Below are positions 1-64,000 of a stretch of DNA of 64,000 bases, in pieces; position 1 is the first letter of the stretch, and the number at the start of each line of letters is the position of its first letter. The notes under the pieces were generated by a model. The model had not been told where the DNA came from. It made no database searches and saw nothing but the letters and a program-made list of their open reading frames with translations. This stretch comes from Thermasporomyces composti (GTDB lineage Bacteria; Actinomycetota; Actinomycetes; Propionibacteriales; Actinopolymorphaceae). Where the stretch lies: contig NZ_QTUC01000001.1 of the NCBI RefSeq assembly GCF_003386795.1, positions 496,001 to 560,000 of the forward strand, given 5' to 3'. Position numbers and translations under genes: made by a program.

Positions 1-1029
1 GAAGTCCTCCGGCTCCTCAGCGGGAGTGTCGACCCGCGGACCGATGCCGAGCTTCTCCTTGATCTTCTTCTCCAGCTCGTCGGCCAGCTCAGGGTTGTCC
101 TTGAGGAACTTCCGAGCGTTCTCCTTGCCCTGACCGAGCTGGTCACCTTCATAGGTGTACCAGGCACCAGCCTTGCGCACGATGCCGTGCTCGACACCGA
201 GGTCGACGAGGTTCCCCTCGCGGCTGATCCCCTCACCGAACAAGATGTCGAACTCCGCCTGCCGGAACGGTGGCGCCAGCTTGTTCTTCACCACCTTGAC
301 CCGGACCCGGTTGCCCACCGCGTCCTGGCCATCCTTCAACGTCTCGATGCGCCGGACGTCCAGCCGGATCGACGCGTAGAACTTCAACGCCTTGCCGCCC
401 GTCGTGGTCTCGGGCGACCCGAACATGACGCCGACCTTCTCTCGGAGCTGGTTGATGAAGATCGCCGTGGTCTTGGAGGCGCTGATCGCACCGGTGAGCT
501 TACGGAGCGCCTGGCTCATCAAGCGCGCCTGGAGACCGACGTGGCTGTCCCCCATCTCACCGTCGATCTCCGCCCGCGGGACGAGAGCGGCCACGGAGTC
601 GACGACCACGACGTCGAGCGCCCCGGAACGGATGAGCATGTCGGCGATCTCGAGGGCCTGCTCGCCGCTGTCGGGCTGCGAGACGAGGAGGTTGTCGGTG
701 TCGACGCCGAGCTTGCGCGCGTACTCGGGGTCGAGGGCGTGCTCAGCGTCGATGAAGCCCGCGACACCGCCGGCTCGCTGAGCGTTGGCCACCGCGTGCA
801 GCGCGATCGTGGTCTTGCCCGAGCTCTCCGGACCATAGATCTCGACCACACGTCCGCGCGGCAGGCCGCCGATGCCGAGGGCCACATCGAGCGCGATGGA
901 GCCCGAAGGGATCACCTCGATGGGGGCGCGCCCCTCCTGGCCGAGACGCATGACCGCGCCTTTGCCGAACTGCCGCTCGATCTGCGCGATCGCCGCGTCG
1001 AGCGCCTTCTCTCGATCATGAGCCGCCAT
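1..1029 (-). CDS. recA: Recombinase RecA (C-terminus cut by window edge)
   Basis: ATP-dependent strand-exchange protein of homologous recombination and coprotease for LexA in the SOS response; cytoplasmic. The 343 codons visible begin [20 protein letters not shown]. They contain the Walker A GPESSGKT near residue 66 and the run of RecA signatures [27 protein letters not shown] and [14 protein letters not shown]. No intein is present in the visible part. The ATG at 1029 is the natural start for the family. The last residues and the expected recX lie beyond position 1. A LexA box about 220 bp upstream and DUF3046 next door are the normal actinobacterial setting. Confidence 0.97.
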
Positions 1030-1250
1030 GCTCGCCATCCCGGATGAGTCGAAAGGTCGTCGAGAACCCCGCGTCTTCTTCTGGGCCGTCTTCTCCGTCA
1101 CACCGCCGACGGTAGAGGTAGCTACCGACAGCCGCCCATCCCCCTCGGACGGCTGTGGACGGCGCCGCCATCCCGTGGCCTTGTGGACCAAGTCCGGCGG
1201 AGCCGACGGCAACTCGCCGTCGACGTCGAAGCCACTCTACGACGCCTGAG

Positions 1251-1264
1251 CGAACAGACGTTCG
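1251..1264. promoter_or_regulatory. LexA (SOS) box upstream of recA
   Basis: The sequence cGAACAGACGTTCg is a perfect CGAAC-N4-GTTCG palindrome, the LexA operator consensus of actinobacteria and Bacillus. It lies in the 424-bp gene-free stretch 1030-1453 between recA and DUF3046, 222 bp before the recA start, implying a leader of roughly 200 nt or a distal SOS promoter. No other feature was recognised in that stretch. Confidence 0.85.
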
Positions 1265-1453
1265 AAGGGTCGCGGTACGCCGGCCCGTGTCGCGGCGAAG
1301 GCACGCGTAGCGTGCGCCGGCCGATGCGTGCCAGCCGGTGCGTGCCGGGTGGAGCAGGCGACGCGAACCCGGGAACATCGTCGCCCGCGGCCACCGTTGC
1401 GAGAAGGCGGGAGCGGACGGGGCCGGCGGCCCAGCGGACGACGCCGGGCGGGC

Positions 1454-1648
1454 TCAGCGCTCGGACGGCGGAAGCTCCAACGCCCGCCACACCGCCCGCC
1501 AGACGTCCTTGGTGTCCCAGCCGGCTTCGAGGGCCTGCAGGACGGTACGCTCACCCAGGTCGGCGAGGACCTGCTCGCGTGCCCACGTGCGGGCGTAGCC
1601 CGCGCCGAGGTGCTGGTCCATTCGCTCCCAGAACTCCGTCAGCCGCAC
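1454..1648 (-). CDS. DUF3046 family protein
   Basis: A 64-residue protein beginning VRLTEFWERMDQHLGAGYAR and ending ALELPPSER. It matches the small actinobacterial DUF3046 family, which is almost always next to recA. The longer reading from further upstream starts with a low-complexity Arg/Pro stretch. The GTG at 1648 gives the family's usual length and N-terminus, so I chose it. It is rich in Trp and charged residues, with no signal peptide or membrane segment. Its function is unknown. It is co-directional with recA, but the LexA box lies between them, so the SOS promoter need not drive it. Confidence 0.85.
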   Translation of the reverse strand: MRLTEFWERMDQHLGAGYARTWAREQVLADLGERTVLQALEAGWDTKDVWRAVWRALELPPSER

Positions 1649-1839
1649 CCGTCCAGTATCCGACACGGAACGAAGAGGTTCATTCGGGCGATGCCGTCGA
1701 CGTGGCACGACGTGCGCCGGCACCCGGGACCCCCCTCGCGGACACCTGGGCGGACGGCGGACGATGGACATCGACTGATCCGAGCCCGGTGCACGTCCAC
1801 CGTCGCGACGTGCCGACCTGTGACGACCTGGAGGGCGTC

Positions 1840-3060
1840 ATGCAGTGGTGTGTCCTGCTCAAGTACGGCGAGCTGGCACTGAAGGGACGCAACCGCTGGA
1901 GGTTCGAAGAGACCCTTCTGCGCAACCTCACCAACACGCTCGCCGACCTCGACGGCGTGCGGATCCGCCGTCGCCACGGCGTCCTCCTCGTCCAGGGCGC
2001 GCCGCTACCCACCCTGCTCGAGCGGGCTCAGCTGGTGCTCGGCGTCGCCCTCGTGAACCCCGCCGTCCTGGTCAAGCCGGACATGGCCGCCATCGAGAAG
2101 ACGGCGGTGGAGCTGCTCCGCGACAAGCGGGACGTCACCTTCGCGGTCCGACCTCGGCGCCGGTGGAAGGGGTTCGAGGCCCGCTCCCAAGAGATCGCCA
2201 TCCGCGTCGGCGACCGGATCCGCACCGAGCTCGGGCTCAAGGTCGACCTCACCCACCCCGACGTCGAGCTGGGCATCGAGGTCGACCGGTACGAGGCGCT
2301 CCTCTACACCGAGAAGCTGCCCGGCCAAGGCGGGCTTCCCGTCGGTGTCAACGGTCGGGCGATCACCCTCCTCTCGGGGGGCTTCGACTCGCCGGTCGCG
2401 GCGTACCGGGCCATGCGACGTGGACTGTCCACGGACTTCATCCACTTCTCCGGTATGCCGTTCACCGGTCCGCAGTCGGTCTACAAGGCGTACGCCTTGG
2501 CCTCCCAGCTCGACCGCTTCCGGGGCGGCGGATCTCGGCTGTGGGTGATCTCGTTCGGCAACGCGCAGCGCTCGCTCGCCACGGCGGGCGCCGGCAAGCT
2601 GCAGGTGCTCGCCCAGCGGCGGCTCATGGTCCGGGTCGCGTCGCGGCTCGGCGCGCGGATCGGCGCCCAGGCGGTCGTCACGGGCGACTCGCTCGGCCAG
2701 GTCTCCAGCCAGACGCTGCCGAACCTCGTCGCCGTCGAGGCCGCCGCTGAGCTCCCGGTCCTGCGGCCGTTGCTGGGATGGGACAAGACCGAGATCGTCG
2801 CGGAGGCGGAGCGGATCGGCACCGCGGAGATCTCCAAGCTCCCCGACGAGGACTGCTGCACGCTGTTCGCCTCGCCGCTGGCCGAGACCCGGGCCGATGT
2901 GGCCGAGCTGGAGAAGATCGAGAGCCGCCTCGAGCTCGACCCGCTCATCGACGACCTCATCGCCGCGGCGAAGCTGCACGAGCTCGGCACCCAGCGCGAC
3001 CGTACCGTCTCCGGGGCCACCTCAGGGGCCGCCTCAGACACTGCCTCAGGGGCCGCCTAG
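1840..3060 (+). CDS. thiI: tRNA 4-thiouridine synthase ThiI
   Basis: Adenylates U8 of tRNA and transfers sulfur to give 4-thiouridine; in some organisms it also acts in thiazole synthesis. The 406 residues start at ATG 1840, preceded by GGAGGG. There is an N-terminal ferredoxin-like/THUMP region (about 1-165) and a PP-loop ATPase domain with SGGFDSP at 179-185. There is no C-terminal rhodanese domain, as in the short Bacillus-type enzyme, so persulfide must come from a partner protein. The last 13 residues are low-complexity Ser/Gly/Ala, encoded by a 15-bp direct repeat (3020-3034 and 3044-3058). An in-frame extension upstream to 1183 is Arg/Pro-rich and was rejected as non-coding. Confidence 0.92.
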   Translation: MQWCVLLKYGELALKGRNRWRFEETLLRNLTNTLADLDGVRIRRRHGVLLVQGAPLPTLLERAQLVLGVALVNPAVLVKPDMAAIEKTAVELLRDKRDVTFAVRPRRRWKGFEARSQEIAIRVGDRIRTELGLKVDLTHPDVELGIEVDRYEALLYTEKLPGQGGLPVGVNGRAITLLSGGFDSPVAAYRAMRRGLSTDFIHFSGMPFTGPQSVYKAYALASQLDRFRGGGSRLWVISFGNAQRSLATAGAGKLQVLAQRRLMVRVASRLGARIGAQAVVTGDSLGQVSSQTLPNLVAVEAAAELPVLRPLLGWDKTEIVAEAERIGTAEISKLPDEDCCTLFASPLAETRADVAELEKIESRLELDPLIDDLIAAAKLHELGTQRDRTVSGATSGAASDTASGAA

Positions 3061-3093
3061 GAGAGCTGCCTGGAGCGCCCGCCCGAGCACGCG

Positions 3094-3882
3094 TCAGCGC
3101 AGCAGGCGGCGACCGATCCGTCGGGACGCGAGCATGACCCCAAGGCAGCCCAGCGCCACCAAGTAGCCGACGCTCACCAGGTGGTGCCACCCGACCGTGC
3201 CCAGGGTGAGTCCGCGCACCAACGCCACGCCGTGGTAGAGCGGGGTGAGCTGGACGACGAGCTGGCCGGCCGGCGGGTAGGCCGACAACGGGAAGAACGT
3301 GGCCGACAGCAGGAACATCGGCAGGACCGCGAGGTTGACGAACTCGAAGTCCTGCCAGCTCCGCATGAGCGTCGTCCCGGCGACGCCCAGCGCCGCGAAG
3401 GAAAAGCCGATGAGCACCGCCGCCGGGACGACGAGGACCGCCCACCACGACGCCACCAGACCGAGCGCGAGCATCGCGACGAGGAAGGCCACCGCGTAGA
3501 GAGCGCAGTGCAGCAGCGCCCAGAGCACTTCCCCCATCGCGACGTCGAGCGGCCGCATGGGCGTCGCCAGCACGGCGTCGTAAAGCTTGGCGTACCGCAG
3601 CTTGAAGAACATGTTGTACGTCGTGTCCGCGATCGCTCCGTTCATCGCGCTGGCGGCCAACAGCGCGGGGGCGATGAACATCGGGTAGCTCACCTCCCGG
3701 CCGGCGACCTCGATCGAGCCCACGAGCCGCGCGACACCGACCCCGATGGAGAACAGGTAGAGCAGGGGTTCGACACAACCGGAGGCCAGCACCGCCCAGT
3801 CGTGCCGGTACACCATCGCGTTGCGTTCGACGAGCAGCCACGCGCGTCGCCGCGCGGGCGGGACAGTCCGGCTGACCGCCAC
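3094..3882 (-). CDS. ABC-2 type transporter permease (second of two)
   Basis: Integral membrane subunit of 262 residues with about six hydrophobic segments and the ABC-2 features FIAPALLAASAMNGAI and TPLYHGVALVRG typical of NodJ/DrrB-like exporters. The GTG start at 3882 follows GGTAGGAGCGCT, a good ribosome site; longer frames start in an Arg/Ser-rich shadow. It is the last gene of the minus-strand operon, 82 bp after another permease of the same family, and converges with thiI. It probably pairs with the ATPase at 4820-5743. The substrate is not shown by the sequence; position suggests a wall polymer or its lipid-linked precursor. Confidence 0.85.
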   Translation of the reverse strand: MAVSRTVPPARRRAWLLVERNAMVYRHDWAVLASGCVEPLLYLFSIGVGVARLVGSIEVAGREVSYPMFIAPALLAASAMNGAIADTTYNMFFKLRYAKLYDAVLATPMRPLDVAMGEVLWALLHCALYAVAFLVAMLALGLVASWWAVLVVPAAVLIGFSFAALGVAGTTLMRSWQDFEFVNLAVLPMFLLSATFFPLSAYPPAGQLVVQLTPLYHGVALVRGLTLGTVGWHHLVSVGYLVALGCLGVMLASRRIGRRLLR

Positions 3883-3964
3883 AGCGCTCCTACCCTTCCG
3901 CGTGCTCCTCCGACGACGCGAGCCACAAGACCTCGGATCACTCGACGGGCCAGCCCACCGAGCA

Positions 3965-4810
3965 CTAGACGAACAGCCGCCGGCGGAACGCGTGCGCGGC
4001 CCACCACGTCCCCGCGCCGACCCACGTGCACAAGTACCCAACCCCCAGCACGATCCGACCCGGCTCGGGGATGCCGTAGGCGAACATCCGGGCCATCTCG
4101 ACCCCGTGCCACAGCGGCGTCGCGTACGCGACGAGGCGGACCAGCGCGGGGAGCTGCTCGACCGGGAAGAACGCTCCGGAGAACAGGAACATCGGCAGGA
4201 TGGCCAGCCGGAAGTAGATCGACAGGACGGTGTCCCGGTCGGCGATCGTGGCGAGTGCGAAGGTCGGCGCGGCCACCGCCAGGCCGGTGAGCAGTCCCGC
4301 GACGACGGTGAGGACGCCCCACGGCGACCTGACCGCACCGAACGCCGAGATCACCACCAGGTAGACCAGGCACGTGGTCAGCACCCGAAAGCCCACGAAG
4401 AGCAGGTGACCGACCAGCACGTCGACAGGTCGCAGGGGTGTCGCGAGCATCGCGTAGTAGCTCTTGAACCACTTCCACGCGCCCATGACGGGGTACGACG
4501 ACTCCAGCGCCGCCGTCTGCATCGCCGTCGCGGCCAGCAGGCCGGGCGCGATGAAGGTCAGGTACGTCTGCCCGCCCAGCGCCGCTCGCCCGGGTCCTGT
4601 GTCGACGAATGAGCCGAGGCCCAGACCCAGCGCCGCCAGGAACAGCACCGGCATGAGGAACGTGGACACGGCGGTGCCGCGCCACGTCCGCCGGTAGGCC
4701 AGCATCCAGTACTCGAACGCGCGTTCCGTCGCACGCAGCCGGCCGGTCCGGGCTCGTTCGGGACCGCTGTCCACGCCCACGCCGTTCCGCTCCTTCCGCC
4801 TCGGGCTCAC
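3965..4810 (-). CDS. ABC-2 type transporter permease (first of two)
   Basis: Membrane subunit of 281 residues with about six transmembrane segments. It has a polar N-terminus followed by FEYWMLAYRRTWRGT and the ABC-2 blocks TYLTFIAPGLLAATAMQTA and ATPLWHGVEMARMF. It starts 9 bp after the stop of the ATPase gene, so translation is likely coupled. Together with the next permease it forms a one-ATPase, two-permease exporter of the daunorubicin/NodIJ type. The two permeases resemble each other in motif order, suggesting an old duplication and a heterodimeric channel. Confidence 0.87.
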   Translation of the reverse strand: MSPRRKERNGVGVDSGPERARTGRLRATERAFEYWMLAYRRTWRGTAVSTFLMPVLFLAALGLGLGSFVDTGPGRAALGGQTYLTFIAPGLLAATAMQTAALESSYPVMGAWKWFKSYYAMLATPLRPVDVLVGHLLFVGFRVLTTCLVYLVVISAFGAVRSPWGVLTVVAGLLTGLAVAAPTFALATIADRDTVLSIYFRLAILPMFLFSGAFFPVEQLPALVRLVAYATPLWHGVEMARMFAYGIPEPGRIVLGVGYLCTWVGAGTWWAAHAFRRRLFV

Positions 4811-4819
4811 CAGCGCTCC

Positions 4820-5743
4820 TCACTCGATGAGGGATCGCCCGGTCAGGCGGAGGAACACGTCCTCGAGCGTGCTGCGTCGCACGAGCATGGCCCTGCTCGC
4901 AAGGCCCCTCCGGACCACCTCGGCCGCGGCGGCGTCGCCGTCGTCGGTGTAGAGGAGGAGCCGGTCGGGTAGCACCTCCACCCGCTCGCCGAGGTCGGCG
5001 ATCGTTCGCGCCGCGACGTCGGGCTCCGCGCTCACGAACCGCAGCTCGACCACCTCGCGGGTGGAGTGGGCGCGGACGAGGTCGTACGGCGCGCCCTCGG
5101 CGACCACCTGACCCTTGTCCATGACGACGAGGCGGTCGCACAGTTGCTCGGCCTCGTCCATGTAGTGGGTCGTGAGGACGAGAGTCACCCCCTGCTGCTT
5201 GAGGTGGAACAACCGGTCCCAGACCATGTGCCGTGCTTGTGGATCGAGACCGGTCGTCGGCTCGTCCAGGACCATGATGTCCGGTGCGTTGACGAGCGCC
5301 CGGACGAGCGTGAGCCGGCGCTTCATCCCGCCGGACAGGTCGATGACCTTCGTGTCGCGACGGTCGGCGAGGTTCGCGAAGGCGAGCAGCTGGTCCGCCC
5401 GCTCGGCGCAGGTGCGCCTTGACAGCCCGAAGTACCGTCCGTAGATGAGGAGGTTCTCGCGCGCGGTGAGCTCGTCGTCCAGCCAGTTGTCCTGAGGGCA
5501 CACGCCCAGCCGAGCGCGAATGCGTGGCCCGTCGACGGCGGGATCCATGCCGAGGACCCGGAGCGTGCCGGAGGTGACCGGGGAGACGCAACCGATCATC
5601 CGCATCGTCGAGCTCTTCCCCGCCCCGTTCGGCCCGAGGAACCCGAACACCTCACCGCGGCGGACCTCGATGTCGATCCCGTCGACCGCCGTGAACGAGT
5701 CGAACCGCTTGGTGAGACCACGCGCCCAGATCAGGACCTCCAC
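4820..5743 (-). CDS. ABC transporter ATP-binding protein (NodI/DrrA-like)
   Basis: Cytoplasmic ATPase of 307 residues energising the two downstream permeases. Visible motifs are Walker A GPNGAGKSS (about 35-43), the Q-loop region GVCPQDNWLDDELTA, the signature LSGGMKRR, Walker B IMVLDEPTTGLDPQ and the switch His in LTTHYMDEAEQL. The C-terminal 90 residues carry the regulatory tail usual in the DrrA/NodI group. The start at 5743 matches the family N-terminus (TKRFDSFTAVDGID). It lies 76 bp after a TarS-like glycosyltransferase, so export of the polymer made by the upstream genes is the likely role. The domain layout of the TagH teichoic acid exporter was not recognised. Confidence 0.92.
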   Translation of the reverse strand: MEVLIWARGLTKRFDSFTAVDGIDIEVRRGEVFGFLGPNGAGKSSTMRMIGCVSPVTSGTLRVLGMDPAVDGPRIRARLGVCPQDNWLDDELTARENLLIYGRYFGLSRRTCAERADQLLAFANLADRRDTKVIDLSGGMKRRLTLVRALVNAPDIMVLDEPTTGLDPQARHMVWDRLFHLKQQGVTLVLTTHYMDEAEQLCDRLVVMDKGQVVAEGAPYDLVRAHSTREVVELRFVSAEPDVAARTIADLGERVEVLPDRLLLYTDDGDAAAAEVVRRGLASRAMLVRRSTLEDVFLRLTGRSLIE

Positions 5744-5819
5744 CCGCGTCTCCCGAGGCTTCCTGCCACCCGTCGCCGGGGTGACGTCAAGGGACGGCGG
5801 TCAGCCGCGCGCTCGCCCG

Positions 5820-7862
5820 CTACCCGCGCGACCAGCGCGCCGCTTTGCGGACCAGCTCCCGAGCCCGCTCGCTGGCCGTCTCCGGCATGGCGGCGAGAGC
5901 CCGGTAGACCTGCCGGTGCAGCCACGGGCTCGCCGCCACCCGGGACACGACCCGGCGTGGGATCGCGCGGTAGGAGATGCCCCGCACGTCGACGATCCGG
6001 CCACCCTGCACGATGGCCGTGCCGATCGGGATGGCGGGCGAGCGCCCGGCGACGTCGGTCCGCAGGGCCAGCGGGTGTCGGCCTGGCGGCAGCGTCGTCA
6101 CGTCGTTGAAGCTCAGGACCGCCTCCTGGGAGGGCTGGAGGCGACCGGGTAGCGTGCGGGCCGAACCAGCCCGGCCGATCACGACCTCCACCTCGCGGGC
6201 GCCCGCCCCCGGACCCGCGAGAACCGGCACGGCCAGGTGGAGTCGCGTCCCGTACGCCTGCAGCGGACCCACGCCGCGGGCAGCGATCTCGCTGGGCAGA
6301 GCCTGGTGGCGCTCGTCGATCTCCAAGATCAGCTGGCCGGTCGGCATCGCCCGGAACGGGACGACGACACGCGCGGGGTCCCCGACCACCGCCGGGACGA
6401 GAGCCCTCTCCCATCGTTCGCCGCCCTCGACGATGAGCCGAACCGGGCGCCCCAGTCCCAGGGTTTGCACCGAGACCCACACCTCGTACCGGCCGGGCTC
6501 CGCCGGACCGCCGCCGGCGAGGCGGCGAGGGTCGAGTGAGGCCGTCCCCGTCACGACGACCTGGTAGCGCGCCTCCTTGCCGGCGCCGACCGGCACCAGT
6601 GTCGGACGCATCGTGGCCGGCGCGAACCACCACATCCTCGCGTCGCGGTGATACACCCGCACCTCCGCCTTGACGTGCTCGCGCGGATCGCCGACGTCCC
6701 AGCTCTCGATGCCGGGCAGACCGGCGACCAGGATCGGATCGAGCTCGTACCGCCCGTCCCGCTCGACCACCACGACTGGCGAGCCGTCGGCGTGGACGAG
6801 CCCGGTCCGGATGTCGACCCGCAGCTCGTTGTCCTCCCACCGCAGGTCGTCCAGCGTGGCGAACCCTCGGACGTTCTCACAGCGGCGCGCGAGCTCCATG
6901 AGCCCGTCGAGCCGGTCGTCGTCGAGCAGCCGGGCGCGGAGCCGCATGATCGGTGAGAGTCCGGCCACGACCGGCCCACGGGAGAACGACGCGGTGGGCG
7001 TGGAGAAGCGCTCAATGGCCAGCTTCCTGACCACCTCGTAGCCCCTGCGCCGATACCCCTCGGAGTAGCGGAGCAGGCGCGGCTCCCGGAGTCGGGTCAT
7101 CATCTCGACCCGGAAGAAGCGCCGCATCAGCCGGTCGCGCAGCTCACCTGGTTCGGTACCGGCCTCGACGGCGTCGAGGACCTCGCGGAGGTTGTCGTAG
7201 TACCCCTCCATCGTCGACGCCGTACCGCTGCTGTTGCCGCCGTCGTCGCGGCGGTTCCAGTAGTAGCAGCAGTAGTCGCCGAGGATCGAGACGGTCCGCG
7301 CCTTCAGGTACGCCTGGACCATGAAGAGCTGGTCCTCCAGGCGCCGACGCCCCTCCGGGAACCTCAAGTCGTGCTCGAGGAGGAAGGCCCGCCGGAACAT
7401 CTTGTGCGGGCTCAAGCTGTCGATGAGCGGCGCGTCCTCGATGGTGCAGCGCTCGACGGTCTCGCGGAAGACGCTGTTCGGTCCGGTCATCGTGCCGCCC
7501 ACCTTGCCGAGCACGATGTCGGAACCGTTGCGGACCGCCAACGCGTACATGCGCTCGAGCGCCTCAGCGCCCAGCTGATCGTCTTGGTCGACGAACTGGA
7601 TGTACTCGCCGCGGGCGTGATCGATGCCGACGTTGCGGGGCTTGCCAGGCCAGCCGGAGTTCTCCTGGTGGAGGACCAGCACGTTGTCGTGCTCGGCCGC
7701 CAGCTTGTCCAGGCGGGCCGGCGCGTCATCGGTCGAGCCGTCGTCGACGAAGACCATCTCGTACTCGTGCGGCGACAGGCTCTGGTTCAGCAGCGACTCG
7801 ATGCAGGGCTCGAGGTAAGGGCCGGGATTGTAGACGGGTACGACGACGCTGACCTTGATCAT
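5820..7862 (-). CDS. TarS-like family 2 glycosyltransferase (teichoic acid glycosylation)
   Basis: Predicted to add a sugar to a polyol-phosphate wall polymer. The 680 residues start at ATG 7862, behind GGGGGAGG; a start nine codons earlier lacks a site. The GT-A domain (about 1-230) has VSVVVPVYNPGPYLEP, FVDDGSTDDAP, ENSGWPGKPRNVGI, the metal site VDQDD, and SLSPHKMFRRAF with EDQLFMVQAYL. The GKPRNV and SP(H/T)K..R blocks followed by EDQLF are as I recall them in Staphylococcus aureus TarS. The remaining 400 residues form linker and beta-rich C-terminal domains. A close paralogue lies at 14815-16905. The donor sugar is unknown; GlcNAc is TarS precedent, rhamnose is suggested by context. Confidence 0.82.
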   Translation of the reverse strand: MIKVSVVVPVYNPGPYLEPCIESLLNQSLSPHEYEMVFVDDGSTDDAPARLDKLAAEHDNVLVLHQENSGWPGKPRNVGIDHARGEYIQFVDQDDQLGAEALERMYALAVRNGSDIVLGKVGGTMTGPNSVFRETVERCTIEDAPLIDSLSPHKMFRRAFLLEHDLRFPEGRRRLEDQLFMVQAYLKARTVSILGDYCCYYWNRRDDGGNSSGTASTMEGYYDNLREVLDAVEAGTEPGELRDRLMRRFFRVEMMTRLREPRLLRYSEGYRRRGYEVVRKLAIERFSTPTASFSRGPVVAGLSPIMRLRARLLDDDRLDGLMELARRCENVRGFATLDDLRWEDNELRVDIRTGLVHADGSPVVVVERDGRYELDPILVAGLPGIESWDVGDPREHVKAEVRVYHRDARMWWFAPATMRPTLVPVGAGKEARYQVVVTGTASLDPRRLAGGGPAEPGRYEVWVSVQTLGLGRPVRLIVEGGERWERALVPAVVGDPARVVVPFRAMPTGQLILEIDERHQALPSEIAARGVGPLQAYGTRLHLAVPVLAGPGAGAREVEVVIGRAGSARTLPGRLQPSQEAVLSFNDVTTLPPGRHPLALRTDVAGRSPAIPIGTAIVQGGRIVDVRGISYRAIPRRVVSRVAASPWLHRQVYRALAAMPETASERARELVRKAARWSRG

Positions 7863-7975
7863 GGCCTCCCCCGCTCCTGCGTCGCGCACGAGTGACGTCG
7901 CGCCTGAGTTCGTTGACAGATCCCGTTCCCTCAGGTGCAGGACCCAAAACGGGACGGCTCACTCGTCGCCTGCGG

Positions 7976-10153
7976 TCACACGTCACCCGCGTCCGAGGTC
8001 CCGCGACGTCCCAGCGCGGAGGTCGGCAGCGCGCCGTTCCCCTCCTCTCCGAGCCCGTTCGCCTCGAGCCCGTTCGCCTCGTCAGGCTCGGCCTCGTCGT
8101 CCGAGAGGTCTCCGGTGTCGGGAGCGGCGAGCGACAGCCCGACGGGCGCTCGACCGTCCTTGAGCCGGCGCTCCACCTCCTCCCACCGTGGTCCCGCGCC
8201 GTGCTCGCCGGACCACTCCCGCGTGGCTGCCGCGATGAGCGCCTCGGCGGCGGCGTTCCACCTCTCTTGGGCGGGCGGCTCGTCGGGGCCGAGCAAGTAG
8301 GAACGTGCCTTCGCTCGCTCCTCTGCGAGCGGGTCGCCGTTGAGGATCGACTCGATGACGGGCGCGATGTCGGCGTCGGGGTGCAGCAGGTACGCCGACG
8401 CCGAGCTCGGGAACTCCGCCCGAAACTCGTCCTCGGACAGGCCCTTGGGGTTCGCCACCACCAAGGGCTTGCCGGTGGCGAGGAAGTCCGACACCACGCT
8501 CGACACGTCCGCGATCATCACGTCGGCTGCGTTGAAGCAGTCGAAGAGCGTCGGCAGCCGACCGTCGACCACGACGTGACGACCCGCGTGGGCCTGGTGG
8601 TAGGTCGCGTGCCACTCCTCCTGCAGCAGTTCCGCTTCCGCGACGTCCAGGGTCGGCTGCGCGAGCAGCTCTTCGATGGCGTCGAGGCGGTCCTGGAGCT
8701 CTGCCGGCACAGGGTCCTGACCGCGGGTCGCCTCCTCGATCATCGCCCGGATCTGCTCGTCGACCCGAGCCGCCTTCCGATCCCGCGTCCCCGTCAACGG
8801 GTGGGGCTTGTAGATGAGCCGGATCGGCACGGGTAGCTCGAGCAGGCGGCGTACCAGCACCGGACCCATCGCCGTCAGCGACGTCTGGAAGTCGTCGTCC
8901 GTCCACCCCTCCCACGTGGGGACGTACAGCACCGTGAGCGGCCGGGTCGGGGTGGGCGTGGGAACCGATCCGGTCCACCGCTGGAGGACGTCGAGCTGGG
9001 GCCGGCCGACCTCGACGATCGCCTCGTCGCGCACCCCCACGCGGGCCCGCGCGTAGCGGTCTCGTCCCGCCGGGCCCGCGACCCAGATTTGGTCGTACAC
9101 CTTGCTGAACGGGTTGAAGCTGGCGACCTTGTCGCTGTCGCCGTGCCCAATGAAGACGTGCTTAATCCGCGGCTCACGCAAGAAGTGGATGTTGTTGCCG
9201 ACGTTGGCGACGTAGAGCGCGATGCGCGCGTCGGGCAAGGCGAAGTTCATCAGGTCGACAGAGCTCGGGATGCACACCACCGGCAGGCGGGTCCGCGCCA
9301 TGTTCTGGATCGCGTGGCGCTGTCTGACCAGGATCATGCTCGGGCGCGGCATGCGCTCCAGCGTCTTGATCCACATGTCGATCTGGTAGACCGAGCTGGC
9401 CGAGCCGCTGAAGTAGAGCACCACCTCCGGCCGGTACGCCCGCAGCGCGGCACTCACTCCGTCAAGGATCTCCTGACGCGTGTGCCGCCGGGACAGCAGC
9501 ACCAGGTGGCGCAGCAGGAACAGGGACGCCACGCCGACGATGGCGACGTAGAGCGCCACGACGACGCCGAACGCCCGGAAGGAGTTGTGGTGGACGCTGT
9601 AGGCACCGGCCAGGACCGGTAGCAGCCCGAGAGCGAGAAGACGGGTCGCGGCGTGCTGGCTGAGGATCCGCGGCAGGGCTGGCGGGTGGAGGTTCTCCGG
9701 CAGGTCCACGTTGCGGACCTCGACCGGTGGCAGGATGCGCCGCTGCGCCAGGGTCAGCAGGCTGAGGTAGCCGATCCGACACACCGGCACCGCCAGGGCG
9801 ACCAGGCTGATCACCAGCAGCTCCACCCGGCTCATCTCGCGGTTGGCGTCGGTGATCGCGACGAGCAGGAGCAGCAGGAAGATCTGTCCGAACGCGCGGT
9901 GCGAGATCCCGAACTGGGCACGCCTCAGCAGCGCGACGATCGGGCGGAAACGACGCTCGACCAACATGTCGAGCATGGAGGCGAAGACCACGCCCACACC
10001 GAAGGCGAGCGGATTGGCCAGGACGGCCGCGACGACGAGTGTGGAGTAGCTGAGCCCCAGTGCCGCGAGGACTGCGACCAACGACCAGCGACGGGCGAGC
10101 AAGCGCAGCACAGTCAGAGGGCTCCAGGAACTCGTCGACGGCAAGGACATCAC
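7976..10153 (-). CDS. CDP-glycerol/CDP-ribitol phosphotransferase family protein with membrane N-terminus
   Basis: Likely polymerises or primes poly(polyol phosphate) teichoic acid from a CDP-alditol. The protein has 725 residues. The first 240 hold about six hydrophobic segments, then a cytoplasmic catalytic domain of the Glyphos_transf family with FIGHGDSDK, TVLYVPTWEGW, YKPHPLTGTRD and ADVSSVVSDFLATGKP. The tail is acidic and Ala/Glu-rich. Starts at 10153 and 10150 are adjacent Met codons. It sits in the same operon as the predicted CDP-ribitol synthase, so ribitol phosphate is the favoured substrate even though the family name says glycerol. It is paralogous to the next gene upstream. Confidence 0.85.
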   Translation of the reverse strand: MMSLPSTSSWSPLTVLRLLARRWSLVAVLAALGLSYSTLVVAAVLANPLAFGVGVVFASMLDMLVERRFRPIVALLRRAQFGISHRAFGQIFLLLLLVAITDANREMSRVELLVISLVALAVPVCRIGYLSLLTLAQRRILPPVEVRNVDLPENLHPPALPRILSQHAATRLLALGLLPVLAGAYSVHHNSFRAFGVVVALYVAIVGVASLFLLRHLVLLSRRHTRQEILDGVSAALRAYRPEVVLYFSGSASSVYQIDMWIKTLERMPRPSMILVRQRHAIQNMARTRLPVVCIPSSVDLMNFALPDARIALYVANVGNNIHFLREPRIKHVFIGHGDSDKVASFNPFSKVYDQIWVAGPAGRDRYARARVGVRDEAIVEVGRPQLDVLQRWTGSVPTPTPTRPLTVLYVPTWEGWTDDDFQTSLTAMGPVLVRRLLELPVPIRLIYKPHPLTGTRDRKAARVDEQIRAMIEEATRGQDPVPAELQDRLDAIEELLAQPTLDVAEAELLQEEWHATYHQAHAGRHVVVDGRLPTLFDCFNAADVMIADVSSVVSDFLATGKPLVVANPKGLSEDEFRAEFPSSASAYLLHPDADIAPVIESILNGDPLAEERAKARSYLLGPDEPPAQERWNAAAEALIAAATREWSGEHGAGPRWEEVERRLKDGRAPVGLSLAAPDTGDLSDDEAEPDEANGLEANGLGEEGNGALPTSALGRRGTSDAGDV

Positions 10154-10233
10154 CTGGTGGGTGCGCGGCGGATCAACGAAACCGCACAGGCGTGACGGTA
10201 CGCGACGACCAAGCCCCGCACCGGGGTGGCGGG

Positions 10234-12144
10234 CTACCCAACGTAGCTCACCGACGCCGCCACCGCTTTCCGCATGCGCTCGAGCGCGGCGGGCTCCGGG
10301 GGACCGAGCAGCCGCTCCCGCAACGCCGCGCGCTCCGCGGCAGCTGGGTCGTCCTCGCCGCGTCCCGCGGCCAGGAGCTGTGCCAGGCCGTGACCGTCAG
10401 GATCGACGAGGTAGCCACCGCGGCTGGCAGGATATCGGACCGCGAACTCCTGGGCGGTCAGCCCTGCCGGGTTGACCACGCCGTAGGGCCGGTCACACGC
10501 CAGGAAGTCGGTGATCACGCTGGAGACGTCGCTCAACAAGACGTCCGCGACGGCGAAGCAGGCGTACAGGCTGACGTGCGGGCCCGCGACGACCAGATGC
10601 CGAGGTCCGTCGGGGCGGTAGGCCAGGCGCTTGCTCGCCCACACCTCCAGCGCGGCGACCTGCTCCGCGCGCGACATCTGGGCCGGACACGCGGCGATCT
10701 CCAAGTCATCCCGCGCCTTGGCGTACGGCTCGGCGGGCACGACCGGCTCCGGCAGCGGCTCGGCGCCCAACAGCTCGAGGATCTCCTGGTGCGCGCGAGC
10801 CACGACCGGGTCCCGGGTTCCGGCGAGCGGATGCGGCCGATACAGCACCCGCACGTCCGACTCGGCGAGCAGCAGGCGCACGAGCGCGACCCCGCAGGGC
10901 CCGAGAGACGTCTGGTGCGGCGTGTCGCCGTACCCCTCCCACGTCGGGGCGTAGAGCACCGTCAACGGAGCGGGGTCGGTCGACTCGGGCTCGGGCCGTC
11001 TCCGCACCAGCCCATCCAGCTGGGGTCGACCGATCTCCACCACGCGCCGTTCGTCCAGGTCAAGTCGCGCGCTGCGGAATCGCGCCCGCGCCGCCGGACC
11101 CGACACCCAGACCTCGTCGTAGGCCTTGAGGAACGGGTTCGTCGTGACGGGCTTGTCGCTGTCGCCGTGACCGATGAAGACGTGTCGCACACCGCGCCGG
11201 CGGAGCATGTGGAGGTTGTTGACGGAGTGGGCGACATACAGCACGAGGCGAAGGTGGGGCAGCGCCTGCGCCATGAGCACATTGCCGTGTTCGACGCACA
11301 GGACCGGTATCCGGGTGGGCCCGAGACGACGGAAGCTCTCCCGGTCGCGCACGATGATGAGGCTCGGCACGTCGAGACGTTCGAGGGTCTCCACCCACAT
11401 CTCGAGCTGGTAGAGGGCTTCCGGCCCGCCCCCGAAGTAGAGCGCGACCTCAGCCGCCACCTTCTCCAACGCGCGGTCCACGGCCGCGTGCACCCGGGCC
11501 GCCGTGATGCGGCGCATAGCGAGCGCGGCACGCGCGAGGAGGCCGACCGCGCATGCCAGGGCGACGAGCGTGACCGCCGCTCCGACGAGGAACGGCACGA
11601 AGGAGTCCGTCAGGGTCGCGGCCGCCGCACCCACGAGGAGGGCGAGGTCGGGCACCGTCAGGGACTGGTCGAGGTGTCGGCCCACGAGTGGATGCGGAGC
11701 CCGCGGGATACGCACGGGCGCCAGCGAGACACCACGCGTGACCACGGGCATCTTCCGCTTGCGGGCCACCAGGACCCCCAGGGCGTGCCCGACAGTGCGG
11801 GCGACCACCACCAGGAGGAGCCCGCCGAACGCCGGTAGGTACCAGCCTTCGGGGACCCCGGCACGGACCAGCAGCACCACCACCGCGAGCGCCCGCACCA
11901 GCCCACGCCAGGAGGCGCCCAGGCCCAGGTGCGCGGCCAGCCAGCCGGCGAACGGTGCCCGCATGCCCACCAGCACCTCGCCCGCCACCGCGAGGAGAGA
12001 GGCCACCGCGAACATCCAGGGAGCCGAGAGCAGGGCGGCCGTGACGAGAAGGACGTAGCTCACCGCCAGCCCGGCGGCCAGGCCGAACGAAAGCCGCCCC
12101 CAGTCAGGCGCAGGGATGCGTTCGGTGACCTGGACGGTACGCAT
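10234..12144 (-). CDS. CDP-glycerol/CDP-ribitol phosphotransferase family protein, second paralogue
   Basis: Protein of 636 residues with an N-terminal membrane region (about six segments in residues 15-230) and a C-terminal catalytic domain. That domain contains FIGHGDSDKPVTTNPFLKAYDEVWVSG, LYAPTWEGYGDTPHQTSLGP, YRPHPLAGTRDP and LSDVSSVITDFLACDRP. The motif order matches its neighbour at 7976-10153, so the pair arose by duplication. One may prime and the other polymerise, as TarK/TarL or TagB/TagF-type enzymes do; the sequence does not say which. It starts 5 bp after the fused cytidylyltransferase-SDR gene, which strongly implies co-translation with the supplier of its substrate. Confidence 0.85.
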   Translation of the reverse strand: MRTVQVTERIPAPDWGRLSFGLAAGLAVSYVLLVTAALLSAPWMFAVASLLAVAGEVLVGMRAPFAGWLAAHLGLGASWRGLVRALAVVVLLVRAGVPEGWYLPAFGGLLLVVVARTVGHALGVLVARKRKMPVVTRGVSLAPVRIPRAPHPLVGRHLDQSLTVPDLALLVGAAAATLTDSFVPFLVGAAVTLVALACAVGLLARAALAMRRITAARVHAAVDRALEKVAAEVALYFGGGPEALYQLEMWVETLERLDVPSLIIVRDRESFRRLGPTRIPVLCVEHGNVLMAQALPHLRLVLYVAHSVNNLHMLRRRGVRHVFIGHGDSDKPVTTNPFLKAYDEVWVSGPAARARFRSARLDLDERRVVEIGRPQLDGLVRRRPEPESTDPAPLTVLYAPTWEGYGDTPHQTSLGPCGVALVRLLLAESDVRVLYRPHPLAGTRDPVVARAHQEILELLGAEPLPEPVVPAEPYAKARDDLEIAACPAQMSRAEQVAALEVWASKRLAYRPDGPRHLVVAGPHVSLYACFAVADVLLSDVSSVITDFLACDRPYGVVNPAGLTAQEFAVRYPASRGGYLVDPDGHGLAQLLAAGRGEDDPAAAERAALRERLLGPPEPAALERMRKAVAASVSYVG

Positions 12145-12149
12145 GCTCG

Positions 12150-13790
12150 CTACCCACGCGACTCACTCGAGCGCGTCCGACTGGCCCCTTCGGCGTCGAC
12201 GCTCGCGTCCCCGTCCGCGGCCGCCGACTCCATCCGGCCGAGCGCTTCCGTGATGCCCCGCCGGGGATCCCGGCTCACCGGAGGCGTCACGTTCGGGATA
12301 GGCGTCAGCCGGACGTCGATGACGTGCCCGGTCTGGTCCGAGAGCAAGACGTCGAGCGAGGCGAGGCCGACGTCCCGGGCGGGGAGCAACGTCTCCGGCG
12401 GCTCCTGCCCGAACGCGCGGGTGCGCATCGGGGTCTGGGTGCGCTCGGGGTTGATGCAGTTCACCCGGATCCCGTCGCTCGCCCACTCGTCGGCCAGCGC
12501 CTGGGTCAGGTTGACGATCGCCGCCTTGGTCGAGGAGTACAGGCTGTAGCCGGCACGTCCTCGGGTGTACGAGCTCGAGGTGAAGAGGAGGAGGTGCCCA
12601 CGAGTCTCGGCGAGGTAGCGATGGGCGGCGCGGGCGACGTAGATCGGCCCGAGCAGGTTGACCCGAACACTGTCGTCGATGATGTCGTCCGGCGCGTCGG
12701 CCAGCTCCACCGTGTGAAGTACCCCGGCGGTGACCGCGACGAAGTCGATCCGGCCCGTCTGCTCGTACGCCTGCTCCAGCGCTGCGCGCACGTGGTCGGG
12801 GTTCTCCACGTGGGTGCCGGTCGCCGAGCGGCTGAAGCTGAAGACGGTGGCGCCGAGGTCCTTCGCCGCCGCGGCGATCTCGGCGCCGATGCCGTAGCTG
12901 CCGCCGAAGACCACCAGCGTCTTCCCGGTGAGCATGGCGCTCGCCTGGTCGGACGACAGCGGGCTGGGCGGCGTGTGGGATCCGAGCCGGAAGAGCTGGT
13001 CAGCGAGGAAGACGTCGATCGGATAGGTGACCTTCATGTTCTGCTCGGAGCCCTCCACCACCGTGATGGGGACGTCCGGCAGGTAGCGGAGGACGACCGA
13101 GCAGTCGTCGGTGGCGGTGAAGTGGGGGTCCTTGGCGGCGAGCTCGTAGGCGCGCCGAATCGTCGACAGCCGGAAGGCTTGCGGTGTCTGCCCCCGCCGG
13201 AGACGGTCCCGGCCGGGGATGTCGGTGATGAGGCCGTCGTCGACGACGATGATCGTGTCCGCGGAGGGGATCGCCACGTCGACCGCGTCGAAGTGGTCGA
13301 GAGCGCGGACGCAGTCGGCGATGATGCGGTGGTCGACCAAGGGGCGCACCGCGTCGTGGAAGAGCACCTTGGCGTCGTCCGGACCGATCGCCTCCAGGGC
13401 CAGCCGGGTCGTGTCGTTCCGGGTCGCGCCGCCCTCGAGGATGCGAGTCACCTTGCGGAAGCCCGCGTTGCGCACGATCTTCTCGGCGTCCTCGGTCCAA
13501 CCCGGCGCCATCATGACGAGGATCTCGTCGATGTCAGGCGAGGTCTCGAACACGTCCAGGGTGTGTTCGAGCAGTGGCTTACCCGCCACCTTGAGCAACT
13601 GCTTGGGGACGCGCAGGCCCACCCGTGCGCCGGTTCCGCCCGCCAGGATGACCGCCACGGTCCGCTCCCGCCCCCGATCGGTGACCTCCTGCACACGCTG
13701 GGTGTCAGGGGTGGCTTCGGACGTCGGATCCGGCCTCGTATCGGGCACTGTCGCGTCACTTCCCTTCGTCTGGTCGGACGAGCTTCTCAC
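12150..13790 (-). CDS. Bifunctional ribitol-5-phosphate cytidylyltransferase / SDR reductase (Bcs1/TarI-TarJ-like fusion)
   Basis: Predicted to reduce ribulose 5-phosphate and couple the product to CTP, giving CDP-ribitol. The 546 residues hold two domains. The first is an IspD/TarI-like nucleotidyltransferase (about 45-270) with AVILAGGTGARVG, PKQLLKVAGKPL, FHDAVRPLV and RGQTPQAF. The second is a short-chain dehydrogenase (288-490) with GGSYGIG at 296-302, Ser in TSSS near 405 and YSSTK at 418-422. This order matches Haemophilus Acs1/Bcs1, not MEP-pathway IspD. The start is uncertain: GTG 13790 opens a disordered 43-residue leader, and a GTG at residue 45 is preceded by GGGAGCGG. It is first in the seven-gene minus operon. 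Confidence 0.82.
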   Translation of the reverse strand: MRSSSDQTKGSDATVPDTRPDPTSEATPDTQRVQEVTDRGRERTVAVILAGGTGARVGLRVPKQLLKVAGKPLLEHTLDVFETSPDIDEILVMMAPGWTEDAEKIVRNAGFRKVTRILEGGATRNDTTRLALEAIGPDDAKVLFHDAVRPLVDHRIIADCVRALDHFDAVDVAIPSADTIIVVDDGLITDIPGRDRLRRGQTPQAFRLSTIRRAYELAAKDPHFTATDDCSVVLRYLPDVPITVVEGSEQNMKVTYPIDVFLADQLFRLGSHTPPSPLSSDQASAMLTGKTLVVFGGSYGIGAEIAAAAKDLGATVFSFSRSATGTHVENPDHVRAALEQAYEQTGRIDFVAVTAGVLHTVELADAPDDIIDDSVRVNLLGPIYVARAAHRYLAETRGHLLLFTSSSYTRGRAGYSLYSSTKAAIVNLTQALADEWASDGIRVNCINPERTQTPMRTRAFGQEPPETLLPARDVGLASLDVLLSDQTGHVIDVRLTPIPNVTPPVSRDPRRGITEALGRMESAAADGDASVDAEGASRTRSSESRG

Positions 13791-14039
13791 GGGAGCATGC
13801 CGCGATGATCACGATCCCGTGTCGCACGGTTCCACGGATGGTAGTTGCCCACCCTGAACGACGATCGGTGGCCCGTCCGCGCGGTGGGTGAACCTCGCCC
13901 AGCGTGGACGACTAACCTCGGGGAGGCACCTGCTGACGACCGGTCACGCAGGTGACACGGTGGGCGACCGACGGCGACGGGAAGCGCCCGACCGCACACC
14001 AGCCGACGAGACGAGCCGACCGAGAAGGGGAAACCTCCT
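13791..14039. promoter_or_regulatory. Divergent intergenic region between the CDP-ribitol operon and rmlC
   Basis: A 249-bp spacer that must hold the promoters of both the minus-strand teichoic operon and rmlC. The rmlC ribosome site GAGAAGGGG is visible near 14021-14029. I found no convincing -35/-10 pair; a 6-bp inverted repeat CACCTG/CAGGTG around 13926-13955 is the only symmetry noted and could be chance. Confidence 0.4.
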
Positions 14040-14645
14040 GTGAAATCGCTGAGTATCGACGGTGCCTGGGTGCTCGAGCCGACGATCTTCCCGGACAAGC
14101 GCGGCGCCTTCTGCGAGTGGTTCCGCGGAGCCGACTTCCGGGCAGCGACAGGGCACGACCTCACGCTGGCACAGGCCAACTGCTCCGTCTCCCGGCGCGG
14201 CGTCATTCGCGGCATCCACTTCGCCGACGTCCCACCGGGCCAAGCCAAGTACGTCACGTGCGCACGGGGCGCGGTGCTCGACGTCGTCGTCGACATCCGG
14301 GTGGGCTCTCCCACGTTCGGCCAGTGGGAGGCTGTCCGGCTCGATGACGACGCCCGGCGCGCGGTCTACCTCTCCGAAGGGCTGGGCCACGCCTTCATGG
14401 CTCTCACCGACGACGCGACCCTGGTCTACCTCTGCTCGACGCCGTACGCGCCGGAGCGGGAGCACACGGTCCACCCACTCGACTCGGACCTGGCCATCGA
14501 CTGGCCCGCGGACGTCGAGCCCATCCTGTCCGACCGGGACGCCGCCGCGCCGAGCCTGGCCGAGGCCGAGCGACAGGGGCTGCTGCCGTCCTACGTCGAG
14601 ACCCAGGCGTTCCGCGCGGCGCTCCGCTCCCGCGCGCTCAGCTGA
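14040..14645 (+). CDS. rmlC: dTDP-4-dehydrorhamnose 3,5-epimerase
   Basis: Third step of dTDP-L-rhamnose synthesis: double epimerisation of dTDP-4-keto-6-deoxyglucose. The 201 residues form a cupin with FPDKRGAFCEWFR near the N-terminus, the catalytic His in GVIRGIHF (His60), GQAKYVTCARGAVLDVVVDIRVGSP split across the barrel, and SEGLGHAFMAL. Start is GTG 14040 behind GAGAAGGGG. It is separated from rmlA, rmlB and rmlD, which lie 3.6 kb away on the other strand, and is divergent from the CDP-ribitol operon. That arrangement ties rhamnose supply to the glycopolymer locus. Confidence 0.93.
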   Translation: MKSLSIDGAWVLEPTIFPDKRGAFCEWFRGADFRAATGHDLTLAQANCSVSRRGVIRGIHFADVPPGQAKYVTCARGAVLDVVVDIRVGSPTFGQWEAVRLDDDARRAVYLSEGLGHAFMALTDDATLVYLCSTPYAPEREHTVHPLDSDLAIDWPADVEPILSDRDAAAPSLAEAERQGLLPSYVETQAFRAALRSRALS

Positions 14646-14692
14646 CCACACGTGCGCCCTAGCCGCGGGCCGGCAGCGGCCGTAGCGTGTGG
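14646..14692 (+). terminator. Nested hairpin after rmlC
   Basis: CCACACG (14646-14652) pairs with CGTGTGG (14686-14692), and inside it GCCGC (14662-14666) pairs with GCGGC (14676-14680). It starts one base after the rmlC stop and has no T-run, as is common in actinobacteria. An 11-bp copy, CACACGTGCGC, recurs at 14647 and 14745 in this 169-bp spacer, so a regulatory role is an alternative to termination. Confidence 0.4.
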
Positions 14693-14814
14693 ACGGGCGC
14701 CGGTGTGGACATATGGGAAGGACAGATAGCCTGCGGCTCCAGAGCACACGTGCGCACCGGGGCCGGCCGCGCGGAGGACGGGGAACCCGCCCATCGCACG
14801 AGGGGAACGCCACC

Positions 14815-16905
14815 GTGACAGCTTCCACGACCAGTCCGACGTCCGATCGGGAACAGACCTCCGGACCGGCGGTGAAGGTGAGTGTCATCGTCCCGGTCTA
14901 CAACCCCGGACCGTACATCGAGGACCTCATCGCCTCCTTGCTCCGGCAGAGCCTGCCCGCGACCGAGTTCGAGGCGATCTTCGTCGACGACGGCTCCACC
15001 GACGAGACCCCCGCCCGACTCGACGCATTGGCGGCCGAGCATCCCCACATGCGAGTCATCCACCAGGAGAACTCCGGGTGGTCGGGGAAGCCGCGCAACG
15101 TCGGCATCGAGGCGGCCCGCGGCGAGTACGTCTTCTTCGCGGACAACGACGACTGGCTCGGTGACGAGGCGCTCGAGCGGCTCTACAACTTCGCCAAGAA
15201 GAACGACGCCGACATCGTCATCGGCAAGATGGCCGGCAAGGGCCGCGGCGTTCCCCGCGAGCTGTTCCGGCGCAACTACGACCGCGCCACCCTGGCCAAC
15301 GCCCCGCTCATCGACAGCCTCACGCCGCACAAGCTGTTCCGCAAGGCCTTCCTCGACGAGCACAAGCTGCGCTTCCCCGAAGGGCGTCGTCGGCTGGAAG
15401 ACCACGTCTTCGTCACCGCGGCGTACTTCGCGGCGCGCACGATCTCGGTGTTGAGCGACTACGTCTGCTACTACCACGTGCGCCGCGACGACAACGCCAA
15501 CGCCGGGTTCCAGCGACTCGAGCCCAAGGGCTACTTCGCCAACCTCGCCGAGGCCCTCGACATCGTCGAGAAGAACACCGAGCCCGGGCCGTTGCGGGAC
15601 CGTCTCTACCGGCGCTGGTACCGCGTGGAGATGATCGAGCGCCTGCGCGGGAAGCGCCTGTTGCAGATGCCCGAGGCGGACCGCGAGGCGCTGTTCGCCG
15701 AGATCCGGCGGCTGTCCAGCGAGCGCTTCGGGCCGGGCGTGGCCGCCGGCCTGCCGCCAAGCCAGCGCGTCGTGGGGCGCCTCATCCAAGCCGACCGGCT
15801 GAAGGACCTGGTGCACCTCGCGGTCTGGGAGGAGGACATCCGCGCGCTGGTCCGGCTGGACGACATGGGCTGGCACGACGGAGCGCTCCGGCTCGTGGTG
15901 ACCGGTGAGCTGCGCGCCGGGTCCAGCCCGGTGACGTTCACCCACCGCGATGGCCGCGACCTGCTCACACCGCCGCTGCCCGAGGACGCCCTCGCCGTCA
16001 TCGGTGAGGAGGACCTGGACTCGACCGCGCGGCTCGCCCAGAGCAAGCTCGACGTCCTCGTCCGCTCGCGCGAGACCTCGGCGGAGTTCCTCCTCCCGGT
16101 GACCTTCACCCCGTGCCGGGAGCCCATCGACGACAGCGACGGGCGCTTTCGGCTGGTGCTGCGCGGGGAGGCGCGCCTGGACGTCACGACCGTCGGCGGG
16201 AGAGCGCCGCTGGACGACGGCATCTGGGACGTGGTGGCGAGGATCTCGTCCTGCGGCTGGACCAAGGACACGCGGGTCGGATCGGTTCGCCTGCCCAGCG
16301 TCTCCGACCACTGTGTGCCCGCCGTCCTCGGCAACCCGCCGCGGGCGGTGACCCCCTACTGGACCGACAAGGGCAACCTCTCCGTCGACGTGGGCCAGCG
16401 GACCTCTCACCTGGCTGACCTGGTGCTGGCCGGCGACCAGCCGAGCCTGCGCAAGGACTCCTCGGGCCTCGCGCTGTGCCTCCCGCTTCGAGCGGTCGTC
16501 GCCCAGCCGGTCACCGACGCCGCTGTGCGGCTCGTTCATGAGGCGAGTGGGCGCAGCGTGGACGCGCTCGCGGAGCTCGCTCCCGCCGTCAGCGAGGGAA
16601 CCGGCCGTTCCGAGCTGCGCACCTGGATCGGTGAACGACTGGAGCCAGGACGCTGGGCCGTGCAGGTCCGTCTGGTGCCCGCTGAGCGAGGCCGTTTCGT
16701 CGGCGTTCCAGTGAGCGTCACGGTGCCGGCGCGGGGCGGTTCACCAGCGATCGAGGTCTTGCGCCGCCCGGACGACGGAGGCGCGCCCCCACCCGCAGCC
16801 TCGGCGCGCGCGACCGAGTTCGCCCGCGCTCTCCGGGTCGGGCGCCGGCTCGCGCGCAAGGTCCGGCACACCGTCGCTGGAGCGGTCCGCCGCGGCAGCT
16901 CGTGA
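14815..16905 (+). CDS. TarS-like family 2 glycosyltransferase, second copy
   Basis: Paralogue of the protein at 5820-7862, 696 residues from GTG 14815 (AGGGGA nine bases upstream). An earlier Met at 14689 would add an Arg-rich leader that is not conserved. The GT-A domain has VSVIVPVYNPGPYIED, FVDDGSTDETPARLDAL, ENSGWSGKPRNVGIEAARGE, FADNDDW, GRGVPRELFRR, SLTPHKLFRKAF and EDHVFVTAAYFA. These blocks follow the S. aureus TarS order closely. The C-terminal 450 residues are beta-rich domains ending in a basic tail. Predicted role: glycosylation of the polyol-phosphate polymer. Its different strand and C-terminus suggest it may use another sugar or linkage than the first copy. Confidence 0.82.
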   Translation: MTASTTSPTSDREQTSGPAVKVSVIVPVYNPGPYIEDLIASLLRQSLPATEFEAIFVDDGSTDETPARLDALAAEHPHMRVIHQENSGWSGKPRNVGIEAARGEYVFFADNDDWLGDEALERLYNFAKKNDADIVIGKMAGKGRGVPRELFRRNYDRATLANAPLIDSLTPHKLFRKAFLDEHKLRFPEGRRRLEDHVFVTAAYFAARTISVLSDYVCYYHVRRDDNANAGFQRLEPKGYFANLAEALDIVEKNTEPGPLRDRLYRRWYRVEMIERLRGKRLLQMPEADREALFAEIRRLSSERFGPGVAAGLPPSQRVVGRLIQADRLKDLVHLAVWEEDIRALVRLDDMGWHDGALRLVVTGELRAGSSPVTFTHRDGRDLLTPPLPEDALAVIGEEDLDSTARLAQSKLDVLVRSRETSAEFLLPVTFTPCREPIDDSDGRFRLVLRGEARLDVTTVGGRAPLDDGIWDVVARISSCGWTKDTRVGSVRLPSVSDHCVPAVLGNPPRAVTPYWTDKGNLSVDVGQRTSHLADLVLAGDQPSLRKDSSGLALCLPLRAVVAQPVTDAAVRLVHEASGRSVDALAELAPAVSEGTGRSELRTWIGERLEPGRWAVQVRLVPAERGRFVGVPVSVTVPARGGSPAIEVLRRPDDGGAPPPAASARATEFARALRVGRRLARKVRHTVAGAVRRGSS

Positions 16906-16906
16906 C

Positions 16907-16994
16907 CGGCGGGCGAGACCGCCCACCATCGGACTGCGAACCTTGGACGCGCGACCTCACCGGCCGCCCGTCCTGACCGGCGACAGACGGCCGG
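16907..16994. terminator. Convergent-gene terminator region with two hairpins
   Basis: Between the convergent stops at 16905 and 17014. GGCGG (16908-16912) pairs with CCGCC (16919-16923). Further on, CCGGCCG (16960-16966) pairs with CGGCCGG (16988-16994) around a loop that itself can pair. Position and symmetry suggest bidirectional termination. Confidence 0.45.
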
Positions 16995-17013
16995 GCGAGG
17001 TACGGCGGCAGCG

Positions 17014-17997
17014 TCAGCGCAGCTTGCGCCCCAAGGCCGGGGCGCCAGGAACCTTACGGAGAAACGACGCCCGCCGGGCCAACCTCTGGACGAGAGCGCG
17101 GCGCGGCCTCGTCGGTTCGCCGGACGCGCGTCCCTCGGCGGCCCTCCGGCGGCGGACCTCCGCGATCATCTCCGCCTCCCCCACCGACACCGACGGATCG
17201 AACTCGCGATCGCGTCCGCGCCGCGGGTCCGGCGCCCACTCGCTCAACGCCGGACGGGGCAGATCCGCCAACGCCTTGTCGATGTCGGCGAGCAGCTGCT
17301 CACGCCCGTACGAGTCGTCCAGCCCGTCACGCCCGTTGACCAGGGCGGACCAGAACGGCGCTTCCAGCAGCGCCTCCGGCGGCATCGCGCAGGTCCGCTC
17401 GACCAGCTCCGCGGGCAGCTGCTGCGGATCCCGGATCAGGTAGCGGTCCATGATCTCGGCATAGCTGTCGCGGAGCACCCGGTTGCCCGGGTCGACGCCG
17501 AAGACCACCATCATGCCGGTCGGCCGGGTGTTCACCACCGCCAACCGTAGGTCCGGGCGGTACCGCTGGAGCACCGGGACCATCTTGTAGACGTCACCGG
17601 TCCACGCGCCGGTGTGACGGTTGCGCGCCGCCTCGTCGACGTTGCGAGGAAGTTGGTCGTCGAAGACCACGACACTCGACCAGTCGGTGTAGGCCTCGAC
17701 GTTGATGAAGTCCCGTAAGGCGTACTCGAACAGGTGCATCCCGTCGATGAAGGCCAGGTCGACCCGGGCGCCTCGCAGGTGCTCCAGAGGGTTCTCGCGC
17801 GCGAAGAAGTCATCGCTGGTGGCGCGCACCAGGTGCAGGTCGCAGCGAAGTTCCTTGACGACCTTGAACGCGGGGTCCACCGCGACCGTGGGAACCCGGG
17901 ACAGCGCCAGACTTCGTCCGTCGTTGACCCCGATCTCCAGGTAGGTGCGTGGCCGGTAGACCTCGTGCAGCTGGCGTAGGAACTCGTGGCGATGCAC
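17014..17997 (-). CDS. Class I SAM-dependent methyltransferase (Methyltransf_24-like)
   Basis: Protein of 327 residues. Its N-terminal half has the Rossmann methyltransferase pattern: YLEIGVNDGRSLAL (motif I), TVAVDPAF (acidic end of strand 2), ARVDLAFIDGMHLFEYALRD and VVVFDDQLPRN. The IDG-H and acidic DD residues resemble metal-binding sites of methyltransferases that act on sugar or amino-sugar moieties. The C-terminal 100 residues are Arg-rich. Start GTG 17997 follows GAGGAGCAGG. It lies 266 bp beyond the rml genes and between them and a glycosyltransferase, so methylation of a deoxysugar or polymer end is plausible, but the substrate is unknown. Confidence 0.75.
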   Translation of the reverse strand: MHRHEFLRQLHEVYRPRTYLEIGVNDGRSLALSRVPTVAVDPAFKVVKELRCDLHLVRATSDDFFARENPLEHLRGARVDLAFIDGMHLFEYALRDFINVEAYTDWSSVVVFDDQLPRNVDEAARNRHTGAWTGDVYKMVPVLQRYRPDLRLAVVNTRPTGMMVVFGVDPGNRVLRDSYAEIMDRYLIRDPQQLPAELVERTCAMPPEALLEAPFWSALVNGRDGLDDSYGREQLLADIDKALADLPRPALSEWAPDPRRGRDREFDPSVSVGEAEMIAEVRRRRAAEGRASGEPTRPRRALVQRLARRASFLRKVPGAPALGRKLR

Positions 17998-18235
17998 GCG
18001 ACCTGCTCCTCGTCGTCACTCGCGGACGTCCGATCCGGACTATCCGGGAACGATAGGAGCCCGTCGGTGACGTGCGGTTCCAACACGCGCGGACCACTAC
18101 TCTGCGTCACGACGGTGCCGTGAGCAGGGCCGCGAGGCGATGTCAGAGCACCGCGTCCCTGCTGGACCACGGCTCGTCGACACGTCCCTTCGCCGACCAC
18201 GGTCCTCCCGTCGCCGCTCCCCCGCACGATCGAGA

Positions 18236-18252
18236 AGGCCGCCGGACGGCCT
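18236..18252 (-). terminator. Possible terminator after rmlD
   Basis: AGGCC (18236-18240) pairs with GGCCT (18248-18252) over a 7-nt loop, 11 bases past the rmlD stop. The stem is short and there is no U-tract. The rest of the 266-bp gap 17998-18263 shows nothing beyond the methyltransferase ribosome site. Confidence 0.3.
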
Positions 18253-18263
18253 GCCTCGTGGAG

Positions 18264-19130
18264 TCAGGGCCTCGGCAAGGTGGGGAACGCGGCGTGGAGC
18301 GCCTCGCGCCAGTGCCGGATCGGCCCCAGGCCGAGCTCCGCCCACCGTGCGTGGCCGAGCACGCTGTAGGCCGGCCGCGGCGCGGGTCGAGGGAACCTGT
18401 CGGTGGTCGTGGGTCGGACGCGGTCGGGGTCGGCGCCGAGCAGTCGGAAGACCTCCCGCGCGAGCTCGTACCACGTGGCCTCGCCCGCGCTGGTGGCGTG
18501 GAAGATCCCCGCCGCGCGTGGATCGGCGCCCAGCAGCACCAGGCGCTCGGCGACGTCGACCGTCCACGTGGGCTGCCCGCGCTGGTCGTCCACCACCTCG
18601 AGGGTGTCCCGCTCCCGCTCCAGCCGCATCATCGTGCGGACGAAGTTGCCGCCGTGCGCGCCGTAGAGCCACGCCGTCCGCACCACGACACCGGTCGTCG
18701 GAAGCGTGTCGAGCACGGCTTCCTCGCCAGCGAGCTTGGTCCGGCCATAGGCCGTCGCGGGCGCCGGCTTGGCGTCCTCGGCGTAGGGTGCGCGGGCGTC
18801 GCCGGCGAACACGTAGTCGGTGGACACGTGCACCAACCGGGTGCCGTGGGCGGCGGCCGCCTCGGCGAGGAGGCGCGGACCCACCGCGTTGACCTGGTAC
18901 GCGCGCTCCTCGTCGGTCTCGGCGTCGTCGACGGCGGTGTAGGCCGCGCAGTTGACCACCACGTCCGGCCGGTGGCGGTCGAATGCGGCCCGGACCGCGT
19001 CGGCGTCGGTGATGTCGAGGTCGCCGCGACCGAGACCGACCACCTCGTGACCGGCCTCACGCAACGCGACCATCACGTCGTGGCCGAGCATGCCGCCGGC
19101 GCCGGTGACGATCCACCTGAGCGTGGTCAT
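18264..19130 (-). CDS. rmlD: dTDP-4-dehydrorhamnose reductase
   Basis: Last step of dTDP-L-rhamnose synthesis, NAD(P)H reduction of dTDP-6-deoxy-lyxo-4-hexulose. The 288-residue extended SDR has GAGGMLGHDV near residue 9, NCAAYTAVDDAETDEE, VHVSTDYVFAGD and the catalytic YGRTKLAGE. Length and motifs fit the family exactly. Start ATG 19130, 24 bp after the rmlB stop, so it is co-transcribed as rmlA-rmlB-rmlD. Confidence 0.95.
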   Translation of the reverse strand: MTTLRWIVTGAGGMLGHDVMVALREAGHEVVGLGRGDLDITDADAVRAAFDRHRPDVVVNCAAYTAVDDAETDEERAYQVNAVGPRLLAEAAAAHGTRLVHVSTDYVFAGDARAPYAEDAKPAPATAYGRTKLAGEEAVLDTLPTTGVVVRTAWLYGAHGGNFVRTMMRLERERDTLEVVDDQRGQPTWTVDVAERLVLLGADPRAAGIFHATSAGEATWYELAREVFRLLGADPDRVRPTTTDRFPRPAPRPAYSVLGHARWAELGLGPIRHWREALHAAFPTLPRP

Positions 19131-19154
19131 GGGTCTCGCCCTACTCCACGACGC

Positions 19155-20153
19155 TCACAGGGCTGCCCGCTTCTTCAGCGGCTCCCACCAGGCGCGGTTC
19201 TCCCGGTACCAGGCCACGGTCTCCGCCAGGCCGGTCTCGAAGTCCCGCTGCGGCGTGTACCCGAGCTCCTCGCGGATCTTCGTCCAGTCGACCGAGTAGC
19301 GACGGTCGTGACCCTTGCGGTCCTCGACGTACTCGACGCTGTCCCAGGTCGCGCCACAGGCGGCGAGCAACCGGTCGGTGAGCTCCTTGTTGGTCAGCTC
19401 CGTCCCACCCCCGATGTTGTAGATCTCGCCCGGACGGCCCTTCTCCAGCACGAGCGCGATCGCGCGGCAGTGGTCGTCGACGTGCAGCCAGTCCCGCACG
19501 TTGAGGCCGTCGCCGTACAGCGGGACCTTCTTGCCCTCGAGGAGGTTCGTGATGAACAGCGGGATGACCTTCTCGGGGAACTGGTAGGGGCCGTAGTTGT
19601 TCGAGCACCGCGTCACCCGCACGTCCAACCCATGGGTGCGGTGGTAGGACAGCGCGATCAGGTCGCTCGCGGCCTTGGAGGCCGAGTACGGCGAGTTCGG
19701 CTGCAGTGGGTCGGTCTCCGGCCAGGAGCCCTCCAGGATGGAACCGTACACCTCGTCGGTGGAGACATGGATGAAGGGTGAGACGCCGTGCCGGAGGGCG
19801 GCGTCGAGGAGCGTGTGCGTCCCCACGACGTTGGTCATCACGAAGTCGGCCGCGCCCTTGATGGACCGGTCGACGTGGGACTCGGCGGCGAAGTGCACCA
19901 CCGCGTCGTGGCCCGGCAGGACCTCATCGACCAGGGCGGCATCGGCGATGTCACCGTGGACGAAGGAGAAGCCGGGCAGGTCGCGCACCGGGTCGAGGTT
20001 GGCGAGGTTGCCGGCGTAGGTCAGCTTGTCCAGCACCGTCACCCGCGCGCCAGCCAGACTCGGGTACCCCCCGGTGAGCAGCGTGCGAACGAAGTGCGAG
20101 CCGACGAAACCGGCCGCTCCGGTGACGAGGATCGCGGGCGTCGAACGAGACAT
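19155..20153 (-). CDS. rmlB: dTDP-glucose 4,6-dehydratase
   Basis: Second step of dTDP-rhamnose synthesis. The 332 residues from ATG 20153 carry TGAAGFVGSHFVR at 11-23, FAAESHVDRSI, STDEVYG, the catalytic YSASKAASD and RCSNNYGPYQFPEK, all diagnostic of RmlB. A Met ten codons earlier would add a non-conserved leader. It lies between rmlA (57 bp upstream) and rmlD. Confidence 0.95.
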   Translation of the reverse strand: MSRSTPAILVTGAAGFVGSHFVRTLLTGGYPSLAGARVTVLDKLTYAGNLANLDPVRDLPGFSFVHGDIADAALVDEVLPGHDAVVHFAAESHVDRSIKGAADFVMTNVVGTHTLLDAALRHGVSPFIHVSTDEVYGSILEGSWPETDPLQPNSPYSASKAASDLIALSYHRTHGLDVRVTRCSNNYGPYQFPEKVIPLFITNLLEGKKVPLYGDGLNVRDWLHVDDHCRAIALVLEKGRPGEIYNIGGGTELTNKELTDRLLAACGATWDSVEYVEDRKGHDRRYSVDWTKIREELGYTPQRDFETGLAETVAWYRENRAWWEPLKKRAAL

Positions 20154-20210
20154 CGTGGAACCTTGTGGGGCTTGCCCTTGCATGACTATCCGATCGTGAC
20201 GAGCTGACTG

Positions 20211-21284
20211 TTACGAGCTGATCTGGATCCTGCTGTGGTCACCGAGGACCAGCCGGTGCGCCTTCGGCACCTTCGGGGCCGGCGTGACCTGGACCTGGTG
20301 GCCGATGAGCGACGCCTCGATTCGGCGTACCCCCTGGATCGACGAGTTGTGCAAGACGATCGAGAACTCGATCTCGGAGTCGATGATCTGGCAGTCGTGC
20401 TGGACCGAGGTGAACGGCCCGATGTAGGAGTCGACCACCCGGGTGTTCGCTCCGATGATCACGGGGCCGACGATCCGTGAGCCGACGATCTCCGCGCCCT
20501 CCTCGACGACGACCCGGCCGATGATCTCGGACGTGTCGTCGACCGATCCGTCGATCTTCGGCTCGAGCCGCTCCAGGACCGAGCGGTTGACCTCCAGCAT
20601 GTCCTCGACGTTCCCGGTGTCCTTCCAGTAGCCGGAGATCACCGTGGACCGCACGTCGTATCCCTGGTCGACCAGCCACTGGATGGCGTGGGTGATCTCC
20701 AGCTCCCCGCGCCAGGACGGCTCGATCTTGCGCACTGCCTGGTGGATCACGGGCGTGAACATGTAGACGCCGACCAGTGCGAGGTCGCTCTTGGGCTGCT
20801 TGGGCTTCTCCTCCAAGCCGACGACCCGACCGTTCTCGTCGAGCTCGACGACGCCGAACGCGCTGGGGTTGGGCACGTGCTGGAGGAGGATCTGGGCGTC
20901 GGGACGGGTGGCGCGGAACTCGTCCACCAAGGGCGTGATGCCGCCGACGATGAAGTTGTCGCCGAGGTACATCACGAAGTCCTCATCCCCCAGGTAGTCG
21001 CGTGAGATGAGCACGGCGTGCGCCAGCCCACGCGGCGCGTCCTGTGGGATGAACGTCACATCCAGGCCGAACCGCGAACCGTCGCCGACCGCCTCCTTGA
21101 CCTCCTCGGCGGCCTGGTCCACGCCGACGACGATGCCGACCTCCCTGATCCCGGCGTCGGCGATCGCCTCCAGCCCGTAGAAGAGGACAGGTTTGTTGGC
21201 CACCGGAACCAGCTGCTTGGCCGACGTGTGGGTGATCGGCCGCAGTCGAGTACCAGCGCCGCCGGACAGAACCAAAGCTCGCAT
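20211..21284 (-). CDS. rmlA: Glucose-1-phosphate thymidylyltransferase (long, LbH-containing form)
   Basis: First step of dTDP-rhamnose synthesis: dTTP plus glucose 1-phosphate. The 357 residues include LSGGAGTRLRPITHTSAKQL near residue 5, ANKPVLFYGLE, YLGDNFI and GELEITHAIQWL. The C-terminal 120 residues form left-handed beta-helix repeats (IIGRVVVEEGAEIVGSRIVG). This is the long StrD/RffH-independent class found in actinobacterial sugar pathways, not the 290-residue enterobacterial RmlA. Met 21284 is the conserved start; an upstream extension of 33 codons is non-homologous. First gene of the rmlABD unit. Confidence 0.92.
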   Translation of the reverse strand: MRALVLSGGAGTRLRPITHTSAKQLVPVANKPVLFYGLEAIADAGIREVGIVVGVDQAAEEVKEAVGDGSRFGLDVTFIPQDAPRGLAHAVLISRDYLGDEDFVMYLGDNFIVGGITPLVDEFRATRPDAQILLQHVPNPSAFGVVELDENGRVVGLEEKPKQPKSDLALVGVYMFTPVIHQAVRKIEPSWRGELEITHAIQWLVDQGYDVRSTVISGYWKDTGNVEDMLEVNRSVLERLEPKIDGSVDDTSEIIGRVVVEEGAEIVGSRIVGPVIIGANTRVVDSYIGPFTSVQHDCQIIDSEIEFSIVLHNSSIQGVRRIEASLIGHQVQVTPAPKVPKAHRLVLGDHSRIQISS

Positions 21285-21485
21285 GAAGCGACACCATAGC
21301 CGCTGTACCGCATGCCGCTCGTGTCCACCACCGTGTGGTTGGTACGCCGTGTGATGATCTTTCCCCACACGGGCACAGGCCACGGACGGTTGCCGCGCCC
21401 GCTATGCCCCGACCTGGGTCGTCAGGCAACCTACTGGGCAGCGGTCGGCGTCCTGGGACCGACCGCCCACGGCGAAGGGAGCCGC

Positions 21486-22115
21486 GTGCGGAGAGACCGC
21501 GAGGAGGCGTTCGATGCGTTTGTCCGCACTCGCATGCCGGAATTGTTGAGGTTCGCCCACATGTTGACGGGCAACCCCGACGCCGCCGCGGACTTGGTGC
21601 AGGACGCCTTGGAACGCGCTCTCGACGCCTGGCCTCGGATTCGCAATCACGAGGACCCGGAAGGCTACGTCCGCCGGATCATGGTCAACCGAAACGTCAG
21701 CATCTGGCGTCGCCGACGGCGTGAGTACCTCGTCGAGGGGGTCCCCGATCAAGCGCACCACGACGACCCGCCCATGCTCGACCCGGAGCTGCGCGCCGCG
21801 CTCGCGGCACTGCCACCGCGTCAGCGGACCGTCCTCGTCCTCCGGTACGGCGAGGACCTGTCCGAGCGGCAGGTCGCGGAGATGCTGGGCTGCTCGGTCG
21901 GCACGGTGAAGAGCCAGGCCTTCAAGGCGCTCGCGAAACTGCGGGAGCACTTGTCACGCCCCACCGACAGCACGCCGGCGAGCACGGCCGTGGCCGCCCC
22001 CACGCGCGACGACCCGGTGCGTGGGAAGCCGGTGTCAGCGCCGAGAACCAGCGGACGGGACGAGAGCACCCCAAGCGAACCCGGCGGGGAGGAGGCCACT
22101 CCATGGACCCGCTAG
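21486..22115 (+). CDS. SigE-family (ECF-like) RNA polymerase sigma factor
   Basis: Directs RNA polymerase to a small regulon. The 209 residues from GTG 21486 follow GAAGGGAG. Region 2 is LLRFAHMLTGNPDAAADLVQDALERAL with RRIMVNRN, and region 4 is LPPRQRTVLVLRYGEDLSE plus the helix-turn-helix AEMLGCSVGTVKSQAFKAL. The YVRRIMVNRNVSIWRRRRR block and the short linker match the actinobacterial SigE family. The C-terminal 45 residues are Pro/Thr/Glu-rich and disordered. It overlaps the next gene by 13 bp, so the partner there is probably its membrane regulator. No classical anti-sigma zinc motif is nearby. Confidence 0.9.
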   Translation: MRRDREEAFDAFVRTRMPELLRFAHMLTGNPDAAADLVQDALERALDAWPRIRNHEDPEGYVRRIMVNRNVSIWRRRRREYLVEGVPDQAHHDDPPMLDPELRAALAALPPRQRTVLVLRYGEDLSERQVAEMLGCSVGTVKSQAFKALAKLREHLSRPTDSTPASTAVAAPTRDDPVRGKPVSAPRTSGRDESTPSEPGGEEATPWTR

Positions 22116-23431
22116 AGGAACGCCTCCGTCAAGCGCTGCGGGACGAGGCGTGGAGCCTGCCGGTCGACCCCGCGCTGCTGTCCCGCGTGCGCGCGGGAGC
22201 CGCCCGGAGGCGCCGGCGGCGGTCGCTCGCGCTCGCTGCCGCGGCGGTCACGATCGTGGCGACCGGCTTCGGCGTCGTCGGTCTCCTCCTGGGCTCGGAG
22301 CAGGCGACCGTGGCGAGCGGGGCGGGCGAAGCGGCGACCATGATGGAGCGCTCCGCAGCGGGTGACGACACCTCGACGTCGACCGGTGCTGATCCAACGC
22401 CGCTCGACGCGGGAGCCGAGCGGGCTCCCGTCCCCGACACACCCGACCCGTCGACGACCCGGACCCACCGGGCCGGACCCACCCGCGCTCCGGCCGAGGC
22501 GCCCGTCCCCGACGGCTTCACGCCGACGGCCGTCGCCGCCGCGAGCCCCAGCACCGCCTGGGTGCTGGGAACCTCGGACGGCGTCGATGGCGCGGTCGTG
22601 GCCGTGTCCGAGGACGGCGGGGCGACGTTCGCGCTCGCGGGCACGATCGGGGCCGCCCTCGCTCGCAGCGACGGCGAGACGGGACCGGACACGGTGCGCT
22701 GGCTCACGTTCGCCGCGGACGGACGACACGGATGGGCCTACGGCGGCGCTCTGTGGACGACCCAGGACGCCGGCCGGTCCTGGTCGGTCACCCGCAGCGT
22801 TCCCGGCACGGTGGAGCGCGTGGAGACCGACGGAACGACCGCGTACGCGCTCGTCCGCGACGGGGACGTCTGGCGGCTGTGGCGGGCTCGCGTCGGCACG
22901 GTGGACTGGCGGGCGCTTCCGGTCGAGATCCACGACCCGAGGACGGTGACGGTCACGGATCGGCTCCTCGCTCTCACCGACCGCGACGACACCGGTGCGT
23001 ACGTCCTGGTGTCCACCGACTCCGGCGCTTCGTTCACCCGGCAGGAGACGCCGTGCTCCCCGGACCTCGACGCCGGGCAGGTGACGGCCGCCGGCGCCTC
23101 CCTGTGGCTCACCTGCCCCAGCGGCAGCCAGCAGACCGTGCACCTGTCGACCGACCACGGCCTCACCTGGACACAGGTCCCGACGGGACCGCTTCCCGCC
23201 ACCGCCGCCGAGCTCAGCGCCCGCGGCGCACGTGACGCGGTGGTCGCTCTTCCCGGTCGCGCGATGCTGCTCGACCCGGACGGCGCCCGGCACGCCAGCG
23301 TTCCCGGCATGGGCGAGCCGATGATGGCCGCGTTCACCACCGAGGGGACCGGCTATCTCCTCGACGTCGAGGGCAATCTCTTCCGCACCACCGACGAAGG
23401 CAGCACGTGGAGCCGCGTGACCGTCGACTGA
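22103..23431 (+). CDS. Membrane-anchored Asp-box (BNR/sialidase-type) repeat protein, putative sigma-factor partner
   Basis: A 442-residue type II-like membrane protein. A cytoplasmic N-terminus of about 40 residues ends in RRRRRR, then one transmembrane helix (about 42-64), a Pro/Thr-rich linker (75-140) and an extracytoplasmic domain. Five Asp-box motifs of the S-x-D-x-G-x-(T/S)-W/F type lie near residues 169, 220, 304, 349 and 429, implying a beta-propeller. The start codon lies inside the sigma-factor gene, giving a 13-bp overlap and likely translational coupling. The short N-terminus could bind the sigma factor. No anti-sigma domain is recognised, so that role is inference. Confidence 0.75.
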   Translation: MDPLEERLRQALRDEAWSLPVDPALLSRVRAGAARRRRRRSLALAAAAVTIVATGFGVVGLLLGSEQATVASGAGEAATMMERSAAGDDTSTSTGADPTPLDAGAERAPVPDTPDPSTTRTHRAGPTRAPAEAPVPDGFTPTAVAAASPSTAWVLGTSDGVDGAVVAVSEDGGATFALAGTIGAALARSDGETGPDTVRWLTFAADGRHGWAYGGALWTTQDAGRSWSVTRSVPGTVERVETDGTTAYALVRDGDVWRLWRARVGTVDWRALPVEIHDPRTVTVTDRLLALTDRDDTGAYVLVSTDSGASFTRQETPCSPDLDAGQVTAAGASLWLTCPSGSQQTVHLSTDHGLTWTQVPTGPLPATAAELSARGARDAVVALPGRAMLLDPDGARHASVPGMGEPMMAAFTTEGTGYLLDVEGNLFRTTDEGSTWSRVTVD

Positions 23432-23486
23432 GCCCGTGCGCCGCACGGTGAGGGCGTCAGGCGCGTGCTCGTCGACAGCCGGCGCC

Positions 23487-23508
23487 GGCCAGGGCCAGCC
23501 CCTGGGCC
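23487..23508. terminator. Possible bidirectional terminator
   Basis: GGCCAGGG (23487-23494) pairs with CCCTGGGCC (23500-23508), with one bulged G, over a 5-nt loop. It lies between the convergent stops at 23431 and 23563, where a terminator is expected. Confidence 0.35.
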
Positions 23509-23562
23509 TCCGGTCTCGTCACACCGCGTGCCAGACCGTCGTAGCCGGGGCCCTCTCGGGAC

Positions 23563-24651
23563 TCAGGAAGCCGCCACCGAGCCCGTCGGCGCGGTGGGCG
23601 AGCCGCGACGCAGCCGGTCGTCGACGTAGACCAGCGCACGGCCGAAGCGGACCCGCACCTCTTCCTCCGTCCCTTGCTCCAGACCGACGAACGCGCGCAC
23701 GGTCACGACGCCGAGGTCGAGCACGATCTCCTTGTAGTGCCCCCGCGGCATGACCCGGACGATCCGCGCCTTCGCGCCGTCACCGTCGGCCACGATCTGG
23801 ACGTCCTCGGGACGGACGCCGACCGTGCCGGGCGTGTCGAGCAATGCGGTCGGCGCCGCGCAGGGGACCACCACGCCGTCGCCGAGGTCGACCACGGCTC
23901 CCTGGCCCGTGGACCGCACCCGGGCCTCGAGGAAGTTCATCGTGCCCACGAAGTCGGCGACGAATCGGGTCTCCGGCTCCCGGTACAGCGCGTGTGGATC
24001 GGCGTACTGCTCGATCCGACCGTTGTTCATGACAGCGATCCGGTCGGAGATCGCGAGCGCCTCGTCCTGGTCGTGCGTGACGAACACCGTCGTGATGCCG
24101 ACGCGCTGTTGGATCTGCCTGATGTCCTCGCGTACCCGCACCCGCAGCTTCGCGTCGAGGTTCGACAGCGGCTCGTCGAGCAACAGCACCTTGGGCTCGA
24201 GGACGAGCGCCCGGGCGAGCGCCACACGCTGCTGCTCCCCGCCGGAGATCTGCGCGGGATAGCTGTGGATGTGATGGGTCAGGTTGACCGACGCGAGAAC
24301 GCGTTCGACCCGCTCGGCCACCTCCCGCTTGGGCAGCTTGCGCAGCCGCAGACCGTATGCGACGTTCTTGAAGACGGTCATGTGCGGCCACAACGCGTAG
24401 TTCTGGAACACCATCGCGGTCGGGCGCCGCTCCGGCGGCGTGTGGGTGTACGGAGTGCCGTCGATCAGCACCTCGCCCGCGTCCGGACGCAGGAAGCCGC
24501 CGATGATCCGCAGGGTCGTCGTCTTTCCGCAACCGGAGGGACCGAGCAGACAGACCAGCTCGCCACGGCGCACCTCGAGGTCGAACCCGTCGACGATCGT
24601 CCGCCCGCCGAGCACCTTGGTGATCCCGCGCAACGTCAACCCGTCGCTCAT
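23563..24651 (-). CDS. ABC importer ATP-binding protein (PotA/FbpC/UgpC group)
   Basis: ATPase of 362 residues driving the permease pair upstream. Motifs: GPSGCGKTTTLRIIGG (Walker A, about 36-44), Q-loop MVFQNYALWPHMTV, signature ISGGEQQRVALARAL, Walker B VLLLDEPLSNLDAKL and FVTHDQDEAL. The C-terminal 120 residues form an MOP/TOBE domain (VGVRPEDVQIVADG). LWPHMTVFKNVAYGL is typical of iron, spermidine and phosphonate importers. It starts 7 bp after the permease stop as the last gene of the four-gene unit. Confidence 0.92.
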   Translation of the reverse strand: MSDGLTLRGITKVLGGRTIVDGFDLEVRRGELVCLLGPSGCGKTTTLRIIGGFLRPDAGEVLIDGTPYTHTPPERRPTAMVFQNYALWPHMTVFKNVAYGLRLRKLPKREVAERVERVLASVNLTHHIHSYPAQISGGEQQRVALARALVLEPKVLLLDEPLSNLDAKLRVRVREDIRQIQQRVGITTVFVTHDQDEALAISDRIAVMNNGRIEQYADPHALYREPETRFVADFVGTMNFLEARVRSTGQGAVVDLGDGVVVPCAAPTALLDTPGTVGVRPEDVQIVADGDGAKARIVRVMPRGHYKEIVLDLGVVTVRAFVGLEQGTEEEVRVRFGRALVYVDDRLRRGSPTAPTGSVAAS

Positions 24652-24658
24652 CTGACCC

Positions 24659-25546
24659 CTAACGCAGGTGGAAACCCTCGGCGAGACGACCGCCCATGAC
24701 GTGCCGACGCACCAGCAACATGAGCAGCACCGAGGGGATCGACAACAGGATGGAGAACACCGCCGCGGCCTGCTCCGGGTAGTTGAGCACGAGGGTGTAC
24801 ATCTCGGTCGGCATGGTGATGTAGTTCGGCGCGCCCACGAGGAAGGTGCCCTGAGCCTCGTCGAACGACGCGAGGAACGACAGGATCATCGCGACCAGGA
24901 TGCCCGGCGCGGCGAGCGGGAACGTCACCGTGAAGAACACCCTCAACGGCCCCGCGCCGACGTCCCGAGCCGCCTCCTCCAGGCTGCGGGGAACGGACGC
25001 GAACGCCGCCGCGGGTATCCACGTCATGAAGACGATCGTGCCGAGGAGCTGGACCACGACGACGCCGAGGAACGTCCCCATGAGGTGGAGGCTGTAGAGC
25101 AGGCCGGCGACCGACACGAACAGTCCGATCTTCGGGAACGCGTTGGTCGCGAAGAGGGAGACGAGGAGCACCCGCCGCCCCGGGAAGTTGAACCTCGCGA
25201 ACGCGTAGGCAGCGGGCAGGCAGATGAGCGCGGAGAGCGCCGTGACGACCGGCGCGAACGTGAAGCTCAGCCGGATGGAACTGCCCAGCGTCTGGTCCGC
25301 CAGGACCTGCCGCCACCAGCTCAGCGTCCAGCTCTCCGGCAACAGCGAGGGGTACGACCAGGAGGCCGCGAACGCCCGGAGGGACAACCACACGAGCGGG
25401 CCGAGAATGAACACCGCGAGCAGGAGCACGCACAACCCGAGCACACCCCGGGCGACCACCCGGCGGACGACGTTCACGACCGGCCGGCGGGGCTCCGGGA
25501 CCGCGGACGCCTCGTCGACCCGCTGACGCGCCTGCACCGTGCTCAT
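24659..25546 (-). CDS. ABC importer permease (inner membrane, PotC-like)
   Basis: Integral membrane protein of 295 residues with six predicted helices and the EAA loop motif EEAARDVGAGPLRVFFTVTFPLAAPG, which docks to the ATPase. It overlaps the preceding permease by 4 bp (25543-25546), so the two are translationally coupled. The N-terminal 30 residues are polar. Homology class: binding-protein-dependent transport permease of the putrescine/iron type. Confidence 0.9.
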   Translation of the reverse strand: MSTVQARQRVDEASAVPEPRRPVVNVVRRVVARGVLGLCVLLLAVFILGPLVWLSLRAFAASWSYPSLLPESWTLSWWRQVLADQTLGSSIRLSFTFAPVVTALSALICLPAAYAFARFNFPGRRVLLVSLFATNAFPKIGLFVSVAGLLYSLHLMGTFLGVVVVQLLGTIVFMTWIPAAAFASVPRSLEEAARDVGAGPLRVFFTVTFPLAAPGILVAMILSFLASFDEAQGTFLVGAPNYITMPTEMYTLVLNYPEQAAAVFSILLSIPSVLLMLLVRRHVMGGRLAEGFHLR

Positions 25547-26439
25547 AGCACCGCTCCCGAGCGCTTGGCGGAGCGGAAGTTGGCCCAGACGTACACCGCT
25601 CCGATGCCCGCCGCGATCGCGAACACCACCATCGCCATCACCTGCGCCTGCTGGGGTTGGTTGAACGCGCCGAAGGTGTTGGTCATGAGGGGGCCGAGCA
25701 TGTTGGGCGCCGAGGGCCCCGTGAGGTAGGGCACCGTGAAGCTGCCCAGCACGGCGATGCCGGTGAAGGACGCGACGATCACCGTCGGGACGAGGTTCAG
25801 GGGCACGAGCACCGACACCACCGCACGAGGAAGCGAGGCGCCCGCGTCACGGGCCGCGTCGATGAGCACGTCGGGCACGGCGGCGAGGCCGGACGTCATC
25901 ATCAGCACGCCGAACGGCAGGTTCACCCACACCTGCGCGATCGTCACCGCGACCATGGTGTAGCTGAACGTGGGCGCCGACTCCCAGCCGAGGAGAGCCG
26001 CGACCGTCCGGACGAACCCGTCCGACGCGTAGAACGTGAGGATGGCGTACGACGCGATCACCACCGGGATGAAGAGCGGGACGACGGCGAGGGCGGAGAA
26101 CACCTTCGCCACCCGACTCCCCGACAGTCGCACGTACAGCGCGATCGCCCACGCGAGCGTCAGCGTGACCGCCACCGACACGACGGTCACGATCACGGTG
26201 GCGACCACGCTGCGCTGGAACTGCTGGCTCGCGAAGACCTCGGCATACGCGTCGGTGGTCCCCCACCAATGGTCGGCGAAGTGCTGCCGCTGACCGATCG
26301 AGGCGACCACCGAGTTGGGCCCTCCAGTGTGACCGAGCGTGTACATCGCCGCAGTCAGCACCGGAAAGCCCACGAAGAGTGCCACCACCAGGACGGGCGG
26401 CGCGACCATGAGCAGGCCACGGATCCGCTGGCTTCTCAT
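25543..26439 (-). CDS. ABC importer permease (PotB-like)
   Basis: Partner permease of 298 residues with six helices, an N-terminal LLMVAPPVLVVALFVGFPVL segment and the EAA loop as IDAARDAGASLPRAVVSVLVPLNL. Long periplasmic loop after helix 1 (HTGGPNSVVASIGQRQHF), as is usual for the first permease of such pairs. It begins 21 bp after the substrate-binding lipoprotein. Confidence 0.9.
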   Translation of the reverse strand: MRSQRIRGLLMVAPPVLVVALFVGFPVLTAAMYTLGHTGGPNSVVASIGQRQHFADHWWGTTDAYAEVFASQQFQRSVVATVIVTVVSVAVTLTLAWAIALYVRLSGSRVAKVFSALAVVPLFIPVVIASYAILTFYASDGFVRTVAALLGWESAPTFSYTMVAVTIAQVWVNLPFGVLMMTSGLAAVPDVLIDAARDAGASLPRAVVSVLVPLNLVPTVIVASFTGIAVLGSFTVPYLTGPSAPNMLGPLMTNTFGAFNQPQQAQVMAMVVFAIAAGIGAVYVWANFRSAKRSGAVL

Positions 26440-26460
26440 CCGCGCGTTTCCCCGGCCGGC

Positions 26461-27603
26461 TCAGCCTGGCACCTTCTGCTGCCAGAGGTTGTTGAGGTCG
26501 CTGATCATCTTCTGCGAGTAGGTGAGGCGGAGGTTCTGGGTCTCCAGCCCGGCGAACTTCTCCTGCACCTCGGCCGGCATCTTCTCGAGGTTGATGGCGG
26601 GATAGCCGGCCAGGACCTCGACGATCTTCTGCTGTTGCTCGGGCTCGAGCACCCAGTTGAGCAGCTTCAGCGCCGCCTCCTTGTTGCGGGCGTTCTTCGG
26701 CATCCCGAGGTAGGCGGCACCGCCGGTGAACGAGGGGTTTCTGATCTGGGTGAGCTTGATCTCCGGCCCGAGCAGGCCGCTCTCCATGCTGGAGAGCGCC
26801 ATGTCGGACCAGACCGGCGCCATCCAGATCTCCCCCTTGCCCAGGAGGTTGAGGACGTCTTGGTTGCCGTTGGGGTAGACCCCCTGATAGATCGCGGGAT
26901 GCAGCTCCTTGAGGACGGCGAACCCCTCGTCCCACAGCGACTCGAGCTCGGGGACGTACCCTTCGACCATCTTCTGACGGTCCTCCTCGGAGAGGAACTT
27001 GTCGAGGACCGTCGTTACGAACGACTGGCCGGAGCCTCCGGTGCTGGGGGAGTTGTAGGTGAACTTTCCGGGATTCGCCTTGATCCAGGCCAGCAACTCG
27101 TCGAGGGTCTGCGGCGGCTCCTTCACCTTGGAGGAGTTGTAGGCGAGGACGACCGACGACCCGCGGTAGGGCACGGCCGCGTGGTCGACGGGTTCGAGCG
27201 CGCTCTCGTCGACGTTGGCGAGGTTGGGGACGCTCGTCGTGTCGACCTTGGCGAGCAGACCCGACGTCGCCGCCTGGCGCACCAGGCCGCTGTCGGCGAG
27301 GTCGAAGCCGGCGTCCTGGTCCGCCTTCACCGCGGCGCCGAGTTTCGCGAGCGTCGTCGTGTCGTTGACACCGTGCTCGGAGAACGTCACCCGGACGTCG
27401 TAGCCCGGGTGCGCTTCCCGGAACGCCGGTATCAGGGTCTTCTCCCACAACCCTCGAACGTTGACGTCACCACCGATGTAGAGGCGGACCGTCTTGCCCT
27501 CGCCGGACGAGCCCGCCGACGTGTTTTCCCCACCACAGCCTGCGGCGGCGAGCGCGACCGTCGACGCCACCCCGGCGACCAGAAACTTCATGAGCGTGCG
27601 CAC
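26461..27603 (-). CDS. ABC importer substrate-binding lipoprotein (family 1 solute-binding protein)
   Basis: Extracellular ligand-binding subunit with a lipoprotein signal: hydrophobic stretch then AAAGC lipobox. The mature domain has VRLYIGGDVNVRGLWEKTLIPAF and PQTLDELLAWIKANPGKFTY, features shared with spermidine-, iron- and YnjB-like binding proteins, so the ligand is open. I prefer GTG 27603 (380 residues), with AAGGGG seven bases upstream. A GTG at 27630 abuts AGGAGG with no spacing, and an ATG at 27591 is also possible. It is first gene of the four-gene importer operon. No regulator is adjacent. Confidence 0.85.
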   Translation of the reverse strand: MRTLMKFLVAGVASTVALAAAGCGGENTSAGSSGEGKTVRLYIGGDVNVRGLWEKTLIPAFREAHPGYDVRVTFSEHGVNDTTTLAKLGAAVKADQDAGFDLADSGLVRQAATSGLLAKVDTTSVPNLANVDESALEPVDHAAVPYRGSSVVLAYNSSKVKEPPQTLDELLAWIKANPGKFTYNSPSTGGSGQSFVTTVLDKFLSEEDRQKMVEGYVPELESLWDEGFAVLKELHPAIYQGVYPNGNQDVLNLLGKGEIWMAPVWSDMALSSMESGLLGPEIKLTQIRNPSFTGGAAYLGMPKNARNKEAALKLLNWVLEPEQQQKIVEVLAGYPAINLEKMPAEVQEKFAGLETQNLRLTYSQKMISDLNNLWQQKVPG

Positions 27604-27653
27604 GACAGACCCCTTCGTCGTCCTTCGCACCCTCCTGTTCGATTGGTGGGGGA

Positions 27654-27683
27654 ATTACACATTGACTGGTGGGCGTTAGGCAA
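27654..27683 (-). promoter_or_regulatory. Candidate sigma-70-type promoter of the ABC importer operon
   Basis: On the minus strand TTGCCT (-35, 27683-27678) and TGTAAT (-10, 27659-27654) are 18 bp apart, in a locally AT-rich pocket. Transcription would start near 27647, leaving a 44-nt leader with the ribosome site. The divergent lhr promoter must lie in the same 203-bp spacer but was not identified. Confidence 0.4.
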
Positions 27684-27806
27684 TATCTCGGCGGAGATGG
27701 GACGGGTGGCCGTTCGACCGCCACGGCGGCCGGCCGAGGGCCCGACGACGCGTCGGCCTTGTGAGGATCCGTCGCGAACGCGGGGTTCCTTGGGCCTGTC
27801 GACGCC

Positions 27807-30800
27807 GTGAGGGAGTATGGGGCGGTGGTGCCCCACGGTGACGTCCTCGAACGCTTCTCACCGGCGACCAGGGAGTGGTTCCGGTCGTCGTTCCCCGAAC
27901 CCACGCCGGCGCAGGTGGGCGCGTGGGACGCGGTGAGCCGGGGCGAGCACAGCCTGGTGGTGGCGCCGACCGGGTCGGGCAAGACGCTCGCGGCGTTCCT
28001 GTGGGCTCTCGACCGGCTCGCGACCAGCTCGCCACCCGCCGACCGGCGCCGTCGCTGCCGAGTCCTCTACGTCTCGCCGCTCAAGGCCCTCGCCGTCGAC
28101 GTCGAGCGCAACCTGCGTGCCCCCCTCGCCGGCATCCGGCACACCGCGCAGCGGCTCGGCCTGCCGACCCCCGAGATCGAGGTGGCGATCCGGACGGGAG
28201 ACACACCCGCCGACGCTCGGCGCCGGTTCAGCCGCCGTCCCGCCGACATCCTCATCACCACGCCGGAGTCGTTGTTCCTGCTGCTGACGTCCCAAGCTCG
28301 CGAGGCGCTGCGCGGCGTGGAGACCGTGATCGTCGACGAGGTGCACGCGCTCGCCGGCAACAAGCGGGGCGCGCACCTCGCGCTGAGCCTGGAGCGCCTC
28401 GACGCGCTCGTCGCCGGCCGGCCGGGAGCACCCCGTGACGGGGACACCGGTGAAGGGGGCCCTTCTCCCTCCGGTCCATCCGGTCGACCCCAGCGCGGCC
28501 CCACCCAGCGCATCGGGCTGTCGGCCACGGTCCGTCCCGTGCAGGAGGTCGCGCGCTTCCTCGGCGGCGTGGCACCGGTGACCGTGGTCAATCCGCCGTC
28601 CGCCAAGGAGCTCGACCTCCAGATCGTCGTCCCGGTCGAGGACATGGGGGAGCTCGGGCAGACCTTGCCGATGGAGGAGCAGCTCGGCGCCGCCGCCGGC
28701 CCGGAGCGCCGCTCCTCGATCTGGCCACACGTCGAGGAACGGGTCGCCGACCTGGTGGAGCGGCACCGGTCCACCCTCGTCTTCGCCAACTCCCGTCGGC
28801 TCGCGGAGCGACTCACCGCGCGGCTCAACGAGATCCACGCCCTTCGGCTCGAGGAACGAGGCGACGGGGACGTCGACTCCGCGGCGGACGGGAGCTCGGC
28901 GCCCAGGATCCCAGCGCAGATCATCCCGGCGCAGATCATGGCCCAGTCAGGGGCGAGCCGAGGCTCTCCCGCCGTCCTCGCCCGCGCTCACCACGGCTCG
29001 GTCAGCAAGGAGCAGCGGGCACGCATCGAGGACGATCTGAAGTCCGGTCGGCTCCCGTGCGTCGTCGCCACGAGCAGCTTGGAGCTGGGCATCGACATGG
29101 GGGCCGTCGACCTCGTCGTCCAGGTCGAGTCCCCGCCCTCCGTGGCGAGCGGTCTGCAGCGCGTCGGCCGGGCGGGACACCAGGTGGGCGCCGTCTCTCG
29201 CGGAGTCATCTTCCCCAAGTACCGCGGCGACCTGCTCGCCACCGCCGTCGTCGCCGAGCGCATGCGCGCTGGTCTCATCGAGGAGACCCGCGTGCCGGTC
29301 AACCCGCTCGACGTCCTCGCCCAGCACATCGTCTCCGCCGTGTCCGTCGACACCTGGCACGTCGACGACCTCTTCGACCTCGTACGCCGGACGGCGTCGT
29401 TCCAGACCCTGCCCCGCTCGGCCTACGAGGCGGTGCTCGACATGCTGGCCGGACGGTACCCGTCGGACGAGTTCGCCGAGCTACGGCCGCGCCTGGTCTG
29501 GGACCGCGTCGCCGGGACCCTCACCGCCCGCCCCGGCGCCCAACGGCTCGCGGTCACCAGCGGGGGCACGATCCCCGATCGGGGGTTGTTCGGCGTCTTC
29601 CTCGTCGGCGAGAAGTCCAGCAGGGTGGGCGAGCTCGACGAGGAGATGGTCTACGAGTCCCGGGTCGGCGACGTCTTCACGCTCGGCGCGTCCTCCTGGC
29701 GGATCGAGGACATCACCCACGACCGGGTGCTCGTCTCCCCCGCGCCGGGTCAGCCGGGCCGACTCCCGTTCTGGCGAGGTGACACCCTCGGGCGACCCGC
29801 CGAGCTCGGACGGGCGATCGGCGCGTTCGTTCGGGAGCTCTCCCGCCTCGATCCCGACCAGGCCCGCGAGCGGGTACGCGCCGCGGGTCTCGACGAGTGG
29901 GCGACCGACAACCTCCTCGACTACCTGGAGGAGCAGCGCCAGGCGACGCGCCACCTGCCCAACGACCGGACGATCGTCGTCGAGCGGTTCCGCGACGAGC
30001 TGGGGGACTGGCGGGTGTGCGTGCACAGCCCCTACGGCGCGGCGGTGCACGCTCCGTGGGCACTGGCCATCGCCGCCAGGTTGCGCGAGCGGTACGGCGT
30101 CGACGTCCAGGCCATCCACGCCGACGACGGCATCGTGCTGCGCATCCCCGACACCGAGGACACCCCACCCGGCGCCGACCTCGCGCTGTTCGATCCCGAC
30201 GAGATCGAGCAGATCGTCACCGAGGAGGTCGGTGGGTCGGCGCTCTTCGCGGCACGGTTCCGCGAGTGCGCCGCCCGCGCCTTGCTCCTGCCACGTCGGG
30301 ACCCTCGACGGCGGTCTCCGCTCTGGCAACAGCGCCAACGGTCGGCGCAGCTGCTCGCGGTGGCGAGCAAGTACGGGTCGTTCCCCATCGTGCTGGAGAC
30401 GGTGCGGGAGTGCCTGCAGGACGTCTACGACCTGCCGGGCCTCGTCGAGGTGCTGCGCGGCATCGCCGCCCGCCGGATCCGCGTCGTGGAGGTCGAGACC
30501 AGCGAGCCGTCGCCGTTCGCCAAGTCGCTGACCTTCGGCTACATCGCCGCGTTCATGTACGAGGGGGACGCGCCTCTGGCCGAGCGGAAGGCCGCCGCGC
30601 TCTCCCTCGACCGGTCCCTGCTGGCGGAGCTGCTCGGCCAGGCCGAGCTGCGGGACCTGCTCGACCCTGAGGTGATCGCCCACACCGAGGCGGAGCTCCA
30701 GCGGCTCACCCCCGACCGTCGCTGCCGCGACCTCGAGGGCGTCGCCGACCTGCTCCGGCTGCTCGGGCCGCTGTCCACCGAGGAGGTCGCGGCACGCTGC

Positions 30801-32750
30801 GCCGAGCCTGACCGAGCCGCCGCGTGGCTGGCGGAGCTGGAGCGTGCGCGACGGGTCATTCGCGTGCGCGGACCGGCGACCCACCCGGCTGGAGCCGGCG
30901 AGCAGGCGGAGCCGGTCGAGCGGTGGGCGGCCATCGAGGACGCGGGACGGCTGCGCGACGCCTTGGGCATTCCCCTGCCGGTCGGGGTCCCGGAGGCGTT
31001 CACCGAGCCGGTCGCTGACCCCCTCGGCGACCTCGTGGCCCGCTACGCCCGGACCCACGGGCCCTTCCACGCCGTCGACGTGGCCCACCGCTTCGGTCTG
31101 GGCGTCGCCGTCGTCCTCACGACCCTGCGCCGCCTGGCGGCCGAGGGACGGGTCGTCGAAGGCACCTTCGGAAGGTCGCCTTGGACCAGCCCGCCCTCCG
31201 ACGGCGCTGGTGATGGGCTCGCCGCGGACTCGGACGCGTTCGTGGACGCGAGCCTGTCCGGAAGCGAGTGGTGCGACGCCGGTGTGCTCCGACTCCTGCG
31301 GCGGCGTTCACTCGCCGCCCTCCGCCGCGAGGTCGAGCCCGCCGAGCCGGAGACCCTGGCCCGTTTCCTGCCGGTCTGGCAGCACGTGGGTGGCCGGCTT
31401 CGCGGGACAGAGGGCGTGCTCCGGGTGGTGGAGCAGCTGGCCGGGTGCGCGGTGCCGGCGTCGGCGCTCGAACGGCTCGTCCTCGCCGTGCGAGTCGCCG
31501 ACTACTCCCCCGCCATGCTGGACGAGCTGACCGCCTCCGGCGAGGTGCTGTGGGCCGGTCACGGATCCCTCCCCGGCACCGACGGGTGGATCTCCCTGCA
31601 CCTCGCCGACACCGCGCCGCTGACCTTGCCCGAACCGGACCCCGCGTTCGAACCCGGACCACTGCACCGCGCGATCCTGCGGGTCCTCGAACCCGGCGGT
31701 GGCTACTTCTTCCGACCGCTGGCGGACGCCGTCCAGCGCCTGCTCCTCGACGAGCGCCCGTCGGACCAGGCCCACGAGGACGCCGGCGATCCGACCCTCG
31801 TGACCGACGCGGCGCTGGTCACCGCCCTGTGGGACCTGGTCTGGGCGGGGTACGTCACCTGCGATACCGCCGCCCCGCTGCGGGCGCTGCTGTCCGGCGG
31901 ATCGCCGGCGCACCGACAGCGGACGACGCCGACCCGGGCGAGATTCGCTGGTCGGCCGTCCCTGCGCGGCCGGCCGGCGCTGCCGACCCGGACCGGGCCA
32001 CCGATCGCCGCCGGCCGGTGGTCGCGACTGCCGGAGCGGGATCCGGACCCCACCCGCCGGGCCCACGCGATCGCCGAGGTGCTGCTCGATCGTCACGGCA
32101 TCCTCACTCGTGGCGCCGTGGTCGCCGAGCGGATCCCGGGTGGCTTCGCCGCCGCCTACCAGGTTCTCTCGGCCTTCGAGGAGGCGGGCCGCTGCCGTCG
32201 GGGCTACTTCGTCGCAGGGTTGGGCGCCGCGCAGTTCGGGGTGCCGGGGGCGGTCGATCAGCTCCGCGCGATGGCGCAGGAGGCACGGACCGACGGCGCG
32301 CCCCTGGACCTCGCGGTGGTGCGGGAGCGGACGGTCGCGGACCGTTCCACTCGTACCCTCGTGCTGGCCGCGACGGACCCCGCGAACCCCTACGGCGCGG
32401 CACTCCCCTGGCCGCCCCGCCCTCACCAGGTGCAGGAGGAGTCCGCCGGGCACCGGCCGGGCCGGAAGGCGGGCGCGCTCGTCGTCTTGGTCGACGGTCG
32501 GCTCGTGCTGTACGTCGAACGGGGTGGTCGGACGTTGCTGACCTGGAGCGACGACCCAGGGGTGCTGCAGCCCGCGGTGGACGCCCTGGCGTTGGCCGTG
32601 CGGGAAGGCGTCCTCGGCAAGCTGAGCGTCGAGCGGGTCGACGGCGAGGCGGTGCTCAGGGCGCACACGGACGGCGAGAGCCCGCTCGCCTCCGCTCTCG
32701 CCGCGGCGGGCTTCTACGTCACGCCTCGCGGCCTGCGCCTACGCGGGTGA
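27807..32750 (+). CDS. lhr: Large superfamily 2 helicase Lhr
   Basis: ATP-dependent 3'-5' DNA/RNA:DNA helicase implicated in repair. The 1647 residues start with RecA-like domain 1: TPAQVGAWDAVSRGEHSLVV, Walker A APTGSGKT (about 54), TTPESLFLLLT, the Walker B box DEVH (about 177) and SATV. Domain 2 follows with STLVFANSRRLAERL, HHGSVSKEQR, ATSSLELGIDMG and QRVGRAGH. Then come winged-helix and Lhr-core domains and the long C-terminal Lhr extension. A disordered insert before SATV and a 15-bp tandem repeat (28908-28937, IPAQI twice) mark unconserved loops. Start is GTG 27807 or one of two GTG codons six and seven codons later. Lhr beside nei and clgR is normal actinobacterial order. Confidence 0.93.
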   Translation: MREYGAVVPHGDVLERFSPATREWFRSSFPEPTPAQVGAWDAVSRGEHSLVVAPTGSGKTLAAFLWALDRLATSSPPADRRRRCRVLYVSPLKALAVDVERNLRAPLAGIRHTAQRLGLPTPEIEVAIRTGDTPADARRRFSRRPADILITTPESLFLLLTSQAREALRGVETVIVDEVHALAGNKRGAHLALSLERLDALVAGRPGAPRDGDTGEGGPSPSGPSGRPQRGPTQRIGLSATVRPVQEVARFLGGVAPVTVVNPPSAKELDLQIVVPVEDMGELGQTLPMEEQLGAAAGPERRSSIWPHVEERVADLVERHRSTLVFANSRRLAERLTARLNEIHALRLEERGDGDVDSAADGSSAPRIPAQIIPAQIMAQSGASRGSPAVLARAHHGSVSKEQRARIEDDLKSGRLPCVVATSSLELGIDMGAVDLVVQVESPPSVASGLQRVGRAGHQVGAVSRGVIFPKYRGDLLATAVVAERMRAGLIEETRVPVNPLDVLAQHIVSAVSVDTWHVDDLFDLVRRTASFQTLPRSAYEAVLDMLAGRYPSDEFAELRPRLVWDRVAGTLTARPGAQRLAVTSGGTIPDRGLFGVFLVGEKSSRVGELDEEMVYESRVGDVFTLGASSWRIEDITHDRVLVSPAPGQPGRLPFWRGDTLGRPAELGRAIGAFVRELSRLDPDQARERVRAAGLDEWATDNLLDYLEEQRQATRHLPNDRTIVVERFRDELGDWRVCVHSPYGAAVHAPWALAIAARLRERYGVDVQAIHADDGIVLRIPDTEDTPPGADLALFDPDEIEQIVTEEVGGSALFAARFRECAARALLLPRRDPRRRSPLWQQRQRSAQLLAVASKYGSFPIVLETVRECLQDVYDLPGLVEVLRGIAARRIRVVEVETSEPSPFAKSLTFGYIAAFMYEGDAPLAERKAAALSLDRSLLAELLGQAELRDLLDPEVIAHTEAELQRLTPDRRCRDLEGVADLLRLLGPLSTEEVAARCAEPDRAAAWLAELERARRVIRVRGPATHPAGAGEQAEPVERWAAIEDAGRLRDALGIPLPVGVPEAFTEPVADPLGDLVARYARTHGPFHAVDVAHRFGLGVAVVLTTLRRLAAEGRVVEGTFGRSPWTSPPSDGAGDGLAADSDAFVDASLSGSEWCDAGVLRLLRRRSLAALRREVEPAEPETLARFLPVWQHVGGRLRGTEGVLRVVEQLAGCAVPASALERLVLAVRVADYSPAMLDELTASGEVLWAGHGSLPGTDGWISLHLADTAPLTLPEPDPAFEPGPLHRAILRVLEPGGGYFFRPLADAVQRLLLDERPSDQAHEDAGDPTLVTDAALVTALWDLVWAGYVTCDTAAPLRALLSGGSPAHRQRTTPTRARFAGRPSLRGRPALPTRTGPPIAAGRWSRLPERDPDPTRRAHAIAEVLLDRHGILTRGAVVAERIPGGFAAAYQVLSAFEEAGRCRRGYFVAGLGAAQFGVPGAVDQLRAMAQEARTDGAPLDLAVVRERTVADRSTRTLVLAATDPANPYGAALPWPPRPHQVQEESAGHRPGRKAGALVVLVDGRLVLYVERGGRTLLTWSDDPGVLQPAVDALALAVREGVLGKLSVERVDGEAVLRAHTDGESPLASALAAAGFYVTPRGLRLRG

Positions 32751-32797
32751 GCGCCGAGTGCGAGGCTCCGACCACCGCGGGAGAGGACGAGAACAGG

Positions 32798-33289
32798 ATG
32801 CGACTGCTGGTGGTGTCCGACACCCACGCGCCCCGTCGCTGGCGCTCCTGCCCTGAGCGTGTCGCTCAGCACGCGCGGACGGCGGACGTGATCCTGCACG
32901 CGGGGGACGTGTGCGTCCCCGGCGTTCTCGACGAGCTCTCCGCCTTCGCGCCGGTCCACGTCGTACGCGGGAACAACGATGGACCGGACGTCGCCGCGTG
33001 GGGAGCTCCGGAGGAGCTCGAGCTGACCCTCGACGGCGTCCGGGTGGCCATGGTGCACGACAGCGGTCCGACGAAAGGTCGCGCGCACCGGCTGCGCCGC
33101 CGGTTCCCCGAGGCCGACCTCGTGGTGTTCGGCCACTCCCACATCCCGTGGGTCCAGGAGGACGACGGGGTCTGGTTCGTCAACCCGGGCTCACCGACGG
33201 ACCGGCGTCGGCAACCCCACGGCACGATCGGGATCGTCGACGTCGAACGTGGCCGGGTCCTGGACGTGCGCATCGTCCCCGTCACGTAG
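32798..33289 (+). CDS. YfcE/MJ0936-type metallophosphoesterase
   Basis: Small calcineurin-like phosphodiesterase of 163 residues from ATG 32798. All metal-binding blocks are present in order: SDTHAP (D-x-H), LHAGDV, RGNNDG (GN-N/H-D), VHDSG and FGHSHIPW (GHSH-x-P). The physiological substrate of this family is unknown. It follows lhr by 47 bp and is probably co-transcribed. Confidence 0.9.
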   Translation: MRLLVVSDTHAPRRWRSCPERVAQHARTADVILHAGDVCVPGVLDELSAFAPVHVVRGNNDGPDVAAWGAPEELELTLDGVRVAMVHDSGPTKGRAHRLRRRFPEADLVVFGHSHIPWVQEDDGVWFVNPGSPTDRRRQPHGTIGIVDVERGRVLDVRIVPVT

Positions 33290-33293
33290 GGCG

Positions 33294-33323
33294 CCCGCCG
33301 GCCGTCCGGCGGCCCGGCGGGCC
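33294..33323 (+). terminator. GC-rich hairpins after the metallophosphoesterase
   Basis: CGCCGG (33296-33301) pairs with CCGGCG (33306-33311), and an alternative stem GGCCC/GGGCC follows at 33311-33323. It begins seven bases after the stop codon. Rho-independent termination without a T-run is plausible. Confidence 0.4.
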
Positions 33324-33376
33324 GCCCTATCATCGGGGCGGTTCGTGGCCGTGGTCGTCAGCGGAAAGGAGGCCCC

Positions 33377-33772
33377 GTGCCCACGCCGCCCCTGCCGGCG
33401 CACTTGATCCAGACGCTGACCAAGCCCAATCCCGCAGTGATGGCCACCGTGCGTCCAGACGGGACGCCGGTCAGCGTGGCGACCTGGTATCTGTGGGATG
33501 ACGGACGGATCCTGCTCAACATGGACGCCGGCCGGGCCCGGTTGGGTCACCTGCGTGTCAACCCGCGCGTCTCCCTCACCGTGTTGGACGACGACTCCTG
33601 GTACCGCCACATCAGCCTGCAGGGCACGGTGACGCTCCAGCCCGACCCTGACTTGGTCGACATCGACCGCCTGGCACGCCACTACACCGGCAAGCCCTAC
33701 TGGAACCGGGAGCGTCCGCGGGTGACCGCGTGGCTGGAGATCAGCTCCTACCACGCGTGGGGCTTCGACTGA
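33377..33772 (+). CDS. PPOX-class flavin/F420-dependent oxidoreductase
   Basis: Split-barrel protein of 131 residues (pyridoxamine-phosphate-oxidase-like), with PNPAVMATVRPDGTPVSVATWYLWDDGRILL and the domain-closing RPRVTAWLEISSYHAWGFD, given here in parts as seen. Such proteins in actinobacteria reduce small molecules with F420 or FMN; this sequence does not settle which cofactor. GTG 33377 has a strong AAAGGAGG four bases upstream. Confidence 0.85.
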   Translation: MPTPPLPAHLIQTLTKPNPAVMATVRPDGTPVSVATWYLWDDGRILLNMDAGRARLGHLRVNPRVSLTVLDDDSWYRHISLQGTVTLQPDPDLVDIDRLARHYTGKPYWNRERPRVTAWLEISSYHAWGFD

Positions 33773-33798
33773 GCCGACGCTCCCCGGGTAGGCGCGCC

Positions 33799-33853
33799 GG
33801 CGCGACGTTCTCTGGCGCGACGTTTTCTGGTGTGACGTTTTCTGGTGTGACGG
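33799..33853. repeat. 15-bp tandem repeat, 3.7 copies
   Basis: Units GGCGCGACGTTCTCT (33799), GGCGCGACGTTTTCT (33814), GGTGTGACGTTTTCT (33829) and a partial fourth at 33844. The array fills the spacer between the convergent PPOX and glpD genes. It is locally T-rich for this genome and would encode an ATFSG-type pentapeptide if read, but no gene covers it. Confidence 0.85.
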
Positions 33854-33881
33854 CCCCAGCCCCCCGGCACACCGTCACTCG

Positions 33882-35600
33882 TCACAGCAGGGCGCGACCG
33901 ACCGCGAGCTCACGGGTGTCGGGCGCCAGCAGCCGCTCGGCGTCGGCGCTCAGGTCGTCCGGTTTGCGCTGGGACTCCCGCTCCGCCGCGACTCGCGCCT
34001 TGTAAATCTCGACCTCGGTCCGAACCCGGTCCTCGTCCCAGCCGAGCACGTCCGCGACGCAGCCCGCCGCGGCCGCCGCCGTCTCCGTTCCCCGGTGCGC
34101 GGTCTCGATGGAGATCCGAGTCCGACGGGCCAGCACGTCGTCGAGATGGACGGCGGCCTCGTGCGTCGCGGCGTAGCGCGCCTCGACGGCGAGGTACTCC
34201 CCGGCGCCGGGCAGCGGCTCCAGCAACGTGCGGTCGTGCTCGGCCAGCTCCAGCACCTCATCGATGAGGGAGCCGTACCGCCCGAGCAACCGCTGCATCC
34301 GCCACACCGGCAATCCGTACTCATCCGCGAGCGTCTCGACCTGGTTGGCGAGCGCGTGGTACCCCTCCGCGCCCAGCAGGGGCACGTTCTCGGTGACCGA
34401 GTCCGGCACCGACGGATCCAAGTCGGCCCGTGCGGCGTCCACGGCGTCCTTGGCCATGACCCGGTACGTCGTGTACTTGCCACCCGCGATCGAGACGAGG
34501 CCTGGCAGCGGCCGGGCCACGGCGTGCTCACGCGACAGCTGGCTGGTCTGCTCAGACTCCCCCGCCAGCAGGGGGCGGAGGCCGGCGTACACCCCCTCGA
34601 TGTCGTCGGGTGTGAGCTTCTCCACCAGCACGTCGTTGACGTGTGCGAGGAGGTAGTCGATGTCGGCCCGGCTCGCCGCGGGATGCGCCTTGTCGAGATT
34701 CCAGTCCGTGTCCGTCGTGCCGACGATCCAGTGGTTGCCCCACGGGATGACGAAGAGCACGGACTGCTCCGTCCGCAGGATCAGGCCGACCTCCGACGGG
34801 ATCCGGTCCCGCGGAACGAGAATGTGCACGCCCTTCGACGCCCGCACTCGGAACCGCCCACGACCGCCGGTCAGCCGCTGCACGTCGTCCGTCCACACAC
34901 CAGTGCAGTTGATGACCACCTTGGCCCGGATCGTCGTGGTCGCGCCGGAGTCGACGTCGCGCACGTGCGCGCCCACGATCCGTCCGCCCTCGCGGAGAAA
35001 CCCGGTGACCTCGGAGGAGTTGCGCACCACCGCCCCGTAGCGCGCGGCGGTCCGAACCACGGTGAGCGTGTGGCGGGCGTCGTCCACCTGGGCGTCGTAG
35101 TAGCGAATCGCACCGACAAGGGAGTCCCGCCGCAACGCCGGACACAGTTTGAGGGCGCTGCCCCGGGTCAGGTGCCGGTGCATCGGGGTCGTCCGACGTC
35201 GCGCCATCGTGTCGTACAGGATCAGGCCCGCACCGACGTAGGGACGCTCCCAGAACCGGTGGCGCAGCGGGTAGACGAACGGCACTGGCCTGACCAGGTG
35301 TGGTGCGAGGCGGGAGAGCATGAGGTCGCGCTCCTGCAGCGCCTCCGCGACGAGCTCGAAGTTCAGCTGCTCCAGGTAGCGCAGACCCCCGTGGAAGAGC
35401 TTGCTGGACCTGCTCGAGGTCCCGCTCGCGAAATCCCGCGCCTCGACCAACGCCGTGCGCAACCCCCGGGTCACCGCGTCCAGCGCCGTGCCCGCGCCGG
35501 TCACACCGCCACCGATGACGAGCACGTCGAACGGCTCGCGGCCGAACCGCCTCCACGCCTGCGCTCGTTCGGCGGGGCCGAGCCTCGCTGAATTTCTCAC
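33882..35600 (-). CDS. glpD: Aerobic glycerol-3-phosphate dehydrogenase
   Basis: FAD enzyme oxidising sn-glycerol 3-phosphate to dihydroxyacetone phosphate and feeding electrons to quinone; membrane-associated. The 572 residues carry the dinucleotide fold DVLVIGGGVTGAGTALDAVTRG (about 25-46, in two parts), SSRSSKLFHGGLRYLE, the substrate region GVHILVPRD and GNHWIVGTTDTDW, and a C-terminal alpha-helical domain. Start GTG 35600 follows GGGGGAG at eight bases. It is divergent from glpF-glpK with a repeat-bearing intergenic region, so the three genes are probably co-regulated. No GlpR/GylR-type regulator lies in the window. Confidence 0.94.
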   Translation of the reverse strand: MRNSARLGPAERAQAWRRFGREPFDVLVIGGGVTGAGTALDAVTRGLRTALVEARDFASGTSSRSSKLFHGGLRYLEQLNFELVAEALQERDLMLSRLAPHLVRPVPFVYPLRHRFWERPYVGAGLILYDTMARRRTTPMHRHLTRGSALKLCPALRRDSLVGAIRYYDAQVDDARHTLTVVRTAARYGAVVRNSSEVTGFLREGGRIVGAHVRDVDSGATTTIRAKVVINCTGVWTDDVQRLTGGRGRFRVRASKGVHILVPRDRIPSEVGLILRTEQSVLFVIPWGNHWIVGTTDTDWNLDKAHPAASRADIDYLLAHVNDVLVEKLTPDDIEGVYAGLRPLLAGESEQTSQLSREHAVARPLPGLVSIAGGKYTTYRVMAKDAVDAARADLDPSVPDSVTENVPLLGAEGYHALANQVETLADEYGLPVWRMQRLLGRYGSLIDEVLELAEHDRTLLEPLPGAGEYLAVEARYAATHEAAVHLDDVLARRTRISIETAHRGTETAAAAAGCVADVLGWDEDRVRTEVEIYKARVAAERESQRKPDDLSADAERLLAPDTRELAVGRALL

Positions 35601-35629
35601 AACACTATCTCCCCCGATAAGTTCCGACG

Positions 35630-35710
35630 ATTCTACGAGGATTTTTTACTTCGCGAGCGAAGGATCAACACAGTCGGCAGGATCTTCACAGCGGATCCTC
35701 ACAACGGATA
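35630..35710. promoter_or_regulatory. Divergent glpD / glpFK control region with repeated operator-like motifs
   Basis: Three near-identical 12-mers, GGATCAACACAG (35662), GGATCTTCACAG (35680) and GGATCCTCACAA (35693), plus a trailing GGAT, share GGATC-NN-CACA. Next to the first is a palindrome CTTCGC-GA-GCGAAG (35649-35662). On the minus strand TAGAAT (35635-35630) is a good -10 for glpD, about 30 bp from its start. The cluster is the natural operator for a glycerol regulator. Confidence 0.6.
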
Positions 35711-35791
35711 GCGCTGAAAACACGACGCGCGCGATGCCCACACCGTTCTCAGGAAACCACACCGAGGACGGCCCGGCAGGAGGTCGCAACG

Positions 35792-36514
35792 ATGTGGAAG
35801 ATCATCCTTTCCGAGACCGTCGGGACGATGCTGCTGACCCTGCTCGGCTGCTCCGTCGTCGCGAACAATCTGCTCAAGAACACGAAGGGACACGCCGATG
35901 GCTGGCTGCTGATCTGCTTCGGGTGGGGTCTTGGCGTCTTCGCCGGGGTCTACGCGGCCTTCCATTCGGGCGGACACATCAATCCTGCGGTCACGGTCGG
36001 CATCCTGGTGAGTGGCGCGTCGAGTTATGCGCCTGGCATTCCGGTCACCTTCGCGAATACCATCGCCTACTTCGTCGGAGAATTTGTCGGCGCATTTCTC
36101 GGCGCCGTCTTGACCTGGCTCGCTTATCGAGAACACTTCCAACGCACGGAGGCCCCGGCCGACAAGCTCGCGGTGTTCTCCACCGGACCGCAGTACCGCA
36201 GCTACCCGTGGAACTTCCTCACCGAGGTCGTGGCGACGTTCGTCCTCGTCTACGTCGTCTTGGTGTACGGCCACACACCGTCCGGGCTCGGCCCGCTCGG
36301 CGTCGCGCTGGTCGTGGTGGGCATCGGCGCGTCCCTCGGCGGTCCGACCGGGTACGCGATCAACCCGGCCCGCGACCTCGGGCCGCGCATCGCCCACGCG
36401 GCCCTGCCGATCAAGGGCAAAGGGAGCAGCGACTGGTCCTACTCGTGGGTCCCGGTCGCCGGACCACTCGTTGGCGGTGTCCTCGCGGCGCTCCTCTCGC
36501 GCGTCGCCACCTGA
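35792..36514 (+). CDS. glpF: Glycerol uptake facilitator (aquaglyceroporin)
   Basis: MIP-family channel of 240 residues with six helices and two half-helices carrying NPA at about 64-66 (GGHINPAVTVG) and 191-193 (YAINPARDLGPR). The Asp after the second NPA-R is the glycerol-facilitator mark (NPARD), so glycerol rather than water is expected. ATG 35792 has CAGGAGG upstream. It is followed after 75 bp by glpK. Confidence 0.93.
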   Translation: MWKIILSETVGTMLLTLLGCSVVANNLLKNTKGHADGWLLICFGWGLGVFAGVYAAFHSGGHINPAVTVGILVSGASSYAPGIPVTFANTIAYFVGEFVGAFLGAVLTWLAYREHFQRTEAPADKLAVFSTGPQYRSYPWNFLTEVVATFVLVYVVLVYGHTPSGLGPLGVALVVVGIGASLGGPTGYAINPARDLGPRIAHAALPIKGKGSSDWSYSWVPVAGPLVGGVLAALLSRVAT

Positions 36515-36589
36515 CCCACGCCACCTACCGACCTCCGTCGGCGCTCCGTACGCTACCCCCACACTCACCGATCAGCGAGTGGAGATTCG

Positions 36590-38082
<1,493 letters not shown>

Positions 38083-38098
<16 letters not shown>

Positions 38099-38116
38099 CC
38101 GACTGGGTGGACTGAC
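38083..38116. repeat. 17-bp exact tandem duplication across the glpK stop
   Basis: CGACTGGGTGGACTGAC occurs at 38083-38099 and again at 38100-38116. The first copy encodes the C-terminal DWVD and stop of glpK; the second repeats the same codons out of use. Confidence 0.95.
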
Positions 38117-38146
38117 GCGCGCCTGCAGCGCGCCCTTCCAGCGCGC

Positions 38147-38743
38147 CTACCACCGGCCGCGGTGGACCACCTCGTCCAAGCCTCGCCTACCCCGTCGCAG
38201 CGAGGGCGACGGACGGTCGGGCGCTCGGTGGCCGAGCGCGACGACGCCGATGGGCGTCTGGTCCTCGGGCACCCCGAACGCCGCACGGAACGTCTCGAGG
38301 CGCTCGGGTGGGATCCCGAAGAAGCAGGCGCCCAGCCCTTCGTCGGTGGCGGTGAGCAGCATGAGCAGGGTGGCCATGCCGGTGTCGATGTGCCAGTACG
38401 GCACCGGCCACCGCGACTCGTCGCGGTCGGTCCAGCCCTTGTCGGGCTCGGCGTAGCGGTCGAGGTAGGCGCGCTTGCACGACATCGGCACGATCAGCAC
38501 GGGCGCTCGTCGCAGGCCCCGCGACCAGGTGTCGACACCCCGACCCGGAGGAGTGGCCGCCTCCCAGAACCGCGCCACGTCCTCCGGGGTGTCCAAGAGC
38601 AGGAAGCTCCACCCTTGGGTGAAGCCCGCCGACGGCGCGCGGATCGCGTTGCCGAGAACGCGGGTCACCACAGCCGGGTCGACCGGCCGTGGGTCGAAGT
38701 TGCGCACCATGCGGCGTCGCCGTACGACGTCCTGGAACTCCAC
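38147..38743 (-). CDS. Nitroreductase family FMN oxidoreductase
   Basis: FMN-dependent, NAD(P)H-using reductase of 198 residues. Family signs are the N-terminal FQDVVRRRRMVRNFDPRPVD (FMN-contacting Arg residues), NAIRAPSAGFTQGWSFLLL, MATLLMLLTATDEGLGACFFG and VPEDQTPIGVVALGH. GTG 38743 follows GAAGGCGAGG and gives the proper length; a longer frame runs into a non-homologous leader. It converges with glpK, 48 bp apart. Substrate unknown; F420-related or quinone reduction are both possible. Confidence 0.85.
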   Translation of the reverse strand: MEFQDVVRRRRMVRNFDPRPVDPAVVTRVLGNAIRAPSAGFTQGWSFLLLDTPEDVARFWEAATPPGRGVDTWSRGLRRAPVLIVPMSCKRAYLDRYAEPDKGWTDRDESRWPVPYWHIDTGMATLLMLLTATDEGLGACFFGIPPERLETFRAAFGVPEDQTPIGVVALGHRAPDRPSPSLRRGRRGLDEVVHRGRW

Positions 38744-38864
38744 GCCTCGCCTTCCGCTCCCCGGCCGGAGACCCTGCCGGCCTCGGCAGCCGATCGTACG
38801 CCCGCGGGCGAGAATGGCCTGGTGAGGACCCTGGTGAAGATCACGTCGGACGCGCTGGTGTGCA

Positions 38865-39656
38865 GTGCCTGAAGGCGACACCGTGTGGCTCACCGCGCGG
38901 CGCCTGCACACGGTCCTCGCCGACCAGGTCCTGGTCCGCGCCGAGCTCCGCGTGCCCAGATTCGCCACGGCCGATCTGGTGGGCCGGCGTGTGCTCGAGG
39001 TGCTCTCCCGAGGGAAGCACCTCCTGACCCGGATCGAGCCGAACCTCACCCTCCACACGCACCTCGGCATGGACGGCTCGTACCGCATCCATCGCGCTGG
39101 CCGATGGTGGCCAGGGACGCGCGAGCCCGTCCGAGTAGCCCTGGCGACCGCGCGTCACGTCGTGGTCGGCCGGAATCTCGCCCGGGTCGACCTCGTGCCG
39201 CTCGAGGAGGAGTCACAGCTCATCGGCCACTTGGGTCCCGACCTGCTGGGCGCGGACTGGGATCCTGACGAGGCGGTTCGGCGGCTGATGCGCGATCCGG
39301 ATCGCTCGATCGGTGAGGCGCTGCTCGACCAGAGCAACCTCGCCGGAATCGGCAACCTCTACCGGGCCGAGCTGCTGTTCCTCCGTGGCGTGCATCCCGC
39401 CACGCCCGTGCGTGACGTCGGTGACCTCGACCAGCTGGTCCGCCTCGCCCACCGACTCCTGTGGGTCAATCGCGAACACCCCGAGCAGACGACCACGGGA
39501 GACCCCCGAAGGGGGCAGGAGCATTGGGTCTACCGCCGCGCTGGTCAGCCGTGCCGACGCTGTGGGACGACCGTTCGGCGCGCCTTCCTCGGACCCCCAG
39601 GGCAGGAACGCGTCACATTCTGGTGCCCCACCTGCCAACCCGAGCGACCCACGTGA
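38865..39656 (+). CDS. nei: DNA glycosylase, Fpg/Nei family (endonuclease VIII, Nei2-like)
   Basis: Removes oxidised bases and nicks the site. The 263 residues begin (M)PEGDTVW, where Pro2 and Glu3 are catalytic, with a Lys in SRGKHLL, the H2TH region LDQSNLAGIGNLYRAELLF and a C-terminal zinc finger C-RR-C ... C-PT-C. GTG 38865 is fixed by the invariant PEGD. Its place between lhr and clgR is the usual actinobacterial one, here with the glycerol genes inserted on the lhr side. Confidence 0.93.
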   Translation: MPEGDTVWLTARRLHTVLADQVLVRAELRVPRFATADLVGRRVLEVLSRGKHLLTRIEPNLTLHTHLGMDGSYRIHRAGRWWPGTREPVRVALATARHVVVGRNLARVDLVPLEEESQLIGHLGPDLLGADWDPDEAVRRLMRDPDRSIGEALLDQSNLAGIGNLYRAELLFLRGVHPATPVRDVGDLDQLVRLAHRLLWVNREHPEQTTTGDPRRGQEHWVYRRAGQPCRRCGTTVRRAFLGPPGQERVTFWCPTCQPERPT

Positions 39657-39732
39657 CCATGCCGCACGGCAGCCGGCGCCAGTCGACCACCGTCCACGAC
39701 GAACGTCAGTCGCCCCGTGGGGGAAGCGGTGG

Positions 39733-40293
39733 TCAGGCCGCGGCGACGACGTCGTGCGAGTCCGCGGCGTCGACGAGCTCGCCCTCGTCGAGGCGAGCCT
39801 TCTCCACCCGCGCCGACTCCACCACGCGAGGCTCGATCTTCTCCACGACGCCCGGCGGAACGTCGTCGACGACCGCGTGGTCGAGTGTCGGTCGGCTGAC
39901 CCGGCGTCGTCTGGTCCGGCTCGGCTGCTCGTCTGCGGCGTCGGCCGGAGCGCCGTTGGCTTCGACAACCTCGGCGACACCGATCGGGGTGGAGTTCAGG
40001 TGCCGAGACGGCACACCTCGCGGCGCCGTGGTCGAGCCGGCCGCGAGCGCCGCCGCAGCTTCGACCTTGTCGATCTCGTCACAGACCTCGCGCAGTACCT
40101 CGGACAAGGGAACGTCGAGCGCCTGACAGATCGCGGAGAGCAACTCGCTCGAGGCTTCCTTCTGCCCGCGCTCGATCTCGGAGATGTATCCGAGGCTGAC
40201 CCGAGCGTCCCGGGAGACCTCGCGGAGAGTGAGCCCTTGCCGCAGGCGCTGGCGGCGCAGCACGCCACCGATCACGTGCCGAACCAGGACCAT
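39733..40293 (-). CDS. clgR: XRE-family regulator ClgR (clp gene regulator)
   Basis: Activator of clp protease and stress genes. The 186 residues have a helix-turn-helix at about 9-64: [43 protein letters not shown] in consecutive parts, nearly invariant in ClgR. The C-terminal half is variable and charged, and the protein ends VVAAA. ClgR/PopR in Streptomyces is a ClpP substrate recognised by C-terminal alanines, so the tail probably serves as a degron. ATG 40293 follows GGAGGGAGTGAAGG. Upstream lies a 298-bp spacer with a 14-bp repeat array. Confidence 0.93.
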
Positions 40294-40509
40294 CCTTCAC
40301 TCCCTCCGCATCTCCGACTGTGGACACTCGCTGACAAGGGACGCACGACACTGATACGCGCCCAGGCAGCACCCACCGTACCCGGGACGACCGTCAACTG
40401 ACGACCCATGACTCTGGTCTTATCACCCGTGCGGTCGACTGCCGGAGCCTGGCGTCCCCGCCGGACGACCCCTACCGGACCAACCGGACCAGACAGCCCG
40501 ATATTCCGA

Positions 40510-40551
40510 TCCGCCAACGAGAGTCCGCCAACGAGAGTCCGCCGGGGAGAG
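40510..40551. repeat. 14-bp tandem repeat, three copies, in the clgR-cinA spacer
   Basis: TCCGCCAACGAGAG at 40510 and 40524, then TCCGCCGGGGAGAG at 40538 (12 of 14). The array sits about 220 bp upstream of clgR and 40 bp past the cinA stop. The remainder of the 298-bp gap shows only the clgR ribosome site; no promoter was assigned. Confidence 0.85.
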
Positions 40552-40591
40552 AGGCGGCCGACGAGCTGGCCTGGCGCCGCACGGTGAGCGA

Positions 40592-41101
40592 TCACCCGGT
40601 CGTCCGGATCAGGACCTCGCGGAGCAGCTCGAGGGCGGCCACGACCGCCGCGCGCCGCACCGCCTGGCGGTCTCCCGACAGCTGGTACCGCCGAACCACC
40701 GTCTCCCCCGGTCCCGCACAGGCCAGGTCCACGGTGCCGACCGGCTGACCGCCGTGCGGCTCCGGCCCGGCGACACCGGTGGTCGCCAGGCCGTACGTGG
40801 CACCCAGTCGGTCACGCACGCCGACCGCCATGGCCTGCGCCGTCCGCGGGTGTACCGGTCCGTGCCGCTCCAACTCGGCGGCCGAGACCCCGAGCAGCGA
40901 GACCTTGAGGTCTGACGCGTAGGCGACCACGCCGCCACGGTAGATCCGCGACGAGCCCGCCCGCGCGGTCAGCGCCGCACCGAGAAGGCCACCGGTCAAG
41001 GACTCGGCGGTCGCCACCGTCCGTCCAGCCGCGAGAAGCCGCTCGTGGCACCACGCGGCGAGCTCAGCGCTCTCGTCCGCGGACGTGGTCGCTCCCGTCA
41101 T
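40592..41101 (-). CDS. cinA: CinA C-terminal-domain protein (nicotinamide-nucleotide amidase PncC-like)
   Basis: 169 residues comprising only the CinA C-terminal domain: AESLTGGLLGAALTARAGSS, GGVVAYASDLKVSLLGV, AVGVRDRLGATYGLATTGVAGP, and GTVDLA. Homologues deamidate nicotinamide mononucleotide in pyridine-nucleotide recycling. ATG 41101 overlaps the pgsA stop as ATGA, so translation is coupled. The N-terminal molybdopterin-binding-like domain of full CinA is absent, as usual in this locus. Confidence 0.9.
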   Translation of the reverse strand: MTGATTSADESAELAAWCHERLLAAGRTVATAESLTGGLLGAALTARAGSSRIYRGGVVAYASDLKVSLLGVSAAELERHGPVHPRTAQAMAVGVRDRLGATYGLATTGVAGPEPHGGQPVGTVDLACAGPGETVVRRYQLSGDRQAVRRAAVVAALELLREVLIRTTG

Positions 41102-41664
41102 CGTGTGCTCGCCTGTCGCAGCCGAACCGCCCGAACGACATAGTCGATTCCCGTCGCGACGGTGAGCACCACCGCCGCGCCCATGGTCACCTCCGCCACG
41201 AGTCGGGCCGCCCCCTCCAGGGGTAGCAGGTAGAGGGCGATCGCCACCGTCTGGAGCAGCGTCTTCGCCTTTCCACCGGGACTCGCGGCGATCACGCCGT
41301 GCCGGATCACCACGAACCGCACGGCGGTGACGCCGAGCTCGCGGACCAGGACGACCGCCGTGACCCACCAGGGCAGCTCGTTCAGCGAGGACAGGCAGAT
41401 CAGCGCCGCCCCGACGAGGACCTTGTCCGCGACCGGGTCCGCGATCTTCCCGAAATCCGTGATCAGCGCGCGTCGGCGGGCCAGCTCGCCGTCGACCTTG
41501 TCCGTCAACGCCGCGAGGAGGAACGCGCCGAAGGCGAGCAGCCGTTGGCTCGAGCCGCCGTCTACCATCAGCCAGACGAACGGTGGCACGAGCACCAGGC
41601 GTAGCGCCGTCAGCGCGTTGGCGACGTTCCACGGCCCAGGACGGCGCTCCGATACCTGCGTCAC
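41098..41664 (-). CDS. pgsA: CDP-diacylglycerol-glycerol-3-phosphate 3-phosphatidyltransferase
   Basis: Integral membrane enzyme of phosphatidylglycerol synthesis. The 188 residues include the CDP-alcohol phosphotransferase motif D-G-x2-A-R-x8-G-x3-D-x3-D, seen as [20 protein letters not shown] followed by VAD, and about five hydrophobic helices. GTG 41664 overlaps the rimO stop as GTGA, and the gene's own stop overlaps cinA. This tight rimO-pgsA-cinA unit is typical of actinobacteria. Confidence 0.92.
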
Positions 41665-43310
41665 CCGCCCACCTCGACCCACTGGTGGCCGACTGCTTCT
41701 CCGCCGGCCCGTTCGGGGCTCGTCCCGTCGCGGTCGACTGCGGCCGCGATGAGGTCGACGCCTTCGGTGGCGACGACACGCGCGCGCACCACGTCGCCCA
41801 CCCGCGCGGACGTCACCCCGAGCACCCGCGTGGTGCCGTCGACCTCAGGTCCTTGGTGGGCCGCACGCCCCTCGATCACCACCGACCTCGCACCGCACGC
41901 CTCGGAGGTGCCACCGTCGTCGAGACCGCCGTGCGGGGCTCCGTCGACGTCTGTCTCGCCGGGTCCCGCCTCCCCAGGGCCAACGCTCTCGACGATGACG
42001 TCGACCACCTCCCCGATCCGGTCCTCGGCCCGCTGCGCCGTGAGCTCGTCGACCAGCGCCGTCACGTGCTGAACCCGGGCTTCGATCTCGTCCTCGTCGA
42101 GCTTGCCGTCGAACGTCGCGGCCTCGGTCCCGTCCTCGTCGGAGTAGCCGAAGACGCCCACGACGTCGAGCCGGGCAGCCTCCAGGAACTGGCAAAGCTC
42201 CTCGACATCGTCCTCGGTCTCGCCCGGAAAGCCCACGATCACGTTGCTCCGGATGCCGGCGGTGGGGTCCTTGGCGCGGATGGCCTCGATCAGGTCGAGG
42301 AAACGCTCCCGGTCGCCGAAGCGTCGCATCCGGCGTAGCACGGTAGGGCTGGCGTGCTGGAACGACAGGTCGAAGTACGGCGCCACGCCCGGTGTTCCCG
42401 TCAGAGCGTCGACGAGGCTCGGCCGCAGCTCCGCGGGCTGCAGGTACGAGAGCCGGATCCGAGCCACGCCCTCGATGGCGGCCAACTCCGGCAGGAGCCG
42501 TCGCTCCAGCAGCCGGAGGTCGCCCAGGTCCTTGCCGTAGGAGGTGGAGTTCTCGCTGACCAGGAACAGCTCCCGCGCGCCGTGCTCGACGAGCCACCGC
42601 GCCTCGGCCAGGATCTCCTCGGGCGGCCGGGACACGAAGGCACCCCGGAACCGCGGGATGGCGCAGAACGTGCACCGCCGGTCACATCCGGAGGCGAGCT
42701 TGAGCGGCGCGACCGGACCCTTGCCCAACCGCCGGCGGTACACCCGTGGCCCGCTCGCCGGACTGATCCCCACCGGCAGGTCGGGTGGCGCGAGCTCGGG
42801 CGGCTCAGGCGAGACGGCTCCGTGTCCGGGAATCACCGCGCGTGCGTTCCTCCGCTCGACCGGCGTGATGGGGAGCAGGGTCCGCCGGTCGCGTGGAGTG
42901 TGCGCCTCGTGCGGTGTGCCAGCGAGGATCGCCTGGAGCCGCGCCGCGATGTCTGGATAGTCGTCGAAGCTGAGAACCGCGTCCGCCTCGGGGAGCGCCT
43001 CAGCGAGCTCCTTGCCGTAGCGCTCGGCGAGACAGCCGACCGCGACGACCGCGCGTACGCGGCCGTCCTCCTTCAGGTCCGCCGCCGCCAACAATTGGTC
43101 CACGGAGTCCTTCTTGGCGCTCGCCACGAAGCCGCAGGTGTTGACCAGGACCGCGTCCGCCTCGCTCGCGTCATCCACGAGCGTGAAGCCGTTCTCGGCC
43201 AGTCGCCCGGCCAGCTCTTCGGAGTCCACCTCGTTGCGGGCGCAACCAAGCGTCACCAACGCCACCGCTGTGGGACGCGTCGCGCGCGTCGAGCCATCGT
43301 GCTGCGTCAT
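41661..43310 (-). CDS. rimO: Ribosomal protein S12 methylthiotransferase RimO
   Basis: Radical-SAM enzyme that methylthiolates the conserved Asp of S12. The 549 residues have the UPF0004 cluster cysteines at 23, 59 and 93 ([29 protein letters not shown]), the radical-SAM CDRRCTFC at 209-216, [17 protein letters not shown], and a C-terminal TRAM domain ending [14 protein letters not shown]. It is longer than most RimO because of a Gly/Glu-rich insert of about 34 residues (near 443-476) inside TRAM. ATG 43310 gives the family N-terminus. First gene of rimO-pgsA-cinA. Confidence 0.93.
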
Positions 43311-43383
43311 CGGCGTCCATCTTCGCGTACGAGCGCGCCGTTGACGCAGCCCGGCCGCCGAACATCGTGGGATTGGTTGATTC

Positions 43384-44364
43384 CTACGAGCGGAGCGCCT
43401 CCTGCATGCCGCGTATGTACCCAAGTGCGAAGAGTCGCCCGTACATCGAGTAGCCGGGCTGATCGTTGCTGTCACCCTCCACGGTGGGCACGTGATCGGG
43501 CCGAATCGGCCCGTCGAAACCCACCTCGTGGTAGGTGCGCAGACACTCCCACATGTCGGTGGGCCCGTCGTCGTGCCACGTCTCCACGAACTTCTCGGCC
43601 GTGCCACGCACGTCTCGGAAATGGACGAAGAAGATCTTGCCTTGCCGACCGAAGTGGCGGATCACCGCGGGCAGATCGTCGGTCATCAGCCGGAAGTTGC
43701 CCTGACAGAAGGTGATGCCGTTGACCGGGCTGGGCACGAGGTCGAGCAGCCGCTGAAAGTTCTCGACGCTGCGCATGATCCGGCCGACCCCTCGAACCGG
43801 CGAGATCGGCGGGTCGTCGGGGTGCATGGCGAGCTTGACGTTCGCCTTCTCCGCCACGGGCACCACGCGGCGCAGGAAGTACTCCAGGTTGGCCCAGAGC
43901 TCCTCCTCACTGATCGGTCCGGCTTCGCTCGGCGGCGCCTGCTCCATGAGCGCGTGGTCGTAGCCGCTCACCAGCGATCCACCGCGCGAGGGAACGGCGG
44001 TGTCAGTCCGCAGCCAGTTGAAGTCCGCCATCCACTCGTAGCACCACACGGGGATGCCGAGCCGCCCCATGTTCTCGATGAGCGTGCAGACGGCGTCGAT
44101 CTCCTCGTCGCGTCCCGGCAGTCCGCGCTTGGTCTTCTGCAGGGGCGGACGGGCCTCGATGACCGCCAGTCGCAAGCCCGCGTTCTCGTAGCGCTGCTTC
44201 ATCGACAGCAGCGGTAGGTAGTCCCACGGGGCGTCACTGCCGCGGCGGTCGACACCGCTCGTGACAGGCAGTCCACCGACCGCCCACTGCACACCGGCTT
44301 GCACGACGAGTCTGCGCAGGGCGTCCGCCTCAGGTCCCGGTGGAACGAACTCCGCGAGCTTCAT
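43384..44364 (-). CDS. uxuA: Mannonate dehydratase
   Basis: Converts D-mannonate to 2-keto-3-deoxygluconate in hexuronate catabolism. The TIM-barrel protein of 326 residues shows [23 protein letters not shown] (metal-site His and Asp), [21 protein letters not shown] and [12 protein letters not shown], all typical of UxuA. Start ATG 44364. It is 33 bp downstream of an NAD-dependent epimerase/dehydrogenase gene and probably co-transcribed with it. This pair sits between rimO and ftsK, where housekeeping genes are expected. Confidence 0.9.
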
Positions 44365-44397
44365 GGCGTCCCTCCCTACGCGTGGCGCGCGTCGGCC

Positions 44398-45225
44398 TCA
44401 GGCGTCGTGCGTCCACCCGAGCACTCTCGTCGCCTTCTGGCAGTCGTAGAACCCCTCGTGGCGCTCCAGCGGACGTCGAAGTGGAACGTCGGGATAGAAC
44501 CGGCGATGGAGCTCAGCCGACTCGATGGCGCTCGTCGTCGTGGGCGCGACGATGAAGAAGACCTCGTGCCCGGTGAAGTCGGCGCGCAGTCCGAGCAGGC
44601 AGGCCCGCACGCTGGCGTCGAGGTCGACCCAGCCCCACAGGTGCTTGGCCTCCGCGGCGAGCTGGTCCGGCGGAGCCACCTCGCGGGGCGGCGGGCCGGG
44701 CCGAATGCCGTGGAACCGCAGACTGGCGATGCGCATGTCGGGGTAGAGCCTGGCCACGGCGTCGGCCTGCTGTTCGCCCAGCCATTTCGACAGGCTGTAG
44801 GCGTCCTCGGCGTAGGTGGGGTGTGCTTCGTCGACGGGGAGGTAGTCGTACCGTGGCCGCCGGCTGTAGATGCCGCCGATCGCGTTGATGCTCGACGCGC
44901 AGACCACGCGACGGATGCCCACCTCCGCGGCCGCCATGAGCGCGTTGTAGGTGCCGACCACGTTGTTGGCGTGCACGACGTGCGGTGGTGCGTCCCACGG
45001 GGACGGCCTGGCCGCGAGGTGGATCAGACCCTCACAGCCGGCCAACCGAGCGCGCAGAGCGTCGTAGTCGGTGACGTCCACAGCGGTGACCGGGAGCGAG
45101 GCCGAGGTCCGAGCGGCCGGTTCGGCCACCTTGTCGAGCGCGACGACCTCGTGTCCTTCCGCCGCTGCGGCCGCGACCACGGCCCGGCCGAGTCGTCCAC
45201 TGGCACCAGTGACGGCGATACGCAC
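44398..45225 (-). CDS. NAD-dependent sugar epimerase/dehydrogenase (extended SDR)
   Basis: 275 residues from GTG 45225, preceded by AGAGGGG. Rossmann motif VTGASGRLGRA, the DVTDYDAL strand end, LIHLAARPSPWD, CASSINAIGGIYSR with catalytic Ser, and YSLSKWLGE (Y-x3-K). Similarity is to UDP-glucose 4-epimerase and uronate dehydrogenase-like SDRs. Pairing with mannonate dehydratase suggests uronate or aldonate conversion, but the exact reaction is not readable. An in-frame extension upstream to 45414 would add a DTDSDTDTDSDT stretch from a hexanucleotide repeat and was rejected. Confidence 0.75.
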   Translation of the reverse strand: MRIAVTGASGRLGRAVVAAAAAEGHEVVALDKVAEPAARTSASLPVTAVDVTDYDALRARLAGCEGLIHLAARPSPWDAPPHVVHANNVVGTYNALMAAAEVGIRRVVCASSINAIGGIYSRRPRYDYLPVDEAHPTYAEDAYSLSKWLGEQQADAVARLYPDMRIASLRFHGIRPGPPPREVAPPDQLAAEAKHLWGWVDLDASVRACLLGLRADFTGHEVFFIVAPTTTSAIESAELHRRFYPDVPLRRPLERHEGFYDCQKATRVLGWTHDA

Positions 45226-45251
45226 CCGCCCACCCCTCTGTGTCTTCGCCT

Positions 45252-45302
45252 CGGTGTCCCTGTCGGTGTCGCTGTCGGTGTCGGTGTCGCTGTCGGTGTC
45301 GC
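45252..45302. repeat. Hexanucleotide repeat array (GGTGTC / GCTGTC family)
   Basis: About eight units alternating between GGTGTC and close variants (CCTGTC, GCTGTC), in the 257-bp gap between ftsK and the sugar epimerase. The rest of that gap shows nothing I could assign. Confidence 0.85.
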
Positions 45303-45482
45303 GGCGTTGCCGTGGTGTCGCCCTGTCCTCGCGGTCGACGACCGGGATCGCTTCGCGCTCGGTTCCCTCAGGGCGTCGGAACACGGCCGTGGACCGCGAG
45401 CCCGCACGCATCATCCCTGATCCCGCACGAGCGGTCGCGCCGACGGCCGAGGTTGGTCGCCCCTCGACGGCGAGACGGCGGC

Positions 45483-48056
45483 TCAGCCTTCGCCACGGAG
45501 CCGGGCGAGGAGGTCGTCCAGCTCCTCCGGCTTGACCAGGACGTCTCGCGCCTTCGATCCCTCGCTCGGTCCGACGACGCCCCGGCTCTCCAGGATGTCC
45601 ATGAGCCGGCCGGCCTTGGCGAACCCCACCCGCAGCTTGCGCTGCAGCATCGATGTCGAGCCGAACTGGGTGGAGACGACGAGCTCGGCGGCCTGCAGCA
45701 CGAGGTCCAGGTCGTCACCGATGTCGTCGTCGATCTCCTTCTTCGTCGCCGCCGACGCGGTGACGTCCTCGCGGTAGTTGGGCTGGAGCTGGCTCTTGCA
45801 GTGCTGGACGATCTTGCGGATCTCGGCCTCGCTGACCCACGCGCCCTGGATGCGGATGGGTTTGCTCGCGCCCATCGGAAGGAAGAGCCCATCACCTTGC
45901 CCGACGAGCTTCTCCGCGCCTGGCTGGTCGAGGATGACGCGGCTGTCGGCCATGCTCGACGTGGCGAACGCCAACCGGGACGGCACGTTGGCCTTGATCA
46001 ACCCGGTCACCACGTCGACCGACGGGCGCTGGGTGGCGAGGACCAGGTGGATGCCGGCGGCCCGGGCCAGCTGAGTGATCCGGACGACGGAGTCCTCGAC
46101 GTCGCGCGGCGCGACCATCATGAGGTCGGCCAGCTCGTCGACGATGACGAGCAGGTAGGGATAGGGCGCGAGGACTCGTTCACTGCCCGGCGGCGGAGTG
46201 ATCTTGCCGGTACGGACGGCCTTGTTGAAGTCGTCGATGTGCCGGAAGCCGAAGGCCGCGAGGTCGTCGTACCGGCGGTCCATCTCGGACACCACCCACT
46301 GCAGCGCCTCGGCGGCCTTCTTCGGGCTGGTGATGATGGGCGTGATGAGGTGGGGGATGCCGTCGTAGGCCGACAGCTCGACCCGCTTCGGGTCGACCAG
46401 GATCATGCGCACCTCGTCCGGCGTGGAGCGCATGAGGATCGAGCAGATCATCGAGTTGATGAAGCTCGACTTACCGGAGCCCGTGGCGCCGGCCACCAGC
46501 AGGTGCGGCATCTTGGCGAGGTTGGCGACGACGAAACCGCCCTCGACGTCCTTCCCGAGGCCGACCACCATCGGGTGCGAGTCCCGACGGGCGACTGACG
46601 AGCGCAGGACGTCTCCGAGACTGACGATCTCCTTGTCGGGGTTCGGGATCTCGACGCCGATCGCCGACTTGCCGGGGATGGGCGACAGGATGCGGACCTC
46701 GTTGCTGGCCACCGCGTAGGCGATGTTCTTGCTCAAGGCGGTGACCTTCTCGACCTTGACCGCGGGACCGAGCTCGACCTCGTAGCGGGTCACGGTGGGA
46801 CCGCGGGTGTAGCCCGTCACCTGCGCGTCGATCTCGAACTGCTCCAGCACCTCGGTGAGCCGCTCGACGATCTTGTCGGAGGCCTTCGTCCGAGGCTTGT
46901 GCGGCGACCCAGGAGCCAGCAGGTCGCTCGGTGGGAGAACGTACGTCACGTCACCCGACAGCGCCAGCTGCTCGACCCGTTGCGGGAGAGGTGAGTGCGG
47001 CGGAGGTTCCGGTGCCTTGGCCCCCTTGTCGGCGTCCGCCGGATCTGGTGCGGCGTCGACCGTCGCGCGCGCCTCGGTGCCGGACGCGTCGGCGCCGGTC
47101 GACCGGGCGCGTTGCGCCTCCTTGCCGGCCAGCACCGGGCTGTCGTACGGCAGGTCGCCGCCGACCGCGTCGTCGGACCCGCCTTGCGTCATGGCGCCGA
47201 TCCGTCGGCGTGGCCGGGACCGACGCAGCGGCTGAGTCCGCTTGGCGTCCTCGTCGACCAACGTGTCGCCGTTCGCCGAGGAACCGGCCGAGCCAGGGTG
47301 GCGGATCCTCGTGTAGAAGTCGTGCACCCGGCTCGACAGCGCGTGCAAGGGAGTGCCGCCCAGGACGAGCACGCCGAAGAGCGTCAACAGCACCAGCAGG
47401 GGCGCCGCGACGTACGGCGTGAGCAGATCGGCCGGAAGCGAGGCCATGACGTACCCGATCGCTCCCCCAGCCGGCTCCAGGCTCTCGACCCCGTTCGTCG
47501 GGCGCGGGATGCCGTGCCGGATGTGGATGAGCCCCAGCGATCCGCCCAACACCGACAGCCAGCCGATGAGCTGACGTCCGCCGGGTCCGTCGCGGTCCGG
47601 ATGACGAAGGGTCCGCCAGGCGACCACGAGGAGCAGCAACGGCATCGCCCAGCTCAACGTGCCGACACTGCCGGACACGATGCTCCGTACGACCTCGCCG
47701 ACCCGGTTGGGCATCTGCCACCAGACCGACGCCGCGACGATCACCGCGACTCCGAGGACCAGCAGACCGACGCCGTCCCGACGGACCTCGGGGTCGACCT
47801 CCTCGGTGCCGGAGCCGAGCCGGCGCACGATGCCGCCGACGAGATGGGCGAGACCGAGCCACACGCCGACGACGAGGCGGGCCAGCGCGACACCCGCCCG
47901 ACTGACCACGCCACTGCCCAAGGGCCGAGGTGGCGGGCGGCGAGCCTGAGGGCGGCGGGTGGCGCCACGGGTCTTGGTCGCGGTCGCCCTGGTGCGGGCG
48001 GAACTGGTGGTGCGTGCCTGCCCCCGGCCTACGGACGACGACGTACGGGGCGACAT
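45483..48056 (-). CDS. ftsK: DNA translocase FtsK/SpoIIIE
   Basis: Septal motor that clears chromosomes during division. The 857 residues comprise a basic N-terminus, four to five transmembrane helices (about 90-250), a variable acidic linker (260-390), and the ATPase. The ATPase has Walker A AGATGSGKSS near 520, Walker B YLLVIVDELADLMM, LATQRPSVDVVTGLIKANVPS and LDQPGAEKLVGQGD. The C-terminal gamma winged helix (TSMLQRKLRVGFAKAGRLMD) reads polar DNA motifs. ATG 48056 has only a weak ribosome site. It anchors the conserved ftsK-to-clgR order. Confidence 0.95.
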   Translation of the reverse strand: MSPRTSSSVGRGQARTTSSARTRATATKTRGATRRPQARRPPPRPLGSGVVSRAGVALARLVVGVWLGLAHLVGGIVRRLGSGTEEVDPEVRRDGVGLLVLGVAVIVAASVWWQMPNRVGEVVRSIVSGSVGTLSWAMPLLLLVVAWRTLRHPDRDGPGGRQLIGWLSVLGGSLGLIHIRHGIPRPTNGVESLEPAGGAIGYVMASLPADLLTPYVAAPLLVLLTLFGVLVLGGTPLHALSSRVHDFYTRIRHPGSAGSSANGDTLVDEDAKRTQPLRRSRPRRRIGAMTQGGSDDAVGGDLPYDSPVLAGKEAQRARSTGADASGTEARATVDAAPDPADADKGAKAPEPPPHSPLPQRVEQLALSGDVTYVLPPSDLLAPGSPHKPRTKASDKIVERLTEVLEQFEIDAQVTGYTRGPTVTRYEVELGPAVKVEKVTALSKNIAYAVASNEVRILSPIPGKSAIGVEIPNPDKEIVSLGDVLRSSVARRDSHPMVVGLGKDVEGGFVVANLAKMPHLLVAGATGSGKSSFINSMICSILMRSTPDEVRMILVDPKRVELSAYDGIPHLITPIITSPKKAAEALQWVVSEMDRRYDDLAAFGFRHIDDFNKAVRTGKITPPPGSERVLAPYPYLLVIVDELADLMMVAPRDVEDSVVRITQLARAAGIHLVLATQRPSVDVVTGLIKANVPSRLAFATSSMADSRVILDQPGAEKLVGQGDGLFLPMGASKPIRIQGAWVSEAEIRKIVQHCKSQLQPNYREDVTASAATKKEIDDDIGDDLDLVLQAAELVVSTQFGSTSMLQRKLRVGFAKAGRLMDILESRGVVGPSEGSKARDVLVKPEELDDLLARLRGEG

Positions 48057-48187
48057 GACTAGTGAGCGTACGGGATCGCCGCTGCGGGCTCACGTCTCAC
48101 ACGCCGTCGCGGCCGAGGGCCCGGGATCGGACGTCACCCGGCGGATCCGGCGTGGTCGCGAGCGTCACCGAGGGGCTCGACGTACGT

Positions 48188-48222
48188 CAGCTCACGGCCA
48201 GCTCACGGCTCGTCAGCTCACG
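48188..48222. repeat. Three 9-bp direct repeats in the ftsK-P450 spacer
   Basis: CAGCTCACG at 48188, 48199 and 48214, followed by a related CAGGTCACC near 48225. They lie in the 339-bp divergent gap 48057-48395, about 180 bp upstream of the P450 gene. Nothing else was assigned in that gap. Confidence 0.8.
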
Positions 48223-48395
48223 TCAGGTCACCGTTGGGAGCAGGAGTCCTGTCGGCCAGGAGTCACTGTCCGGAGCACGAGCCACTGCGGGAGCAGATCG
48301 CCACCCCTTGATCGTTGCCATGACATCAGCGGACGCTCAGAGCCTCTGGAGCTTCTGACCGACCTCAGCCGGACCACGAGGGAGGACGCACCGGC

Positions 48396-49622
48396 ATGGC
48401 CCAGACCGACATCGTTGGGACGACCGAACCGCTGGCGTTGGACGACAGCTTCGTGCAAGACCCCTACGCGGTCTACGAGTGGCTGCGCGACGAGGGACCG
48501 GCCCGCAAGGTGCTCCTCCCGAGTGGGTGGGGCGTGTGGGTCGTCACCAGGTACGCGGAGGCTCGCGCTGCCCTCACCGACCCACGTCTGCGCAAGGACA
48601 GTCGGGTCCTCCAGCGGTACATGCCGGACGCGGCGCCTCCTGAGGATGACTCCTTGGCCCTGGCTTTGCAGGCCCACATGCTCAACTCGGACCCTCCCGA
48701 CCACACCCGGCTCCGGAAGCTCGTGGGCAAGGCGTTCACCGCCCGTCGGGTCGCGGCGCTGCGACCGCGGATCGAGGCCATCACCACGGAGCTGCTCGAC
48801 GCGATGGCGGACCTGGACGACGACCCGGTGGACCTGATCGACCACTTCGCCTTTCCGCTACCGATGACCGTCATCTGCGAGCTGCTCGGCGTCCCCGACG
48901 GCGACCGACAGGAGTTCCGCGCCTGGTCGACAACCGTTCTGTCGGACGCTCCGGACCAGGAGGTGCGCGCGGCGTCGACTGCGATGGCGGACTACCTCGT
49001 CGACCTGCTCGCGGTGAAACGCGCCAAGCCCGCGGACGACCTGCTCACCGGGCTCATCCAGGCGCGTGACCACGAGGACCGGCTCAACGAGCAGGAGCTC
49101 GTGTCCATGGTGTTCGTGCTCCTGGTCGCCGGGCACGAGACGACGGTCAACCTCATCGGCAACGGCACTCTCGCTCTGCTCCGCCACCCCGACCAGCTGG
49201 CCCGACTCCGTCAGGACCCGTCGCTCGTTCCGGGGGCCGTCGAGGAGCTGCTGCGCTACAACGGACCGGTCAACCTGGCGACGATGAGGTACACGACCGA
49301 GCCGGTCCGACTCGGCGATGTGGAGATCCCGGCCGGGGAGTTCGTCCTGGTCTCCCTCGCGTCCGCGAACCACGACGACCGACGGTTCGCGGACCCGGAG
49401 CGGCTGGACATCGGCCGCGAGGCGACGGGTCACCTCGCGTTCGGCCACGGCATCCACTACTGCCTCGGCGCGCCCTTGGCACGTCTGGAGGGGGAGGTCG
49501 CCTTCCGTCAGCTTTTCGACCGCTTCCCCGGCCTCCGGCTCGCCGCCGCGCCTGCGGAGCTGCGCTGGCGGAACAGCACGCTGATCCGCGGGTTGGTTCG
49601 CCTGCCCGTCCACCTGGCCTGA
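48396..49622 (+). CDS. Cytochrome P450 (CYP107-like bacterial class)
   Basis: Soluble haem monooxygenase of 408 residues. I-helix oxygen-activation motif AGHETT at 245-250, the K-helix ExxR as EELLRYNGPV, and haem loop FGHGIHYCLG at 349-358 with Cys356. LNSDPPDHTRLRKLVGKAF and FPLPMTVICELLGVP match the CYP107/105 group that hydroxylates macrolides, terpenoids and drugs. It needs ferredoxin and reductase partners not found here. ATG 48396. It stands alone with no biosynthetic neighbours, so substrate is unknown. Confidence 0.93.
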   Translation: MAQTDIVGTTEPLALDDSFVQDPYAVYEWLRDEGPARKVLLPSGWGVWVVTRYAEARAALTDPRLRKDSRVLQRYMPDAAPPEDDSLALALQAHMLNSDPPDHTRLRKLVGKAFTARRVAALRPRIEAITTELLDAMADLDDDPVDLIDHFAFPLPMTVICELLGVPDGDRQEFRAWSTTVLSDAPDQEVRAASTAMADYLVDLLAVKRAKPADDLLTGLIQARDHEDRLNEQELVSMVFVLLVAGHETTVNLIGNGTLALLRHPDQLARLRQDPSLVPGAVEELLRYNGPVNLATMRYTTEPVRLGDVEIPAGEFVLVSLASANHDDRRFADPERLDIGREATGHLAFGHGIHYCLGAPLARLEGEVAFRQLFDRFPGLRLAAAPAELRWRNSTLIRGLVRLPVHLA

Positions 49623-49790
49623 TCGCGCCCCGCGGGCAACCTGCCTCGCGAGCAACCCGCCCCGTGGCACGCCGGCCACGGGTGGGCAGGACCACGGTGT
49701 GGCGCGCGCCGGCGCGGATGATGATCGACACAGAGGATGATCGGGGAGTGGGTGACGACCCCCTCTCCACCAACGAGTCGAAGGAGCCTC

Positions 49791-50849
49791 GTGACCGCGG
49801 ACCCACTCGTGTCACACCTCCGCGCCGCCCGCGCGGCGCGCGCGTTCTCCGGCGCCGCCTGGTCGGTCGGCACCGCGGACGGACCGGTGAGTCGGGGTGT
49901 CGTGGGCACCCTGTCCTGGGATGGTCCGCCCGTCGCCGACGACACCCTCTGGGACCTCGCGTCGCTCACCAAGCCGATTGTCGGGCTCGCCGTCATGGCG
50001 CTGCTCGAGCGAGGACGGATCGCCCTCAGCGACTCGGTCGAGATGCACCTGCCGGACTATGCCGGGACCGAGGTAGGCGGTGTGACGGTCTGGCACCTGC
50101 TGACCCACACCGGCGGAGTGCCCGGGCACCAGCCGCTGTGGCGAACGCACTCGAACCGGTCGGGCATGCTCCGTGCGCTCCGCGAGCTGCGCCTGCAGAG
50201 TCCGCCGGGCACGCGGGTCGCCTACTCCTCCCCCGGTTTCATGATCCTCGGACTGGTCGCCGAGGCCGCGGCCGACCAACCGCTTGACGAGCTCGTCCGC
50301 CAGACGGTCACCGAACCGGTGGGGATGCCGGACACCGGGTTCAACCCTCCGCGCGACCGGTGGGCGCGGACCGCCGCCACCGAACGGTGTCCGTGGCGGG
50401 GGCGGGTCGTGCAGGGCACCGTGCACGACGAGAACGCCCACGTCTTCGGCGGTGTGGCCGGGCACGCCGGGCTGTTCTCCTCCCTCGGCGACATGGAGCG
50501 GCTCGCGCTCGCTCTGCTGCGTGGTGGCCGGACGGAGGCTGGTCGTCTCCTGGACGCCCACACGCTCCACGTCATGACCAGCCCGGCCACCGATCACCTC
50601 AACGAGCGACGGTCGTTGGCCTGGCAAGGAGTCGACCGGCTCGCGGCGGCTCCGGGCGACCTGCTCAGCGCCCGCGCCTACGGGCACACCGGCTTCACGG
50701 GGACGAGCGTGTGGGTGGACCCGGAGCTGGACTTCTACGCGGTACTGCTCACCAACCGCGTCCACCCGACCCGGGACTCGCCGCAGATCGCGACGGTTCG
50801 GGCGAGGTTCCACAACCTCGCCGTCCTGCGGACCCGACGTCAGCCCTGA
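49791..50849 (+). CDS. Serine hydrolase of the class C beta-lactamase / D-aminopeptidase fold
   Basis: 352 residues from GTG 49791 behind AAGGAG. Penicillin-binding fold motifs: SLTK at 58-61 (nucleophile Ser58, Lys61), Y-S-S at 145-147 in place of Y-x-N, and HTGFTG in place of KTG. The block VWHLLTHTGGVPGH is a family hallmark. No signal peptide is evident, so it may be cytoplasmic and act as an esterase or peptidase rather than a beta-lactamase. Its 3' end overlaps the convergent gene at 50840-50849. Confidence 0.85.
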   Translation: MTADPLVSHLRAARAARAFSGAAWSVGTADGPVSRGVVGTLSWDGPPVADDTLWDLASLTKPIVGLAVMALLERGRIALSDSVEMHLPDYAGTEVGGVTVWHLLTHTGGVPGHQPLWRTHSNRSGMLRALRELRLQSPPGTRVAYSSPGFMILGLVAEAAADQPLDELVRQTVTEPVGMPDTGFNPPRDRWARTAATERCPWRGRVVQGTVHDENAHVFGGVAGHAGLFSSLGDMERLALALLRGGRTEAGRLLDAHTLHVMTSPATDHLNERRSLAWQGVDRLAAAPGDLLSARAYGHTGFTGTSVWVDPELDFYAVLLTNRVHPTRDSPQIATVRARFHNLAVLRTRRQP

Positions 50850-51520
50850 CGGAAGACCAGCCGAGCGGTTCGGTACAGCGACGCCACCTGCCAGGCCACG
50901 ACGATCAGCGTGGCCAGGCCGACCAGGCTGACCGGGGTCGATGCCGCCATCATGTCGAGCGCCCGGGCCGGGGTGAGCAGGTTCATCGCCACCGAGCTCG
51001 CCACGACGGACGCCACGGCGACACCGCACACGGCGACGAGGGCGACGACGACGGGACGGACCGGCCGGCGTCGCCGTGCGGTCCAGGTCACCGAGGCGAG
51101 TCCCGCGACACCGCCCAGCGCACCGAGGATGCCGAACCCGTCGGTCAGCGTCGACAGCAGGCTGACCAGCCGGCTCGACGGCTCGGATGGCGACATCGCC
51201 GCGCCGGCCGGTGGCCACAGGCGCCAGGAGAGCATCCAGGCCAGCGTCAGCGCCGGCATCGAGAGCGCGAAGAGCGTCGCGGTCCGCCCCGCCTGGGCCG
51301 CGAGGAGCTCAGGACGATACGCCGCCGCCACGTCAGCAGGTGGGCCGGCGTCGGCGACCGCCCGGCGCTCGGCGTCGTGAGCGGACAGGCCCGCCCTTCG
51401 GTACGCGTGTGCGGCGTCGTGCAACCCGTCGGCCAGCTCGGCGAGGACGTCACGACGGAGGCCGCGGGGTCCGGGTAGATCCTTCGCCACCTGGCGCACG
51501 TACGCGCTGATGACGCTCAC
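50840..51520 (-). CDS. Membrane protein with permease-prefix-like N-terminus, coupled to PadR
   Basis: 226 residues. The N-terminal 70 (VRQVAKDLPGPRGLRRDVL, ELADGLHDAAHAYRRAGLS, HDAERRAVADAG) resemble the permease-prefix/HAAS region often found after PadR genes. Four to five transmembrane segments follow. GTG 51520 overlaps the padR stop as GTGA, so the two are co-translated. Function unknown; such pairs are usually an envelope-stress or transporter regulator and its target. Confidence 0.72.
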   Translation of the reverse strand: MSVISAYVRQVAKDLPGPRGLRRDVLAELADGLHDAAHAYRRAGLSAHDAERRAVADAGPPADVAAAYRPELLAAQAGRTATLFALSMPALTLAWMLSWRLWPPAGAAMSPSEPSSRLVSLLSTLTDGFGILGALGGVAGLASVTWTARRRRPVRPVVVALVAVCGVAVASVVASSVAMNLLTPARALDMMAASTPVSLVGLATLIVVAWQVASLYRTARLVFRQG

Positions 51521-51840
51521 GCGTGGCTCCCGAGGGCCTCGCCAATGACCTTGGTGAAGTGTCCCCACGCGTCCCGCTCCCTGGCCAGGGCGAGCCGTCC
51601 AGCGGGGGTGAGCGCGTAGGTGCGCCGCCGCCGTCCGCCGACGACATTCCACTCGCCGCTGATGTACCCGGCCCGCTCGAGTCGGCGCAAGGCCGGGTAG
51701 ACGCTGCCGGTGGGGGCATCCAGGGCCCCGCCGCTGCGGACCTGGAGCGACTCGATGATGGCATACCCGTGGAGGGGGCCGTCCTCGAGTGCGGCCAAGA
51801 GCAGGGCGTCGAGGTGGCCGCGGACGAGGTCGATCTTCAC
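51517..51840 (-). CDS. PadR-family transcriptional regulator
   Basis: Winged-helix repressor of 107 residues: LDALLLAALEDGPLHGYAI, GSVYPALRRLERAGYIS (recognition helix and wing) and RRRTYALTPAGRLAL are the PadR signature. Subfamily-2 length with a short C-terminal dimerisation helix. It probably represses its own two-gene operon. No canonical ATGT-N-ACAT operator was seen in the 168-bp divergent gap. Confidence 0.92.
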   Translation of the reverse strand: MKIDLVRGHLDALLLAALEDGPLHGYAIIESLQVRSGGALDAPTGSVYPALRRLERAGYISGEWNVVGGRRRRTYALTPAGRLALARERDAWGHFTKVIGEALGSHA

Positions 51841-52008
51841 GACTCGCAGCGTAGCCCGTCGAACCGGTCATAACGCGGCCCGAGCGCGAGGTCAGGGTGC
51901 GCTCAGGGTTGCCCTGACCGCCGGCCCGGGGCGGGCCAGGGGCGTTCCGGATGCATGCGTAGGCAGCCAACGCATAGGGTCGTCGGCGTTCGTCATGAGG
52001 GAGGAGTT

Positions 52009-52503
52009 GTGACACCCGCCGCTAACCTCGCCGCCGCGGACGCCGTCTCATCCACGCAGTCCCCCACGGGACCGCGCGCCAGCCTGTGGACACTGCGCGT
52101 CATCGTGTCCCTCCACGCGCTGTTCGCCCTCGCTCAACCGGTGCTGGCGGGTGCGTACCTCAACGGCGAGTTCGACGCCCTCAGCTACCACGGGATCAAC
52201 GCGGACCTCGTCATCTTCTTCGACATGGTCCAGTTCGTCGTCGCGGTGATCTACTGCTGGGCCGGGAAGGGCTCGGGTCTGCCGGCTCTCCTCTCCGTCG
52301 CGCTGTTCTTCGCCGAGGGTCTGCAGATCGGCATGGGCTACGAGCGCAACCTCTTGATCCACATCCCCCTCGGCGTCGGCATCGTCGTGCTGCAGCTCGC
52401 GCTCGCCGTGTGGGTCTGGCGCGCGAAGGCACGGAGACCGAGGAGCTGGGGTTTGCGCGCACGGCCCTCCAAGGCGCGCGCCCAGGCGCGTCCTCGCCCG
52501 TAG
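52009..52503 (+). CDS. Small integral membrane protein, unknown function
   Basis: 164 residues from GTG 52009, directly behind GGGAGGAG. Four hydrophobic helices (about 30-50, 62-82, 88-106 and 114-136), with a conserved-looking NGEFDALSYHGINAD loop and a basic C-terminal tail (ARPSKARAQARPRP). I do not recognise the family with certainty. It lies 64 bp before a multicopper oxidase on the same strand, so co-transcription is possible. Confidence 0.75.
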   Translation: MTPAANLAAADAVSSTQSPTGPRASLWTLRVIVSLHALFALAQPVLAGAYLNGEFDALSYHGINADLVIFFDMVQFVVAVIYCWAGKGSGLPALLSVALFFAEGLQIGMGYERNLLIHIPLGVGIVVLQLALAVWVWRAKARRPRSWGLRARPSKARAQARPRP

Positions 52504-52567
52504 CGTTCCCCGCCCCGGGCCTCGACCATCGCCGGACTGTCAGCTCACATCGCAGGAAGTGTTCGTG

Positions 52568-54160
52568 ATGACTTCGCCGTTCCGCCACGCCTCCGCGCGG
52601 CCCGCCCTCACCCGACGCGGGTTCCTCGGCCTCCTCGGCGCGGCCGGCGCCGCGACCGCCCTCGCCAGCTGCGGGCTCGGCGGGCTGATCGGCCAGACCG
52701 CCGAGCTGCTGACCAGCCGGGCTCCCCTGCCGAAGCCGTTCCGGGTGCCGTTGCCGATCCCGCCTGTCAAGCGTCCCGTGCGCAGCGACGGAACCACCGA
52801 CTACTACGAGATCGTGCAGCGGCCGGCCGAGGTCGAGATCCTTCCAGGGCTGAAGACGCCGATCTTCGGCTACGACGGGATCTTTCCCGGCCCGACCCTG
52901 GTGACCCGCAGCGGCCGGCGCACGGTGGTCCGCCACCGCAACGAGCTTCCGGTGCCGGTCGTGGTGCACCTCCACGGTGGCCACACCCCGGCCGACAGCG
53001 ACGGCTTCGCCACGGACCTCGTGCTGCCGACGAGCGGCTGGCGGCCTCCCCGCCACATGGCCCACGGAGGCGGCGCCATGCTGGGCGACGTCTCCGAGGG
53101 CGAGCGGGAGTACGTCTATCCGATGAACCAGCGCGCGGCGACGCTGTGGTACCACGACCACCGGATGGACTTCACCGGTCCCCAGGTCTACCGGGGCCTG
53201 GCCGGCATGCACCTGGTTCGGGACGACGAGGAAGAGGCACTTCCCCTTCCGGACGGCGACCGCGACATCCCGCTGATGATCTGCGACCGCGCCTTCGAGG
53301 AGGACGGCGCCTTCCGCTACCCCGCGCTCGACCGGAAGCTCTACGACACCCCCGGTGTGCTCCCCGACTACATGGAGGGTGTGCTCGGCGACGTCATCCT
53401 CGTCAACGGAGCGCCGTGGCCGGTGCTGGAGGTCGAGGGCGCCCGTTACCGCTTCCGCATCCTCAACGCGTCCAACGCGCGTCGGTACCGCCTCGCCCTC
53501 CGGCCGGGTCCCTCGGAGGGAGCTGCGTTCGTCCAGATCGGTGGTGACGGCGGCCTGCTCGAGGCACCGCGCGAGCACGACCACCTCGACATCGCGCCCG
53601 CCGAGCGTTTCGACGTGGTCGTGGACTTCTCGGCGTACAAGCCGGGCACCGAGGTGACCATGGTCAACCTGCTGGGCGAGGACTCGACCACCCGGGTCAT
53701 GCGGTTCCGGGTCGGTCGCCGCGTGCGTGACCACAGCCGGGTACCCGCCAAGCTGTCCACGATCGAGCGCCTCGACCCGGCCAAGGCCGTCCGCACCCGC
53801 GAGTGGTGGTTCCGGCGCGGCAGGACCGGCAGCCACAAGGGCTGGACGATCAACGACAAGACGTTCGATCCCCGGCGGATGGACGCCCGACCGAAGCTGG
53901 GCGACATCGAGATCTGGCGGTTCGTCACCGACCTGCACCACCCGGTGCACGTCCACTTGGACCCGTTCCAGGTGATCAACCGGGGTGGCCACGCACCGGG
54001 CCCGTTCGACGCCGGCTGGAAGGACACGGTGGACGTCCGTCCGGCCGAGCACGTCGAGGTGGTCGTGCGGTTCACCGACTATCGCGGGCCGTACATGCTG
54101 CACTGCCACAACCTCGAGCACGAGGACATGGCGATGATGACGAACTTCGAGACGGTGTAG
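52568..54160 (+). CDS. Tat-exported lipoprotein multicopper oxidase (CotA/bilirubin-oxidase-like)
   Basis: Oxidises phenolic or metal substrates with reduction of O2, on the outer face of the membrane. The 530-codon precursor has a twin-arginine signal RRGFLG at 16-21 and lipobox ALASC (Cys35). Copper ligands: HLHGGH (134), WYHDH (195), HPVHVHL (458) and HCHNLEHEDM (512), the last with the axial Met of type 1 copper. Domain layout FGYDGIFPGPT to the C-terminus matches CotA-type three-domain laccases. ATG 52568 has AGGAAG upstream. Confidence 0.92.
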   Translation: MTSPFRHASARPALTRRGFLGLLGAAGAATALASCGLGGLIGQTAELLTSRAPLPKPFRVPLPIPPVKRPVRSDGTTDYYEIVQRPAEVEILPGLKTPIFGYDGIFPGPTLVTRSGRRTVVRHRNELPVPVVVHLHGGHTPADSDGFATDLVLPTSGWRPPRHMAHGGGAMLGDVSEGEREYVYPMNQRAATLWYHDHRMDFTGPQVYRGLAGMHLVRDDEEEALPLPDGDRDIPLMICDRAFEEDGAFRYPALDRKLYDTPGVLPDYMEGVLGDVILVNGAPWPVLEVEGARYRFRILNASNARRYRLALRPGPSEGAAFVQIGGDGGLLEAPREHDHLDIAPAERFDVVVDFSAYKPGTEVTMVNLLGEDSTTRVMRFRVGRRVRDHSRVPAKLSTIERLDPAKAVRTREWWFRRGRTGSHKGWTINDKTFDPRRMDARPKLGDIEIWRFVTDLHHPVHVHLDPFQVINRGGHAPGPFDAGWKDTVDVRPAEHVEVVVRFTDYRGPYMLHCHNLEHEDMAMMTNFETV

Positions 54161-54175
54161 CCGCGCCCTTCGGGA

Positions 54176-54196
54176 CCTCGAGCCGTGTCCTCGAGG
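54176..54196. terminator. Hairpin between convergent genes
   Basis: CCTCGAG (54176-54182) pairs perfectly with CTCGAGG (54190-54196) over a 7-nt loop, 16 bases past the oxidase stop and before the convergent aminotransferase end. Bidirectional termination is likely. Confidence 0.5.
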
Positions 54197-54243
54197 GGTG
54201 CGAGCCCGCCGCCGGGGTCGTGCGGTCGCGTCCGGGCCCCTGT

Positions 54244-54273
54244 CACCTACGCGTCAGTCCCACCTACGCGTCA
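54244..54273. repeat. 13-bp direct repeat
   Basis: CACCTACGCGTCA at 54244-54256 and 54261-54273, 17 bp apart, in the spacer just beyond the 3' end of the aminotransferase gene. Confidence 0.85.
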
Positions 54274-54287
54274 CGGTGGTCGCCGTC

Positions 54288-55538
54288 TCACGCGGTGAAG
54301 GCGCGGTGCACCTTGGTGATCGCCGTGGCGATGTCGTCCACGTCCGCGGCGGTGTAGCGCTCGTTCCAGGCGATGACCAGCAGCCGCTTCGCGATGAGCG
54401 ACTCCGCCACCGGACAGATCCCCTCGTCGTACGACGGGACCTCCCGCGCGGGCGGAACGCACAGCGGGTAGCCCGACGTGCCGTAGGTTTGACGCTCGGC
54501 CAGGACCGGCGTCCGGTAGACCGGTCGGGTGAGGTAGCCGCCGTTCGCTGGGATCCCCTCAGCGGCGAGCGCCTTCGCGTAGTCGTGGCACGTGCCGCCC
54601 GCTTGGTCCGGGTCGATGATGATCGGGTACTGCCAGTACGACATGCCGCCGTGGTCCGGTGGCGGGGTGATGCCAGCGAGTGGAGCGAGCGCCTTGCTCA
54701 GCCGCTCGGCGCCAGCCCGACGGTCGGCGACAACTCCGGCGAGCTTGGGCAGCTGGGCTCGCGCGACCGCCGCCTGCAGCTCGGTCATGCGGTAGTTGAC
54801 CGACAGGAACAGGTGCGTCCGCTCGTCGGTGTCGCGCGGCCAGCCCTTGTCGGCGAAGAGCCGCATTCGTCGCGCCAGCGCCGCGTCGTCGGTGATGCAC
54901 AGCCCACCGTCCCCTGCGGTGATGTGCTTGGACTGCTGGAGGCTGAAGCAACCGATGTGGCCGACGGTGCCGGCGAGCCTGCCGTCCGGGCAACGGGTCA
55001 GGTACGCCTGGGCGCAGTCCTCGATGAGCATGAGCCCGTGCTCGTCGGCCAGCGCTCGCAAGCTCGCCACCGGCGCTGGCGAGCCGAACAGGTGGACCAC
55101 CATGATCGCGCGAGTGCGCGAGGTGATGCGCGCGCGAACCGACTCCACGTCGAGGTTGCCGGTCACCGGATCGACGTCGGCGAACACCGGCACGGCGTTC
55201 TGCATGAGGATGGGCAGGACCGTGCCGGCGTCGGTGATGGGGGTCGTGATGATCTCGTCGCCGGGCTCCGGGTTGACCGCGGCCACCGCGAGGTGAAGGG
55301 CAGCGGTGCCGGAGGTGGACGCCACGGCGTGCGCCACGGAGTAGTAGTCGGCGAACTCCCGCTCGAGTGCCCGCGTCTCGCCTCCGATCGTGGAGTTGAG
55401 TTGTCCTGAGGCGATGACGCGACGCAACGCCTCGAGCTCCTCGGCTCCGAGCGTCCGTCCGCTGGCGTTGTTGACGGTCGGGAACGGGGTCGTCCGCACT
55501 GGCGCGCCTCCGTCGAGCGCGAGATCGCCTGAGCTCAT
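54288..55538 (-). CDS. DegT/DnrJ/EryC1/StrS aminotransferase (first of two)
   Basis: PLP enzyme that typically transaminates keto-sugars or cyclitols. 416 residues from ATG 55538, fixed by AGGAGGAGG. Signatures: LALDGGAPVRTTPFP, ASTSGTAALHLA, VHLFGSPAPV, LIEDCAQAY, and the Schiff-base region CFSLQQSKHITAGDGG (Lys in SKH). An earlier Met gives a non-conserved leader. It is divergent from the heparinase-type gene, with a second family member on the far side. The substrate may be a product of the local polysaccharide breakdown or a sugar made for modification. Confidence 0.88.
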   Translation of the reverse strand: MSSGDLALDGGAPVRTTPFPTVNNASGRTLGAEELEALRRVIASGQLNSTIGGETRALEREFADYYSVAHAVASTSGTAALHLAVAAVNPEPGDEIITTPITDAGTVLPILMQNAVPVFADVDPVTGNLDVESVRARITSRTRAIMVVHLFGSPAPVASLRALADEHGLMLIEDCAQAYLTRCPDGRLAGTVGHIGCFSLQQSKHITAGDGGLCITDDAALARRMRLFADKGWPRDTDERTHLFLSVNYRMTELQAAVARAQLPKLAGVVADRRAGAERLSKALAPLAGITPPPDHGGMSYWQYPIIIDPDQAGGTCHDYAKALAAEGIPANGGYLTRPVYRTPVLAERQTYGTSGYPLCVPPAREVPSYDEGICPVAESLIAKRLLVIAWNERYTAADVDDIATAITKVHRAFTA

Positions 55539-55687
55539 GCGCCTCCTCCTACCTCGCTCCGTGGCCGTCGTGGCCTGCCCTGGTTGGTCACCCATCCTTA
55601 TACGGTCTTGACCTAAAGTCGAGCGTGCGTGAAGCTCGCCTCATGGGCCGGCGCCCAGCCCTCGCGCCACACCATCGAGGAGGAGCG

Positions 55688-58600
55688 ATGCGCAACTCCA
55701 GACCGCCCCGACCATCCGACCACGTCAACCCCAGCAGACGCGACCTGCTGCGCACCACTGCGCTCGTCGGCGCCGCCGGAGCCCTCACGTCGCTGGGGGT
55801 TCCTCCAGCGGTGGCCGATACCGGCACCGCACCGCCCCGCCGACTCTCGGCGACCGTGTCCACCAAACGCGGGTCGACCTACTACACGCCTGCCAAGGTC
55901 GCCGCGGCACGACGGAACGTCGCCACCTACGACTGGGCGCGCCAGCTCCGTGACGACGCGGTCACCAGAGCGCAGCGCTACCTCGACAAGGGTGACGAGT
56001 GGCTGTGGAGCCTGGTGACCAGCCAGAGCCTCCCGCGCAGCTACGCGGTCAACCAGGACCTGGGCTCGCCCGTCACCGGCCGCGACATCTTCCAGTACGG
56101 CAACTACCCGTGGCTTGCCGATCCGTTGAACCGCCCCTGGAAGATCGTCGACCCCAGCAGCGACTACGTCTTCCCCACCAACGACTTCGCCGCCTACTAC
56201 GCCAGCGGGCTCGACGAGCACGGCCTGTTCGACCCCGCTCGCGCGGACCGCAGCCTGCTGGTCAACGAGCTCTATCCCGAGCGTGGGCCCACGTGGGGCG
56301 TCGACGACGGCTTCGGCTGGGTCGACGAGGACGGCAACAAGTGGACGTTCATCGCCTACTACCACCACTGGCACCTGTGGTACAGCGGCACACCCACCGC
56401 GGAGGCGGCGATCGCGTACGCGTTGCGGTCGTTCCGGGACGCATTCCTCTACACCGGCGACCTGACGTACGCCCACGCCGGGCTCATCCTGCTCGACCGG
56501 ATCGCCGACATCTACCCGGCGATGGACGCCTCCGCCTACAAGCGGGAGGACGGCTACCTGCAGTCGGACGGCCTGTCCGGCCAGGGCAAGATCCTCGGCT
56601 GCATCTGGGAGACCAGCCTGGCGAAGGACTTCATCACCGCCTACGACGCGTTCTTCCCCGCGATCGCGACCGCTGACGACGCGAACGTGGTGCCGTTCCT
56701 GTCGGCCAAGGCCGAGCAGTACGGCCTTCCCCCGAAGGACTCGATCGAGGCGATCAAGACCAACATCGAGGACAACATCCTGCGGGTGGCGTTGGAGGCG
56801 GTCCCGCGTGCCCAGATCCGGGGCAACTTCGGCTCCCACCAGGCGACGGCCGCGATGGCCGCGGTCGTGCTCGATTCCCCGACCGAGTCGAAGGAGTGGA
56901 TCGACTGGGTCTTCCAAAGCGGACAGTACATTCCGCCGGACCAGATCACGGGCGGCAACGTCTACGCGACACTGGTCAACGACGTCGACCGTGACGGGTT
57001 CGGTAACGAGGCGTCCCCTGGATACAACTACGGGTGGATCAGCCAGCTGGCCGGTGTCGCTGACGCCCTCGCCGACTACGACGGCTACGCGGGCGCCGAC
57101 CTGTACCAGCACCCCAAGTACGCCCAGATGATCGCCGCCCTGCCGGCGCTCGTCATGCTGAACCGCTACCTGCCACCGATCGGCGACACCTTGGCCACGG
57201 GACAGCCAGGCCTGCCGGGGACGGCCCAGCAGTACACGACCTACTTCGAACGGTACGGTGACCCGGTCTTCGCGCAGATGGCGTACCTGTCCAACGGCGA
57301 GTCGGTGGAAGGCCTCTACTCCAGCGTCTTCGCCGAGGTCGCCGACACCCAGGAGCGCATCGCGGCGATCGTGGAACGCGAGGGTCCTCTCGCGTTGCCG
57401 AGCGTCAACCTCACCGGCTACGGCTTCGCAGCGCTGCGGTCGGGCACCGGCCGCCACATGAGAGGCATCTGGACCTACTACGGCCGCAACCGCGGCCACG
57501 GGCACGCCGACGCGCTCAACCTCGGCATGCACGGCTTCGGCGTCGACCTGTTGCCCGATCTCGGCTACCCGGAGTTCGCGGACAACAACGCGCGCCGGCA
57601 CGAGTGGACCGCGAACACCGTCGCCCACAACACCGTCGTGGTCGACGCCAGCAAGCAGCAGTCGCACTGGGTGGGCCAGCCTCACGGCTTCGCCGCCACC
57701 GAGGACGTCCAGCTCTTCGACATCGCCGCGCCGGAGGTCTACCCCCAGACCAGCCTCTATCGCCGGGTGTCGATCCTGGTCAAGGTCGACGAGGAGAACT
57801 CCTACGTGGTCGACGTGTTCCGGGTCGTGGGCGGCCAGCAGCACCACTTCTCCTTCCATGCGGCCGAGGGCCCGGTGACCACGGATGGCCTCACCTTGGT
57901 TCCGCAGGAGACGGGAAGCTACGCCGGGCCGGACATCGAGCCGCCGCCGGACAACGCGCCGCCCCGCCCCGACGCGAGCGGCTTCGACTGGCTGTCCAAC
58001 GTCTCGCGCGACACCGCACCGCCGAGCACGTTCAGCGTGGACTGGAGCGTCAAGGACACCTGGAACGTCCACGATCCGGACCCCGACCTGCACGTCCGGC
58101 TCACCATGCTGACCGAGGTCGACGAGGTGGCGCTCTGTGACGGGATCCCACCGCGCAACAAGCCAGGCAACCCGGCGTCGCTGCGCTACGTCATCGCCCG
58201 TCGGGCTGGAGAGAACCTCGCGAGCCAGTTCGTCTCCCTGGTCGAGCCGTACGTCGGCCAGCGCTACGTCCGCGAGGTCACCACGGTGCCCATCCGTGCG
58301 GTGAACGGGACGGTCGCGGACCACGAGGTCGCTGCCGTCAAGGTGACCTTGACCAACGGTCGGGTCGACTACATCGTCAGCTCGCTCAAGACCGACGTCC
58401 TGCTGCGCGTGGACGACACGTTCATGTTCCGGGGCAGCGTCGGTGTCTACTCCACGCGGGACGGCCGTGTCCAGTACGCGTTCGGCCACGACGCCTCCAT
58501 GGTCGGGCCGCTCCCCCGGATGCAGGGCGCCCCCGCCGTGGTCGGCACGGTGACCGACTTCACCCTTGAGCTGTCCAGCAGCAACAGCCTCACGCTGCGG

Positions 58601-58855
58601 CTGACGGAGGAAGGCCCGGCGCCCGACGCGCTCGTCGACAGCTACGTCTACGTGGAGAATGACGGTGTCCGGAACGCCGTGTACCGCGTCGTCGGCGCCC
58701 GGTACGACGGGCCCGACACCCTGGTGCTCGACATCGGCCCGACGACGACCATTCGCGGCTACGTCGACCCGAACGACTTCGACAAGGGCTACACGTACGA
58801 CGTGGAGGTCGGCCAGACCGCTCGCATCCCACTCACCAGGCAGTGGCGGCGCTAG
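55688..58855 (+). CDS. Tat-exported heparinase II/III-family polysaccharide lyase
   Basis: Predicted extracellular lyase for uronic-acid-containing polysaccharides. 1055 residues from ATG 55688 (GAGGAGGAG upstream). Tat signal SRRDLL at 16-21 with AVA cleavage near 43. An alginate-lyase-like alpha/alpha toroid (about 60-560) starts at YYTPAKVAAARRNVATYDWA. A beta-sandwich Hepar_II_III domain (about 580-800) has RNRGHGHADALNL and ANTVAHNTVVVDASKQQ. A further 230-residue C-terminal region is beta-rich and less typical. Specificity (heparin, alginate, other) cannot be read. Confidence 0.85.
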   Translation: MRNSRPPRPSDHVNPSRRDLLRTTALVGAAGALTSLGVPPAVADTGTAPPRRLSATVSTKRGSTYYTPAKVAAARRNVATYDWARQLRDDAVTRAQRYLDKGDEWLWSLVTSQSLPRSYAVNQDLGSPVTGRDIFQYGNYPWLADPLNRPWKIVDPSSDYVFPTNDFAAYYASGLDEHGLFDPARADRSLLVNELYPERGPTWGVDDGFGWVDEDGNKWTFIAYYHHWHLWYSGTPTAEAAIAYALRSFRDAFLYTGDLTYAHAGLILLDRIADIYPAMDASAYKREDGYLQSDGLSGQGKILGCIWETSLAKDFITAYDAFFPAIATADDANVVPFLSAKAEQYGLPPKDSIEAIKTNIEDNILRVALEAVPRAQIRGNFGSHQATAAMAAVVLDSPTESKEWIDWVFQSGQYIPPDQITGGNVYATLVNDVDRDGFGNEASPGYNYGWISQLAGVADALADYDGYAGADLYQHPKYAQMIAALPALVMLNRYLPPIGDTLATGQPGLPGTAQQYTTYFERYGDPVFAQMAYLSNGESVEGLYSSVFAEVADTQERIAAIVEREGPLALPSVNLTGYGFAALRSGTGRHMRGIWTYYGRNRGHGHADALNLGMHGFGVDLLPDLGYPEFADNNARRHEWTANTVAHNTVVVDASKQQSHWVGQPHGFAATEDVQLFDIAAPEVYPQTSLYRRVSILVKVDEENSYVVDVFRVVGGQQHHFSFHAAEGPVTTDGLTLVPQETGSYAGPDIEPPPDNAPPRPDASGFDWLSNVSRDTAPPSTFSVDWSVKDTWNVHDPDPDLHVRLTMLTEVDEVALCDGIPPRNKPGNPASLRYVIARRAGENLASQFVSLVEPYVGQRYVREVTTVPIRAVNGTVADHEVAAVKVTLTNGRVDYIVSSLKTDVLLRVDDTFMFRGSVGVYSTRDGRVQYAFGHDASMVGPLPRMQGAPAVVGTVTDFTLELSSSNSLTLRLTEEGPAPDALVDSYVYVENDGVRNAVYRVVGARYDGPDTLVLDIGPTTTIRGYVDPNDFDKGYTYDVEVGQTARIPLTRQWRR

Positions 58856-58926
58856 CGTCCAAAGCTGCCTTGAACGGCCACGACCAACCACCCACCCGAC
58901 AGGCGATCTTCTGAGGTGACGACGTT

Positions 58927-60129
58927 ATGACATCCACACTCGCGGTCAACGGCGGCGAACCGGTGCGGAGCACGCCGTTCCCCGCGTGGCCGACCGCCGA
59001 CTCAGCCGACGAGGCGGCTCTCCTCGACGTCCTCAGGTCCGGAAAGTGGGGCAGCACCCACGGTGACCTCGTGGCGCGCTTCGAGCGGGAGTTCGCCCAG
59101 TACCAGCACGCCCGCTTCGGCGTCTGCGTCTGCAACGGCACCCTCGCCCTCGCCGCCGCGTTGCGCGCGGTCGGCGTCGGCCTCGGAGACGAGGTGGTGG
59201 TGCCGCCGTACACGTTCATCGCGAGCGCGGCCGCGGTCACCTTCGTGGGCGCGATCCCCGTCTTCGCGGACATCGATCCGGACACCCACCTGCTCGATCC
59301 GCAGGCCGTCGAGGCCGTCATCAGCGAGCGCACCAAGGCGGTGATGCCGGTCCACATCGCCGGCCGGCCATGCGACATGGACGCGTTCGCCGAGCTTGGG
59401 CGACGCCACGGCGTCGCGATCATCGAGGACTCCGCCCAAGCGCACGGCGCGGAGTGGAAGGGACGTCGGGTCGGCGCCCTGGGCGACGTCGGCACCTTCA
59501 GCTTCCAGACCTCGAAGAACGTCAGCGCCGGCGAAGGCGGCATCGTGGTCACCAACGACGAGGCGCTCGCCGACCGGTTGTACTCGATCGCCAACGTCGG
59601 GCGGGTGCGGGGCGGGGGCTGGTACGAGCACCAGCACCTCGGCTACAACCTACGGCTCACCGAGTTCCAAGCGGCCCTGCTCTTCGGGCAGCTGCGCCGG
59701 CACCCCGAGCAGCAGGCCCGGCGGGCCACCAACGCCGCCTTGCTCCGTCGGCTGCTCGCCGACGTCGACGGCGTCTGGCTTCCGCCGGAGGACCCGGCGG
59801 TGACCGCACACGGCTGGCACCTGTTCCTGCTCCGCCTGCCAGGAATCGGCGGTCGCAAGCACGCCTTCGTCCGCGCGCTCGCCGCGGAAGGCATCCCCTG
59901 CTCCGCCGGCTACGACGGGCTGCACCGCAACAAGGCGCTCAACGACGAGATCGCCACCATCGTCAAGCGGCTCGACGTGCCGTGGAAGGAGCCCCACCTT
60001 CCGGTCGCCGACCGGCTGGTGTCCGACACGATCTGGCTGCCGCAACCCACCCTGCTCGGCACCGAGGAGGACATCCACGACATCGCGACGGCGATCACCA
60101 AGGTGCTGGCCCACGTCGACGAGCTGTGA
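58927..60129 (+). CDS. DegT/DnrJ/EryC1/StrS aminotransferase (second of two)
   Basis: 400 residues, paralogous in fold to the gene at 54288 but clearly diverged. LAVNGGEPVRSTPFPAWP, VCNGTLALAAALRAVGVG, VPPYTFIASA, VHIAGRPCDMD, IIEDSAQAHGAEW and the Lys site FSFQTSKNVSAGEGG. It follows the lyase by 71 bp on the same strand and is likely co-transcribed. The standard PLP-Lys and Asp residues are intact, so it should be active. A strong terminator follows. Confidence 0.9.
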   Translation: MTSTLAVNGGEPVRSTPFPAWPTADSADEAALLDVLRSGKWGSTHGDLVARFEREFAQYQHARFGVCVCNGTLALAAALRAVGVGLGDEVVVPPYTFIASAAAVTFVGAIPVFADIDPDTHLLDPQAVEAVISERTKAVMPVHIAGRPCDMDAFAELGRRHGVAIIEDSAQAHGAEWKGRRVGALGDVGTFSFQTSKNVSAGEGGIVVTNDEALADRLYSIANVGRVRGGGWYEHQHLGYNLRLTEFQAALLFGQLRRHPEQQARRATNAALLRRLLADVDGVWLPPEDPAVTAHGWHLFLLRLPGIGGRKHAFVRALAAEGIPCSAGYDGLHRNKALNDEIATIVKRLDVPWKEPHLPVADRLVSDTIWLPQPTLLGTEEDIHDIATAITKVLAHVDEL

Positions 60130-60136
60130 AAGAACG

Positions 60137-60169
60137 CCGGGGGCGCCGGCTCACCACCGGCGCCCCCGG
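60137..60169. terminator. Strong bidirectional terminator hairpin
   Basis: CCGGGGGCGCCGG (60137-60149) and CCGGCGCCCCCGG (60157-60169) form a perfect 13-bp stem with a 7-nt loop. It lies between convergent stops at 60129 and 60195. Confidence 0.8.
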
Positions 60170-60194
60170 ACCTCACCCTGATGACATCGGTCGA

Positions 60195-61859
60195 TCAGCT
60201 CGGCGTCTGGTTCGCGAAGCGGCGCGCGTACCAGTTGAGGTTCGCCACACAGGCCACACCCGAGCCGGAACCGGGTTGGACGTCGTGGTCGACGTAGATG
60301 GCGAGGGCATGGGTGAACAGCGCGGGATCCCAGGGCGCGACCGCCATCCAGCGCGGTGCTTGCAGGTACTGACCTGGCGGCGCCAGACCACCGCCGCCAT
60401 CCACCCGGACGTACGTGGTGGCGAGGCCGTCCGCGCTGGTGGCGAGGTTCTGGGTGAAGGTCCGCGCGAGCCGCACCATGTCCAGGCCCTTGAACACCAC
60501 ACCCGCCCGGAAGGCGAGCGCGGCGAAGTCCACCTCGATCGCCGCGTGGCTGAGGTCCTCGTACTGTTGGGCGCCTCCGCTGGCGCTGCCGTACGAGGGC
60601 GTGTACTCCGAGACGTCGGTCGCCGGGTCACCGGACTTGCCGTAACCCTGGTAGACCTCGCTGAACGTCGGCCAGTACGGCCAGATGTAGGCGCCGCCGC
60701 TGTCAACGACGAGCTGCGCCCGGACCATCGTGGCGAGCGCCTGGGCTCGTCGTAGGTAGTGCGGGTCCCGGGTGACCCGCGCGAGCTCCAGGTAGGTCCG
60801 ACCGAGCGCGACGCTCTGGTTGATGGGCTGGATCGTCCCGTCGTAGGGCACCGGCATGCCCTTCGGCCAGCGGAAGTAGCCCGCTCCGTCGTCCTCGCGC
60901 CACTCGGAGTCGTGGACGGCGACCGCCGCCTCCACGGCCGCCAGGTACTCTTCGGCCTTCGCCTTGTACCGGGAGTTCCGCCGCAGTGTCGGGGTCGTGG
61001 CGACGACGCGGACGAAGGTCGCGATCGGGTAGGTGATCATGCCCGTGTGGACGGAGAAGACCACCGGCTGGGACGACAACGCGAACGTCCCAAGCCTGGG
61101 CGGGTCTGTCCGGTCTGCGGGATCGGCCCGCAGGTCCCGCACCGTCGTCATCGCCGGTCCCGGATAGGCGTCGTAGACACGACGAACCACGTAGTCCGAG
61201 CTCGCCGGGTCCATGGTGACGTCGGGGAACGTGTCGACGCCGTACCTGGGACTCACCACCTCGAGGGTGACCCGACCGTCGCCACTCCCCGACCGCACGG
61301 TGACCGTGGTCTCGTCGGCGTACGCCCGGGCGCTGCGGACCTCGAGCACCTCTCGCCCTCGTCCATCGGTGAGGCGAACCGTTCCCACGGTGTAGGGGTG
61401 CATCGCCCGCCACGCGGGCAGTGAGCGACCCGTGTAGTCCGTGACACCACGCACGCTGTCCCGGTTCGCGAGGACCAGGTCGACGTTGTGGATGAGGCGA
61501 TCGAGGTAGTAGGTGTCCCGGTAGGCGTCGTACATGCGCATGAATCCCATGAGCACGTACGACTGTCCCCACGCCAGACCGCCATGGTCATTGGGCTGGT
61601 CCGGTTGGCCGGCGGCTCCGCTGGAGTGGAAGACGCGGTCGAAGGGGTCGAAGGTCTCGCGTGCGGTGTAGTCGTACGTCGCCGCCGACGCCCGGCGAGG
61701 GCGGAGAAGGTCGACGGGGACAGCGAGCGCACCCGCCACCGTGGCCAACCCGGCCAGGAATCCTCGCCGATTCGTTCCCGTCCCCTGACGGCTCACCGGA
61801 TCAGATGAGGGGGACATGGCCGTGCGCGCCGGGCCGGCCGGTCCGGTCAGCTCGGACAT
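60195..61859 (-). CDS. Tat-exported carbohydrate-active protein, putative alpha/alpha-toroid fold
   Basis: 554 residues from ATG 61859 (AGAGG upstream; a GTG three codons earlier is less likely). Twin-arginine signal RRGFLAG at 31-37, then a mature domain with repeated helical pairs: WGQSYVLMGFMRMYDAYRD, INQSVALGRTYLELARVTRD, LRRAQALATMVRAQLVVDSG and YEDLSHAAIEVDFAALAFRA. These resemble toroid glycosidases, lyases or C5-epimerase C-terminal domains. I cannot assign a family. Position beside a deacetylase-like gene and an Opp-type ATPase suggests extracellular glycan processing. Confidence 0.65.
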   Translation of the reverse strand: MSELTGPAGPARTAMSPSSDPVSRQGTGTNRRGFLAGLATVAGALAVPVDLLRPRRASAATYDYTARETFDPFDRVFHSSGAAGQPDQPNDHGGLAWGQSYVLMGFMRMYDAYRDTYYLDRLIHNVDLVLANRDSVRGVTDYTGRSLPAWRAMHPYTVGTVRLTDGRGREVLEVRSARAYADETTVTVRSGSGDGRVTLEVVSPRYGVDTFPDVTMDPASSDYVVRRVYDAYPGPAMTTVRDLRADPADRTDPPRLGTFALSSQPVVFSVHTGMITYPIATFVRVVATTPTLRRNSRYKAKAEEYLAAVEAAVAVHDSEWREDDGAGYFRWPKGMPVPYDGTIQPINQSVALGRTYLELARVTRDPHYLRRAQALATMVRAQLVVDSGGAYIWPYWPTFSEVYQGYGKSGDPATDVSEYTPSYGSASGGAQQYEDLSHAAIEVDFAALAFRAGVVFKGLDMVRLARTFTQNLATSADGLATTYVRVDGGGGLAPPGQYLQAPRWMAVAPWDPALFTHALAIYVDHDVQPGSGSGVACVANLNWYARRFANQTPS

Positions 61860-61913
61860 CGAGATCACCTCTTTCGCGAGCGGAGGATCACGGCCGGCCC
61901 GGCCCCGCGAGGC

Positions 61914-63434
61914 TCAGCCGGCCGCGACGGTGAACCTGGACACGCCAGCGGGCAGGTCAGCCGCCAGCTCCAGGACGTGACGACCGTGCCGGGTGACGAC
62001 CCGGGCGGTCGCCTTGCCCTCCGTCACCCGGAACGTCGCGTCGGGGGTCAGTCCGGGCCACGCGAGCACCACACCGGCCTGGTCGATCGCGGCCTGCGCC
62101 GTCACCTCGACGCGGAGCTCGCCGTCCGACGAGCCGGGCAGCGTCGTCAACCGCACTCCCCTGCGGGCCCGCTCCCACGCGTTGAGCTGCTTGCTCGTCC
62201 ACCACGGCATGCCACGGCGACGAGCCTCGGCCGCCACCTGGCGGCACGCCTCGGCGACGTACGGCTTGGTGGCCAGATGCGCGGAGTGGAACAGGAAGTG
62301 CGCGACGCCGTGCACTTCGAGCACGCCGTCCAAGATCACGTCGCGGATCGACTCGTGGCTCGCCCAGGCGAGGTCCTGGGTGTGCAGGGGAAGCTCCAGC
62401 ACATCGATTCGCCGGTTGCGCTCGGCCGGGCCGGCCATGGGGAACCACAGGTGGCACGAGCCGAAGGGGAAACCGACATTGCCCTGCTTGCTCGGACCGC
62501 GGGACTGGTCGATCCGAATGCCGACGCGCTCACACCACAGGAAGAACTCGTCCCAGCCTTCCCACCTGGTGTAGTGGTTCTTGTTGGAGACGATCTCCTC
62601 CACGCCGGTGAGGGCTTGCACCCAGGCGTACTGGGCCCGCAGCTGCGGCCATCCCCACGAGGCGATATCGGCATCGCCCATCGCGTTGTAGTGGAGAGCC
62701 TGCTCGTGTCCTCGAGCCGCGATCTCGGCCACCACCTCGGGCCGGTAGCCGCCGGGGTAGCAGTGGCACCAGGTGACCTTGACGCCAGCCTCGTCGAAGA
62801 CGCGCAGCCCCGCCTCGGCGTGCTCGGAGACATTGCCGTCGGAGTCGTGGGACATGTGGGCGACGGCGGGAACACCGGCCGGCCAGTAGTGCAGCCACGG
62901 CAGGGCCAGGCCCGCCGTGGCCGCGGCGTCGAACACCGCCGTCAAGAACTCCAGGCGCAGCAGGTCCGCCGTAGGCCGGTGGAAGATCGGCGCCGCCGCT
63001 CGCGGCGGGTACACGTGGGGGAAGACTCCCTCGACCCGCACCTGGCCCGGCGGCAGCGCCCGCTCGTCGTACGAGAGCGCCAGACCGTCGTCGCACTTGA
63101 GGATGCCGTCGTCGACGGGGCACGAGCCATCCGGCGCGGGCGGTCCGTCCTGCTCGACCGGGTGGCCCTGCTGGATCGTCACGATCCGCTCCCACACGTC
63201 CGCGGGGAACGTGGTCTCGCCGGCCCGAGAAAGCACACGACCCTCACGCGGGAACACCGCCAGGACGTTGCCCTCCGCGAGCCGTGCGCGGACGTCGTCT
63301 CGCTCGACGACCTCGTACGGCAGCCGCACGTGGTCGAGGACCTCCGTGCAGTACAGCCACCAGGCGTTCTCGCCCTTGTCGTGGCGAGCCGCCGCCTCGG
63401 CCTCGTCGAGCACGACGACGATCGATGAACTCAC
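61914..63434 (-). CDS. Polysaccharide-deacetylase-like (NodB-fold) protein
   Basis: 506 residues from GTG 63434. The central region has AHMSHDSDGNVSEHAEAG (metal-binding HD..D of NodB-type enzymes, about residue 195), WCHCYPGGYRPEVVAEIAARGHE, YNAMGDADI and SNKNHYTRWEGWDEFF, followed by HGVAHFLFHSAHL. The N-terminus is a glutamine-amidotransferase-like alpha/beta region; the C-terminal 90 residues are beta-rich. No signal peptide, so it may act on imported oligosaccharides. Its start overlaps the preceding ABC gene as GTGA, implying uptake and processing are coupled. Confidence 0.68.
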   Translation of the reverse strand: MSSSIVVVLDEAEAAARHDKGENAWWLYCTEVLDHVRLPYEVVERDDVRARLAEGNVLAVFPREGRVLSRAGETTFPADVWERIVTIQQGHPVEQDGPPAPDGSCPVDDGILKCDDGLALSYDERALPPGQVRVEGVFPHVYPPRAAAPIFHRPTADLLRLEFLTAVFDAAATAGLALPWLHYWPAGVPAVAHMSHDSDGNVSEHAEAGLRVFDEAGVKVTWCHCYPGGYRPEVVAEIAARGHEQALHYNAMGDADIASWGWPQLRAQYAWVQALTGVEEIVSNKNHYTRWEGWDEFFLWCERVGIRIDQSRGPSKQGNVGFPFGSCHLWFPMAGPAERNRRIDVLELPLHTQDLAWASHESIRDVILDGVLEVHGVAHFLFHSAHLATKPYVAEACRQVAAEARRRGMPWWTSKQLNAWERARRGVRLTTLPGSSDGELRVEVTAQAAIDQAGVVLAWPGLTPDATFRVTEGKATARVVTRHGRHVLELAADLPAGVSRFTVAAG

Positions 63435-64000
63435 CGTGCCTCCTCCTTGGGACGTTCGGGGGTGCTGACGCCGGTGCCGCCTCGTTTACCCGTGACCGCT
63501 GAGCCGTTCCTCGCGCCACGCACCGGCAGCACCGCGGCCAGCAACGTGCGTGTGTAGGGGTCCTGGGGCTGGCTGAACAGCTGCTCGGTCGGCGCGAGCT
63601 CGACGAGTCGGCCGCGGTTCATGACCGCCACCCGGTCGGCCAGGCGTTCCACGACGGCGAGGTTGTGCGAGATGAACAGGCAGGTGAGCCCGAGCTCGTC
63701 GCGCAAGTCCAACAGCAGCTTGAGGATCTGCGCCTGGATGGAGACGTCGAGCGCGGACGTCGGCTCGTCGCACACCAACAGGTCCGGGCTCAGCGCGAGC
63801 GCGCGGGCGATCGCGATCCGCTGCTGTTGGCCGCCCGAGAACTGCCGCGGGTACAGGTCGGCGAACCGCGGGTTGACGCCGACCAGCTCGAGCAGCCTCA
63901 GCGCCTCGGCTCGTCGCGACTCCTTGTCGCCGATCTTGTGCAGGCGCAGCGGCTCGGCGACGTTGGCCGCGGCGGTGTAGTGAGGCAGCAGCGAGCCGTA
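63431..64000 (-). CDS. Oligopeptide/sugar ABC transporter ATPase, OppF/DppF-like (N-terminus beyond window)
   Basis: The 190 visible codons start within the Q-loop region (YGSLLPHYTAAANVAEPL) and include signature FSGGQQQRIAIARALALSP, Walker B LLVCDEPTSALDVSIQAQ, LFISHNLAVVERLADRVAVM and the Opp-type tail DPYTRTLLAAVLPV. The Walker A part lies past position 64000. Opp-family transporters import peptides or oligosaccharides. The 4-bp overlap with the deacetylase-like gene suggests a glycan-derived substrate. Confidence 0.88.
   Translation of the reverse strand, partial: YGSLLPHYTAAANVAEPLRLHKIGDKESRRAEALRLLELVGVNPRFADLYPRQFSGGQQQRIAIARALALSPDLLVCDEPTSALDVSIQAQILKLLLDLRDELGLTCLFISHNLAVVERLADRVAVMNRGRLVELAPTEQLFSQPQDPYTRTLLAAVLPVRGARNGSAVTGKRGGTGVSTPERPKEEAR

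Follow-up and report, generated by a model that had tools for sequence, protein, structure and literature searches.

Two overlapping genes in the window (the whole stretch of 64,000 nt that was analysed, part of a single-contig host genome of 4.37 Mb) most likely encode an ECF sigma factor together with a cognate anti-sigma factor that is anchored in the membrane, a reading to which we assign a probability of about 0.8 on genomic evidence. A role of the second protein as sensor and anti-sigma factor had been proposed by an earlier sequence-only reading, which had called for a search for conserved sigma/Asp-box gene pairs. The earlier reading is borne out in part. Its proposal of a sensor and anti-sigma role has gained genomic support: the pairing was found in 8/8 genomes of the family and next to 11/11 close sigma orthologs outside of it, and the N-terminal module of the partner lay next to a sigma gene in 30/30 loci checked. 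The lack of conserved pairing that would have refuted the proposal was thus not observed.

The product of the first gene scored 187.8 bits against the SigE-family model TIGR02983 (cut-off 141.55). Pfam placed Sigma70_r2 at residues 13-79 and r4_2 at residues 101-152, and all remaining matches above cut-off overlapped one of these two domains. With regions 2 and 4 only, the protein has the domain composition of an ECF sigma factor. The GTG start codon is kept in all eight family genomes. Three SigE-family sigma genes exceed the TIGR02983 cut-off in the host genome, and membrane proteins are encoded downstream of the other two as well. The 13-bp overlap between sigma gene and second gene that had been claimed earlier agrees with the coordinates of both genes (21486-22115 and 22103-23431), and from this overlap we infer that translation of the partner is coupled to that of the sigma gene. 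An Rfam scan of window positions 20000-25000 gave nothing at gathering score. PADLOC returned no match for the partner and one weak match for the sigma factor, to its helix-turn-helix.

Table 1. Features of the sigma-partner locus, in window coordinates.
Feature	Position	Strand	Evidence
Candidate autoregulatory ECF promoter, GGCAACC-N17-CGTC	21425..21452	+	8/8 family loci
SigE-family ECF sigma factor gene, GTG start	21486..22115	+	TIGR02983, Sigma70_r2, r4_2
Purine-rich ribosome-binding stretch for the partner gene, within the sigma gene	22086..22095	+	sequence; purine-rich in 8/8 family loci
Overlap of sigma and partner genes, 13 bp	22103..22115	+	present in 8/8 family loci
Membrane partner gene, ATG start, 442 aa, probable anti-sigma factor	22103..23431	+	sequence, pairing, alignment, AlphaFold2 model
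Two-helix basic cytoplasmic module, residues 1-41, candidate anti-sigma domain	22103..22225	+	profile of residues 1-~63, AlphaFold2 helices
Single transmembrane helix, about residues 44-62	22232..22288	+	hydropathy peak 2.21 at residue 44
Outer stalk rich in Pro/Thr/Ser, about residues 65-138	22295..22516	+	pLDDT <50 at 54-126
Asp-box beta-propeller, residues 139-440	22517..23422	+	pLDDT about 92; Foldseek
Asp-box 1, residues 169-176	22607..22630	+	exact motif
Asp-box 2, residues 220-227	22760..22783	+	exact motif
Asp-box 3, residues 304-311	23012..23035	+	exact motif
Asp-box 4, residues 349-356	23147..23170	+	exact motif
Asp-box 5, residues 429-436	23387..23410	+	exact motif

The partner carries a run of arginines immediately before its one hydrophobic stretch (residue 44). 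According to the positive-inside rule, a N-terminus lies inside when basic residues directly precede the membrane helix; since this is the arrangement found here, the N-terminus of the partner is predicted to be cytoplasmic. The AlphaFold2 model, built on an alignment of eight orthologs (mean pLDDT 78), contains helices at residues 3-13 and 23-54 with modest confidence, the second of which continues into the membrane, followed by a disordered region (residues 54-126) and a confidently modelled propeller. Five exact Asp-boxes were counted in the protein versus a maximum of one among 2000 shuffles of the same sequence, and Pfam reported a BNR match of 28.8 bits (cut-off 27). The best Foldseek matches of the propeller were GH74 xyloglucanases (7.7e-11), YCF48 (1.7e-10, with target TM-scores reaching 0.67) and sortilin (2.3e-10). 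A second structural aligner gave 50 entries with Z values of 21-23, and almost all of these were propeller proteins. Motifs, BNR match and fold matches together identify the outer part as an Asp-box beta-propeller. Glycosidases of family GH74 are built from two propellers, and the partner model holds a single one. Sequence and model agree on the short basic inner end, the one helix and the five outer Asp-boxes that the sequence-only reading had described.

Among the Asp-box partners, C338 is invariant (16/16) and P317 nearly so, the latter being followed by a cysteine in most of them (C318 in the window protein). The invariant C338 and the cysteine after P317 suggest a disulfide bond C318/C338 within the propeller. 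A further weak match to part of the propeller (E 5.4e-7) is located elsewhere in the host genome, at G000:C1:1555076-1555543 on the minus strand, in an open frame of 859 residues.

Full-length orthologs of the partner were present in all seven other family genomes searched (41-50% identity), and the pair retained the identical 13-bp overlap in all eight, the window included. In the first search with the partner, four of the five weak matches at order level sat behind a sigma gene. The remaining one (L018) was discarded as unrelated, as it displayed FHA-like and protease-like sequence by eye and had matched over a basic membrane stretch. When named genomes were scanned with an alignment of the sigma factor, 40 loci were obtained, two of which (L051 and L063) turned out to be family members again. 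The eleven nearest sigma orthologs outside the family (L052-L062) belong to Acidothermus, Acidothermales, Frankiales, Nocardioidaceae, Propionibacteriales and an unplaced actinobacterial MAG. Each of them is followed by a membrane partner with Asp-boxes as detected by pattern, and these partners were aligned over their full length. The genes overlap by 4 nt in eight of these loci, by 13 nt in one and by 11 nt in another, and are separated by a gap of 48 nt in L055. Adjacency and conservation, as expected of an anti-sigma factor, were thus found both within the family and beyond it. From the more distant loci of the scan, L064-L067 and L085 were looked at, with L068-L084 and L086-L090 left out. 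The sigma genes of L064-L066, all from Kribbella, are accompanied by a partner devoid of Asp-boxes, no partner was found behind the sigma gene of Streptomyces smaragdinus (L067), and L085 contained no sigma gene above threshold.

The inner end of the partner was followed with a profile built from 17 Asp-box partners and restricted to their first ~63 residues. It matched 71 of the 118 genomes of the class in which it was searched (E<=0.001). At the loci checked, one per genome, every match immediately followed an ECF sigma gene (30/30, three of which, L181-L183, had contributed to the profile), and Asp-boxes were absent from 18 of them according to a loose pattern. A profile of the full-length partner matched 63 of 148 genomes; 23 of the 30 loci examined sit behind a sigma gene, and the seven others match only from profile position 68 on, which corresponds to the propeller without the inner end (one of these seven, L098, is cut off by a contig end).

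The frequency of such partners was then estimated in the order, using the highest-ranked loci among 57 genomes (L022-L050 and L121-L180), which gave 89 loci with 89 distinct sigma ORFs after a near-duplicate (L177) had been dropped and one sigma gene at a contig edge set aside. Coverage of the survey is confined to the highest-scoring SigE relatives. A strict partner was defined as starting within 60 nt of the sigma stop codon and having its first helix at 22-80 with a basic flank. Such a partner was located behind 83 of the 89 sigma ORFs versus 6 of 453 control ORFs, the latter being a rough control as it consists of the other ORFs of the same loci, including many spurious frames. Exactly one membrane helix was predicted in 82 of the 83 strict partners, and 67 of them overlap the sigma gene by 4 nt (ATGA). 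Among the six sigma ORFs missed by the rule, L132 and L145 have a partner by eye, L171 has a shorter and less basic one, and none was seen by eye for L147, L167 and L169. Only one strict partner (L142) contains more than one Asp-box by pattern, so that the propeller appears to be special to the ortholog group of the window and a few others. The basic architecture of the second protein, which the sequence-only reading had suggested might be undescribed, is not peculiar to the window locus: high-scoring SigE-family sigma genes of the order are as a rule followed by a membrane partner of this build, and the special part is the Asp-box propeller.

Other outer domains were also observed on partners, namely PASTA (L017) and Gmad2 (L199). 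Two further loci share genomic flanks with the window locus: L192 is preceded by recA and followed by lhr, and L193 is followed by lhr. Their sigma factors are 58-60% identical to the window sigma, their partners have no Asp-boxes, and the partner of L193 carries DUF4232 (E 3.8e-10). Outer domains have been exchanged in place at this recA/lhr-linked locus, and the inner end is probably an anti-sigma module that is combined with exchangeable outer domains.

In the window itself, recA (40-1029, minus strand) and lhr (27807-32750, plus strand) flank the pair at a distance. Among the 11 loci outside the family, lhr comes after the pair in 7 and recA before it in 3, with flanks of differing length; within the family, lhr also follows it in L051. 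The gene rmlA adjoins the pair in 8/8 family loci and in 0/11 outside loci, within the flanks covered. Considering this distribution and the recurrence of lhr and recA elsewhere, the wall-glycan genes and ABC genes that surround the pair in the window look like later neighbours. Glycan and ABC-transporter genes have apparently split an old syntenic block, recA-pair-lhr. In several MAG loci of Nocardioidaceae and Propionibacteriales (L055-L058 and L060-L062), a gene for an ABC-transporter ATPase is divergent to the sigma gene; with 34-37% identity to the ABC gene of the window, the divergent ATPase of the MAG loci among L055-L062 probably belongs to another transporter.

Direct contact between both proteins was addressed on 129 sigma-partner pairs. 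The correlation of tree distances was 0.56 between the sigma factor and the cytoplasmic end, versus 0.27 for the arginine block and 0.26 for the membrane helix, with a permuted maximum below 0.10. This correlation is shallow; the value of 0.56 is compatible with a shared interface and also with shared descent combined with unequal variability of the alignment columns. Mutual information over the 129 pairs was too shallow to name contacts. As a surrogate for the complex, L055 was modelled with AlphaFold, since sigma factor and partner lie there in one frame and can be read through their stop codons as an artificial single chain. Two initial alignments (A6 and A7) were discarded as the partner rows fell on the sigma part. 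The third one (A8), with 51 rows made of sigma rows and three in-frame read-through rows, produced a model with pTM 0.53 and block pLDDT values of 61-79 over the N-terminal helices, versus 56-76 in a model without the sigma factor; there was no confident docking, and neither PAE nor contacts were part of the output.

Alignment of the upstream regions of the eight family loci revealed a single conserved block, GGCAACCTAC, with GCGTC downstream of it at constant spacing. In all eight, this candidate promoter begins about 61-65 nt upstream of the sigma start. The pattern GGCAACC-N13-20-CGTC was detected upstream of 17 of 130 sigma genes, versus a mean of 0.12 and a maximum of 1 after mononucleotide shuffling and 0 on the reverse strand. 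The exact promoter occurred in 16 of 32 sigma loci of the ortholog group, for which the score threshold was chosen by the analyst, versus 0 of 97 outside the group, and additionally in L055. Generic sites of the type GGAAC-N14-18-GTT were counted 11 times in the window (4.28 expected), and none of them was found before the sigma gene in this window scan.

The host genome contains 18 matches of the promoter pattern with a spacing of 16/17, versus 7 for the reversed pattern, and 11 of the 18 overlap a GC3-rich ORF if the over-long frame of the META gene described below is counted. When a start codon was required 6-10 nt after the motif, 36 matches were obtained in the eight family genomes versus 11 with the reversed motif. 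One of the genes concerned encodes a lipoprotein with two META domains and is located outside the window, at G000:C1:1469524-1470596 (L217, L237). The motif stands before this gene in seven of the eight family genomes, where CGTC is separated from the ATG by 8 or 9 nt; the motif of the eighth has one changed base, and in G001 the gene occurs in tandem copies with the motif before both. With so short a distance to the ATG, the META lipoprotein gene is predicted to be transcribed as a leaderless mRNA under the window sigma factor. Outside the family, META matches were obtained in two of ten genomes, one of them above cut-off, and the gene of G082 showed no promoter motif. On these grounds, the META gene appears as a family-specific target at best. 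Two other candidates from the host genome were dropped: the motif before secY was found in one of eight family genomes only, and a gene for a secreted-type protein was present in two of the eight, with the motif in one.

It could be argued that both genes are merely co-transcribed and that the propeller acts as a YCF48-like envelope or secretion-assembly factor without any contact to the sigma factor. The nearest folds indeed include YCF48 assembly factors next to glycosidases, and Asp-box propellers are mostly binding scaffolds. This reading is nevertheless very improbable, as the N-terminal module persists when the propeller is missing and lay behind sigma genes in 30/30 loci checked, whereas matches made of the propeller only had no sigma neighbour (7/7, one at a contig end). 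Another possibility is that the partner serves as a membrane co-factor or tether, needed for the activity of the sigma factor or its placement at the membrane, instead of as an inhibitor. Membrane anchor, exchangeable outer domain and autoregulated operon are the usual plan of anti-sigma factors, which argues against it; pairing, overlap and N-terminal modularity, however, would fit any direct partner, and the genomic picture would be the same for an activator or a tether. The title of PMC7509140 describes RskA as a dual activator-inhibitor, and a section of PMC8103513 presents anti-sigma control as the most widespread mode. The co-factor or tether is considered unlikely here.

The preferred reading, a sigma factor with its own anti-sigma factor of an unnamed subtype, includes a sub-case in which the cytoplasmic end is not a new domain and rather a divergent member of class II (CnrY-like) or class III (RsbN-like). 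Two short helices before the membrane helix, within less than 50 residues, correspond to the plan of CnrY. The window partner matched no anti-sigma family of Pfam or NCBIfam at E<=1, and no such family was found in Pfam at E<=0.01 for 84/84 partners. The NCBIfam model NF052375 ('anti-sigma factor') gave weak matches in 6 of the 84 partners and NF038083 (CU044_5270) in 18, the window protein being in neither set; those looked at reached 15-20 bits for a cut-off of 100 and extended over the N-terminal end and the membrane helix. The N-terminal profile, searched against PDB sequences without a positive control, retrieved no anti-sigma chain at E<=10. The statement of the sequence-only reading that no known anti-sigma domain is present was therefore upheld for the window protein. 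While the missing matches among solved chains and in Pfam speak against a known class, the sequence tests behind them are weak for such short domains, and the sub-case is tentatively kept as quite conceivable.

A working scheme can be proposed for the sigma factor and its membrane-anchored anti-sigma factor. The two short cytoplasmic helices would bind the sigma factor and keep it off RNA polymerase. The propeller would meet a signal on the outside, and its Asp-box fold leaves room for several kinds of ligand, be it a polymer of the envelope, a glycan or a peptide. The signal would loosen the hold, either by a change passed through the membrane helix or by cleavage of the anti-sigma factor. 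The freed sigma factor would then transcribe its own operon from GGCAACC-N17-CGTC and, in the family of the window, also the leaderless gene of the double-META-domain lipoprotein.

Some actinobacterial groups are rich in SigE-family sigma factors, whose partners mostly lack a family name. With a short anti-sigma module that is easy to recognise, sigma factor, sensor, promoter and target could be paired by sequence alone. The window locus offers testable items for this, namely a candidate binder of 41 residues, a promoter sequence and the META lipoprotein gene as reporter. Extending the idea, an unnamed class of membrane anti-sigma factors could hold almost all SigE-family ECF sigma factors of the Actinomycetes, its members combining a translationally coupled, basic, two-helix cytoplasmic domain of ~41 residues with outer sensors that are freely exchanged (Asp-box propellers, DUF4232, PASTA, Gmad2 and others), a generalisation to which we give an even chance. 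If it is true, the genomes of genus g5, where 15-40 SigE-family matches per genome were obtained (18 genomes searched), would hold a comparable number of envelope sensors, of which we found no description. The matches of this genus (among them L172, L153, L155, L128 and L138), some of which are arranged as neighbouring sigma-partner pairs, form an uncharted set of putative sensors.

The portions of the literature covered by the search do not describe the sigma/propeller pair and its N-terminal module, and the main ECF classification may already list the module. Several known systems are related to parts of it. The Asp-box propeller fold of the partner is common to YCF48, GH74 and sortilin; to our knowledge, none of these propellers acts as an anti-sigma factor. 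RsgI has a polysaccharide-sensing outer domain with carbohydrate-binding modules and an anti-sigma domain of a different kind, and SigI belongs to a different sigma family. The SigI-RsgI system of Clostridium thermocellum controls cellulase regulons as an anti-sigma system, according to an excerpt of PMC10766802. Actinobacterial ECF sigma factors with a membrane helix are known from groups ECF52 and ECF53, such as SCO4117 of Streptomyces coelicolor with its outer carbohydrate-binding domain, but according to PMC8999054 these parts, including a zinc-finger anti-sigma domain, are fused to the sigma factor, whereas the window locus encodes two separate proteins, of which the partner bears an Asp-box propeller, and no such domain was found there. 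With SCO4117 and RsgI as precedents, glycan sensing by the propeller is possible.

CnrY-CnrH of Cupriavidus metallidurans is a metal-sensing system in which a short anti-sigma end is followed by a membrane helix. Three classes of anti-sigma factors, sharing a two-site mode of binding, are distinguished in PMC7406223 and PMC8103513. The window protein matched no RseA, RskA or zinc family as class I would. RsbN, the membrane-anchored anti-sigma factor of BldN in Streptomyces venezuelae (class III), is likewise actinobacterial (PMC8103513, in part); its domain has three helices according to a passage of PMC7406223, where the two names are swapped, versus two modelled in the window partner, and no sequence match to it was found. 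In class II, two cytoplasmic helices form the anti-sigma domain of CnrY, as modelled here with modest confidence, and the same passages of PMC7406223 set domains of less than 50 residues aside as possible members of this class. CnrY and the window partner have no detectable sequence similarity; the 41 residues before the membrane helix agree with class II in size. In its working mode, the partner would resemble a short anti-sigma factor of class II (CnrY type) equipped with a swappable outer sensor.
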